Shown here: piece by piece, positions 1 through 36,967 of the stretch | Layout of the letters: each line of letters opens with the position of its first letter | Position numbering within the stretch: position 1 is the first letter of the stretch | Source: Candidatus Methanoperedens sp. | Lineage (GTDB): Archaea > Halobacteriota > Methanosarcinia > Methanosarcinales > Methanoperedenaceae | Direction: 5' to 3' | Length of the DNA: 36,967 bases | Assembly: GCA_027460465.1 (NCBI GenBank) | Contig: JAPZAV010000176.1 | Span: forward strand, 1-36,967 | Made by a program: the position numbers and the translations under genes | Notes under the pieces: generated by a model | Told to the model about the DNA's origin: nothing | Databases searched by the model: none | The model's input: only the letters and a program-made list of their open reading frames with translations

Positions 1-27
1 TGAAATCTGCGGCAGCATGTCTCTACC

Positions 28-768
28 TTACTTGCTTCTGAAAGTATCGAGCAGCATCCTCACGTCTCCCGGTGGATAACCCGAATAGCTCTTGCTGAAA
101 TAACCAAAAACCTCCACAGAATCCTCAAAAAAACTTTTGATCTTCATTCCCCATTCCTCTATATCCCTGCTCCTATCTTTTTCAACTTTTCCAAGGGTCC
201 CCTTTATTTTATTCCTATCCCCTTCCCATCTAATATAGGTAAAATCAGTGGTTATGGTGTTCATCTGAGGCATCCATGGATGATCTATCAACGCAAGGGC
301 GACCCCATTATCTCTCAGCAGATCATAAAATTTCTCATCCAGCCAATTTTTATTCCTGACTTCGACCGCAAATCGTCTTTCTGGCAGACCTGCCAAAAAA
401 TCCTTCAATATTTCGAACTTTTCAGATTTGAACGCGGAAGGGAACTGCATAAGCAGAGGCCCAAGTTTATCTCCCAGTATTGACATATGTTCAATAAAGA
501 TCTCAACTTCCTCTTTACAATCCTGCAGCATTTTCAGATGCGTTATTTTGCGCGGAAACTTGGCTGTAAAAATAAAATCATCTGGTACATCTTCTTTCCA
601 GTTCCTCACAGTATCTCTGGATGGTATTCGATAAAATGTGTTGTTGATCTCAACAGTATCAAAATTCTTCACGTATTCATACAGCAGATCCTTTGACCCT
701 GAGGGATAAAAATTCCCTATCCAGAAATCATAACTCCATCCCATAGTGCCTATATGCATTTCTTCCAT
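28..768 (-). CDS. DUF72 (YecE-like) family protein
   Basis: The protein reads as a DUF72/YecE family member: an N-terminal IGTMGWSYDFWIGNFYP block, then VEINNTFYRIP and FTAKFPRKITH, and a TYIRWEGDR segment near the C terminus. The family is a TIM-barrel-like fold of unproven biochemical role. The track ORF begins at 807, but the ATG at 766-768 is preferred. It gives about 246 residues, lies one base after the ligase stop codon, and has GGGGTGAT just upstream. It is the last gene of the NHEJ operon, so it is probably co-transcribed with Ku and the ligase. A DNA-repair link is inferred from position only. Family call confident, function unknown. Confidence 0.85.
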   Translation of the reverse strand: MEEMHIGTMGWSYDFWIGNFYPSGSKDLLYEYVKNFDTVEINNTFYRIPSRDTVRNWKEDVPDDFIFTAKFPRKITHLKMLQDCKEEVEIFIEHMSILGDKLGPLLMQFPSAFKSEKFEILKDFLAGLPERRFAVEVRNKNWLDEKFYDLLRDNGVALALIDHPWMPQMNTITTDFTYIRWEGDRNKIKGTLGKVEKDRSRDIEEWGMKIKSFFEDSVEVFGYFSKSYSGYPPGDVRMLLDTFRSK

Positions 769-769
769 C

Positions 770-2158
770 TCAATCACCCCCTTTGAATAATAACCAGTTG
801 TTCTCACCTGCTTTCTTGAACTTTACGAGCACGTACCTTCCCTCCATCTTTTCCCCCTTGACTATGAACTCGATCTTATTCGCTTCCCAGATGATGGGCT
901 CGTATAAACCTTTATCCCATATCTTCACAGTCCCGGCCCCATACTGTCCTTCAGGGATTGTCCCTTCAAATTTACGATATTCCAGCGGATGGTCTTCTAC
1001 CTGCACAGCAAGCCTCCGGTCACCGCTTTTTTCTGGAACACCTTTAGGAACTGCCCAGCTCTTAAGCACCCCATCCCTTTCCAGTCTCAGATCGTAGTGG
1101 AGCCGGCGGGCATGGTGCTCCTGAACCACAAAGGATTTTCCCTTACCCTCTTCTTCCGACACAGGAGGCTCAGGTGTCCTGCTAAAATCCCGCCTGGCCG
1201 CATAGTCAGAAAGAGCCGGCCGTATCTGGTCGATCGTACATTCAAAAGGATTTTTGTCTTCCCTGAATCCTTTAAATACAGGAATACGAAGCTTTCCGTC
1301 ATCTGTTATGGACTGATAACCCACCTCGCACACAAGTTCGGGCCTTAACCAGGTTATTTCCCTGTCCGTATCCACTCCAGTAAGTGTTTTTTGCTCCACT
1401 TTATATTTATCCAGGGACAGTTTTAGATTTTCCCCGTCTTCCTGTGAAAAGCCTGTGCCGACTTTGCCGATAAAGACCGGTACTGCCGCATCATATAATC
1501 CAAGGATCAATGATCCAAAGGTCTTCTCCCTGTTACCTTCACCTTTAGTATAGCCGAAAATGACACAATCACATGTCTTTTCCTGCTTTATTTTCAGCCA
1601 GTAATTGCTCCTTTTTCCCGGTTCATATGAACTTTGCTTCTTCTTAGCCATTATACCTTCAAGACCTTTTCCCAGGGCGGCCTGATAATAGGCTTCCCCG
1701 GTCTTTTCAACAAATATAGAAAGGACAACGAATTTTCCTTCTTTCACACTATTCTTCAATATCCTCTTTCTCTCCATAAGAGGAATATCCAGAAGCTCCT
1801 CCCCATCCTTTTCCAGGATATCAAATATTATATAAGTAGCTGGAAATTTGCCAGACATATACGCGACCTCGTCCGGTTCGGTATTCTGTCTCCTCTGGTT
1901 GAGGATCTGGAAGTCAGCTTTTCCATCCTTCATAACAATTATTTCCCCGTCCAGTACCGTATCGCGGGTCAGATCATTCAGTTCTGAAAGTTCGGGAAAA
2001 CTTCCTGTCAATTCCTTATGGTTTCGGCTCCTGATACTGAGCTCTTCCTTAACATAACTGATAGCCCTTATGCCGTCCCATTTTACTTCAAAGATCCAGT
2101 CGTCAGAAGAAAATGGCGCATCTGCCGGATGGGCAAGCATCGGTTTATATTGTTTCAT
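770..2158 (-). CDS. ligD: ATP-dependent DNA ligase fused to LigD-type 3'-phosphoesterase
   Basis: This 462-residue protein has two parts. Residues 1 to about 310 are an ATP-dependent ligase core with the adenylation motif EVKWDGIR (Lys26), LDGEIIV, and an OB domain with FGSLILGLYD. Residues about 340-460 form a LigD phosphoesterase domain with HHARRLHYDLRLE, WAVPKG, EDHPLEY and EGTIPEGQYGAGTV, so the metal and phosphate-binding residues look intact. The enzyme should seal double-strand breaks after the phosphoesterase trims 3' ends. The usual bacterial LigD orders are Pol-PE-Lig or PE-Lig-Pol; here PE follows the ligase and the polymerase is a separate gene. Its start overlaps the Ku stop by four bases (ATGA), indicating coupled translation. 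Confidence 0.93.
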   Translation of the reverse strand: MKQYKPMLAHPADAPFSSDDWIFEVKWDGIRAISYVKEELSIRSRNHKELTGSFPELSELNDLTRDTVLDGEIIVMKDGKADFQILNQRRQNTEPDEVAYMSGKFPATYIIFDILEKDGEELLDIPLMERKRILKNSVKEGKFVVLSIFVEKTGEAYYQAALGKGLEGIMAKKKQSSYEPGKRSNYWLKIKQEKTCDCVIFGYTKGEGNREKTFGSLILGLYDAAVPVFIGKVGTGFSQEDGENLKLSLDKYKVEQKTLTGVDTDREITWLRPELVCEVGYQSITDDGKLRIPVFKGFREDKNPFECTIDQIRPALSDYAARRDFSRTPEPPVSEEEGKGKSFVVQEHHARRLHYDLRLERDGVLKSWAVPKGVPEKSGDRRLAVQVEDHPLEYRKFEGTIPEGQYGAGTVKIWDKGLYEPIIWEANKIEFIVKGEKMEGRYVLVKFKKAGENNWLLFKGGD

Positions 2159-2952
2159 TTGGCAAGCTGTTTAATCGTCTCTTGAAGGGCAACCATCAAT
2201 TCCTTGACTTCCTCTTTCTTTGGTACCTGGGCAACGAAGATCTCCCCCTTCATCTTCATTTGTATGAGCTTTTCTATCCTCTCTCTGTAACCATCCCTGT
2301 ACTCAGTTATATCAAATTCTCCGGAAAGTTCCTTTATTATCTTCCCGGCCAGTTCCATCTCGTTTTTTGAAGGATTTTTGAGTTTTGTAAGCTCTTCCAA
2401 TTCAACGGGGTTAGTAACCTCATTAGCATAATGCAGGGTTGTCAGGATTAAAGCCCCCTTATAAGCATATACAATTGCAGGATATTCCTTGGTCCTCAAT
2501 GTGACCTTCCCCAGTCCTGCTTTTCCCTCTTGCCGGATCACGGTCATCAACAAACTGTAGGCTTCTTCGCTTCTATCAGGGACAAGGATATATGACTTTT
2601 CAAAATATACCGGGTCGATGGAAAGCAAACTGATAAATTTATCGAGTTTGATCCTCTCGTCCGATTCGGGTCTTATGGCGTCCAGTTCCTCTTTCTTGAA
2701 AACAATGAACTCATTCTTTCGAATTTCGTATCCCTTTACGGTATCTTTCCAATCGATTACTTTCTCGTCTCTAATGCAGACCCTTTCGTATTTTAAGGGC
2801 TGCCCATCAACATTGTGCAATAGCCTGAATGAAAATGACTGATCACGGATCATGGTATAGAGCTTGACAGGGACATTGACAAGCCCGATCGTGATACTGC
2901 CGCTCCAGATTGACCTGCTGGACGGTTTGGCTGTGCTTTTTTCCTTTGCCAT
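2155..2952 (-). CDS. ku: Ku protein, DNA end-binding factor of NHEJ
   Basis: This is a 265-residue prokaryotic Ku. The N-terminal segment SIWSGSITIGLVNVPVKLY is the typical opening of the Ku core barrel. It is followed by FRLLHNVDGQPLKYERVC and, around residues 125-180, SYILVPDRSEEAYSLL and LTTLHYANEV. The length matches bacterial homodimeric Ku, with a short basic N-terminal tail and a lysine-containing C-terminal extension. Ku encircles DNA ends and recruits LigD. It sits between the polymerase and ligase genes, starts directly after the polymerase gene, and overlaps the ligase start by four bases. NHEJ is rare in archaea, so the operon was probably acquired from bacteria in the past; that is inference. 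Confidence 0.95.
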   Translation of the reverse strand: MAKEKSTAKPSSRSIWSGSITIGLVNVPVKLYTMIRDQSFSFRLLHNVDGQPLKYERVCIRDEKVIDWKDTVKGYEIRKNEFIVFKKEELDAIRPESDERIKLDKFISLLSIDPVYFEKSYILVPDRSEEAYSLLMTVIRQEGKAGLGKVTLRTKEYPAIVYAYKGALILTTLHYANEVTNPVELEELTKLKNPSKNEMELAGKIIKELSGEFDITEYRDGYRERIEKLIQMKMKGEIFVAQVPKKEEVKELMVALQETIKQLAK

Positions 2953-3816
2953 TTAATTCACTTCCAGTGACTGTTTATTTTCCATTAACCCCTCCCATGG
3001 ATCGCTCTTCCTTTTCAGGATAGTAAATATGTTGAACTCCTCAGGTCTTAATCCTTTCTTGAGTTCATTCCATTCAAGAGGTGTAGATACTGTTGCTTTC
3101 GGGGCAGCTCTCAGGCTGTAGGGAGCTATCATTGTCTTCCCCCTGGTATTCTGCAGGTAATCTATAAAGATCGTTCCAGGGTCTCTGGAGTTCCTGAATT
3201 CCGATACAACAAGCTCAGATTCTCTTGCCAGGAACTTCCCGAACTGATGAACGAATTCTCTTGTCTGCCTGAAATTATAACTTTGAATAATGGGCAGGAC
3301 AATATGCAGTCCTTTTTTCCCCGAGGTTTTGACAAATGATTTGAAGTTGAGTTCATCCAGTTTTTCTTTCAATGAAAGGGCGATTTCTATGACATCATCA
3401 AAGGAACAGGGAGGTTCGGGATCTATATCAAATAACAAAAGATCAGGTGTCTCATAATTATCGATCGTTGAAAGGGTGATGTTTATCTCAAGGGCTGCCA
3501 GATTCGCAAGCCATATCAGTGTATCCAGATCATTGCATACGATAAAGTTAATCTCGCGCTGTGCTGTCTCCGAGTATTTGTTGAAAGTTTCAACCCATGG
3601 TGGTATGCCAGGCGGCGCATCCTTTTCATAAAATCCTTCTTTGTCAATTCCATCTGGATATCTGTTCATGACTATTGCCCTGTTCTTCAGGAACTTAAGC
3701 ATCCGGGGAGCGATACTGATGTAATATTTGATGATGTCGGATTTTTCCAACCCCAACTCAGGATACAGTACCTTCTCCAGATTTGTGAATGATACTCTGG
3801 TGAGTTCGTCTATCAT
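2953..3816 (-). CDS. LigD-type polymerase domain protein (primase-polymerase, PolDom)
   Basis: A stand-alone LigD polymerase domain of the archaeo-eukaryotic primase superfamily, which fills gaps during end joining. Visible motifs are VLYPELGLEKSDIIKYY at the N terminus, the catalytic metal-binding FDIDPEPP, the SGKKGLHIVLP loop, and DYLQNTRGKTMIAPYSLR with the third acidic residue. The track ORF starts at 3888. The ATG at 3814-3816 is preferred because AAGGTGATC, which matches the archaeal anti-Shine-Dalgarno, precedes it and a TATA-like CTTTAATATT lies about 25 bases upstream. That gives 287 residues, usual for a PolDom. It is the first gene of the NHEJ operon and abuts Ku. Confidence 0.92.
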   Translation of the reverse strand: MIDELTRVSFTNLEKVLYPELGLEKSDIIKYYISIAPRMLKFLKNRAIVMNRYPDGIDKEGFYEKDAPPGIPPWVETFNKYSETAQREINFIVCNDLDTLIWLANLAALEINITLSTIDNYETPDLLLFDIDPEPPCSFDDVIEIALSLKEKLDELNFKSFVKTSGKKGLHIVLPIIQSYNFRQTREFVHQFGKFLARESELVVSEFRNSRDPGTIFIDYLQNTRGKTMIAPYSLRAAPKATVSTPLEWNELKKGLRPEEFNIFTILKRKSDPWEGLMENKQSLEVN

Positions 3817-3838
3817 GATCACCTTTTCAATATGCGGG

Positions 3839-3848
3839 AATATTAAAG
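3839..3848 (-). promoter_or_regulatory. Putative TATA box of the NHEJ operon
   Basis: On the minus strand CTTTAATATT lies 23-32 bases upstream of the preferred polymerase ATG. This is the spacing expected for an archaeal promoter with a very short leader. A second AT-rich stretch (ATAAATATTAAGG) lies further upstream. Confidence 0.4.
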
Positions 3849-4505
3849 AATTATTTGCAGCAACCTTAATATTTATCCTGGCTCTCATTCCTGTACCTTT
3901 TCTTGTTCAAGTATTGAAAGTGTCTCTGAGAATTTCTATCAACTTCTGCCTGAAACTTGCACATCCATCTCTTTCGGCTTCATAGCATCGCGCCTCAGTT
4001 GCTTTCTGATCCTATCCAGTGCGGCTCGGTACCGGCAGGTTCATCAGGCATTTTGTGCACAGAAGCTTTTTTAGATCTTAACACCGTCAAAGGTAGCGAA
4101 TTTGCACTCACCACCCCTCCACAAAAGCAGGATGAAACCTCCTGCAGCTCTCATGCTCCTCTCCCACCTTCTCGTAATACCGTTCCTTGACCGCCATAGT
4201 ATACCCTGCTGCAACAGCAGACAGCTTCCTGCTCCCTCCTGCATTGTCATTATGTTTCTTACCTGCTTCATTCAGAGCCATGCAGGTAACAAGATGCCCG
4301 GGATGCTCCTCTCCTGACCTGGTTGTTTATGTAACAATATCAGGACGTGAAAGTAAGCATCTGGCAATTAAAGCTGTGATATTATGCGGGAAACATGAAC
4401 CATGCGCCCTAATATAGTTACTAAAGATGAGGCAATCAGCTCTACAACAGGCATGCATTGAATGGATTCATTCGAGTATTAAGATTCAACGTCGAAATCG
4501 TCGAT
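3849..4505. other. Gene-poor interval
   Basis: No convincing gene is seen between the NHEJ operon and the small glycine-zipper gene. ORFs here are short, lack ribosome sites and have no recognisable motifs. A 57-codon minus-strand frame at 4108-4281 reads somewhat protein-like and could be a fragment of a lost gene. Confidence 0.5.
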
Positions 4506-4557
4506 TCATAATATTTAAAAATGGTGATGACATAGTAGGACCAGTAAAGAAAGTAAT

Positions 4558-4746
4558 ATGGAGCACAAATCAAATAAAGAACAGCAATCCGAACGCGATA
4601 GACATAATTATATGGGTGTTGGTATTGCAATCGGCGTAGGACTCGGCGCAGCCATCGGAGTGGCATTGGGCAACGTACCTGTATGGACGGCAGTGGGAGC
4701 AGCTATTGGTGTGGCGATTGGAGCCGTATTCGCACATTTCATGTAA
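4558..4746 (+). CDS. Small glycine-zipper membrane protein
   Basis: A 62-residue protein with a charged N-terminal tail (about residues 1-18) followed by two glycine-rich hydrophobic segments, GVGIAIGVGLGAAIGVALG and AVGAAIGVAIGAVFAHF, joined by a short NVPVWT turn. This is the pattern of glycine-zipper helical hairpins that pack in membranes. An ATATTTAAAA TATA-like box lies at 4511-4520, about 45 bases before the ATG, which supports a real monocistronic gene. The ribosome site is weak. Similar short proteins are common and uncharacterised, and the function is unknown. Confidence 0.65.
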   Translation: MEHKSNKEQQSERDRHNYMGVGIAIGVGLGAAIGVALGNVPVWTAVGAAIGVAIGAVFAHFM

Positions 4747-5187
4747 TTCCTCCCTTTTTCTTTTCTATTTCTTTCCTGAGGTATAGAAAAATAGCATTAT
4801 GATACTTCAACAGCATAGGGGAAACTCTCTGTTATAAGCTGCCCATTAGCGTATCGTATACCCACTACTACAGAGCATGGGGCCACTCCGGAAGGCCAGT
4901 CTTCGTCTGCAGGCCAATCATTTTATCAGGATCCGGGCAAACAAGAAGAATTCTTTTCCCGTTTGTGCAATCGCAATGGAATAAGCTCTTTTATCAGCTT
5001 CCCGGGCATTCGATCTCTCAGGCCTGCAGGAGATCTCCATCTGGATCCTGTCAGGTACTGGCTGAAATCATAACCCGGATGTGAAAGAATGCAACTCACG
5101 GATTACACAATGTATGAATTAGCTGGCTGCCTGCAATCTCCACTCTACCCACCTCAAAATAACCCCTGATGAAACAGATAAACTTAT
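4747..5187. other. Gene-poor interval
   Basis: Nothing recognisable is seen here. A 40-codon minus-strand frame at 4918-5040 has no ribosome site or family motif. A CTTATATG stretch at 5183-5190 could be the TATA box of the following SDR gene. Confidence 0.4.
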
Positions 5188-6102
5188 ATGGTGAACCTAT
5201 CAATTGGTAACCACAAGCGGAAGACTATAAATGGTAAAAGCTTAAAGATGGGAGGAGAAGATATAATCATCACTGAACCTGAAATAAAACGGGAAGACAT
5301 ACTTATCCTGGATGATGAACATTTCAATACGAATAACGTATGCATAGTTACTGGCTCAGGAAGCGGGATTGGGAGGGCTTTGGCCATTGCTACAGCAGCG
5401 AATGATCTGCTGATCGTTGGTCTGGATATCAACGAAGAGGAATCGAGAAAAACCCAAAAAATAGTTCAAGAGATGGATGGCCAGATGATTTTCATCAAAA
5501 CCGACCTCACTCAGGACGAGGATATAGAGAATGCCATAAAGGAAGCATCCCGGCTTGGTACAATTAAATATCTGGCCAATATAGCGGGGATTCAACATAT
5601 AGATTCGCTGGAAAATTTTCCAATGGAAAAATATGATCTTATGCAGAGGATAATGCTCAGAGCCCCGTTTTATCTTTCTAAATTGACCATCCCGCACATG
5701 AAGAAAAGCAGTGACGGGACTGGAGTAATTGGTAACATGGCCTCGATACATGCACATATCTGTACGTTAAACAAGCCTGCTTATAATATCACCAAGTTCG
5801 GGATGAGGGCTCTAACCCAATCTATAGCCGCTGAAGGTGAAGGCAAGATTCGCTCCTTTTCAGTGAGTACTGGTTTTGTTAAAACTCCTCTTACCCTCAG
5901 GCAGATTCCTGCTCAGGCAAAACAGAGAGGCATTACTCAGGAGGACGTGGTGAGGGATGTTATGATGGGCGCTTCACGAATCAAGGAGATGATGTCTCCC
6001 ATTGAGGTGGCCAACATGTTCATTTTTGGTTTCTCCCGATTTGCCAGATATCTTGTAGGGGGAGATCTTCTTTTTGATGGGGGAGTGGTACTTACATATT
6101 AA
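5188..6102 (+). CDS. Short-chain dehydrogenase/reductase (SDR) family oxidoreductase
   Basis: A classical SDR with a Rossmann dinucleotide site TGSGSGIG (about residues 55-62), LDINEEE after the second strand (favouring NAD(H)), an NIAG motif, a catalytic serine in MASIHA and the YNITK catalytic pair (Tyr199, Lys203). The C-terminal GGDLLFDGG is typical of 3-hydroxyacyl or 3-hydroxybutyrate-type SDRs, but the substrate cannot be fixed. About 50 residues precede the Rossmann fold, longer than usual. A TATA-like box overlaps the 5188 start, so the ATG at 5248 may be the true one. The gene is followed after 5 bases by an alpha/beta hydrolase, probably in one operon. Confidence 0.85.
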   Translation: MVNLSIGNHKRKTINGKSLKMGGEDIIITEPEIKREDILILDDEHFNTNNVCIVTGSGSGIGRALAIATAANDLLIVGLDINEEESRKTQKIVQEMDGQMIFIKTDLTQDEDIENAIKEASRLGTIKYLANIAGIQHIDSLENFPMEKYDLMQRIMLRAPFYLSKLTIPHMKKSSDGTGVIGNMASIHAHICTLNKPAYNITKFGMRALTQSIAAEGEGKIRSFSVSTGFVKTPLTLRQIPAQAKQRGITQEDVVRDVMMGASRIKEMMSPIEVANMFIFGFSRFARYLVGGDLLFDGGVVLTY

Positions 6103-6107
6103 AGGAA

Positions 6108-6932
6108 GTGCCTGTGCCCTATCTTAAAACAAGAATGTTAGAGATTTATTACGAAATATCAGGTCAAGGAGAACCGATTGTTTTTATTGGAGGATTAACC
6201 AGTACCGTTCTCAGCTGGAAATATCAACAAAAAGAATTGCAAAAATACCATCAGGTAGTTCTTTTTGATAATAGAGGTAGTGGTCGTACCAGGATCCTCA
6301 GGCCAGAGAAGCTCAGTATGGAATTGTTTGCCAATGATGTTCATCATCTTTTGAAAGGGTTAGGAATAAAGAAGGCTCACATACTCGGAGCTTCTATGGG
6401 GGGAATGATTGCCCAGGTCTTTGCCCATTCCTACCCCGAGTGCTGCATATCGTTGATTCTTTGCTGTACAACTTGTGGTTTGGAAACTGGCGTAAAGGCA
6501 CAGCCAGAAATAGTTCAGATAATGCTCGATCGTGATGGAATCACTGAAGAAGAGGCTGAAAGGCGAGCGCTGCAGGCAGTTGCACACCCATCTTCTTTCC
6601 AAAAACGAAAAGAACTCCTGGAATTCTATCTGCAGACAAAACTATCTTTTCCGCATCCTGCTGAAGAAATCGCCAGAAGAAATGAAGCTATACGTACCTT
6701 CGATTTCTGCAATAAATTACAGGAAATAAAAGTCCCCACACTCATTATGCATGGAGCAGAGGACCGATTGGTGCCAGCAGGCAACGCTGAAATCCTGGCC
6801 CAGCGCATTCCCAACGCCGAGCTAATCCTTATACAGAATAGCGCTCATATTTTTTTCATTGAAAAGTTTGAAGAATTTAATATGTGCCTTTTGGATTTTA
6901 TGTGCAGGCATACCGCTGTTGAAAAAGGGTAA
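6108..6932 (+). CDS. Alpha/beta hydrolase fold protein
   Basis: A cofactor-free alpha/beta hydrolase of about 274 residues. The nucleophile elbow is GASMGG (Ser96 counted from 6108), the acid lies in GAEDRLVP and the histidine in NSAHIFFIE, so the triad is complete. FDNRGSGRT follows the third strand, as in many esterases and 3-oxoadipate enol-lactonase-like enzymes. The start is a GTG at 6108 or 6114; AGGAAG at 6103-6108 better fits 6114. It sits 5 bases behind the SDR gene, so the two may act on the same hydroxy-ester or hydroxyacyl substrate, which is inference from adjacency. Confidence 0.85.
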   Translation: MPVPYLKTRMLEIYYEISGQGEPIVFIGGLTSTVLSWKYQQKELQKYHQVVLFDNRGSGRTRILRPEKLSMELFANDVHHLLKGLGIKKAHILGASMGGMIAQVFAHSYPECCISLILCCTTCGLETGVKAQPEIVQIMLDRDGITEEEAERRALQAVAHPSSFQKRKELLEFYLQTKLSFPHPAEEIARRNEAIRTFDFCNKLQEIKVPTLIMHGAEDRLVPAGNAEILAQRIPNAELILIQNSAHIFFIEKFEEFNMCLLDFMCRHTAVEKG

Positions 6933-7052
6933 TGAAACAATTGTGCAAATCTTGAATCAATAAACATATTGTAAACTATTGCAATAGTATGAGTTCAAGC
7001 AAATGACACCCACTTCTTCACTGCAGAGCTTTCTGAATATTGATAATTCTTC

Positions 7053-7487
7053 TTAAGAGTCTTCAGACTGCCTCTTGAAGACCAGGCTTGCGATAACTCC
7101 CGGGTCTATCGTAATTGCTTGGATTTCACTCCCCTCGTTAAGTATCACGAAAGAGATAGTAGAAGAGGCCAGCGGCGGTCTAAACGTAGCCGTTGAAGTA
7201 CCCGTTCCATCCGGGTTCACTTTATAGGTGCATGCTACAGAGGTGAGGGTCTCTAAACCTGAAGGGCTGTTAAAGTCCTCCTTCAGGGAACAACCACCAT
7301 TTCCATCAAAGGTGCTGAGACCGACTGCGACGGCCGGCCCAACCCCAATTATAGTTCCTGACCCGGAAAAGCCCCATGTGCCTTCAATACTTTTATTTGT
7401 AAATTGTTTATGAGCATATGCGCCGGATAAGATGCTTGCCAGGACCAAAAGGATAGCAGTTCTTCTTCCATTCAATTCTATGTTCAT
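7053..7487 (-). CDS. Small exported protein of unknown function
   Basis: A 144-residue protein with a signal peptide at residues 1 to about 25 (NGRRTAILLVLASILSGAYA, signal-peptidase-like AYA site). The mature part is rich in Gly, Thr and Ser with strand-like repeats (GTWGFSGSGT, FDGNGGCSL, DGTGTSTATF) and two cysteines that could form a disulfide. This suggests a small secreted beta-barrel. I recognise the general type from bacterial secreted hypotheticals but no function. GGAGGT precedes the ATG by about seven bases and AAATTATAAATAAG lies upstream on the same strand, so expression signals look good. Confidence 0.7.
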   Translation of the reverse strand: MNIELNGRRTAILLVLASILSGAYAHKQFTNKSIEGTWGFSGSGTIIGVGPAVAVGLSTFDGNGGCSLKEDFNSPSGLETLTSVACTYKVNPDGTGTSTATFRPPLASSTISFVILNEGSEIQAITIDPGVIASLVFKRQSEDS

Positions 7488-7658
7488 ACTTTTTAACCTC
7501 CATTATTTCCTTAATAATTAGTGAGGTATCAGCTTATTTATAATTTACCCCAGAGCATTCACATGAGTATTATAACTATACTTATAATTATTTTTTAGAA
7601 GCGATAAATATATACGGTAAAAAGCTGTATCTTGATTAAACTCTCAAAATAAGGTGGA

Positions 7659-8216
7659 GTGGGTTTATTAATCGATATGAATACTATGAATGTAATACAA
7701 AGATCCAAAAATAGAGAAAGCTCTGAATTGTTCAATAAGGTTGAGCATTTAGATAATCTGTTTCTCTTCTCCACAGCTATCCTGTTCTCATTGACTGATA
7801 TCTTAAGTACGATTCTATGCATTGAAAAAAATGGTTATGGATACGAGGGAAATGTCTTTATCCGAGAAATCATACACAGTACAGGGGTATTGGGATTTGT
7901 GATCGTTAAATTTTGCCTGGCATTATTTGCTCTCCTCATCACATATTCAATAATAGAGCATAGAAATTTTTTTGGATGGAAATACGTCAAAATGTTCTAC
8001 GGGATTTATGTCGGTTCAATAATCAGCAGCATTTTCGTGACAGTATCGAATTTGTCTGTGATATACGCCGGAAGTTCTCTGTATTTCCTGAATTTAGATC
8101 CTTATCAAATAGCAGTTATCCTGCTGTTCACAGCTCCTCTGACGGGATTCTTTCTTGACACGATAAATAATCAAAAAAAAACTTTGCGACCACAGAATTA
8201 TGCTGACATACGATAA
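7659..8216 (+). CDS. Multi-pass membrane protein, DUF5658-like
   Basis: A protein of up to 185 residues with four predicted membrane helices: FLFSTAILFSLTDILSTIL, VLGFVIVKFCLALFALLIT, YVGSIISSIFVTV and IAVILLFTAPLTGFF. The layout, with an Asp-Thr-like LTDILST in the first helix followed by YEGNVFIREI, resembles DUF5658-type small membrane proteins. The start is unclear: GTG at 7659 is only one base from AAGGTGGA, and ATG at 7677 is too far from it. A TATA-like AAATATATA sits at 7606-7614. It overlaps the next small ORF by 17 bases. The role is unknown. Confidence 0.65.
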   Translation: MGLLIDMNTMNVIQRSKNRESSELFNKVEHLDNLFLFSTAILFSLTDILSTILCIEKNGYGYEGNVFIREIIHSTGVLGFVIVKFCLALFALLITYSIIEHRNFFGWKYVKMFYGIYVGSIISSIFVTVSNLSVIYAGSSLYFLNLDPYQIAVILLFTAPLTGFFLDTINNQKKTLRPQNYADIR

Positions 8217-8406
8217 CCCTGGATTCTTGAAATTCTGTTTTGTGTTCTTTTTTATAGGCAGCATACTCAACCTGTACTTTGGTCTCTATACATCAGATAG
8301 GGAACATATCGTAAACGGGATACTTCTCGGGATAGTGTCGATCGGGCTATGGCAGTTAAAAAAACTCGTAGCATTGCGCCTGAAAATGAGCACATTGACC
8401 CGGTAA
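8200..8406 (+). CDS. Small two-helix membrane protein
   Basis: A 68-residue ORF with two hydrophobic helices (FLKFCFVFFFIGSILNLYFGL and IVNGILLGIVSIGLWQL) and a basic C-terminal end, overlapping the preceding membrane-protein gene by 17 bases. No clear ribosome site is seen, so translational coupling would be needed. No family is recognised. It is included because hydrophobic pattern, overlap and strand agree with a small operon partner. Confidence 0.45.
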   Translation: MLTYDNPGFLKFCFVFFFIGSILNLYFGLYTSDREHIVNGILLGIVSIGLWQLKKLVALRLKMSTLTR

Positions 8407-8512
8407 AACATCACAAGCTATTTAATGTACATTCTCCATTAAGGTTTGCCTTTGCCATCAGAATATGAATAAAGATCAAATGATAGAGTAGTGATTATCG
8501 GAGGAAATTAAA

Positions 8513-8971
8513 TTGGCAAGAATGCATACACGGAGAAAGGGGCAGTCCGGATCAAAAAAGCCCCATAGAAAAGAACCACCTTCATGGTCTAACACCAATA
8601 AAGAAGAGATCGAGAAAGCACTCGTCCAGCTTGCGAACCAGGGAAAATCCTCAAGCGAAATCGGGATGATATTAAGAGATCGCTATGGAGTCCCTGACAC
8701 TTCCATGGTCACAGGTAAAAAGATACTTGCTATGATGAAAGAGAAAAATGTGTCTCCCTCGGTTCCTGAAGACCTTCGCAATATCATAGTAAAGGTACTT
8801 GAGCTCAAGAAACACCTTGACAGGAATCCCAAAGATGTTCATAACAAGCGTTCTCTGAACAATATGGTATCAAAAATCAGGCGGCTTGAAAAATACTATC
8901 GCAGAGAGGGAGTGCTTCCTGCAGACTGGAAGTATTCTATTGAGAGGGCAGAGATGCTGATCTCAAGATAG
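8513..8971 (+). CDS. rps15: 30S ribosomal protein S15
   Basis: Archaeal/eukaryotic-type S15 (the S13e family), 152 residues. It has the N-terminal MARMHTRRKGQSGS stretch, an NKEEIEKALVQLANQGKSSSEIG helix region, RDRYGVPD, and the C-terminal S15 core with LKKHLDRNPKDVHNKRSL and KIRRLEKYYRREGVLP. It binds 16S rRNA in the small-subunit platform. The start is a TTG at 8513, fixed by GGAGGA ending eight bases upstream and by the conserved N terminus. It leads a cluster with the DHH nuclease and pcc1, an arrangement common in euryarchaea. Confidence 0.97.
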   Translation: MARMHTRRKGQSGSKKPHRKEPPSWSNTNKEEIEKALVQLANQGKSSSEIGMILRDRYGVPDTSMVTGKKILAMMKEKNVSPSVPEDLRNIIVKVLELKKHLDRNPKDVHNKRSLNNMVSKIRRLEKYYRREGVLPADWKYSIERAEMLISR

Positions 8972-8975
8972 GTCA

Positions 8976-10325
8976 ATGGTTGGATCAGAGCGCCTTACTG
9001 AACTTGAGGCATTGAGCAAAAAGGTGGCAGATGCCATTTCAGAGCATGGTTTCATCAGACTCATATCGCACAATGATGCTGATGGATTATCTGCAGCCGG
9101 GATCATGTGCAATGCACTCAACAGGCAGCAGATTCTTTTTCATGCAACCATCGTAAGTCAGTTTGACCTGTCCACAGTTGAGATGATTGAAAAGACCTCT
9201 CAGGAGGCTGTGATCCTGTGCGACATGGGCTCAGGACAGGCAGAACTGGCTTCAAAGATACGGAATGCAATAATAATCGACCACCATAAGCCCACAGGAA
9301 AACTGGAGCAGGTTCATTTCAATCCTCATCTTGTCGGGATCGACGGCTCGTCTGAAATGTGCGCTTCCTGTGGAGCGTATATGGTGGCAAGGCAGATGGG
9401 AGATAATACCGACCTTGCAGGTCTGGCGATCGCGGGAGCCATGGGCGATAAGCAGCCTATGGAAGGTGCGAACAGGTTCATTCTGGACGAGGCTGTTCAA
9501 AAAAAAGTCGTGACCGTCAGAAAAGGACTGAAGGCAGGGGACGGGACAATCGAAGAACTGCTGGAGTACGGCACAGATCCGTATCTGGATATAACTGGCG
9601 ATAGAGAGAAGATCAGATCATTCGTTGACGCATTAGACATAAAAGGGAGGATAAAAGACCTCACTGAAGAGCAGCTCATCAGATTAACTTCTGTGCTCGT
9701 CCTCAAGCTTGCAAAGCAGGGAAGTATTTCTGCGATCAATTCGTTGATAGGGGATATCTATACCCTGAACAGGGAAGTTGTATCCAATATCTTTGATCTA
9801 ATAAACATATTGAATGCCTGCGGAAAGGAGGATAAGCATGGCCTGGGGATCGCGGTCTGCATGCGAGATGCATCTGTTCTCGATGAGGCACAGGCAACTG
9901 CACGCGAGCATCAGCGTACATTGATCAATGTACTGAAGAAAGCAGAGAAAGAGGTTAAATCAAAGCCGAACATAAGATTTCTCATACTGGACGATGCAAG
10001 TGGCACAGGCATAGTCGCAGGGACGATGACACGTTATCTTTATCCTGATAAACCTTTTATTACGCTTAATGAAGTAGAGGATAAGATCAAGGTCTCTGCC
10101 AGAGGAACAAGAAAGCTTGTTACTGCAGGACTTGACCTTGCAGCAGCGATGCGGGAAGCATCGGCTCAGGTCGGCGGCAGCGGAGGAGGACATGATATCG
10201 CATCCGGTGCGACCATACCCAGAGGTACAGCAATGAAATTCATCGATTTAGTGGATTCAATAGTTGAAAAACAGCTCAGGGGAAAACATGATGAAGATAA
10301 AAGGGAAGCTGATCTTCAGAAGTGA
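8976..10325 (+). CDS. DHH-family single-strand nuclease/phosphoesterase (archaeal RecJ-like)
   Basis: A 449-residue DHH/DHHA1 phosphoesterase. The N-terminal DHH domain shows SHNDADGLSAAG (motif I), ILCDMGSG, and the signature IDHHKP. The C-terminal DHHA1 domain ends with VGGSGGGHDIASGATIP. Archaeal homologs are RecJ-like nucleases, some bound to the replicative GINS-MCM complex (GAN), but which paralogue this is cannot be decided here. The gene starts four bases after rps15 and its 3' end overlaps pcc1. All catalytic motifs are present and the length is normal for the family. Confidence 0.92.
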   Translation: MVGSERLTELEALSKKVADAISEHGFIRLISHNDADGLSAAGIMCNALNRQQILFHATIVSQFDLSTVEMIEKTSQEAVILCDMGSGQAELASKIRNAIIIDHHKPTGKLEQVHFNPHLVGIDGSSEMCASCGAYMVARQMGDNTDLAGLAIAGAMGDKQPMEGANRFILDEAVQKKVVTVRKGLKAGDGTIEELLEYGTDPYLDITGDREKIRSFVDALDIKGRIKDLTEEQLIRLTSVLVLKLAKQGSISAINSLIGDIYTLNREVVSNIFDLINILNACGKEDKHGLGIAVCMRDASVLDEAQATAREHQRTLINVLKKAEKEVKSKPNIRFLILDDASGTGIVAGTMTRYLYPDKPFITLNEVEDKIKVSARGTRKLVTAGLDLAAAMREASAQVGGSGGGHDIASGATIPRGTAMKFIDLVDSIVEKQLRGKHDEDKREADLQK

Positions 10326-10536
10326 TAGCGCTGTCGATATCATTGCTCGATCGCTGGCACCGGACAATGTGGCAGAGATAGAAACTTCTGTTGATGAGAA
10401 TTCTGCCACAGTCGTATTCAGGGCGGATAAGATCGGCACAATGCTTTCATCCATTGATGACTACCTGATGAATGCAAAGATCGCAGGCGATATACTAAAT
10501 TCAAAAAAAGTTCAGATAAATGAGGAGAATTCATGA
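10288..10536 (+). CDS. pcc1: KEOPS complex subunit Pcc1
   Basis: A small protein of about 82 residues matching Pcc1: an alternating strand-helix pattern with a core of ARSLAPDNVAEIETSVDE, ATVVFRADKIGTMLSSIDDYLMNAKIAGDIL. Pcc1 dimerises and links Kae1 units in KEOPS, which makes the t6A modification of ANN-decoding tRNAs. The track ORF starts at 10264, but the ATG at 10288, behind AGGGGAAAAC, gives the usual length. A second ATG follows directly at 10291. It overlaps the end of the DHH nuclease and its own end overlaps the DUF457 start by four bases. Confidence 0.88.
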   Translation: MMKIKGKLIFRSDSAVDIIARSLAPDNVAEIETSVDENSATVVFRADKIGTMLSSIDDYLMNAKIAGDILNSKKVQINEENS

Positions 10537-11075
10537 TTCATACAACGCATATACTTTTCGGGGTATTTTTGATCTTTGCATCATTTGAAGGCTATCCTTC
10601 ATCGATAGCGTACATTCCTTTTATTTATGCAATCAGTTCATCAGCCCTCGGTGCGTTGTTTCCTGATATAGATCATCCGAATGGATATCTCAGCAGGGGA
10701 AACTGGAGATTGATCTCTCTGTCTGTAAGGAAAACAACCTCGCATAGAGGATGGACCCACAGTATTTCTGGTGCCGTGTTCTTTTCGGTCATCGCAGGCG
10801 CTGTGATCTGGTATTATAACGCAGATCTTTTATATGCAGTCCCTTTCTTCATAGGATATATCTCTCATTTAATGAGCGATAGCCTGAATCCAACAGGTGT
10901 GAACTGGTTATGGCCGATCACCAGGAAAAAGTTCAGGATCAACCTGATAAAGACCGGTTCAAAGCAAGAATCAATATTTCAATCGGGGATTTCTTTCGGG
11001 ATCTCTGGAATAATTGCATATGATGTGATGTTCAATGCCGGCATGTTATTGAATGCAATCAGGCAGATGATATGA
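10533..11075 (+). CDS. Membrane-bound metal-dependent hydrolase, DUF457 (YdjM-like)
   Basis: A 180-residue integral membrane protein of the YdjM/DUF457 family. Histidine and aspartate motifs of this family are present: HTTHILFG near the start, FPDIDHP, TSHRGWTHS, and GYISHLMSDSLNPTGVNWLWP. Four hydrophobic segments separate them. The catalysed reaction is not established; bacterial YdjM is a LexA-regulated inner-membrane protein. GAGGAG precedes the ATG by about six bases, and the start overlaps pcc1 by four bases, so it is the last gene of the rps15 operon. Confidence 0.88.
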   Translation: MIHTTHILFGVFLIFASFEGYPSSIAYIPFIYAISSSALGALFPDIDHPNGYLSRGNWRLISLSVRKTTSHRGWTHSISGAVFFSVIAGAVIWYYNADLLYAVPFFIGYISHLMSDSLNPTGVNWLWPITRKKFRINLIKTGSKQESIFQSGISFGISGIIAYDVMFNAGMLLNAIRQMI

Positions 11076-11097
11076 ACTCCTGTTTGAGCTCTGAGGA

Positions 11098-12078
11098 TCA
11101 TATCTCTATGCATGTACTTATTTCTTCAAGCGCCTTTGCGTACACTCCTGTTTTATTAAGATAAGCCGAAAGCTTGAGAGGGCGATTGCCTCCTGGATGA
11201 TATACGATGACAGCACTGGGCGAGCACTGGTGAACCATGTTCAAAAGCCCATCCACGTCCATGTGGTCGCTGATATTGATCGTGGGGAACTTATAGTCGC
11301 GTCTGCCTGTCAGGATGAATTTCTTTGCTGCTTTAAGTCCCTGTATTTCAGAAGGCGTGGCGACTCTGATCCCGCAATCATTATCCAGATCAACAAGAGT
11401 ACCTGCGTTTTCCATCAGTCCCCGTGTCAGGGCGAGCGAAACAGGGTCCATTCCGATCGCTCCATCATAACCTGATTCCCGCATTAACTTCACTGCGCGC
11501 TGGGCTTTCCCGAAGGCATAGGCGCCGAATGCAAGATCATCGTGCTCTTCCACTGCCTCCCTGAACGCTTCGATATCGTCCTTGAACCTGCAATTCGGAT
11601 CTCCGGGGTCGCCGTAGTTTGCTTCTGTGACAAGGCAATCGCATTCAGGCAGATCTTTTGCATTTTTCACATCGCCTGTGATCAGAATCTTTGTCCCTAC
11701 TTCATTTTCCCAGAAGAATGCTGTGGAGCCAATGGTGTGGTGGGTCGGAAACGTTTTCACATCAACTCCGCAGATATCGATCGTCTCCCCGATCTTGAAG
11801 GTCCTGCCAGCATAATCCCTGCAATAGAGTATCTCAAGAGCCCGTGCAGTTTCTTCAGAGCAGACTGCTTTTTCTGAAAGCATGGCTGATCTGCCATTAT
11901 GATCTGAATGGGCATGGGTTATCAGATAAGAATCAGGCTCAGCAGACCGTGAGTTCGTGGTGTCTATTGCAAACGCGAGCCTTTTTCCTGCATTAAAGGT
12001 AAGGGATACATGGGGCTTGAACCCCCTGCCTGTCCTGTGCCGCAGAGGCAGCACCCCGAGATCAAATAAGGGTTTCAA
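11098..12078 (-). CDS. MBL-fold exonuclease-like metallohydrolase
   Basis: A 326-residue metallo-beta-lactamase-fold protein with the THAHSDH motif (residues 54-60), a further HHTIGS segment, an ITGD motif, and a C-terminal part with ILTGRRDYKFP and VIVYHPGG. It looks like the archaeal group related to RNA/DNA-processing MBL enzymes (beta-CASP-like), but no nuclease specificity can be assigned. It lies 10 bases downstream of a thioredoxin gene on the same strand, so both are likely in one transcript. The metal site looks complete. Confidence 0.8.
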   Translation of the reverse strand: MKPLFDLGVLPLRHRTGRGFKPHVSLTFNAGKRLAFAIDTTNSRSAEPDSYLITHAHSDHNGRSAMLSEKAVCSEETARALEILYCRDYAGRTFKIGETIDICGVDVKTFPTHHTIGSTAFFWENEVGTKILITGDVKNAKDLPECDCLVTEANYGDPGDPNCRFKDDIEAFREAVEEHDDLAFGAYAFGKAQRAVKLMRESGYDGAIGMDPVSLALTRGLMENAGTLVDLDNDCGIRVATPSEIQGLKAAKKFILTGRRDYKFPTINISDHMDVDGLLNMVHQCSPSAVIVYHPGGNRPLKLSAYLNKTGVYAKALEEISTCIEI

Positions 12079-12088
12079 ATACCCCTCA

Positions 12089-12361
12089 TTATTTCAGGGC
12101 TGCGTTCAGATCTGCCTCAAGGACATTTCCCCGTGTCACGCCTGTATAGCGCTTGAAGACCGAGCCATCCCTTTCGATGATCAGCGTGGGCACGGCATGT
12201 ATCGTGAATTTTGAGGCAAGTTCATAATTTGTATCCACGTCAACTTTCTTGAACTCCACTTTGTCCCCGAATTTTTTCTTCAGCTCATCGATGATCGGGT
12301 CCTGCATCTTGCATGGCCCGCACCATTCTGCAAAAAAATCCATCAAAACAACTTTACTCAT
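12089..12361 (-). CDS. trx: Thioredoxin
   Basis: A 90-residue single-domain thioredoxin with FFAEWCGPCKM (Cys14 and Cys17), the VDVDTNYELASKF segment and the cis-proline loop AVPTLII. It is a cytosolic dithiol reductase, slightly shorter than the usual 105 residues, as is typical for archaeal forms. AAGGAGG precedes the ATG by about ten bases. That ribosome site lies inside a 31-codon ORF overlapping the thioredoxin start. The likely operon is small ORF - thioredoxin - MBL hydrolase. Confidence 0.95.
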   Translation of the reverse strand: MSKVVLMDFFAEWCGPCKMQDPIIDELKKKFGDKVEFKKVDVDTNYELASKFTIHAVPTLIIERDGSVFKRYTGVTRGNVLEADLNAALK

Positions 12362-12449
12362 TTAACTTTTTCCTCCTTGGGTAACAGATTCCACACGATT
12401 TACATTTTTCTTTCATCTGGTTCTTTTTGTTTTGCTTTTCCCGAGACAT
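12354..12449 (-). CDS. 31-residue CxxCxxC peptide upstream of thioredoxin
   Basis: Not in the ORF track. The frame runs from an ATG at 12447-12449 to a TAA that overlaps the thioredoxin start. It encodes a lysine-rich peptide with the block CKSCGICYPRRKK, a CxxCxxC cluster suited to metal or Fe-S binding or to thiol exchange. CAGGTAAG sits about three bases upstream and a TATA-like ATATTTA about 25 bases upstream, so the ATG is close to the expected transcript start. It could be a real small protein or a translated leader that couples to thioredoxin. No family is recognised. Confidence 0.45.
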   Translation of the reverse strand: MSREKQNKKNQMKEKCKSCGICYPRRKKLNE

Positions 12450-12521
12450 GTACTTACCTGCTACAAATCCTAAATATAGTGTCATAGCATAAAATAGTTG
12501 CCTTATATCGCCAGAACAGCA

Positions 12522-13133
12522 TTAATACCTCGTATTCCTGATGATCTGCTCTATGTCATGGTATGTATTGATGTTCATGAATGTCCTTAACCCGGGATCG
12601 ATTTTCCTGATCTCTTCCACAGGAACATAATTGACGTTCAATTTGAATATCGGAGCAAGGATAATGGTTTCACCTTTTTCAACCGCTTTTTTTGTTTCTC
12701 TCAGCATGGGTTTGCGTTTATAGACCGCATGCAGTGGCTCAAGAAAACCGTCGTCCCAGCGCGGAATTGCAGCATCGTGGTGTTCACTTTTTTCAAAAAG
12801 CATCGTCACAACATTTTCATTGATAAAAGGCATGTCGCATGCCGCGATGAAACAGAGATCATCTTCGCATGCTTCAAGCCCTGAAAGGATGCCTGCAAGA
12901 GGACCAACGTTCTTATAGGTGTCGTATGCGAATCTGCACCCGGGCAGAAAGGATTCCAGCATTTTGCCCTGTGCTTCGTCGCGCACTGATACAATGATGG
13001 TGTCCACGACGTTCTTCAGTTTCTCTATGACCAGAACGATCAAAGGTCTGCCTTTGATGTCTATCAGGGCTTTTTCCCTGTATCCCAGGCGGCTCCCCAT
13101 ACCGCCAGCGAGGATAAGAGCGCAATGTCCCAT
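12522..13133 (-). CDS. mobA: Molybdenum cofactor guanylyltransferase (MobA-like)
   Basis: A nucleotidyltransferase of about 203 residues with the MobA signature LILAGGMGSRLG and a downstream lysine (REKALIDIKGRPLI), the NVGPLAGILSGLE loop, and AACDMPF with the metal-binding aspartate. It attaches GMP to molybdopterin, giving the bis-MGD type cofactor needed by formate dehydrogenase, nitrate reductase-like or formylmethanofuran dehydrogenase enzymes. The track starts at a TTG (13139); the ATG at 13131-13133 with GGCAGGA upstream is preferred. It begins two bases after the radC stop, so the two genes are probably coupled. Confidence 0.9.
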   Translation of the reverse strand: MGHCALILAGGMGSRLGYREKALIDIKGRPLIVLVIEKLKNVVDTIIVSVRDEAQGKMLESFLPGCRFAYDTYKNVGPLAGILSGLEACEDDLCFIAACDMPFINENVVTMLFEKSEHHDAAIPRWDDGFLEPLHAVYKRKPMLRETKKAVEKGETIILAPIFKLNVNYVPVEEIRKIDPGLRTFMNINTYHDIEQIIRNTRY

Positions 13134-13135
13134 GA

Positions 13136-13834
13136 TCAAATATGTCCTGCCTCTTTCATGCTGAAGTGCCGCCCATCCCCGATTATGACATGGTCAAGTA
13201 CATTGATCCCTATGATCTTTCCGGTCTCGACAAGTTTCCTTGTTATCTCGATATCCTCTCTGCTCGGTGAGGGATCGCCTGAAGGATGATTATGCGTCAC
13301 TATAATATGGGCAGCTGATACTGCCAGAGCAGTCTTGAAAACCTCTCTTGGATGAACTATATTGGCGTTGAGAGAGCCTATGGAAATAGTCTCTTCCTTG
13401 ATAATCTGGTTCTTGGTATCAAGGCATAGCTCTATGAAATTCTCTTTTTTCTGCTCCCTCATTCTCGGGTAGATCCGTCTGTAGACATCTTCTGGAGAGT
13501 TGATTTTGGGTTTTTCCTCTTCAATGAAAGATTCAAGCCTTCGCGCAATCTCAAAACATGCTGCGATCTGCGCAGCCTTGCTTTCTTTGATCCCGTGTAT
13601 CCTGGTCAATTGATCGAGACTTGTTGTGGAAAGCTGTTTTAAGTTGTATTCTGATAATATCCTCTGGGAGAGGTTTATCACATTCTCCTGTTTTGTACCC
13701 GTCCTGAGGATGATCGCAAGGAGTTCAGAATCGCTCAATGCAGAAGGTCCGTTCTTCACGAGTCTCTCCCTCGGTCTCTCCTCTTTTTTCATGTCAAGTA
13801 TCCTGAGCTTATATTCCTCCATAGACCCAGACAT
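13136..13834 (-). CDS. radC: RadC family (UPF0758) JAB-domain protein
   Basis: A full-length 232-residue RadC. The N-terminal helix-hairpin-helix part has RPRERLVKNGPSALSDSELLAIILRTG and IHGIKESKAAQI. The C-terminal JAB/MPN metalloprotease-like domain has the conserved THNHPSGDPSPSREDI (His181, His183, metal ligands) and HVIIGDG. Despite its name, a direct role in DNA repair has not been confirmed. RadC is mainly bacterial, with a patchy distribution in Methanosarcinales. Here it heads a two-gene unit with mobA. All core motifs are intact. Confidence 0.93.
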   Translation of the reverse strand: MSGSMEEYKLRILDMKKEERPRERLVKNGPSALSDSELLAIILRTGTKQENVINLSQRILSEYNLKQLSTTSLDQLTRIHGIKESKAAQIAACFEIARRLESFIEEEKPKINSPEDVYRRIYPRMREQKKENFIELCLDTKNQIIKEETISIGSLNANIVHPREVFKTALAVSAAHIIVTHNHPSGDPSPSREDIEITRKLVETGKIIGINVLDHVIIGDGRHFSMKEAGHI

Positions 13835-13910
13835 TATTTTTATAGATTAAAATCTTTCTGGACAGAGAGAACAGTAAAACTATTATTTGATATCAGCATA
13901 AACTGGGTGC

Positions 13911-14069
13911 ATGGAAAATGTAGAAATTGTTCTGGAAGCAGATGGGAAAGAAATTCCAATGAATGAATTTGTCAAGAAAATCATGTGCGGAATGATCACA
14001 GGGTCTATTCAGGCCCTTCATGGTGTGAAAAAAGAATGGAAAACTATCAATATCAATCTCAAGCGATAG
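13911..14069 (+). CDS. Small conserved-looking protein, 52 residues
   Basis: Too short for the ORF track. An ATG at 13911 opens a 52-codon frame: acidic and hydrophobic strand-like start (VEIVLEADGKEIPM), a helix-like centre (NEFVKKIMCGMITGSIQALHG), and a basic strand-like end (WKTININLKR). The balanced composition and ordered secondary-structure pattern make a random frame unlikely, and I have the impression that such short proteins recur in methanogen genomes. A weak GGGTG lies directly before the ATG. It is convergent with the MC1 gene, 19 bases away. Function unknown. Confidence 0.6.
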   Translation: MENVEIVLEADGKEIPMNEFVKKIMCGMITGSIQALHGVKKEWKTININLKR

Positions 14070-14088
14070 AAAAATTAGAAAGGAAGAA

Positions 14089-14379
14089 TCAAAGCTTTTC
14101 CAGCTTCTCTATTCCAACCTTCTTTACAAACGGCTTATTGATCTTATCCGGCATCCATGCTGGTTTATTCTTGGGAGCACTGATGGTTTCTTTCCATGCT
14201 TTGAATATGTGAATCTTCTTTGTGCCTCGCTCTCTCAGTCTGATCTCTACAGGGCTACTTTTGGTTCCCCCTATCCTGTTTGCGGCTTTAAGGGCAGCCT
14301 GACGTGGCTGGCGTCCGGTAAATACACCATCCTCAGAGCCATTCTTATGCCGTAAGATAAAATTTTTTATTTCTGTCAT
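14089..14379 (-). CDS. Archaeal chromosomal DNA-bending protein MC1
   Basis: A close match to MC1, the abundant monomeric DNA-bending protein of Methanosarcinales. The segments FILRHKNGSEDGVFTGRQPR, AALKAANRIGG, IRLRERGTKKIHIFKAWKE, PAWMPDKINKPFVKK reproduce the known family across its whole length (about 96 residues). It compacts and bends DNA in the nucleoid. The ATG at 14377-14379 is chosen; the track start is a TTG three codons upstream. GAGGAG lies upstream, and ATTATAAA at 14438-14445 is a plausible TATA box. This gene is a strong taxonomic marker for the window. Confidence 0.97.
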   Translation of the reverse strand: MTEIKNFILRHKNGSEDGVFTGRQPRQAALKAANRIGGTKSSPVEIRLRERGTKKIHIFKAWKETISAPKNKPAWMPDKINKPFVKKVGIEKLEKL

Positions 14380-14437
14380 ATCTCTCAACTTCTCCTCGTA
14401 GCATTTTATGCCACGGTCTCCTTATTGACATTATCCC

Positions 14438-14445
14438 ATTATAAA
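14438..14445 (-). promoter_or_regulatory. Putative TATA box of the MC1 gene
   Basis: TTTATAAT on the minus strand lies about 60 bases upstream of the MC1 ATG, predicting a leader of roughly 35 bases. A short inverted repeat, ACATG-ATAAAA-CATGT at 14454-14469, lies immediately upstream and could be a regulator site. Confidence 0.4.
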
Positions 14446-14548
14446 GCTTATTTACATGATAAAACATGTTAGTTCTCTATTGCGATTTAATATGCATTGA
14501 TTATTAAAATGAATAATATATTTACATGAATTTTCTAAAGCAAAAACT

Positions 14549-14557
14549 ACTTAAATC
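14549..14557 (+). promoter_or_regulatory. Putative TATA box of the 21-aa peptide gene
   Basis: ACTTAAATC preceded by an A-rich BRE-like CAAAAA stretch lies 56-64 bases before the peptide ATG. It would place transcription start near 14580 and give a leader of about 33 bases containing a strong ribosome site. Confidence 0.4.
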
Positions 14558-14612
14558 ATAGATATTAATGTAATTAATGGAAGGGTTAAACATAACTCAA
14601 GGAGGTAACAAA

Positions 14613-14678
14613 ATGAAGATCGTAAAAGTAAAGAAAATCGTAAGAGGAAGCTGCAAGTGTCATTCATCCTGCGTGTGA
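14613..14678 (+). CDS. 21-residue cysteine-rich peptide
   Basis: Not in the ORF track. The frame encodes MKIVKVKKIVRGSCKCHSSC followed by Val and a TGA stop: a strongly basic N-terminal half and a C-terminal C-x-C-H-x2-C cluster. AAGGAGGT sits five bases before the ATG, the best ribosome site in this part of the window. A TATA-like box lies upstream and a T6 run follows about 20 bases after the stop, so the unit has promoter, ribosome site, ORF and terminator of its own. It could be a metal-binding peptide or a leader-core precursor of a modified peptide; no maturase gene is in the window. No family is recognised. Confidence 0.6.
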   Translation: MKIVKVKKIVRGSCKCHSSCV

Positions 14679-14695
14679 GAGATAACAATTAAGAT

Positions 14696-14705
14696 ATTCT
14701 TTTTT
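14696..14705 (+). terminator. Oligo-T terminator after the peptide gene
   Basis: ATTCTTTTTT lies 18-27 bases after the peptide stop codon, the typical T-rich signal for archaeal intrinsic termination. It falls just before the end of the convergent rhodanese gene. Confidence 0.45.
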
Positions 14706-14706
14706 G

Positions 14707-15111
14707 CTATTTCACCACTTCAAACCCGGCATTAGTCCACTCCATAATTCCGCCTTTCATGTTGTAAACTTCCTTAAAATCATTACTTATCAGTATTTCA
14801 CTTGCCCTGGTGCTGCGAACTCCTGTTCTGCAGTACACCAGTATCTTTCTGTCCCTGGGTATCTCATCGAGCCTATTATTCAATTCCTGCACCGGGACAA
14901 GAACTGATCCGTTTATATGCCCTGTCTCGTATTCTTCCAGGGTGCGAACATCAAGGATAAATACTTCACCTCTATCTATCATTCCCTTTCCCTCCTGGAC
15001 TGTGATATCAATGAACTGTGCTTTATCCGAACGATCAGCGGGTCCGGTACATCCGGACACTGCAGTCAGCAGCAAGAGCGCAAGTACAGCAGAGAAGATG
15101 TGCATCCTCAT
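14707..15111 (-). CDS. Rhodanese-domain lipoprotein
   Basis: A 134-residue exported protein: a signal peptide with lipobox AVSGC (lipidated Cys21) followed by one rhodanese domain with [19 protein letters not shown], the active-site loop VYCRTGVRS (Cys94) and a C-terminal [14 protein letters not shown]. It is probably anchored outside the membrane and handles sulfane sulfur, although the donor is unknown. GGTGAT precedes the ATG. It is divergent from aroC, with which it shares a 67-base region containing one near-symmetrical TATA element. Confidence 0.9.
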
Positions 15112-15146
15112 ATCATTATCACCTGTTAATCACTTAATCACAAGCA

Positions 15147-15155
15147 GTTATATAG
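15147..15155. promoter_or_regulatory. TATA element shared by divergent rhodanese and aroC genes
   Basis: GTTATATAG is almost symmetrical and is the only good TATA candidate between the two divergent genes. Read rightward it is about 27 bases before the aroC ATG, predicting leaderless aroC mRNA. Read leftward it leaves a leader of about 14 bases with GGTGAT for the rhodanese gene. Confidence 0.4.
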
Positions 15156-15178
15156 ACGCTCAAACTAAAATATGCGCC

Positions 15179-16285
15179 ATGTCAGGAAATACCTTTGGTA
15201 CCCTGTTTCGGATAATGACCTGGGGCGAGAGCCACGGCCCTGCTGTGGGTGTGGTCATAGATGGCTGTCCTGCAGGTCTCAGGCTCGGAGAAGAGGATAT
15301 CCAGAAGGAACTTGACAGGCGCCGTCCAGGTCAGAGCGAGATAACCACACCCAGGAAAGAAGAGGATAAAGTGGAGATCCTCTCAGGGATATTTCAGGGA
15401 AAGACCACAGGTACGCCGATATCCACAATGGTCAGAAACAGGGACGTTGATCCTGGAAAATACGAATCATTGCGCAGCATTCCCCGCCCGGGGCATGCTG
15501 ATATCACATATGAGATGAAATACGGGTTCAGAGACTGGCGCGGAGGCGGCAGGTCATCAGCGCGAGAGACCACAGGTCGGGTGGCGGCAGGTGCGATCGC
15601 AAAAAAGATCCTGGCTTTATACGGGATCGAGATACTTGGCCACGTGGTTGAGCTCGGAGGGATCAGGGCAGGATCTGTAAGTATAGAAGATATCCGCAAA
15701 AATACGGAAAAAAACCCTGTGAGATGCGCGGATCCTGATGCTGCTGTGGAAATGGCCGCGATGATCCATGCTGTGAGAAGCGAGGGCGACAGCACAGGCG
15801 GGATAGTCGAGATAATAAGCACTGGCATGCCTGCAGGTATTGGAGAGCCTGTGTTCGAAAAGCTCGGCGCAGAGCTTGCGCATGCACTGATGAGCATAGG
15901 AGCAGTAAAAGGAGTAGAGATAGGCGCTGGTTTTAAGTCTGCGCTCATGAAAGGAAGCGAGATGAACGACCCGATCGCGATCTGTGATGGGAAGCTCAGG
16001 ATGCTTTCCAACAAAGCGGGCGGGATCCTTGGAGGAATCAGCAGCGGTGAGCCTGTTATATGCAGGATCGCAGTGAAACCCACTCCTTCGATCTCAAAAG
16101 AGCAGCATTCTGTTGACCTGAGAATTATGAAAGATACTAAAATAAAAATACAGGGACGTCATGATCCCTCGATTCCTCCCAGGATAGTCCCGGTCGCTGA
16201 AGCCATGGTTGCGCTTGTACTTGTTGATCAGATGATGATGGGTGGATTCATAAATCGGAGTAGAATAAATGAAGTTCGATCCTGA
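15179..16285 (+). CDS. aroC: Chorismate synthase
   Basis: A 368-residue chorismate synthase that converts EPSP to chorismate with reduced FMN. The family motifs are clear: [76 protein letters not shown] and a C-terminal [19 protein letters not shown]. The track ORF begins at 14810, but the conserved N terminus fixes the ATG at 15179; the extra part is antisense to the rhodanese gene. It heads an operon with sepS, shikimate kinase, chorismate mutase and purA, and probably has leaderless mRNA. Confidence 0.98.
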
Positions 16286-17882
16286 AGAAATCAAGGAAGC
16301 AGCAAAGAGAGACTTTGATGCTGCATGGCAGGAAGGGAAAAAATATGTTTCAGGCAGAGGAATCAATGAACAGTACCCTCGCATCTCACTGAGATACGGC
16401 AAACCGCATCCTGTTTTTGAAACAGTCCAGCGCCTGCGCGAGGCATATATGAGGCTCGGTTTTGAAGAGTGCATGAACCCGATCATCGTGGAGGACAGGG
16501 ATATTCACAGGCAGTTCGGGTACGAGGCGCTCGCCGTTCTTGACAGGTGCTTCTATATAGGGGGTCTTCCAAGACCGAATGTCGGAATTTCGGACGAGAG
16601 AATAACTGAGATAAAAAGCATCCTTGGAAACCTGGATGATGAGAGTGTGGAAAAGATAAGGCAGATCCTTCATTCTTATAAAAAAGGCGAGATCGAAGGG
16701 GATGACCTGGTGCCTGAGATCTCATCTGAACTTGAGGTCTCAGATGCAAGGGTGGCTTTGATGATAGACCGCGTATTCCCTGAATTCAAGTCCCTTGTCC
16801 CGGTTTGCTCCCAGAACACGCTTCGAAGCCATATGACCTCAGGCTGGTTCATCAGCCTTGGTGAGATGTGCGATTATAGCACTGTTCCTCTGAAGCTTTT
16901 CTCTGTAGATAGATGCTTCAGGCGAGAGCAGGCAGAGGATGCCACCAGGCTCATGGCTTATTATTCAGCGTCCTGTGTGATAATGGACGAGAACGTGAGC
17001 ATCGAGGACGGGAAAGCAGTAGCAGCGGGCTTGCTTTCGCAGTTCGGTTTCTCGAATTTCATTTTCAGACCTGATGATAAGAGGAGCAAGTATTATGTGC
17101 CTGATACCCAGACCGAGGTATTTGCATATCATCCTGAACTTGTGGGCTCGAAGACAAAGTACAGGGACGGATGGGTCGAGGTTGCGACGTTCGGCATTTA
17201 CTCGCCTCTTGCGCTTGCGCAGTACAATATCCCTTATCCTGTGATGAACCTGGGCATGGGTGTGGAGCGGCTTGCGATGATACTGCATGATTCCACAGAT
17301 GTACGCGCTCTCACGTACCCTCAGTTCCAGTACAGGACAGACCGGGTGATGTCTGACAGCGAGATAGCTGGCATGATATATGCGGATGAGGTTCCGGCGA
17401 CAGAAACCGGGAATGAGATACAGAAGGCCATAGTTGTTGCCTGCGAAAAATATGGGAATACGCAGAGCCCGTGCGAGTTCGTTGCGTGGGATGGGCAGCT
17501 TTTTGACAGGAATATCAGGGTGAAAGTTGTCGAACCGGAGGAGAACACAAAGCTCTGCGGCCCTGCTGCGATGAACGAGATCGTCTGCTACAGGAACGAT
17601 ATCCTGGGACTTCCGCGAACATCGAGATGGGACGAGGTGTTCAAGAACGGTGTAAGTACAGGGATAAGATATATTGATGCGTTTGCAGCGCGATGCGCTA
17701 AGGAGATAGAGGAGGCAGTACGAAATGGCACAGGCTCTGAGACCAGGGTGAGGATCATCAAGGTGCCTTCTGAGATAAATATCAGGATAGATCCGATCGC
17801 GCAGAGGTATATCACGGGATTGAAGAAAAAGATCGATACACGAGGACCTGTTTTCACAACGGTCAGGATGGAAATAATATGA
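16269..17882 (+). CDS. sepS: O-phosphoseryl-tRNA(Cys) synthetase (SepRS)
   Basis: A 537-residue class II synthetase that charges tRNA-Cys with O-phosphoserine, the first step of the indirect Cys-tRNA route of methanogens. Visible are the family N terminus [20 protein letters not shown], the [17 protein letters not shown] segment, motif 2 [15 protein letters not shown] (about residue 214) and motif 3 [11 protein letters not shown] (about 326). The length is normal. The start overlaps aroC by 17 bases and has GGAG eight bases upstream. The partner SepCysS, which converts Sep-tRNA to Cys-tRNA, is not in the window. Confidence 0.97.
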
Positions 17883-18730
17883 AGCAGACAGGATACGCCT
17901 GTGCCTTTGGTGCAGGTACGATAATCAATGCGATAGCCACATGGAAAGGAGCGGCTTTTGGCATTGACCTGAAAACAGAGGCAGAGGTCATATTGACAGA
18001 TTCAAAAAAGATCCAGGGGTATATGGAAGAGGGAGGAGACACCACCCTGATCGAGAGGTGCGTTGAACTCACACTTGCGCGATTTGGCTCAAAATATGGT
18101 GCAAAGGTCTCCACAAAAAGTGAGATACCGATAGCAAGCGGTCTTAAAAGCTCAAGCGCAGCAGCGAATGCGACAGTGCTCGCAACGCTCGATGCGATCG
18201 GTGAGAAACTTGAGCCTTTAGAAGCCATAAAGATCGGGGTCCAGGCAGCACTCGATTCGAAAGTAACGATCACAGGCGCGTTCGATGATGCATGTGCCTC
18301 GATGCTTGGTGGTTTTGTGATAACGGATAACAGAAAAATGGAGCTTATCAAACGTGAAGAGAGAGACTCAGAGGTGCTCATTCTTGCGCCGGACAGAAAG
18401 GTGTTCACCTCTGCCGCGAATGTGACGCGCTCAAGGCTGATAGGGCGGTGGGTAGAGCTTGCCTATAAAGAAGCGCTGGAAGGCAATTATGAGAAGTCCA
18501 TGACCCTGAATGGCTTTTTATACTGTGCAGCACTGGGTTTCAGCACAGAGCCGATGATGGCAGCGCTTGAGGTGGGTATCAAAGGCACAAGCCTCTCCGG
18601 CACAGGACCTGCATACACAGCGCTCGGCAGTACCGAGCTTCTGGATAAACTTGAGCCAGTATGGCGAAATATGGGCGGAAAAGTGATAAGGACGAAGGTG
18701 AATAATACGGGTGGAAAAACATGCCGCTGA
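17879..18730 (+). CDS. aroK: Shikimate kinase, archaeal GHMP type
   Basis: A 283-residue GHMP-superfamily kinase, non-homologous to bacterial AroK, which phosphorylates shikimate with ATP. It shows the ATP-binding loop PIASGLKSSSAAANA (about residues 83-97), an N-terminal GAGTIINAIATWKGAAFGID typical of archaeal shikimate kinase, TGAFDDACASMLGG, and the C-terminal GTSLSGTGPAYTALG. It overlaps the sepS stop by four bases (ATGA), and its own end overlaps chorismate mutase. The shikimate-pathway context agrees with the substrate call. Confidence 0.95.
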   Translation: MKQTGYACAFGAGTIINAIATWKGAAFGIDLKTEAEVILTDSKKIQGYMEEGGDTTLIERCVELTLARFGSKYGAKVSTKSEIPIASGLKSSSAAANATVLATLDAIGEKLEPLEAIKIGVQAALDSKVTITGAFDDACASMLGGFVITDNRKMELIKREERDSEVLILAPDRKVFTSAANVTRSRLIGRWVELAYKEALEGNYEKSMTLNGFLYCAALGFSTEPMMAALEVGIKGTSLSGTGPAYTALGSTELLDKLEPVWRNMGGKVIRTKVNNTGGKTCR

Positions 18731-19005
18731 AAGAGGTCAGAGCAAAGATAGAGAAGCTTGACATTCAGATACTCAATCTTATCGAGCAGAGAACTGCTCT
18801 GGCAAAGGACGTGCTTGAGGCAAAGAAAGCAGAGGGCAAGCTGATCAATGATGAAGATCAGAACAGAGTGGTACTCGACCGGGTTTTGAACGCTGCCACA
18901 GAGAAAGGACTTGATGGTGAGTCTGTAAAGAGGGTTTTTGATATCCTTATCAAAATGAATATCGAGAGGCAGCATGAGCTGAGCGGGGAAGGAAACCTGC
19001 CCTGA
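18721..19005 (+). CDS. Chorismate mutase (AroQ class)
   Basis: A 94-residue all-helical AroQ-type chorismate mutase that turns chorismate into prephenate for phenylalanine and tyrosine. The first helix has LKEVRAKIEKLDIQILNLIEQRTALAKDV, with the usual arginine and D-x2-I-x2-L-I-x2-R pattern, followed by a K-x-AEGK segment, DEDQNRVVLDRV, and a third helix VKRVFDILIKMNIERQ. It is a stand-alone monofunctional form. It overlaps shikimate kinase by 10 bases and precedes purA by 38 bases. Confidence 0.93.
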   Translation: MPLKEVRAKIEKLDIQILNLIEQRTALAKDVLEAKKAEGKLINDEDQNRVVLDRVLNAATEKGLDGESVKRVFDILIKMNIERQHELSGEGNLP

Positions 19006-19043
19006 TAAATAGACTTATCATTTCCTGGGCAAGAATAGAAATT

Positions 19044-20309
19044 ATGTTCACAGTAATAACGGGCGCACAGTTCGGAGATGAAGGAAAGGGTAAGATCGTG
19101 GATATGATGGCATCGCAGTATGACATCGTTGCCCGATTCCAGGGAGGGGACAATGCGGGACATACCGTCGTGGCTGAAGGAAAAACGTATAAACTGCATC
19201 TCATCCCTTCTGGCGTGCTCTTCGATGCCCGCCTGCTCATAGGTCCCGGTACTGTGATGAACCCTAAGATCCTGATGGAAGAGATCGCAATGCTTGCAGA
19301 GAACGGGGTGGAGGTGACGCCGCAAAAGCTTGGTATTGATGCCAAGACGAGCATCATTATGCCATATCACATAGCGCTTGACAGCCTGCGCGAGTCAAGG
19401 CGCACGGTCAAGATAGGTACCACGAACAGGGGGATAGGTTTTGCCTATGTGGACAAAGTGGGGCGGGATGAGATACAGATGTCTGACATTGCTGAAAAGA
19501 ACAGGTTGATCAAAAGGCTTGAAGAGATAGCACCCCAGAAAGAGGCAGCAATAAAAGAACTTGGAGGGGACCCAGGGGTTGCGAGAAGCGGAATTGAAGA
19601 ATATCTGGAAATAGGGAAGAAATTAAAGCCTTACATAACCGATGTTTCAAAGGAAATAAATCAGGCATTAAAAAGTGGAAAAAAGGTGCTCGCTGAAGGG
19701 GCGCAGGGAACGCATCTCGACATAATACACGGGACTCAGAAATTCGTCACATCCTCAAGCACGGTTGCAGGTTCTGCATGCTCGGGGCTCGGGGTGGGTC
19801 CGACGAAAGTGGATAGGGTCATCGGGGTCATCAAGGCATATATCACCCGCGTGGGCGAGGGACCTCTCCCTACAGAGCAGAAAAATGAGGTTGGAGAGCA
19901 CCTGCGCGATATGGGAGGGGAGTTCGGCACCACCACAGGAAGACCGAGAAGATGCGGCTGGTTTGATGTGCCTCTTGCCAGGAAATCCATCAACCTCAAT
20001 GGATATTCAAGCATGGCACTGACAAAGCTCGATGTTCTCACAGGTCTTGACCCTCTGAAGCTGTGCCTTGAGTACTCACTGAAAGGGAAGGTGATCGATT
20101 ATCCGCCTGAGCTTTCTGATGAGCTGGCAGGATGCGAGCCTGTTTATCTTGATCTTCCGGGATGGAATGAAGATATCTCTGATGCAAGAGATTTCTCTGA
20201 TCTTCCTGACAATGCCAGGCTTTATATCGAGCTTGTCGAAGAACTGATAGGAATGGAGATAGAATATGTTTCAGTCGGGCCGGGCAGAGTGCAGACTTTC
20301 GTGAAATGA
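19044..20309 (+). CDS. purA: Adenylosuccinate synthetase
   Basis: A 421-residue GTP-dependent enzyme joining IMP and aspartate in AMP synthesis. Signature motifs are GAQFGDEGKGKIVD (residues 7-20), FQGGDNAGHTVV, IGTTNRGIGFAYVDKVGRDE, LAEGAQGTHLDIIHGT, and GEFGTTTGRPRRCGWFD near the C terminus. The length is normal. It follows the chorismate branch genes at a 38-base gap and may be the last gene of that operon or have its own promoter. Its last 39 bases overlap the 3' end of an opposing pseudogene. Confidence 0.97.
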   Translation: MFTVITGAQFGDEGKGKIVDMMASQYDIVARFQGGDNAGHTVVAEGKTYKLHLIPSGVLFDARLLIGPGTVMNPKILMEEIAMLAENGVEVTPQKLGIDAKTSIIMPYHIALDSLRESRRTVKIGTTNRGIGFAYVDKVGRDEIQMSDIAEKNRLIKRLEEIAPQKEAAIKELGGDPGVARSGIEEYLEIGKKLKPYITDVSKEINQALKSGKKVLAEGAQGTHLDIIHGTQKFVTSSSTVAGSACSGLGVGPTKVDRVIGVIKAYITRVGEGPLPTEQKNEVGEHLRDMGGEFGTTTGRPRRCGWFDVPLARKSINLNGYSSMALTKLDVLTGLDPLKLCLEYSLKGKVIDYPPELSDELAGCEPVYLDLPGWNEDISDARDFSDLPDNARLYIELVEELIGMEIEYVSVGPGRVQTFVK

Positions 20310-21124
20310 AGCCTGTACATTTATTGTTTCACCAAAATCAAGGACGACGAATTTCTCTGCATCAATTCCATGGTCTTTAAGAGCCTGCTCCAGCTGCAGA
20401 ATTGGAGTATCGATCCCTTCATCGCTCAAATGAAAAGTTCCTATATGGATTCCTATACTGAGATCCGGTTTCAGGATTTCATGGACTCTCACTGCATCTT
20501 CAGGGTTCAAATGCACAGGGCTCATGAACCACCGCGGCTCGTAGGCACCGATCGGAATCAAAGCTACCTCAATTTCCTGAAATCTCTCATGGATCTGTTC
20601 AAAGAATTTCCCAAAGCCGGTATCACCCGCAAAATAAATCTGACCCTGCGAACTTTCGATCACAAATCCTCCCCAGAGGCTCTTATCTATATCGGAGAAA
20701 ATTTTTTATCCAGTGCTTTGAGAGTCGGTATATCCATATGGTCGTAATGGTTATGGCTTATCAGCACGACATCCACGGGAGGAAGATCCTGGAATCTGAG
20801 CCCCGGAGCACGCACGCGTTTAGGTCCCACAAAACTGATCGGGCCTGCGCGGTCTGACCAGATCGGGTCTGTGAGAATATTCATCCCGTCCACCTGGATC
20901 AGGAGAGTAGAATGATTGATAAAAGTCACCCTTAATCCATTCCTGATCACATGATCCGGAGGTAAATAGCCGGGCTCTGAATCTATCCATCCAGGCCAGT
21001 CTGCTTTTTTCCTGTTGAAGATCCATTTCAGAAGATCTATGATTCCACCGTGCTGGCTCTCCATGTTTCTGAATCGAGTGCCATCGTGGATGGACGGGCT
21101 GTTTATTGATCTCGATACTGCCAT
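20271..21124 (-). pseudogene. MBL-fold hydrolase (UlaG/NAPE-PLD-like) with internal deletion
   Basis: Two adjacent ORFs in different frames are the two ends of one gene. The N-terminal part (20687-21124) has FINHSTLLIQVDGMNILTDPIW and the metal motif LISHNHYDHMD, then stops after LKALDKKFSP. The C-terminal part resumes in another frame as DKSLWGGFVIESSQGQIYFA and continues with PIGAYEPRWFMSP and PVHLNPEDAV. In intact homologs about 55-60 residues lie between these points, including a metal-binding histidine in a PAxH segment. That piece is gone here, so the gene carries a deletion as well as a frameshift and should be inactive. Confidence 0.8.
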
Positions 21125-21260
21125 AAGTTATCAAACCTTCCAGTTGAAGTTCAACAATCTTTTTTTGCTGAATTTTTATCCATCGTGAAATAATGTTCAT
21201 CCAATCAATAGAAATCGATGAACAAAAATCTTTCCCTGTGAAAATACTTTGATTGATGGA

Positions 21261-21682
21261 ATGAACCGCCAGAAGATGGAACTTCGACTTGGCAGGTTTT
21301 GCTGCTGATGGATCACATGGTGTTCGCCCCAAAATACAGGGGAAAGATCCTGACCTGAGATGTCGCAATGATAACTGAGGGCATACTCTGCAAAACATGC
21401 AAAGAACTGAATATAAAGATAATAGAGATCGCAGTAAATTCTGACCATGTCCATATATTCTTCAAATATCGTCCAAAGTATCCGCTCAGTTTTATCGCTA
21501 AAAGACTGAAAGGCAGGACAAGCAGAATACTCAGGAAGGAATTTCCGCATCTCAAAGAATGGTGCGGCGAGCACATGTGGGCGCCAGGAAGCGCCGGGAA
21601 CGGATGGGATGTTGTGAGCAAATACATTGAAACACAGGATGTTCATCATGCTAAAAACGTTAGCTACAGGCCTCGTACTTAA
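21261..21682 (+). pseudogene. IS200/IS605-type Y1 transposase, degenerate
   Basis: The reading frame from 21368 carries the core of an IS200-type TnpA: the HUH motif in NSDHVHIFF, LKGRTSRILRKEFPHL, the WAPG segment and the C-terminal catalytic tyrosine in KYIETQ. The N-terminal part is broken. MELRLGRFCC lies in another frame from 21261, and HMVFAPKYRGKILT is in the correct frame but followed by an in-frame TGA at 21356. At least one frameshift and one stop are therefore present. No tnpB is adjacent. A fossil of a small single-strand transposon. Confidence 0.8.
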
Positions 21683-21763
21683 GTCCGGCGTTTGTGACTG
21701 AATACAATAAGTGTTGTGTGCATCCATAAGAATAGCTAAAACCAATATATAGTTAACCGCTAA

Positions 21764-21793
21764 ACTTATAGTAAAAAGATATATACTATAAGT
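21764..21793. repeat. Perfect 10-bp inverted repeat before the IS630 gene
   Basis: ACTTATAGTA at 21764-21773 and its exact reverse complement TACTATAAGT at 21784-21793 flank a 10-base AT-rich spacer. It sits just inside the left end of the element and 16 bases before the transposase ATG, so it could be a promoter/operator or an RNA hairpin limiting expression. Confidence 0.7.
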
Positions 21794-21808
21794 AATATAT
21801 ACATCTTC

Positions 21809-22867
21809 ATGGGAAAAGACTGGAGAATAATACAAAGAAGGGGACAGCTTAGGATTTATCAGAAAGATGAAAGAGATTTTAAAATGAAATTCAAACTTTC
21901 ACTTTTGAATCTTATCCTTCAGCTTCAAGATGTAGGGAAAGCATGCAAAATCATGTCGATTCCAGTGACTACGGCTTATAGGTGGATAAATATCTGGAAT
22001 GAGGATGGGAAAGAAGGATTAAAAAAAGAACAAGGAAAAGGAGGCGGAAAACCATCAAAAATGAGTGAAGAACAATTTAAAAAACTTGAGAATATTTTAA
22101 GGGAAGAGAAGGAATGGTGGATAACCAAAGAAGTGAGAATACTCATAAAAGAAAGATTTGATATAGAGTATTCAGAGGATCAGGTCGTAAGAATACTCAA
22201 AAAATTCAAAATGAATCATTCTAAGCCGTTCCCTCATGATTATAGAAAACCTGACAATGCAAAAGAACTCTTGGATAATCAGCTAAAATTACTTTTTGAA
22301 TTGCTGGAAAAAGAAAAAATACCAAAGGATAAAGTAGCAATTGGATTTTTAGATGAAGCCAGTCCTCAAACCACTGCAAATACTGTGAGGGTTTGGAGTT
22401 TTGGCAAACCGAAAATTAAGAAAAATACGACTAAAATGAGGGCAAACACTATAGGCTATTATGCTATCCTGGGAAATAGTAAAGAAGGATTCTTACAAAA
22501 TTCTAAAAAAGAAAGCATAAGAGACTTTCTAATTGAGATCAAAAAAGCAAATGAAGAATATAAAGCTATAGTGGTAGTGATAGATAATTTTCCATCCCAT
22601 AAGAGTACGATCGTGAAAGATACTGCGAAAACGTTGGGCATTCACCTTGTTTTTCTACCTCCATATTCACCTGATATTAACCCTATAGAGTACATATGGA
22701 AAAGCGTAAAAAGAGTACTTTCTTTGTCTTTTGTTAAAACGGAAGATGAATTGAAAAACCTAATTCAATCTAATTTTAAAACTTTTTCGAAGAGTTTAAG
22801 TTTTGCACTTGGATGGATTGGATTGTTCCTGTTTGGTACAAATTATTATCATATGTTATGCGGGTAA
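21809..22867 (+). CDS. IS630 family transposase
   Basis: A 352-residue IS630/Tc1-mariner-type transposase. The N-terminal helix-turn-helix region includes KACKIMSIPVTTAYRWINIW and a second winged segment around EKEWWITKEVRILIKERF. The DDE catalytic triad is seen in IGFLDEASPQ, VVVIDNFPSHK and PPYSPDINPIEYIWK. The length is complete and there is no frameshift. It lies inside an element with TA-flanked inverted ends. Its codon use is strongly A-rich compared with the housekeeping genes around it, consistent with transfer. Confidence 0.95.
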   Translation: MGKDWRIIQRRGQLRIYQKDERDFKMKFKLSLLNLILQLQDVGKACKIMSIPVTTAYRWINIWNEDGKEGLKKEQGKGGGKPSKMSEEQFKKLENILREEKEWWITKEVRILIKERFDIEYSEDQVVRILKKFKMNHSKPFPHDYRKPDNAKELLDNQLKLLFELLEKEKIPKDKVAIGFLDEASPQTTANTVRVWSFGKPKIKKNTTKMRANTIGYYAILGNSKEGFLQNSKKESIRDFLIEIKKANEEYKAIVVVIDNFPSHKSTIVKDTAKTLGIHLVFLPPYSPDINPIEYIWKSVKRVLSLSFVKTEDELKNLIQSNFKTFSKSLSFALGWIGLFLFGTNYYHMLCG

Positions 22868-23039
22868 CTATAATAATTATAGAACTGAATACGGGCACGG
22901 TATGTAAAGATTAATATTCAACAAGATTCGTCATAGAACTTAATGAGTATTTGGGTATGCTATGAGACGAAAGAGGTTTTACGTGACACTATAACAAACC
23001 TTATGAACTTTTAAAGAATCGTTTAAAGAGAGGTAATTT

Positions 23040-23156
23040 ATGAACCCGGTTCCGCTGTCTAAAAAACAAGAAGATAAAATCATATCAAATTTAGATTCAG
23101 CTATTCAAGAAAATTACGAAGTTTTTACTTATTTAATTAACAGACGTAACTATTAA
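23040..23156 (+). CDS. Short ORF of 38 residues, unknown
   Basis: Below the ORF-track cutoff. AGAGAGGT lies just upstream of an ATG that opens a 38-codon frame with a hydrophilic, helix-like sequence (LSKKQEDKIISNLDSAI, ENYEVFTYLINRR). It has a good ribosome site and a TATA-like CTTTTAAAG about 30 bases upstream. It is convergent with, and overlaps by 24 bases, the 3' end of the nuclease-like gene. It could be a complete small protein or the leading piece of a gene cut off by past rearrangement next to the IS630 insertion. Confidence 0.35.
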   Translation: MNPVPLSKKQEDKIISNLDSAIQENYEVFTYLINRRNY

Positions 23157-23510
23157 GTTACATTCATTATTTTTGATTTCAATCAAACCCACGCCAAACT
23201 GGGTAGCAATATCAATTTCATCTGAGGAAAAATTGTTATTATACCTTTTCTTATATGCAAGATAACATCTATGAGCATACAGTGAATAAGCAAAAGCCTG
23301 TCCAATCGCCTTTAAGAAAGGTGCTTTTTCTTCTTTAACTTCAATTGCAACCAATTCTCCTCCTGCTTCAAAGTCTCCGCTTGTTTCTCTTAGCCCCATA
23401 ACGTCCACTTTACCAAGTTTTGTTCCAACCTGTTGCTTTACAACATGGCAACCAAAACGCTGTTTGATAAAATCTTCGATTGAATTATATAATTTTGCTT
23501 CTAATCCCAT
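23133..23510 (-). CDS. PD-(D/E)XK nuclease-like protein
   Basis: A 125-residue protein with the core of a restriction-endonuclease fold: GKVDVMGLRE supplies the aspartate and LVAIEVKEEKA supplies the E-x-K pair, followed by the helix AIGQAFAYSLYAHRCYLAYKK, a pattern shared by small archaeal endonuclease-like proteins. It may cut DNA, but no specificity can be given. Homologs can be longer, so a C-terminal truncation is possible. A TATA-like stretch (ATATTTATTTTAAT) lies upstream of the ATG. It belongs to the accessory patch with the IS630 element and a toxin pair. Confidence 0.65.
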   Translation of the reverse strand: MGLEAKLYNSIEDFIKQRFGCHVVKQQVGTKLGKVDVMGLRETSGDFEAGGELVAIEVKEEKAPFLKAIGQAFAYSLYAHRCYLAYKKRYNNNFSSDEIDIATQFGVGLIEIKNNECNLIVTSVN

Positions 23511-23605
23511 TCTTAATCAATCCTCGCGATAATAGAAAAGAGCACAGAAGAAGATTAAAATAAATATGCCTCCAAAACAATGGATTTTCAATCATAAAAA
23601 TCATC

Positions 23606-23935
23606 TTATATTTCGAGTATCTTTTTTATCTTTTGATTTACTTCTTTCCTTAGTTCTTGATTCAGTTCTCCAATCTCGCCTACAATTAAATCTTCCAATA
23701 CAGTTGCGATTTTATCTAACTTTACGACCGAAGCCACTTTCAGTCCCGCATTTTTAAAAGCAGAATGCTTCTTTGTTATTAAAACATCTACCTCAGAAGG
23801 TTCAGATGGTATTTTTGAGGAAATAAATGCCATGATTACATCTTTATCGCCTTCGTATAGCACTAAAGCTGGTCTAAGCTTTGCAGCGGTTAAATCAGTA
23901 AATGGAAAGGGCACAAGCACTATTTTTCCTTTCAT
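23606..23935 (-). CDS. MazF/PemK-family endoribonuclease toxin
   Basis: A 109-residue PemK/MazF-like toxin: GKIVLVPFPFTDLTAAKLRPALVL is the standard N-terminal strand and basic loop, followed by VIMAFISSKIP and VASVVKLDKIATV. Family members cleave mRNA at short sequences. Its start overlaps the upstream 63-residue gene by four bases, the normal antitoxin-toxin arrangement. The length is typical and no defect is seen. Confidence 0.88.
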   Translation of the reverse strand: MKGKIVLVPFPFTDLTAAKLRPALVLYEGDKDVIMAFISSKIPSEPSEVDVLITKKHSAFKNAGLKVASVVKLDKIATVLEDLIVGEIGELNQELRKEVNQKIKKILEI

Positions 23936-24123
23936 TTATATCTGACCTTTAAATCTGCTATTTTATAAATATCTGGCTCATTCTCAAGGAAACTTGATAA
24001 TGACTTTTCGGAAAGCTTCATCAACGAAACGATTTCTTTTTCGTATAAAAGCTCATCAACCTTTTTCGAAATCTCAATTACATACCGCTTTATATCCCTT
24101 AATTCTGTTTCTAAATTCATCAT
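23932..24123 (-). CDS. Putative antitoxin partner of the MazF-like toxin
   Basis: A 63-residue protein predicted to be mostly helical, with ELRDIKRYVIEISKKVDELLYEKE followed by a leucine- and serine-rich segment. It has no recognised DNA-binding motif and is called an antitoxin because it is short, charged, sits directly upstream of the toxin and overlaps it by four bases. TTTTATATAT on the same strand lies 25-34 bases before the ATG, so the mRNA is probably leaderless. The two adjacent ATGs leave the exact start open. Confidence 0.7.
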   Translation of the reverse strand: MMNLETELRDIKRYVIEISKKVDELLYEKEIVSLMKLSEKSLSSFLENEPDIYKIADLKVRYK

Positions 24124-24147
24124 GTTTATAACATCTTTACGATACGC

Positions 24148-24157
24148 ATATATAAAA
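24148..24157 (-). promoter_or_regulatory. TATA box of the MazF-type module
   Basis: TTTTATATAT on the minus strand lies 25-34 bases before the antitoxin ATG, predicting leaderless transcription. Confidence 0.5.
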
Positions 24158-24262
24158 ACATGATTGAGAGGTCATTCAAGGATAATTCACGCCTGTGTTA
24201 TTTTCGTGCCACTTCTTGTCTATTATGCCTTCGCAACCAAATAAGCGATAGATGCCCTCATA

Positions 24263-24301
24263 CATCCGTGCGTGGATGCCCCCGACCTCGGTCTGGGGTC
24301 G
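24263..24301. repeat. Two adjacent hairpins
   Basis: CATCC-gtgcgt-GGATG (24263-24278) is followed at once by CGACC-tcggtctgg-GGTCG (24283-24301). The surroundings are non-coding. Such tandem hairpins resemble sub-terminal structures of IS200/IS605-type elements and may be a remnant end, or they may terminate transcription. The track ORF across them is not believed. Confidence 0.4.
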
Positions 24302-24349
24302 TGACTGGCGTGCACAGGAAAGAAAGAACAAAAAACATAACAACATAAC

Positions 24350-24499
24350 ATGTATGAAGCTATTGAAATGAAAATATATGGGTTAATGGAGGATAAGTTA
24401 CCCATTCCAGAATCAAAATCAAACCGCAAAACTGCTTACTGCAAAATCTGCGAAAGAAACGGGACCAGGTCAGAAAATCCTCTTTATGCTTTATGTTAA
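24350..24499 (+). CDS. Short Cys-containing ORF of 49 residues, uncertain
   Basis: Below the ORF-track cutoff. The frame reads protein-like: MYEAIEMKIYGLMEDKLPIP followed by YCKICERNG and a C-terminal cysteine, giving a CxxC pair that could be part of a zinc knuckle. No ribosome site is visible and no family is recognised. It may be the tail of a gene lost in this rearranged area. Confidence 0.3.
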   Translation: MYEAIEMKIYGLMEDKLPIPESKSNRKTAYCKICERNGTRSENPLYALC

Positions 24500-24507
24500 A
24501 CCCAAAG

Positions 24508-24517
24508 TATTTAAAAT
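24508..24517 (+). promoter_or_regulatory. TATA box of the thiolase-DUF35-MBL operon
   Basis: TATTTAAAAT lies 22-31 bases before the thiolase-like ATG. No ribosome site lies between them, so the transcript is predicted to be leaderless. Confidence 0.5.
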
Positions 24518-24538
24518 TCCATTCATATTCTAAATATC

Positions 24539-25867
24539 ATGGGAGTACTTTCCAGAGACGTCTACATGGTTGCGGGCGGTGTCACTAAGTTCGCAAAAGC
24601 GCACCCGGATAAGACATTCCAGGTGATGGTAAAGGAAGCGTTTGACAGCGCAATAAAAGATATGCCTGAGTTCGAAGCTCTAAAAGAGAAGCTCATGGAG
24701 ACGCATGAGCTTGGAGGTGTCGGCTCTTATTTTTCAGATCACTTCACACGGCAGCTCATGGCAGGTATAATGGCACATGAATACATTGGCTTATGTCCTG
24801 CCCCGGGTGTCAGGGTAGAAGGAGGAGGGGCGACTGGAGGTCTGTGCGTTCAGGAAGGGGTAAGGGCGGTTGCCTCGGGCGATCTTGAGCTCTGTGTCTG
24901 CTATGGTTTTGAAACCATGTCCAGGCTTCCGACCTGGATGGGCAATTATATCATCTCCAAAGCCTCTGACCAGAGGAGGAACTGCGACCTTGGAGGGTTT
25001 TACACCATGTTCTATGCGCTCATGGCTGACAGGTACATGAGCGAGTTCGGCACCACTCGAGAGCAGCTTGCCAGGATCTCGGTCAAGAACCACATGAATG
25101 CGCTCCACAATCCTTATTCTCAGTACCCCAAGAAATTAAGGGTCGAGGATGTTCTGAACTCAGAACCGATAGCCACTCCTTTTACTGCCCTGGATATCTG
25201 TACGATGAGCGATGGTGCTGCCGTGTTGATCCTTGCCTCGCATGATATTGCGCACAGGTTGACAGATAGACCTGTGAAAATAATAGGAATGGGTGCAGGG
25301 ACTGACAGTATGGCGATGGAAGATAGACCGAGACGAAAGGTACCTGTTTTTCCATGGGAGGATAAGGAACTTATCAGATATTATGATAGTTTATTATATC
25401 CTGATGTCCACTCATTCAATGCAGGAAGGGTAGCGGCGAAAAAAGCTTATAGCCAGGCAGGGATCACCGACCCTCTTGACCAGCTGGACTTCCTGGAAAT
25501 ACATGATGCATTCACCATGTCAGAAGCTCAGACCTACGAAGACCTGGGGCTGTGCCCATGCGGTGATTCAGGCAAATTCATTGATAAAGGTTATGCGTTC
25601 ATGGATAACATTGATTATGGATTTGAGCTTCCTGAAAAAGGAAAGCTTCCCGTGAACCCATCAGGCGGGCTTCTCGCATGCGGTCATCCAATAGGAGCCA
25701 CGGGCATAATGCAGGCAGTATTTTCCTTATGGCAGCTTCAGCACAGGATCGAGGAGAAATTCGGGGACGATGCTCTGCAGATAAAGGACGCAAAACGAGG
25801 CGGGTTCCACAGCCATGCAGGCACCGGTACTTATATAACATTAACACTGGCTGAGAGGGCGTGGTAG
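24539..25867 (+). CDS. Thiolase-superfamily protein lacking the nucleophilic cysteine
   Basis: A 442-residue protein of the SCP2/archaeal thiolase type. The fold is clear from ELGGVGSYFSDHF, the dyad region VRVEGGGATGGLCVQEGVRA, FLEIHDAFTMSEAQ with the HDAF motif, NPSGGLLACGHPIGATGI and the closing GGFHSHAGTGTY. In thiolases the first block reads AACASGG or NNCSTGS; here the cysteine position is Gly97 (codons GGA GGA GGG), so no acyl-enzyme can form there. Other catalytic loops remain. Cys-less relatives paired with DUF35 proteins, such as the actinobacterial sterol aldolase Ltp2-ChsH2, act as aldolases on acyl-CoA. That role is inference here. The DUF35 gene follows by one base. Confidence 0.85.
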   Translation: MGVLSRDVYMVAGGVTKFAKAHPDKTFQVMVKEAFDSAIKDMPEFEALKEKLMETHELGGVGSYFSDHFTRQLMAGIMAHEYIGLCPAPGVRVEGGGATGGLCVQEGVRAVASGDLELCVCYGFETMSRLPTWMGNYIISKASDQRRNCDLGGFYTMFYALMADRYMSEFGTTREQLARISVKNHMNALHNPYSQYPKKLRVEDVLNSEPIATPFTALDICTMSDGAAVLILASHDIAHRLTDRPVKIIGMGAGTDSMAMEDRPRRKVPVFPWEDKELIRYYDSLLYPDVHSFNAGRVAAKKAYSQAGITDPLDQLDFLEIHDAFTMSEAQTYEDLGLCPCGDSGKFIDKGYAFMDNIDYGFELPEKGKLPVNPSGGLLACGHPIGATGIMQAVFSLWQLQHRIEEKFGDDALQIKDAKRGGFHSHAGTGTYITLTLAERAW

Positions 25868-25868
25868 G

Positions 25869-26483
25869 ATGAAACGTCAAGTCAGAAGATTCGAGAAATA
25901 CAGGGATGTGATGAACGAAGTGCTGAAAGGAAGCGGAGTTGCAATTTACTCAGGCGGGAAAAAAGAAATCGTAATAAAAAAAATACACGAATCTTTTGAT
26001 TACATTGAAAGCCATGCACAGGATACTCCTTATTTCATGGCACTTGCAGATGGAAAGCTCATGGGTTCAAAGTGCTCACGGTGCGGCCGTGCATATGCGA
26101 CTCCGCATGCATACTGCTCTGAATGCGGCACCGGAACAGATTGGTTCGATCTGCCGGAGGGAGGAAAAATACACTGCCACAGCGTGAGCAAGTACGGAGG
26201 AGGAAGATTTTTGAAACAGGCGCCTTTCTCACTGATCCTGGTAAAATTCGAAAACGTGGACAGCTACCTGATGGCAGAGTACATTCCAGAAGAGATCCTT
26301 GAGCTCAAGAGGATGAAAAAGGAAAAAGAGAAAACAGGAGCAGATTCCGCAAGCGATGCTGAATATAATAAAAAGATATGGGAGGTTTATTATAAAATAA
26401 AAAACGGGACAAGAGTAAAGCCAAAGTTCAGGCGGGATCCGCATTTCGATGTAAGGGACGTCTACTTTGTTCCAGTGGAGTGA
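25869..26483 (+). CDS. DUF35 OB-fold / zinc-ribbon acyl-CoA-associated protein
   Basis: A 204-residue DUF35 protein. A rubredoxin-like zinc ribbon (KCSRCGRAYATPHAYCSECG, about residues 68-88) is followed by an OB fold with GKIHCHSVSKYGG and APFSLILVKFENVDSYLMAEY. About 65 residues precede the ribbon, and a charged helix (EILELKRMKKEKEK) and a long C-terminal tail follow, more than in the minimal family. DUF35 proteins form complexes with thiolases, HMG-CoA synthase or Ltp2-type aldolases and help bind CoA. Its position one base after the Cys-less thiolase strongly suggests a physical complex. Confidence 0.9.
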   Translation: MKRQVRRFEKYRDVMNEVLKGSGVAIYSGGKKEIVIKKIHESFDYIESHAQDTPYFMALADGKLMGSKCSRCGRAYATPHAYCSECGTGTDWFDLPEGGKIHCHSVSKYGGGRFLKQAPFSLILVKFENVDSYLMAEYIPEEILELKRMKKEKEKTGADSASDAEYNKKIWEVYYKIKNGTRVKPKFRRDPHFDVRDVYFVPVE

Positions 26484-26488
26484 TCCAT

Positions 26489-27373
26489 ATGAAATTCGGG
26501 GATATGGAACTTTACATCCTGAGTGATGGTACACTTACAGAGGACGGCGGGGGTATTTTTGAATATTATCCAAAAAATATATGGGCAAGCTATGAAGTGG
26601 ACGGGATGACTCCTTATAGAACAGATGAACATAACAATATCCTGGCGGCTGCAAACTGTCTTCTGATCAGGCATCCTGAAGGAAATGTCCTGGTTGAGAC
26701 CGGGGTTCATGACAAGACCCTGAACTATGTAAAATACCATAATATCGTCAAGAACCCCTCATTGATGGAAAGCATGAAATCTGCTGGATTCAAACCATCT
26801 GACATTGATATCGTGATAAACAGCCATCTCAATCCTGACCATGTGGGCTGGAATACTGTGATCGAAGATGGAAGATTGAAACCCACTTTTGAGAACGCAA
26901 AATATGTAATACAGAAAAAAGAGTTCAGGAAAGCGATGGATCCTGGTTTTGAGCTGAAGAACGACTATTTCAGCGCAGAGGAAGATGTCTTACCTCTGGA
27001 AGGATCAGGCACTCTTGAACTTGTGGAAGGAGAAAAAGAGATATTTCCAGGGATTTCTGTCATACCAACGCCAGGGCATACCTCAGGTCATCAGTCAGTG
27101 ATGATACGGGCTGAAAGAACAATGCTCTATGCTGCAGACATGGCAGCCCTGGTGATGCATCAGGAAAAGCCCAGGTGCAAGATGGCATTTGATGCTCTGG
27201 GCAGAGAGGAATGCTGGCGTACCAAGAAGAAATTGCTCTACGACAGAGCTGCAGAGAACAGCTGGTATACGTATTTCTATCATGAAACATCTTTTTCAGT
27301 CGGAATAATTCATAAGATCACAAACACCAGGGGCGAGATGGAAGGCAGGGTGGAAAAGGTGGAGATTCTCTGA
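26489..27373 (+). CDS. MBL-fold hydrolase, lactonase-like, with altered metal motif
   Basis: An MBL-fold protein of about 294 residues close to the AttM/AiiA-like group: LADVxLVETGVHD-type strand region, NSHLNPDHVGWN, PTPGHTSGHQSV, AADMAAL, and a late histidine in YFYHETSF. The usual HxHxDH motif reads H-L-N-P-D-H, with asparagine for the second metal-binding histidine (AAT codon). The other ligands are kept, so metal binding may be altered rather than lost. The track starts at a GTG; the ATG at 26489, right behind GGAGTGATC, is better. It closes the operon and probably hydrolyses a thioester or lactone linked to it. Confidence 0.82.
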   Translation: MKFGDMELYILSDGTLTEDGGGIFEYYPKNIWASYEVDGMTPYRTDEHNNILAAANCLLIRHPEGNVLVETGVHDKTLNYVKYHNIVKNPSLMESMKSAGFKPSDIDIVINSHLNPDHVGWNTVIEDGRLKPTFENAKYVIQKKEFRKAMDPGFELKNDYFSAEEDVLPLEGSGTLELVEGEKEIFPGISVIPTPGHTSGHQSVMIRAERTMLYAADMAALVMHQEKPRCKMAFDALGREECWRTKKKLLYDRAAENSWYTYFYHETSFSVGIIHKITNTRGEMEGRVEKVEIL

Positions 27374-27377
27374 ATCC

Positions 27378-29570
27378 TCACCTCCAGCCGTACTCGTAGT
27401 ATCTGTTCTTGTCGAATGGGAGATCAATGCTTTTTATCTCAGAGAGGTTATCAAGTCCGTTCATCATGATCTTTCGCGCTGAGACCGTGTAGAGCACGTC
27501 ATCCATATACAATGACCTTCGCACCGCGCCTGGCGAGTTCCAGTAATATTGCATCTCCTCGTAGTCATCCAGATGCGATATCCTGCCCTTGAGCTCGAAT
27601 CCCTTCAGCGTGAGCCCGAACACATATGCACCCTGCCACACTCGCTGCATATAGTACCCGTACCTGCTGTTGTACTGTTCCTTCTCCAGCACTTCCCTGA
27701 TCGGGATCACAAGCAGATTCTTCTTTTTATCAAACAGGAATGCTTTGTGGTCTCTTAATGCCTCAGAATCCGTGCCAGCCTTACCTATCTCATATGTATC
27801 GAGCTGTTTTGGATTTTTTACATCGGAAACATCGAACAGCGAAAGCTTCACACCTTTGATTGATACGCCTCCCCATTCATTTTCTCCTGTTTCTTTGCCA
27901 ACGCCGATCACATGATTTTCATCGTATGGATGCAGGTAGTCAGAAAAGCCAGGTATCTTCAGTTCGCCCAGTATCTTCGGGTTCCTGGCATCCGAGAGGT
28001 CTATCACGAACAGAGGATCTATCCGCTTGAAAGTCACCATGTAAAGCCTGTTCCCGATGAACCGGGTGGAATATATCCTTTCATCAGGCGCTATTTCTTC
28101 CAGCTTTCCTGCGATGCCGAGGTCTTTATCCATCACATAAACATTGTTGTACTGCACAGATCCTTTATTACGTGTCCAGAACTGGGACGTTGTAGCGACC
28201 CTGAAAAAATCATTCGATTCGTCCATTGAGAACTGGTTCAGCAGACTGCCTGGTACCTCACCTCTTGTTCTGTACTGGATATCTCCATTATTGATCCCGA
28301 TCTTCTGTACTACCGTCTTTTCTCTTTCCTGTGCAAGTTTTATCTCATACTCCTCGATCGCCTTTTCCACATTTTTGTTGTACTCCAGTTTCTCATTTTC
28401 ACTCATGCGGTTATAGGTGTCTTCCAGGATAGAGGAGATCTTGTCCCATTTCTCATATGAATCAAGATTACTGTCCTTGATGGCTTTTATCTTATCCTGT
28501 GCATCTTTTGGTAAAAGCGGCACGACCACCTTGAAGAAACGCTCCTCTCGCTGTTCTTCATAGTATCTGAAAGGAAGGTTCTTTCGATATGTTATGTAGA
28601 TGTTGTTCTCAGAAACATACAGGTTATCAGAGTAGCCCATCATGAACACCTTTGCATCCATCTTCAGCGATTTCATGCTGATAGAAGCGATCGTGTGGAA
28701 CACATAATTCTGCTCCGGATTATCAAAATAATACACATCTGGCGCCAGGATCTTTGTCTGCCCCTGCCTGATCACCGGAACATCAACGACATCGCTGTAG
28801 TAATACACATTGTCCTTTACGATGAAATAAATGTAGTCGCCGATCATCCTTGACCTGAAATAATTACCATTGATGCTGAAATTCGCTATCTGCTCTGGTT
28901 TTTCCCTGTCCGTGATATCATACACCAGCGCCACTGTCTCCGGAGTGTATCTTGGCACCGGCCTGTATTCGTATTCAGGGTAGATATAGACCTGATTGTC
29001 ATCCTCAGTGAACACGATGAGCCTGTCACCGTTCACGAACATATCACTTGGTCTTCCTTTTATCGCTGATTCAGAAAGCGTCTTTGCACCTGATGCAGGG
29101 AATGCATCTATGATCACAAGTTTATTCTGCGCCAGTACATAGATATATTTGCCATCGTTCTTTACAAAATCAGCTTCATCAACACCTTCCACCTGTACAT
29201 TCGTTTTTGAATAATCCAGTGTCCCTGAACCGCCCATCCCTTCTTGCACTGCTTTTGGTGCAGGTGCGTTGGCTACGGCCGGCACAGCCATAGGCGAGCC
29301 GCCGACCATAGAATCTCTGAATGGATATAATGGATATATTACATCATATCTGCCGGCATTCGATTGAGCAGCTTTAAGGAATTCCAGGATCTCCCTGGTC
29401 GATGAGAATTTTTTCAAGCTCTGGGAAGCCTCCTGTTGAGAGTTTTTTGTGGCGTTACTGAAGATTTTATCTATGCCCGATGTATCATCTTCGGATCGAA
29501 CACAACCGCTCAATGCGGTTGCGCCTGCAATTAATAGGATAACAGCCAGAATAATCATTTTCTTGATCAT
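27378..29570 (-). CDS. Secreted beta-propeller-domain lipoprotein (COG4880-like)
   Basis: A 730-residue exported protein. The N terminus is a lipoprotein signal with TALSGC (lipid cysteine about residue 23), then a low-complexity linker. The hallmark NVQVEGVDEADFVKNDGKYIYV begins a large beta-propeller made of repeated strand units such as KLVIIDAFPASG, ARNPKILGELKIPGF and VKNPKQLDTYEIGK. A charged helical insertion (about residues 345-435) interrupts the blades. The family is widespread in archaea and some bacteria with unknown ligand. GGTGAT precedes the ATG, and the gene is divergent from nth. Confidence 0.9.
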   Translation of the reverse strand: MIKKMIILAVILLIAGATALSGCVRSEDDTSGIDKIFSNATKNSQQEASQSLKKFSSTREILEFLKAAQSNAGRYDVIYPLYPFRDSMVGGSPMAVPAVANAPAPKAVQEGMGGSGTLDYSKTNVQVEGVDEADFVKNDGKYIYVLAQNKLVIIDAFPASGAKTLSESAIKGRPSDMFVNGDRLIVFTEDDNQVYIYPEYEYRPVPRYTPETVALVYDITDREKPEQIANFSINGNYFRSRMIGDYIYFIVKDNVYYYSDVVDVPVIRQGQTKILAPDVYYFDNPEQNYVFHTIASISMKSLKMDAKVFMMGYSDNLYVSENNIYITYRKNLPFRYYEEQREERFFKVVVPLLPKDAQDKIKAIKDSNLDSYEKWDKISSILEDTYNRMSENEKLEYNKNVEKAIEEYEIKLAQEREKTVVQKIGINNGDIQYRTRGEVPGSLLNQFSMDESNDFFRVATTSQFWTRNKGSVQYNNVYVMDKDLGIAGKLEEIAPDERIYSTRFIGNRLYMVTFKRIDPLFVIDLSDARNPKILGELKIPGFSDYLHPYDENHVIGVGKETGENEWGGVSIKGVKLSLFDVSDVKNPKQLDTYEIGKAGTDSEALRDHKAFLFDKKKNLLVIPIREVLEKEQYNSRYGYYMQRVWQGAYVFGLTLKGFELKGRISHLDDYEEMQYYWNSPGAVRRSLYMDDVLYTVSARKIMMNGLDNLSEIKSIDLPFDKNRYYEYGWR

Positions 29571-29684
29571 TTTACATCACCTTGTTTGATAGATGGGCAG
29601 TAATGCATATAAAATTATCTTTAACTTCGAATTAAATTGAAGTTATAATAGAGCAGTAATCTACATCTACTGCCTCTGCATTCC

Positions 29685-30311
29685 ATGAGTTTCATGCAGA
29701 TTGATGCTCTGATCGCGCGGCTGAAAGAACAATACCCGCCCGGCAAGTTCGGTTCCCGCGATCCCTTCCATGTGCTCATAGCCACCGTACTTTCTCAGCG
29801 CACCCGCGATGAGGTGACTGACAGGGCTGCTGATAAATTATTTTCAAAATACCGCACGCCAGAGGAGCTGGCATGTGCTGATGTCAGGGATATTGAAAAT
29901 CTGATACGCGAGGTTGGATTTTACCGCGTCAAAGCTCTGAGGGTAAAGGAGATCGCTCGAATAATAAACAATGATTACGGGGGCAAGGTACCTGCCGATA
30001 TTGAAGCCCTCCTGATGCTGCCTGGTGTGGGGAGAAAGACAGCGAACTGCGTATTGGTTTATGGATTTGGAAAAGATGAGATCGCAGTTGATACCCATGT
30101 TCACAGGATCTCGAACAGGCTTGGACTGGTGAGCACAAAGACCCCTGAAGAGACTGAAGAGGAACTTCGCAGGGTCATTCCGGAAAGACACTGGAAGTAT
30201 GTCAACGAACTCTTTGTGAGGTTCGGTCAGGACATATGCAGACCTGCAGGCAGGAAATGCGATCAATGTCCTGTATCAGAGCTCTGCCCGGATAAAAGGA
30301 AAAAGCAGTGA
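29685..30311 (+). CDS. nth: Endonuclease III (HhH-GPD DNA glycosylase/AP lyase)
   Basis: A 208-residue base-excision repair enzyme for oxidised pyrimidines. The helix-hairpin-helix LPGVGRKTANCV supplies catalytic Lys118, VDTHVHRISNRLG supplies Asp136, and the C-terminal CRPAGRKCDQCPVSELC has the C-x6-C-x2-C-x5-C pattern for a [4Fe-4S] cluster. The length is normal and all key residues are present. A TATA-like TTATAATAG lies about 40 bases before the ATG in the short divergent region shared with the beta-propeller gene. Confidence 0.97.
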   Translation: MSFMQIDALIARLKEQYPPGKFGSRDPFHVLIATVLSQRTRDEVTDRAADKLFSKYRTPEELACADVRDIENLIREVGFYRVKALRVKEIARIINNDYGGKVPADIEALLMLPGVGRKTANCVLVYGFGKDEIAVDTHVHRISNRLGLVSTKTPEETEEELRRVIPERHWKYVNELFVRFGQDICRPAGRKCDQCPVSELCPDKRKKQ

Positions 30312-30349
30312 TGAACGCATTAGTGGATTTCGAAAATCATCGGAATATC

Positions 30350-30458
30350 CATTAATATTAAATCCCCGGCGACAGTACTTTCCCGGAGCAGCAATATTCC
30401 AGAGCCGTGCTGATGGGGGGATCTGAAGACGTGCGCTTATAGGCACGGAGGGGTAGCT
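30350..30458 (+). repeat. Repeat element, copy A (left half)
   Basis: This stretch, in the roughly 300-base gap after nth, matches the left part of the element at 31404-31650. Shared runs include TTCCCGGAGCAGCAATATTCC and GAGCCGTGCTGATGGGG, then GATCTGA-GAC with lower similarity. The left inverted end is partly eroded. The rest of the gap, to the first nucleotidyltransferase gene, shows only a TATA-like TTAAATATAAAT at 30573-30584. Confidence 0.75.
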
Positions 30459-30615
30459 AATCAGTTCGGTTGTTGTTCTGGCGGCATAGGTGAGGTTATG
30501 CTAGAACTCTAATCCCTGAATATCATGTATTGATGTATAGATAATTTGATTAGATGTAGATTGTAGAGTCATTAAATATAAATCTTAAGCAAAAAATAAA
30601 GAATAGTGATTTAAA

Positions 30616-30966
30616 TTGAAAGCAAGAAATTTCAAAAAAAATTGGACTGAATCACCTATCAAAGATATCCTTCAAGAACTAAAGGAAGGGCTGCAGAAGA
30701 GGTACGGAAGCAAGCTCAAAAGGATAATGCTATTTGGATCGTATGCGAGGGGCGAGCAAAGAAGCGACTCCGATGTAGACGTAGCTATAATCCTTGAAGA
30801 TTTCTCCCATGCCTGTGCTGAGATCGAACGAACTGCTGACATTGTTTCCTCAATTTCTTTGAAATTCGATACGCTCATTTCTCTTGTCCCAATAAAGGAA
30901 GAGGACTGGTACAAAAGGAAGACTTCTCTGGTATCAAATATCAGGCGCGATGGGGTGGCGATATGA
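30616..30966 (+). CDS. MNT-type nucleotidyltransferase (antitoxin of HEPN/MNT module)
   Basis: A 116-residue minimal nucleotidyltransferase with the signature MLFGSYARGEQRSDSDVDVAI, including the GS motif and the D-x-D metal pair. MNT proteins of this kind neutralise HEPN toxins, in characterised cases by adding AMP to the toxin. The start is a TTG at 30616, the only suitable codon behind the TATA-like box at 30573-30584. It overlaps the HEPN gene by four bases. The catalytic residues look intact. Confidence 0.85.
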   Translation: MKARNFKKNWTESPIKDILQELKEGLQKRYGSKLKRIMLFGSYARGEQRSDSDVDVAIILEDFSHACAEIERTADIVSSISLKFDTLISLVPIKEEDWYKRKTSLVSNIRRDGVAI

Positions 30967-31346
30967 ACGAGGAAATTGATGCGCTTTTGAAGAAAGCTCT
31001 GGACAGCATCAAAGGTGCCAGGCTTTTGTTTGATGATGAACTATACGGATTTGCAGTTTCAAGAGCCTACTATGCCATATTCTATCTGGTAAGCGCGGTG
31101 CTCGTGACCAAGAGTCTTAGTTTTTCAAAGCATCAGGCTGTGGTTGCTGCATTTGGTCAGCATTTCGTCAAGACCGGAATCTTCGAGCAGAAATTCCATC
31201 GGTATTTCGTAGAAGCTTTTGAACAGAGGCAGATAGGGGATTATGAACCGATGGAAGAGATAACACAGGAAACGGCAAAGAAGAATATTGAGAGGGCCAT
31301 TGAATTTTTGAATGTTGTTAAAGAGTATCTTGAGAACAAGAAATGA
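30963..31346 (+). CDS. HEPN-domain protein (toxin of HEPN/MNT module)
   Basis: A 127-residue helical HEPN protein. The first two helices have KALDSIKGARLLFDDELYGFAVSRAYYAIFYLV, the usual HEPN core, and the late segment RQIGDYEPMEEIT has the R-x-x-G-D-Y form of the PF05168-type branch rather than the classical R-x4-6-H ribonuclease motif. It may therefore act differently from RNase HEPN toxins. The ATG lies in the end of the MNT gene (ATGA overlap), so the two are coupled. Repeat DNA begins 58 bases after the stop. Confidence 0.82.
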   Translation: MNEEIDALLKKALDSIKGARLLFDDELYGFAVSRAYYAIFYLVSAVLVTKSLSFSKHQAVVAAFGQHFVKTGIFEQKFHRYFVEAFEQRQIGDYEPMEEITQETAKKNIERAIEFLNVVKEYLENKK

Positions 31347-31403
31347 CCCGGTAAATACTCCAGGCAATAAATTGAAACTGCAGCATAATTATTACAGTCC
31401 AAT

Positions 31404-31650
31404 TATTAATATCCCGGCGCCGATACGTTCCCGGAGCAGCAATATTCCAGCAGAGCCGTGCTGATGGGGTGGGCTCGGATCTGAGGACGGGGCGCTCATG
31501 GGCGCGAGGTGTCCTGGCGCCTGCTGAGGGGCTGGTGGGGCATGCAAAAGATGTCTGATCCTGCGGAGGGCGCCCGCGGCCTGGAGATGCAATTTTATCA
31601 GGCGCGGTTTTTGATGTGGGGTAGGGCATATCGGCGCCGGGGGATTAATA
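31404..31650 (+). mobile_element. 247-bp non-coding element with 22-bp inverted ends (MITE-like), copy B
   Basis: The left end TATTAATATCCCGGCGCCGATA (31404-31425) pairs with the right end at 31629-31650, whose reverse complement is TATTAATCCCCCGGCGCCGATA: 20 of 22 positions agree. The interior is GC-rich, has no credible gene, and shares its left half with copy A (30350-30458) and its right half with copy C (33125-33250). Size and structure fit a non-autonomous transposon or a large structured RNA. No related transposase is seen in the window; the IS630 ends differ. Confidence 0.65.
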
Positions 31651-31790
31651 TTTAAGGAGTGATGAAACTCAATTATAACTAAAAGAGAAACTCTCAGCTT
31701 TTCCCACCCTTCATCACCCCACCCCCTGCTCCCACCCGCGCCGTTCATAACCGGTACGATCCTGTCCAGCAGAGGTTAGCTCTCAACCTC
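31651..31790 (+). repeat. Conserved flank of element B, shared with copy C
   Basis: Immediately after the element, about 140 bases (TTTAAGGAGTGATGAAACTC, then CCCACCCTTCATCACCCC and TAGCTCTCAACC) recur with few changes at 33251-33387. GGAGTGATGAA can pair with the later TTCATCACCCC to form a hairpin in both copies. No gene is present. The remaining bases up to the iterons at 31887 show nothing recognisable. Confidence 0.7.
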
Positions 31791-31886
31791 TTTCTTATGC
31801 CATACTTTTTCTGATCTCCAGGGTGAACGGAGAAAGGTCTTCGATCAAAGCATGGTCGGAAATGAGAGCGCGCACAGCGGGTGATA

Positions 31887-31946
31887 GTTTTATATACTGA
31901 ACTTGCGTTTAATATATTGAACGGTGGTTCATTTGATTGAACTGTT
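31887..31946 (+). promoter_or_regulatory. Three 20-bp iterons at the promoter/start of the wHTH-MNT gene
   Basis: Three consecutive 20-base units begin at 31887, 31907 and 31927, each opening with GTT and carrying TGAAC at positions 12-16; neighbouring units agree at about 14 of 20 positions. The first contains the TATA box TTTTATATA. The second and third create TGAAC-ggtg-GTTCA across the GTG start. Helical phasing and location suggest an operator bound cooperatively by the winged-helix protein encoded next. Confidence 0.6.
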
Positions 31947-32496
31947 CAAAAAATATGTACATTGGAAGATCCTGGCCCATTTTATGGAAAACCCGAATAC
32001 CACTTTCCATATAAAACAGCTTGCGAGGATCATTGAGGTAAGTCCTGCCAGCGTGAGCAGTGCTGTTAAATCTTTCGAGAAAGAAGGACTGCTTCTAAAG
32101 GAAGAAAAGGGACTGGCTCACCTCTACAGGCTGAATGCAGATAATAGTGTGGTCGCACCACTTAAAAAAGCATATGGCATCGCTTTAGTGCTTTCATCAA
32201 GACCTGAAGAAAAATTCCTCGAGGTAGACCCGCATATCATTTCCCTTGCCCTTTTTGGAAGTTATGCAGAAGGAAGCTATGATGAAAAAAGCGATATAGA
32301 CTTTCTGGCAGTAACTCCCGCCAGAAAAGAAAACCTCATAAGCACTGCAAAAAGACTGGAAGAAGAACTGAAAAAAGAGGTAAGCATATCGGTATTCAAA
32401 TTATCTGAATGGAGAACCATGGCAAAAAAAGGTGATGCATTCTACAAAAGGATTGTGGAGAATCACATCCTGCTATACGGGAGCGGATTAAAATGA
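31924..32496 (+). CDS. Winged-helix nucleotidyltransferase (antitoxin/autoregulator)
   Basis: A 190-residue two-domain protein. Residues 1-70 are a winged helix (HIKQLARIIEVSPASVSSAVKSFEKEGLL), and about residues 105-190 are a nucleotidyltransferase with ALFGSYAEGSYDEKSDIDFLAV. It probably both represses its own operon and neutralises the HEPN partner. The start is GTG 31924 (about five bases from the predicted transcript start) or TTG 31933, which has GGTGG five bases upstream. It overlaps the HEPN gene by four bases. Iterons cover its promoter. Confidence 0.85.
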   Translation: MVHLIELFKKYVHWKILAHFMENPNTTFHIKQLARIIEVSPASVSSAVKSFEKEGLLLKEEKGLAHLYRLNADNSVVAPLKKAYGIALVLSSRPEEKFLEVDPHIISLALFGSYAEGSYDEKSDIDFLAVTPARKENLISTAKRLEEELKKEVSISVFKLSEWRTMAKKGDAFYKRIVENHILLYGSGLK

Positions 32497-32936
32497 AGCT
32501 TGATGAGTGTTTCCAGAAAGGTCTGCTGAAGAGAATATCGCCTGATATGGTGAATGCCGATCGTTCCATCAAGCTTTCCATTGAAAATATAGAAGACGCT
32601 GCTGAGAATTTCTCCATACATCGCTACAGGGTTGTGGTGATCTTGAGTTATACAGCCATGTTTCATGCAGCACGAGCGATCCTTTTCAGGGATGGTATAA
32701 AAGAGCGCAGCCATGAATGTATCCCTGTTTATATTGTAGAAAAGTATCCAGAACTGGAGACTTTAGCAAATATTCTTGATTCATACAGAAGATTCAGGCA
32801 CGATGCGATCTATGGACTTGATTTTGCCAAAGATGAGAAAGAGGCACGAGCTTCCCTGGAAACTTCAAAAGAATTTCTGGAAAAAATAAAGATTTTCATA
32901 GATAAGGAAAATGATATCAATGCGAAAACCGGGTAA
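32493..32936 (+). CDS. HEPN-domain protein (second module)
   Basis: A 147-residue HEPN protein from a different branch than the first module. SYTAMFHAARAILFRDGIKERSH is the core helix pair and YRRFRHDAIYGLDF is the conserved late motif with an R-x2-R-H arrangement. It is the likely toxin partner of the winged-helix nucleotidyltransferase, with which it shares an ATGA overlap. Repeat DNA follows it within about 25 bases. The length and motifs look intact. Confidence 0.83.
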   Translation: MKLDECFQKGLLKRISPDMVNADRSIKLSIENIEDAAENFSIHRYRVVVILSYTAMFHAARAILFRDGIKERSHECIPVYIVEKYPELETLANILDSYRRFRHDAIYGLDFAKDEKEARASLETSKEFLEKIKIFIDKENDINAKTG

Positions 32937-32959
32937 GAATCGTGAAAATCAATATGTCT

Positions 32960-33030
32960 CCTATCCTTTCCCGCCCCTCACCACCGCCCCCATCGCCACA
33001 GCCTGCTCCACCCGCACCAGATCCTTCATA
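32960..33030 (+). repeat. Short further repeat copy (D)
   Basis: Directly after the second HEPN gene, CAGCCTGCTCCACCC, then CCAGATCCTTCAT and CAAGCAATCT, resembles 33315-33360 and more loosely 31712-31760, i.e. the flank of elements B and C. It marks a partial duplicate of the same repeat family. Confidence 0.5.
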
Positions 33031-33124
33031 TCAAGCAATCTCATCTCCTTGTTCCTCTCGCCAGCCGTCCTGAATCTATATCAGCGCGCCGCCTCCCGCA
33101 CACACAGGCCCCCTCTGGGCGGCG

Positions 33125-33387
33125 GGGCATACAAAGATGGCTGAGCTTGCGGAGGGGGACGGCGGCAAGGAGCTGCGAGTTCTATCTGGCGCGGTTTTTG
33201 ATGCAGGGGGGCTGCCCTGGGCATATCGGCGCCTGGGGATTAATATTTAAGGAGTGATGAAACTCAATTATAGCTAAAAAAGAAACTCTCAACATTTCCC
33301 ACCCTTCATCACCCCACAGCCTGCTCCACCCACGCCAGATCCTTCATGATCAGCACGATCTTATCCCGGCGTGGGTAGCTCTCAACC
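33125..33387 (+). repeat. Repeat element, copy C (right half plus flank)
   Basis: This stretch repeats 31536-31788: GGCGCGGTTTTTGATG, GGGCATATCGGCGCC, GGGGATTAATATTTAAGGAG, then the flank with CCCACCCTTCATCACCCCAC and TAGCTCTCAACC. The right inverted end is kept, but no matching left end is found upstream, so the copy is truncated. Together with copies A, B and D it brackets both HEPN/MNT modules. The 588-base gap between the HEPN gene and the tRNA holds only this repeat DNA. Confidence 0.75.
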
Positions 33388-33524
33388 GAATTCTTTAGCA
33401 GCATCGAAAAAATGCTTGAAGATGTTGATGCATTTCTTATATTTCTTTCCACTGCCGCAGGGTTAGTCTTTTGTCAGTCCTGTCGTTTATGAAGATGCGG
33501 CATTGTTCATCTGTGGCTCAGTTA

Positions 33525-33609
33525 TGCGAGGGGAGGGATTCGAACCCTCGAACCACTACTGGATTGGACCCTAAATCCAACGCCTTTGACCTGGCTGGGC
33601 TACCCTCGC
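33525..33609 (-). tRNA. tRNA-Leu (anticodon UAG)
   Basis: On the minus strand an 85-base type II tRNA can be folded: acceptor GCGAGGG/CCCTCGC, anticodon arm TTGGA-TTTAGGG-TCCAA with anticodon TAG, a long variable arm as in leucine tRNAs, and a T arm with GGTTCGAATCC. The discriminator is A and CCA is not encoded. There is no intron. A TATA-like CTTTATGC lies about 45 bases upstream. The track ORF 33471-33656 over this site is spurious. Confidence 0.95.
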
Positions 33610-33663
33610 AAAAGGCGTATTCGCTGGTGAGCGTTGAGATGAAACTTATCGCATAAAGCTTTG

Positions 33664-34125
33664 ATGTTCCGGAATAATCAGTGTGCGATGAAAGGAGTTT
33701 ATGTTCTGATCCTGAGGCTTGATGCAGAAACAGAAATCAGGATCGGAAAAATCGGGAATATTCCTTTTCTGAAAGGCTATTATGCCTATATCGGATCTGC
33801 ACAGGGTTCAGGAGGGTTCAGGCGTGTGACCAGGCATTTTGATGTGGCTTCAGGCAAAAACCGGACGAAGAGGTGGCATATAGATCATCTTCTGCCGCAT
33901 TCTGCTGTGGAATATGCTGTACTTCTCCCGGCATGCGAGGATATCGAATGCGCTGTTGCAAGAACAATCGGGCAATCCTTATGTGAGATCCCTGGTTTTG
34001 GGAGCACAGACTGCGGCTGCTCAACCCATCTTTTCTTTGCAGAAAAGGATCCCAGAGACATAATTATCAGGGCGGGCAGCAGGTTCATTGAAAACGAAAG
34101 TATCATAATAAACCCGCACATGTAA
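33664..34125 (+). CDS. GIY-YIG / DUF123 family protein
   Basis: A protein of about 145-153 residues of the DUF123 branch of GIY-YIG domains: KGVYVLILRL at the start, GYYAYIGSAQGSGGFRRVTRH as the GIY-YIG core with the catalytic arginine, RWHIDHLLPH, and late GFGSTDCGCSTHLFF. Members are found mainly in archaea and occur fused to nucleases, but their activity is not known. The start is ATG 33664 or ATG 33688; the latter begins exactly at the conserved MKGVYVL. It lies eight bases before argC, which has its own GGAGG, and may be co-transcribed with it. Confidence 0.88.
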   Translation: MFRNNQCAMKGVYVLILRLDAETEIRIGKIGNIPFLKGYYAYIGSAQGSGGFRRVTRHFDVASGKNRTKRWHIDHLLPHSAVEYAVLLPACEDIECAVARTIGQSLCEIPGFGSTDCGCSTHLFFAEKDPRDIIIRAGSRFIENESIIINPHM

Positions 34126-34133
34126 GGAGGAAC

Positions 34134-35144
34134 ATGGACATCGGAATCATAGGCGCTTCTGGATACACTGGCGGAGAGCTTCTGCGTTTGCTCGCCGTGC
34201 ACCCTGATGCGGATGTTGTTGCAGCGACATCGCGCAGCAAAAAGGGAAAAAAGATAGGGGATGAACATGCTCATCTCAGGAAGATATATGATCTTGAGTT
34301 CGAAGATCTGAGCACAGAGGAAGTGGCGTCCCGCTCGGACATTGTTTTCACAGCCGTGCCTCACGGCACCGCGATGCAGGTCGTACCCGCGCTTCTTGAT
34401 GCAGGCGTGAAGGTGGTAGACCTGAGTGCTGATTACCGCCTTGACCATGAGGTTTTCGAGAAGGTTTACGGTATAAAGCATACAGACCCCAGAGAAGCGG
34501 TTTACGGTATACCTGAGCTTCATCCTGAGGTCTCAAAACAGGCGTTCATCGCAAATCCAGGCTGCTATCCAACAGGAGCATCGCTTGCAGCAGCCCCTCT
34601 GGCAGATGCCGGGCTTATCGAGCTTGCGGTCTTTGATTCAAAAAGCGGCATATCAGGAGCAGGGGCAGAGCCGTCCGAGGTATCGCATTATCCCAACATG
34701 GCAGAGAACATTCAGGCATACAAGCTCACTGCACACCGCCACCGCGCAGAGATAGTTCAGGAACTCAGGCGCCTGGATGGTGATCTGAAAAGTATCAGCT
34801 TTACTCCGCATGTCATTCCCAGCGTGCGCGGCATTCTCACCACAGCACACATCTTTGTCAAAAAGGAATTGAGCCAGGAAAAAGTCAGAGATCTGTTCCG
34901 TGACTTCTATCAGGATAAACCTTTTATCAGGTTGATCGAAGGCATCCCGATGCTTACCAGCGTTCGCGGCTCGAATTTCTGCGATATAGGTTTTGAGATA
35001 GAAAAGGATGGCAACAGGATAGTTATAATATCAGCGATAGACAATCTTGTTAAAGGAGCATCAGGTCAGGCAATCCAGAACATGAACCTTATGTTCGGTC
35101 TTGATGAGACCTCGGGTCTCTGGACTCCGGGTACTGCTCCATGA
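34134..35144 (+). CDS. argC: N-acetyl-gamma-glutamyl-phosphate reductase
   Basis: A 336-residue NADPH-dependent reductase of arginine biosynthesis, third step. The Rossmann motif GIIGASGYTGGELLRLL is at the N terminus, the catalytic cysteine is in ANPGCYPTGA (Cys144), and FDSKSGISGAG, KLTAHRHRAEI and TPHVIPSVRGIL follow as in the family. AAGGAGG precedes the ATG by four bases. The length is normal. It leads argC - CBS - argJ, all tightly spaced. Confidence 0.97.
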   Translation: MDIGIIGASGYTGGELLRLLAVHPDADVVAATSRSKKGKKIGDEHAHLRKIYDLEFEDLSTEEVASRSDIVFTAVPHGTAMQVVPALLDAGVKVVDLSADYRLDHEVFEKVYGIKHTDPREAVYGIPELHPEVSKQAFIANPGCYPTGASLAAAPLADAGLIELAVFDSKSGISGAGAEPSEVSHYPNMAENIQAYKLTAHRHRAEIVQELRRLDGDLKSISFTPHVIPSVRGILTTAHIFVKKELSQEKVRDLFRDFYQDKPFIRLIEGIPMLTSVRGSNFCDIGFEIEKDGNRIVIISAIDNLVKGASGQAIQNMNLMFGLDETSGLWTPGTAP

Positions 35145-35152
35145 GGTAAAAT

Positions 35153-35626
35153 ATGAAAATCAGAGATGTAATGAATAGTGACGTGATCACCTGCACACCG
35201 GATGACCCTGTGAGTCATCTTGCAGATCTTTTCAAAGAACACCATATCAGCGGTGCGCCTGTTGTTGAGAAAGAGAAAGTGGTGGGAATTGTATCTGAAA
35301 CGGATCTGCTCAAATTGTTCAAGACCCCTGAATTCTCGGACGAGCTGTTGCTACCAAGCCCCCTTGAGGTCATCGAGATACCTCTTAGAAACCTTGTCAG
35401 GCTTGAGGAAATCAAGAAATCAATTGAAAATGTTAAATCGAAGCCTGTGCGGCATATCATGAAAAAGACCGTTTATTCGATATCCCCTGATGCAAGTTTA
35501 GAAGAAGGTTCTGACAGGATGGTGAGGCATAAGGTTAACAGACTGCCTGTCATCGAGAATGGAAAGCTGGTAGGGATCGTGGCAAGGAGCGATATAATCA
35601 GAGGTCTCTCTTCTTCACAGGAATAG
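35153..35626 (+). CDS. CBS-domain pair protein
   Basis: A 157-residue protein made of two CBS domains: MNSDVITCTPDDPVSHLADLF, with HHISGAPVVEKEKVVGIVSETDLL for the first, and MKKTVYSISPDASLEEGSD, with HKVNRLPVIENGKLVGIVARSDII for the second. A 40-residue linker separates them. CBS pairs bind adenosyl ligands such as AMP, ATP or SAM and act as sensors. Lying eight bases after argC and two bases before argJ, it is probably translated with the arginine enzymes. It could report energy or one-carbon status to the pathway; this is inference. Confidence 0.93.
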   Translation: MKIRDVMNSDVITCTPDDPVSHLADLFKEHHISGAPVVEKEKVVGIVSETDLLKLFKTPEFSDELLLPSPLEVIEIPLRNLVRLEEIKKSIENVKSKPVRHIMKKTVYSISPDASLEEGSDRMVRHKVNRLPVIENGKLVGIVARSDIIRGLSSSQE

Positions 35627-35628
35627 AC

Positions 35629-36804
35629 ATGAGGTTTATTGAAGGGGGAATCTGTGCAGTAAAAGGGGTAAAAGCGAACGGGATCAAGCAGGGAAGGAAC
35701 GGTCTTGCGGTAATCGTTGTCGAGGCAGAAAGTCTTGCGACCGCAGGCGTATTTACAAGGAACAGGGTGATCGCTGCTCCTCTCATTATTACAAGGAAGG
35801 CTCTTGAAAAAGGGGATTTAAAGGCAGTTATAGCCAACAGCGGATGTGCAAACGCGTTCACAGGTGAAAAAGGACTGCTTGATGCACAGTGGATGGCAGG
35901 GATACTTGCGCAAAAGCTGAACTGCGGACCTGATGAGATCGGCATTGCATCCACAGGTGTCATCGGACGCTTCCTTGATAGGACGGTGGTGTCAGGCCAG
36001 CTTGAGCAGATCTTTGACGGATTATCAAGCAGCACAGAGGCGAGCATGAAATGCGCCGGGGCTATAATGACAACAGACACCTTCACAAAGGAAGTGGCTG
36101 TCGAGATGGATAATGGCGTGCGCATTGCCGGTATTGCAAAAGGCTCGGGTATGATAGAGCCAGACATGGGGACAATGCTTGCGTTCCTGTACACAGATGC
36201 AGCAATATCAAAGAAAGCTCTTGATATTTACCTGAAAAGGGCGGTTGATAAAAGCTTTAATATGGTCGTTGTTGACGGGGATACCAGTACAAATGACATG
36301 GCTCTGATCAGTGCCACTGGCTATCACGAGTGCGATGAGATGCAGTTCCAGGAAGGGCTTGAGCATGTATGCACAGGTCTTGCAAGGATGATAGCAAGAG
36401 ATGGCGAAGGCGCCACCAGATTGATCGAGGCAAAAGTAACAGGCGCAAGGAGTGAACACGATGCAGTAAAGGCTGCAAAAGCGATCGTACGATCGCCGCT
36501 TGTGAAGACAGCCATATTTGGAAAGGATCCGAACTGGGGCAGGGTGGTGGCTGCTGTCGGGTATTCGGGTGCAGAAATCGCCCAGGAAAAGATCTCTCTC
36601 AGGTTCTCTGATGATAAAAATGAGGTCACGCTTGTGGATTCTGGCAGGATAGTTGAAGGGAAACTGGACATACTGAAGAGCATCATGTCGGGTAAAGAGA
36701 TCATTATTGAAGTGGATATCGGTCTCGGGGAAAATGAGGCCACTGCATGGGGATGCGATCTGACGTACGATTATGTAAGGGTCAACGCTGAATATACCAC
36801 ATAG
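35629..36804 (+). CDS. argJ: Glutamate/ornithine N-acetyltransferase ArgJ
   Basis: A 391-residue ArgJ, an N-terminal-nucleophile enzyme that recycles the acetyl group from N-acetylornithine to glutamate. Motifs seen are GGICAVKGVKANGIK, VFTRN, ANSGCANAFTG, IASTGVIGR, KGSGMIEPDMGTMLAFLYTD and GKDPNWGRVVAAVGYSG. Self-cleavage normally occurs in an M-A-T-M-L sequence; here the residue before the nucleophile Thr182 is glycine (M-G-T-M-L). The enzyme ends in the usual region. AGGA precedes the ATG, two bases after the CBS gene. Whether it also makes acetylglutamate from acetyl-CoA cannot be read. Confidence 0.96.
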   Translation: MRFIEGGICAVKGVKANGIKQGRNGLAVIVVEAESLATAGVFTRNRVIAAPLIITRKALEKGDLKAVIANSGCANAFTGEKGLLDAQWMAGILAQKLNCGPDEIGIASTGVIGRFLDRTVVSGQLEQIFDGLSSSTEASMKCAGAIMTTDTFTKEVAVEMDNGVRIAGIAKGSGMIEPDMGTMLAFLYTDAAISKKALDIYLKRAVDKSFNMVVVDGDTSTNDMALISATGYHECDEMQFQEGLEHVCTGLARMIARDGEGATRLIEAKVTGARSEHDAVKAAKAIVRSPLVKTAIFGKDPNWGRVVAAVGYSGAEIAQEKISLRFSDDKNEVTLVDSGRIVEGKLDILKSIMSGKEIIIEVDIGLGENEATAWGCDLTYDYVRVNAEYTT

Positions 36805-36898
36805 AAATATCGATATCACTGATGATTTGACGTGAATTAAGAGGTGCGGGCGAGGGGTCACCAGATAAATATTTATACCATCATTATTATCATATTAT

Positions 36899-36909
36899 TG
36901 ATTTATAAT
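36899..36909 (+). promoter_or_regulatory. Putative TATA box of the gene running off the window
   Basis: TGATTTATAAT lies about 30 bases before the ATG at 36936, and another AT-rich box (AAATATTTATA) lies near 36868. Both sit in the short gap after argJ. Confidence 0.4.
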
Positions 36910-36935
36910 AAGATCAGGTCGAAGAAAGAGGATAC

Positions 36936-36967
36936 ATGGTATACTTGAATGATGATACGCTCAATCT
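36936..36967 (+). CDS. Start of a gene cut by the window end
   Basis: An ATG preceded by AAAGAGG (four bases) and a TATA-like box opens a frame, MVYLNDDTLN, that runs off the end. Too little is seen to name it. Confidence 0.4.
   Translation, partial: MVYLNDDTLN

Follow-up and report, generated by a model that had tools for sequence, protein, structure and literature searches.

Does a stretch of DNA from Candidatus Methanoperedens, in which genes for a primase-polymerase (Pol), Ku and a ligase carrying a 3'-phosphoesterase (PE) at its C terminus lie side by side, encode a complete archaeal NHEJ system, and if so, where does the joining of ligase and PE in one protein come from? We have examined these genes within their stretch of 36,967 nucleotides (hereafter the window) and compared them with those of archaea and bacteria.

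Gene content of the operon

The minus strand carries four consecutive genes, Pol first, then Ku, Lig-PE and DUF72:

2953..3816, minus strand, Pol gene: NHEJ primase-polymerase, LigD-type, a separate gene; ATG at 3816
2155..2952, minus strand, Ku gene: prokaryotic homodimeric type, 265 aa
770..2158, minus strand, Lig-PE gene: ATP-dependent NHEJ ligase plus C-terminal 3'-phosphoesterase in one 462-aa frame
1235..2143, minus strand, LIG domain of Lig-PE: residues 6-308, adenylation and OB
779..1213, minus strand, PE domain of Lig-PE: residues 316-460
28..768, minus strand, DUF72 gene: PF01904, 246 aa from ATG 768, fourth gene of the operon

The ATG of Ku abuts the TAA of Pol, the ATG of Lig-PE overlaps the TGA of Ku as ATGA, and the Lig-PE stop at 770 is followed by the best DUF72 start at 768, with the end of this last gene at 28. 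The original prediction had Pol, Ku and Lig-PE together and overlapping, and they do lie together on one strand, with an overlap at the Ku/Lig-PE junction and an abutting one between Pol and Ku. Its span of 770-3816 is right for these three genes, but the end at 770 has to be moved, since the DUF72 gene (768-28) had been missed. The Pol start that it gave, 3816, is also the one favored by the homologues, whose N-termini are conserved from this position on in the alignment, while a longer reading from the ATG at 3888 is not conserved. Ku is present as a single copy in the genome, and among named relatives, assemblies of Candidatus Methanoperedens are the closest, with identities of up to 84%.

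Domains were called with Pfam/NCBIfam profiles against their curated cut-offs. Pol matched LigD_Prim-Pol (PF21686, 8.2e-84) and TIGR02778 (1.2e-75), its best solved relative being the NHEJ Pol of Methanocella paludicola (5DMU, 3e-54), and residues D154, D156, H195 and D243 (numbered from the 3888 start) are invariant among its homologues. Ku matched Ku_bact (TIGR02772, 1.8e-73) over residues 13-259, as well as the Ku structure 9vnq (1.1e-46). Within Lig-PE, the LIG domain was recognized by NHEJ_ligase_lig (TIGR02779, 7.7e-81; 271.6 bits against a cut-off of 227.75) and the PE domain by LigD_PE_dom (TIGR02777, 1e-56; 191 bits against 144) and PF13298 (3.2e-41). Ku, NHEJ ligase, Prim-Pol and PE are encoded together by abutting genes, all four well over the curated cut-offs, as the proposal of a complete NHEJ operon in an archaeon had it. 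Judged by its sequence, the operon is a complete archaeo-prokaryotic NHEJ gene set, for which Ku-dependent end joining is the predicted function.

The catalytic residues point in the same direction. In an alignment of 30 archaeal Lig-PE proteins, K26-W-D-G29, D70-G-E72, E167-G168, K189 and K191 of the ligase part are invariant, which we take to be motifs I, III, IV and V of ATP-dependent ligases. Equally invariant in the PE part are H348, H354, D356, R358, H390 and Y394, and these correspond to the six catalytic residues (H40, H46, D48, R50, H82 and Y86) of the M. paludicola PE (PMC4797286). The AlphaFold model of Lig-PE (mean pLDDT 88.6) is confident for each of the two domains and low for residues 335-339; their relative placement is not firm because the pTM is 0.68, and a PDB fold search with the whole model returned only ligase matches among those listed, with nothing on the placement of PE.

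The fusion is not peculiar to this genome. A total of 29 further archaeal Lig-PE proteins, from Methanoperedens, Bathyarchaeia/Thermoproteota and Methanomicrobiales, align with that of the window over its entire length at 53-84% identity, and because of this conservation in many genomes a sequencing or frame artefact can be ruled out.

Among 31 Methanoperedens genomes, the window's included, 13 have the full LIG-PE frame, and most also carry a stand-alone PE. Strain BLZ2 has kept Ku and PE, but its Pol is reduced to 67 aa and an in-frame deletion has joined the first ~20 residues of the ligase to PE. The operon is dispensable, since this strain lacks most of Pol and Lig.

Domain order in archaea and bacteria

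To place this architecture, PE-bearing genomes were searched among Methanoperedens relatives, Halobacteriota, Thermoproteota, Planctomycetota, Desulfobacterota, Chloroflexota and Actinomycetota, and the order of domains was read from the loci fetched, which are a subset of the PE hits, chosen in part by similarity to the window protein. For Pseudomonadota and Bacillota, the usual orders were taken from the literature instead. The distinct archaeal PE-bearing proteins comprised 41 LIG-PE, two PE-LIG-POL, six PE-POL (all from one genus), one POL-PE and 64 stand-alone PEs; the bacterial ones were 45 PE-LIG, 37 PE-LIG-POL, seven POL-PE-LIG, one LIG-PE-POL, one PE-POL and 65 stand-alone. In these sampled loci the ligase comes first in 41/43 archaeal proteins with both LIG and PE vs. 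1/90 bacterial ones, and PE precedes LIG in the other 89. The original prediction, which proposed such a survey, was correct in that a PE behind the ligase departs from bacterial LigD, and in the bacteria sampled the Lig-PE order is not common among possible donors: the sole ligase-first protein there, a planctomycete LIG-PE-POL (locus L030), is unrelated (see below).

The domains themselves are homologous to LIG, PE and Pol of bacterial LigD (PE-LIG-POL in Pseudomonas, POL-PE-LIG in Mycobacterium), which also has Ku as a partner, but in the window a gene of its own encodes Pol, and PE is C-terminal to LIG. The model for three-domain LigD (TIGR02776) scored Lig-PE under its cut-off (218.7 vs. 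373.2). The NHEJ system of M. paludicola, whose proteins have been tested biochemically and whose Pol (5DMU) and PE (5DMP) have been solved (PMC4797286), is likewise archaeal, with homologues of Pol, PE and Lig, but there LIG and PE are separate and in the window they form a single frame. This was apparent at a Methanocella locus with one ORF each for PE, LIG and POL, arranged in this order, which bears out the original prediction for this genus. Its Pol aligns with 5DMU along the full length without visible difference after the tag and its PE has 5DMP as best match, therefore the genome is M. paludicola or nearly so. The operon of Pyrohabitans/Hydrothermarchaeota (L027 and L028) shares the order Pol-Ku-Lig and has close Ku and Lig proteins, but its ligase is unfused and PE is a separate upstream gene. 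Finally, the stand-alone archaeal PEs with solved structures (Methanosarcina barkeri, Korarchaeum) share fold and family with the PE domain, but have no attached ligase and lie outside Ku operons. The genome of the window also encodes one such stand-alone PE, directly after an endonuclease III gene.

Origin of the fusion

Separate trees of Lig, PE, Pol and Ku, also proposed with the original prediction, were used to trace where the fusion came from. One could imagine that the operon was recently acquired from a bacterium and that its LIG-PE order was taken over or permuted from a bacterial PE-LIG-POL LigD. NHEJ genes are documented to have moved between archaea and bacteria (PMC7719229), two ligases of the Methanocella family are placed among bacteria in the LIG tree, and one ligase-first bacterial protein does exist. 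However, the archaeal-type ligases separate from the bacterial ones (99/96), the grouping of LIG-PE with L030 is rejected by the AU test (p = 1.3e-5), and the Ku and Pol proteins from these operons also form archaeal groups, the Ku tree agreeing with the LIG tree. With no bacterial donor of this order found in the survey, such an acquisition is largely refuted and we consider it most improbable. The planctomycete LIG-PE-POL has an origin separate from the archaeal LIG-PE. Because it falls in the bacterial group, the Methanocella ligase was rejected as unfused precursor of the archaeal one; the NHEJ of this genus, with a ligase of bacterial type, belongs to a different lineage from the LIG-PE operon. 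Of the two options offered by the original prediction, an independent fusion is supported by these results, the archaeal LIG-PE ligases grouping together and apart from L030, but an intermediate is not, for the fused proteins are one widespread archaeal group and no step towards bacterial LigD.

Alternatively, the fusion could already have been ancestral in archaea. In that case the unfused forms, namely LIG and PE of Hydrothermarchaeota and the Pol-Ku-PE operons of Methanoregula, would be later splits or losses. The 23 LIG-PE ligases in the tree do form one group with an unfused ligase of Pyrohabitans (Hydrothermarchaeota) inside it (100/99), which may reflect either an older fusion with a later split or two fusions. 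Ku proteins of the Methanoregula operons, which have no ligase, nest beside those of LIG-PE Methanomicrobiales (SH-aLRT 94); a loss is likelier here for this reason, and for the same reason these operons were rejected as a pre-fusion state. BLZ2, in which an in-frame deletion removed the greater part of the ligase and left PE, is a further example. On the other hand, Hydrothermarchaeota fall outside all LIG-PE operons in the Ku tree (96), the unfused ligases of Theionarchaea and of the f7 family branch earlier, and holding the 23 LIG-PE ligases together costs just 6.7 log-likelihood units and is not rejected (AU test, p = 0.31). An ancestral fusion appears to us somewhat unlikely, and a single archaeal fusion event is most likely, being the simplest reading. 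The PE tree (154 columns) is weakly resolved and does not resolve the donor of PE; the fused PEs cluster in it (SH-aLRT 91), together with PEs of Methanomicrobiales that are unfused within the operon or fused to POL and with one bacterial PE.

DUF72, a recurrent neighbor

The fourth gene encodes a DUF72 protein (PF01904, 8.6e-57; 193.1 bits against a cut-off of 25.3). DUF72 lies directly downstream of LIG-PE on the same strand at 26/39 archaeal loci (27/40 if the frameshifted locus L017 is counted) and directly after the ligase at 0/17 archaeal loci with an unfused one. We estimate a chance adjacency at well under 1% per locus, with one to few copies per ~3 Mb. The linked subtype was found in 10 of the 13 Methanoperedens genomes with LIG-PE, always adjacent, and in 1/18 of the others (G028, unlinked). 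In the DUF72 tree the linked archaeal copies form one clade (99/97) that includes the copy of G028, and unlinked copies of the same genomes stand apart. The gene also lies next to Ku or LigD in Geomobilimonas, several Nitrospirae, Abyssobacteria, Poribacteria, Armatimonadetes, ANGP1, Planctomycetota and Chloroflexota, and in a similarity-chosen sample of bacterial PE-LIG loci it was present at 9/29. Because the bacterial copies beside Ku/LigD fall in several other clades, which requires several separate gains or losses, a repeated recruitment is suggested.

The predicted model of the DUF72 protein is a TIM barrel that matches 1ZTV, 1VPY and 1VPQ (Foldseek, E about 1e-15). The last of these, TM1631 of the YecE family, shares family and fold with the operon protein, and modelling has presented it as a protein that binds DNA and resembles endonuclease IV (PMC3828134), but its function is predicted only and no link with NHEJ was found in the papers searched. 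DUF72 is also enriched near polB2 of archaea and bacteria (PMC11791011), and this remark was all that we found in open-licence papers on DUF72 together with NHEJ, LigD or Ku. Outside the family, the PDB matches of the model were TIM barrels, mainly sugar epimerases and some isomerases (E 2e-4 and weaker). No endonuclease was among the 50 PDB matches listed, neither endonuclease IV nor UV-damage endonuclease, so that a nuclease role is to be taken as a lead only.

The gene could also be a passenger that simply accompanies the operon and plays no part in NHEJ. This would fit its absence next to 13/40 archaeal LIG-PE loci, its occurrence without NHEJ in 9/14 control genomes and the sugar enzymes among its closest solved folds, but not so easily the overlapping or abutting same-strand position kept across Methanoperedens and Bathyarchaeia, the separate bacterial clades beside Ku/LigD, or the several bacteria in which the linked copy is the sole one or one copy (G352, G353, G913 and G917 each have no other DUF72 gene). 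We regard a passenger as unlikely. A broader doubt concerns the whole module, as Lig-PE and DUF72 might serve mainly base or ribonucleotide excision repair, comparable to the mycobacterial LigC complexes, and not the joining of double-strand breaks. Mycobacterial LigC and Prim-PolC act in base excision repair (PMC5663958), stand-alone PEs exist without Ku (that of this genome directly after endonuclease III), and the modelling of TM1631 as an endonuclease IV-like lesion binder would be in keeping. However, where an archaeal LIG-PE locus has enough sequence, its operon almost always includes Ku, an exception being L055 (Pol present, no Ku detected), and we find a main role in excision repair improbable. 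That DUF72 is instead a recurrent, repeatedly recruited fourth component of NHEJ and a candidate lesion- or end-processing nuclease, making LIG-PE-DUF72 an undescribed archaeal module for end healing and sealing, is a tentative proposal; gene linkage and fold suggest such a role, perhaps.

A model of end joining by the LIG-PE operon

Taken together, the window very probably contains an archaeo-prokaryotic NHEJ operon of distinct archaeal architecture, in which the fusion most likely arose once and then spread and DUF72 is a recurrent partner. Gene content, order, motifs, distribution and clades of the operon are read from sequences, and the enzyme activities are predicted from studied relatives: end binding by Ku, ribonucleotide filling by Pol, 3' trimming by PE and sealing by LIG are established for bacterial LigD and M. 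paludicola (PMC4797286). By analogy, Ku would bind and hold the broken DNA ends and the separate Pol would fill gaps, chiefly using ribonucleotides. Excess 3' ribonucleotides as well as 3' phosphates would be taken off by the PE domain, and the nick would be sealed by the ligase domain of that fused protein. Owing to the fusion, the healed 3' end might be passed straight to the sealing site, coupling both steps, and DUF72 would be a candidate enzyme for the processing of DNA ends or lesions. As to its history, a PE gene would have been fused behind the ligase gene in an old archaeal Pol-Ku-Lig operon, and the product would have spread, through inheritance or gene transfer, among Bathyarchaeia, Methanoperedens and Methanomicrobiales.

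NHEJ has been thought rare in archaea, and its biochemistry comes essentially from one species, of Methanocella, with a bacterial-type ligase. The LIG-PE operon is a second, archaeal lineage, frequent in uncultured groups and with a domain order of its own; most likely it represents an ordinary end-joining system that depends on Ku, as predicted from studied relatives, in a new domain arrangement. As a compact enzyme of two domains, Lig-PE lends itself to studies of how the healing of 3' ends is coupled to sealing, and it provides a natural way to test whether the order of LigD domains matters. The more novel lead is the link with DUF72, which gives a widespread and long-uncharacterised family a testable role in double-strand-break repair.

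DUF72 genes beside NHEJ genes

Archaeal LIG-PE operons contain a conserved fourth gene, encoding a DUF72 protein, that in the window is located as follows:

28-768, minus strand, DUF72 gene

Across the surveyed loci, DUF72 was also found again and again adjoining the Ku/LigD genes of bacteria. In one Thermoproteota genome (G376, L163:702-1872) a stand-alone PE overlaps a DUF72 gene that falls in the NHEJ-linked clade, and neither Ku nor ligase was found in the 3.3 kb of sequence covered at this locus. The genome of the window (G000) carries two additional DUF72 genes, divergently paired, on contig C66 (L280), an arrangement also present in other Methanoperedens genomes.

Other domain arrangements

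A PE-POL fusion, with Ku and LIG as separate genes alongside, is found in a single Halobacteriota genus (f7 g25, L132-L137), and another archaeal locus (L138) encodes a POL-PE fusion of 616 aa. Two Thermoproteota archaea (L211, L212) have Ku adjoining a bacterial-like PE-LIG-POL LigD of ~1000 aa. Methanoperedens BLZ2 has a Pol shortened to 67 aa, an intact Ku and an in-frame ligase deletion that retains the PE. The Pol and ligase reduction is present in both records (L033 and L286) and may reflect an assembly error, since they apparently represent a single strain.

Stand-alone phosphoesterases

Two further stand-alone PEs were noted:

L213:4991-6481 (G556, Thermoproteota), intein within the PE (Intein_splicing 1.6e-14, LAGLIDADG_2 5.8e-32)
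L142:5007-6119 (G000, contig C127), second PE of this genome

The intein of the former adjoins the conserved FEG-IPEG motif. The location of the latter, immediately downstream of an endonuclease III gene, suggests a role in base excision.

Follow-up and report, generated by a model that had tools for sequence, protein, structure and literature searches.

Does a 21-codon open frame beside a rhodanese gene in an archaeal genome encode a peptide and, if so, what becomes of its product? The frame lies in the window, by which we mean the whole 36,967-nucleotide stretch analysed here, from contig C176 of the 2.87-Mb genome of a Candidatus Methanoperedens sp. (G000). The original prediction described a self-contained transcription unit comprising a TATA-like box, a Shine-Dalgarno sequence, the 21-codon frame and a T6 run, and all four were confirmed by direct reading (Table 1). 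The downstream rhodanese gene, on the minus strand and ending at 14707, is convergent, as had been claimed.

Table 1. Features of the peptide locus in the window and of the associated genes on contig C1 of the same genome
Feature	Position	Strand	Evidence or remark
MC1 chromosomal protein, upstream neighbour	14089..14388	-	PF05854, 133 bits
Core promoter-like element ACTACTTAAAT (BRE/TATA-like)	14546..14556	+	Read from sequence; similar element aligns in six orthologues
TATA-like box CTTAAAT, within ACTACTTAAAT	14550-14556	+	Sequence
Shine-Dalgarno AAGGAGGT	14599-14606	+	Sequence; GGAGGT invariant among six orthologues
Peptide A gene, 21 aa, MKIVKVKKIVRGSCKCHSSCV	14613..14678	+	Profile match E=4.3e-9; family alignment A1; pN/pS 0.25
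T6 run, putative terminator	14700..14705	+	Sequence; abuts 3' end of convergent rhodanese gene
Lipoprotein rhodanese, loop CRTGVRS (catalytic-type)	14707..15111	-	PF00581, 77 bits; convergent to peptide A
Protein B (L243)	C1:3546-3716		Overlaps radical SAM gene start
Radical SAM enzyme	C1:3703-4887		Overlapped by B

The peptide gene and its relatives

Translation would begin at ATG 14613, with a Shine-Dalgarno spacing of 6 nt, and end at TGA 14676-14678. The product, peptide A, comprises a leader-like part, MKIVKVKKIVRG, and a core-like part, SCKCHSSCV. In six orthologues from the same genomic context, the TATA-like box, the GGAGGT and the frame are kept while the other flanks diverge; the DNA between the TATA-like element and GGAGGT varies in both length and sequence. 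The terminator region of these orthologues is T-rich, with strict conservation absent, and the putative terminator consists of the T-run only, with no conserved hairpin shown; the convergent rhodanese gene may use it too. When the 162-bp unit served as a BLASTN query, the best matches in related genomes covered only about bases 51-125, which correspond to the Shine-Dalgarno sequence through codon 20, and each match translated in the same frame, the start often being GTG or TTG. An Rfam search of the window returned tRNA only.

Judged from its sequence, the 21-codon frame is a genuine gene, and its product falls in a family of very small, cysteine-rich archaeal peptides not filed before, with members of 20-22 residues and the pattern MKIxKVxKxxxGxCKCxxSC[x]. 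Alignment A1, of 35 distinct peptides of 20-21 residues, gives the consensus MKIxKVxKxxxGxCKCHSSCx; members of 22 residues occur at L061 and L210. Residues C14, K15, C16 and C20 are invariant in the alignment and M1, K5, G12 and S19 are conserved at 90% or above; the lysine-rich character of the N-terminal half is kept as well, whereas the tail histidine of peptide A is replaced elsewhere by N, S, G, A or K. For a set of 39 distinct genes, almost all of which come from Methanoperedenaceae, pN/pS amounts to 0.25 overall, 0.38 for residues 2-12 and 0.13 for residues 13-21: nonsynonymous change is suppressed, and purifying selection at the codon level is strongest in the core. The original prediction had been staked on conservation of the frame and on unequal rates of synonymous and nonsynonymous change, and both were found.

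A profile search of a phylum sample of 392 genomes found the peptide in 25 (best E 6e-11 to 2.4e-5); five further genomes follow at E 0.01-0.04, with partial matches that look like chance. In Methanoperedenaceae, the family of the window (f1, 34 genomes), 29 genomes carry one to three copies each, and the window gene is the sole match in its genome. Candidates from pattern searches were rejected: matches outside the family, in a Micrarchaeota locus (L002) and in G236, G075, G163, G153 and G207, were internal to other frames or without a suitable start, as were those on C156 and C142 of the window's genome, and none of 12 matches in viral contigs has the N-terminal half of the family. Plasmids gave no tblastn match to the peptide, and no NCBIfam model matched the peptides at E<=10. 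Frames of 21 codons are common by themselves, which is what a chance open frame would require; profile matches at E 1e-4 to 1e-11 confined to 25 genomes of the phylum sample, selection on codons and a conserved Shine-Dalgarno sequence leave that explanation a negligible probability.

A radical SAM/SPASM enzyme and protein B

Some peptide copies adjoin a gene for a radical SAM protein of about 395 residues. In the same 392 phylum genomes the enzyme is present in 25 at E<=1e-40, the level to which matches were collected, the gap to paralogues lying outside that range. The two genome sets are identical (25/25, and no other genome in the sample): G000, G007, G016, G032, G224, G057, G067, G076, G083, G120, G130, G165, G182, G187, G192, G202, G221, G231, G241, G246, G251, G276, G291, G300 and G354. 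The corresponding Fisher p is 5e-40, uncorrected for shared ancestry. Among the 34 Methanoperedenaceae genomes, 27 have both peptide and enzyme, five have neither and two have the peptide only; these two are 84% and 91% complete, and one, G018, carries a fragment of the protein B gene at a contig edge. The distribution is patchy: the pair occurs in 17 of 55 genomes, by our count, of a family that we take to be Archaeoglobaceae-like (f8), and two Methanoperedenaceae genomes rated 96% complete (G011 and G024) lack both. In the enzyme tree, Methanoperedenaceae and the same-order genome G224 separate from f8 and a further family, f29, and the enzyme is thus consistent with mainly vertical descent. 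Viral contigs contained no relative of the enzyme.

The enzyme has a radical SAM core (PF04055, 72.5 bits against a cut-off of 29.5), with the CX3CX2C motif C106xxxC110xxC113 at least 95% conserved among 26 enzymes. The best PDB match of the whole protein is SkfB, a sactipeptide thioether maturase (E 3.9e-15). Seven further cysteines, C304, C320, C354, C357, C363, C367 and C385, are conserved in the 26 sequences in the layout C304...G315xxxxC320...C354x2C357x5C363x3C367x17C385. Because this layout agrees with the SPASM pattern described in the literature, Cx2-4Cx5Cx2-3Cx14-18C accompanied by two remote cysteines (PMC5682303), and TIGR04085 scores 34.8 bits against a cut-off of 27, we assign a SPASM domain. 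The N-terminal region of about 85 residues (LRxLExPxxYxxxxDxLYELDEEAFEFLxxCDG...) reached no Pfam or NCBIfam cut-off; its top PDB match is PqqD (5sxy), a weak one at E=0.64, and Pfam PqqD matched at 0.071 at best, in one of 16 members.

A third gene accompanies the enzyme. Its product, protein B, has about 50-66 residues and the signature ICxxCxFY...LECxAFK, with eight invariant columns including three cysteines. No Pfam or NCBIfam model matched it above cut-off, and a PDB search gave chance-level matches only. Within Methanoperedenaceae, B is found in 28 of 34 genomes, in step with the enzyme. In f29 and in almost every f8 genome that has the system, a peptide of 19-21 residues (for example MKVSKVERRDTGICKCGDSC) is encoded directly upstream of the enzyme, with B between the two and overlapping the enzyme start (order A-B-rSAM). 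The same order occurs in Methanoperedenaceae at L073, L117, L218 and L239, and the order B-rSAM-A at L070, L072, L108 and L110, as well as at L063 of G224. A precursor gene is therefore linked to a gene of peptide-modifying type, both in operons and by 25/25 co-occurrence, the linkage expected of a ribosomally synthesized and post-translationally modified peptide (RiPP). The window's genome has one gene of each kind, with B and the enzyme on another contig, C1.

Neighbours of the orphan copies

Copies away from the operon, like that of the window, have mixed neighbours, and the functional theme is thus not uniform. A convergent lipoprotein rhodanese lies 21-29 nt from orphan copies in the window and at L107, L109, L121 and L122, and a membrane-anchored rhodanese follows the peptide on the same strand, 29-31 nt downstream, at L055, L058, L038 and L062, the latter group having, at some loci, thioredoxin-like, DUF411 and Met-rich genes nearby as well. 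From this gene arrangement, the rhodanese is a possible functional partner of the peptide. Copper P-type ATPases are encoded near six copies (L056, L059, L064, L072, L123 and L257). The MC1 neighbour is common to L071, L107 and L121, where it reflects conserved synteny only. Other orphan copies adjoin HemB-, PspA/HtpX- or MacB-like genes, named from reading the sequences. Two such contexts recur: L067, L114 and L116 lie beside NrpR/DUF128-like regulator and HemB-like genes, and L111, L124 and L066 near PspA-, PspA-associated- and HtpX-like (membrane stress) genes. Neither a leader peptidase nor a dedicated exporter is a recurrent companion. The multihaem-cytochrome domain PF09699 is enriched in carriers (15/25, against 38/367 non-carriers), also within f8 (9/17 carriers against 4/38, p=0.0014).

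Elsewhere in the window, reading of translations by eye suggested several other genes. A bacterial-type NHEJ-like cluster, unusual in archaea, spans 28-3888 on the minus strand and comprises Ku (2155-2952), a LigD-like polymerase (2953-3888) and an ATP-dependent ligase with a phosphoesterase-like part (770-2158). An O-phosphoseryl-tRNA synthetase (SepRS)-like gene (16269-17882, plus strand) lies in an apparent operon alongside aroC-like and archaeal shikimate-kinase-like genes, and an IS630-type transposase-like gene with helix-turn-helix and DDE-like regions lies at 21809-22867 on the plus strand.

A proposed precursor system and its alternatives

We propose that peptide A is, with high probability, the RiPP-type precursor of an archaeal three-gene system, its tail being modified by the radical SAM/SPASM enzyme. 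That the peptide might be the precursor of a modified product had been suggested at the outset, and co-occurrence with the enzyme in all 25 carriers of the phylum sample, together with both operon orders, strongly supports it. The lysine-rich first half, MKIVKVKKIVRG, would act as the leader by which the RRE/PqqD-like N-terminal region of the enzyme recognises and binds the peptide, and the enzyme would modify the C-terminal GxCKCHSSCx, with electrons relayed through the SPASM clusters. Given three invariant cysteines and the relationship to SkfB, cysteine thioether links of the sacti or ranthi type are the most likely modification. Since peptide A is encoded only in the window, and B and the enzyme on contig C1, the enzyme at C1:3703-4887 would act in trans on this single precursor. 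The unit may hence be called self-contained for transcription but not for maturation, the likely maturase being encoded elsewhere in the genome. In the weakest step of the scheme, the product might be exported and would, together with the neighbouring extracytoplasmic rhodanese, take part in handling metal (copper) or sulfane sulfur; such a metal or sulfane-sulfur role outside the membrane is plausible, at somewhat less than even chances.

Could the peptide instead work as encoded? Three cysteines and one histidine within eight residues could make CKCHSSC a miniature metallothionein or metallochaperone for Cu(I) or Zn(II), the enzyme being linked for some other reason, and copper ATPases, DUF411 (CGCC), HMA/CopZ-like and Met-rich small proteins are encoded near several copies. 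Against this, the cysteines are invariant but the histidine is not conserved, and K15 and S19, unusual as metal ligands, vary little or not at all; such a protein would not be expected to keep a basic N-terminal half, and the peptide occurs in step with the enzyme, genome by genome. We regard an unmodified metal binder as very improbable. A similarly low likelihood attaches to a precursor consumed into a small redox cofactor, in the manner of PqqA for PQQ or MftA for mycofactocin. PqqA is comparably short, the RRE-like region and SPASM enzyme would suit such a pathway, and carriers are enriched for PF09699; conservation, however, extends over all three cysteines, the lysine and the serine and does not centre on a Glu-Tyr or Val-Tyr pair, a cofactor would not usually have several scattered precursors in one genome, and no protease or oxidase gene recurs.

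A Cys-responsive attenuation leader (uORF) would account for a Cys-rich frame preceding B and the enzyme in Archaeoglobaceae-like genomes. Yet the peptide lies downstream of B-rSAM at L063, L070, L072, L108 and L110, faces a convergent gene as an orphan in the window and its relatives, and has a lysine-rich, Cys-free N-terminal half conserved at the amino-acid level. Because the gene can follow the operon or sit far from it, we exclude attenuation, to which we would assign scarcely any likelihood; the earlier argument to this effect, from the convergent neighbour, was right and is strengthened by the downstream and orphan copies.

Among known systems, a modified-tail precursor most recalls the sactipeptide pairs SkfA/SkfB and SboA/AlbA, which share a small precursor with a Cys-containing core and an enzyme with CX3CX2C and SPASM regions. 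It differs from them in a precursor of only 20-22 residues and unrelated sequence, in the extra partner B, and in precursors dispersed in the genome with no adjacent immunity gene or dedicated exporter; here the thioether is only predicted, and the enzyme falls below every cut-off of the curated NCBIfam maturases (WgkB, ScmE, GeoRSP, mycofactocin, SkfB, AlbA and others) among the matches listed, the best of which scored 109.9 bits against 650. With PqqA/D/E and MftA/B/C it has in common a very short precursor and a SPASM enzyme, whose N-terminal region weakly resembles PqqD, but the core here is Cys-rich without a crosslinked aromatic/acidic pair, the RRE-like part is fused to the enzyme, and the mycofactocin maturase model, with a cut-off of 265 bits, scored 89.8-99.2. 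The methanogen peptide-modifying system TIGR04083 is likewise archaeal and combines a radical SAM enzyme with a Cys-rich peptide, TIGR04165. Unlike in that system, the peptides here lack an NCBIfam match (see above), and the C-terminal region of the enzyme reaches 15.8 bits where the TIGR04083 cut-off is 300. Bufferins, bacterial peptides modified by MNIO (DUF692) enzymes, contain cysteine and are proposed to chelate copper (PMC12452194); with a radical SAM enzyme here, any likeness would be in proposed function only.

The motif CKCHSSC did not occur in the literature searched. Few archaeal RiPPs have been characterised by experiment (PMC12144867), and the same paper makes no mention of the groups that carry the peptide system. 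A 2022 network study of rSAM-SPASM proteins (PMC9062424) analysed 118 clusters, 6.5% of the sequences being archaeal; the cluster of the present enzyme may be one of them, with the peptide family left undescribed.

If true, these findings would define a largely vertically maintained radical SAM peptide system in the Methanoperedenaceae, which oxidise methane anaerobically, as well as among Archaeoglobaceae-like archaea. Gene models are supplied for peptides so short that annotation pipelines tend to overlook them, and the system, two proteins and a 21-residue peptide, is small enough for direct reconstitution. We speculate, tentatively and with the odds against it, that GxCKCxxSC marks a new archaeal class of radical-SAM-made cysteine peptide that would carry metal or sulfane sulfur for redox chemistry outside the cytoplasm, alongside rhodanese, thioredoxin-like and copper proteins. 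In archaea that oxidise methane anaerobically, and in others rich in multihaem cytochromes, a single maturase would then process several precursors dispersed over each genome. Through its association with rhodanese, copper and multihaem genes, the system would also allow a part in extracytoplasmic redox or metal handling to be put to the test.
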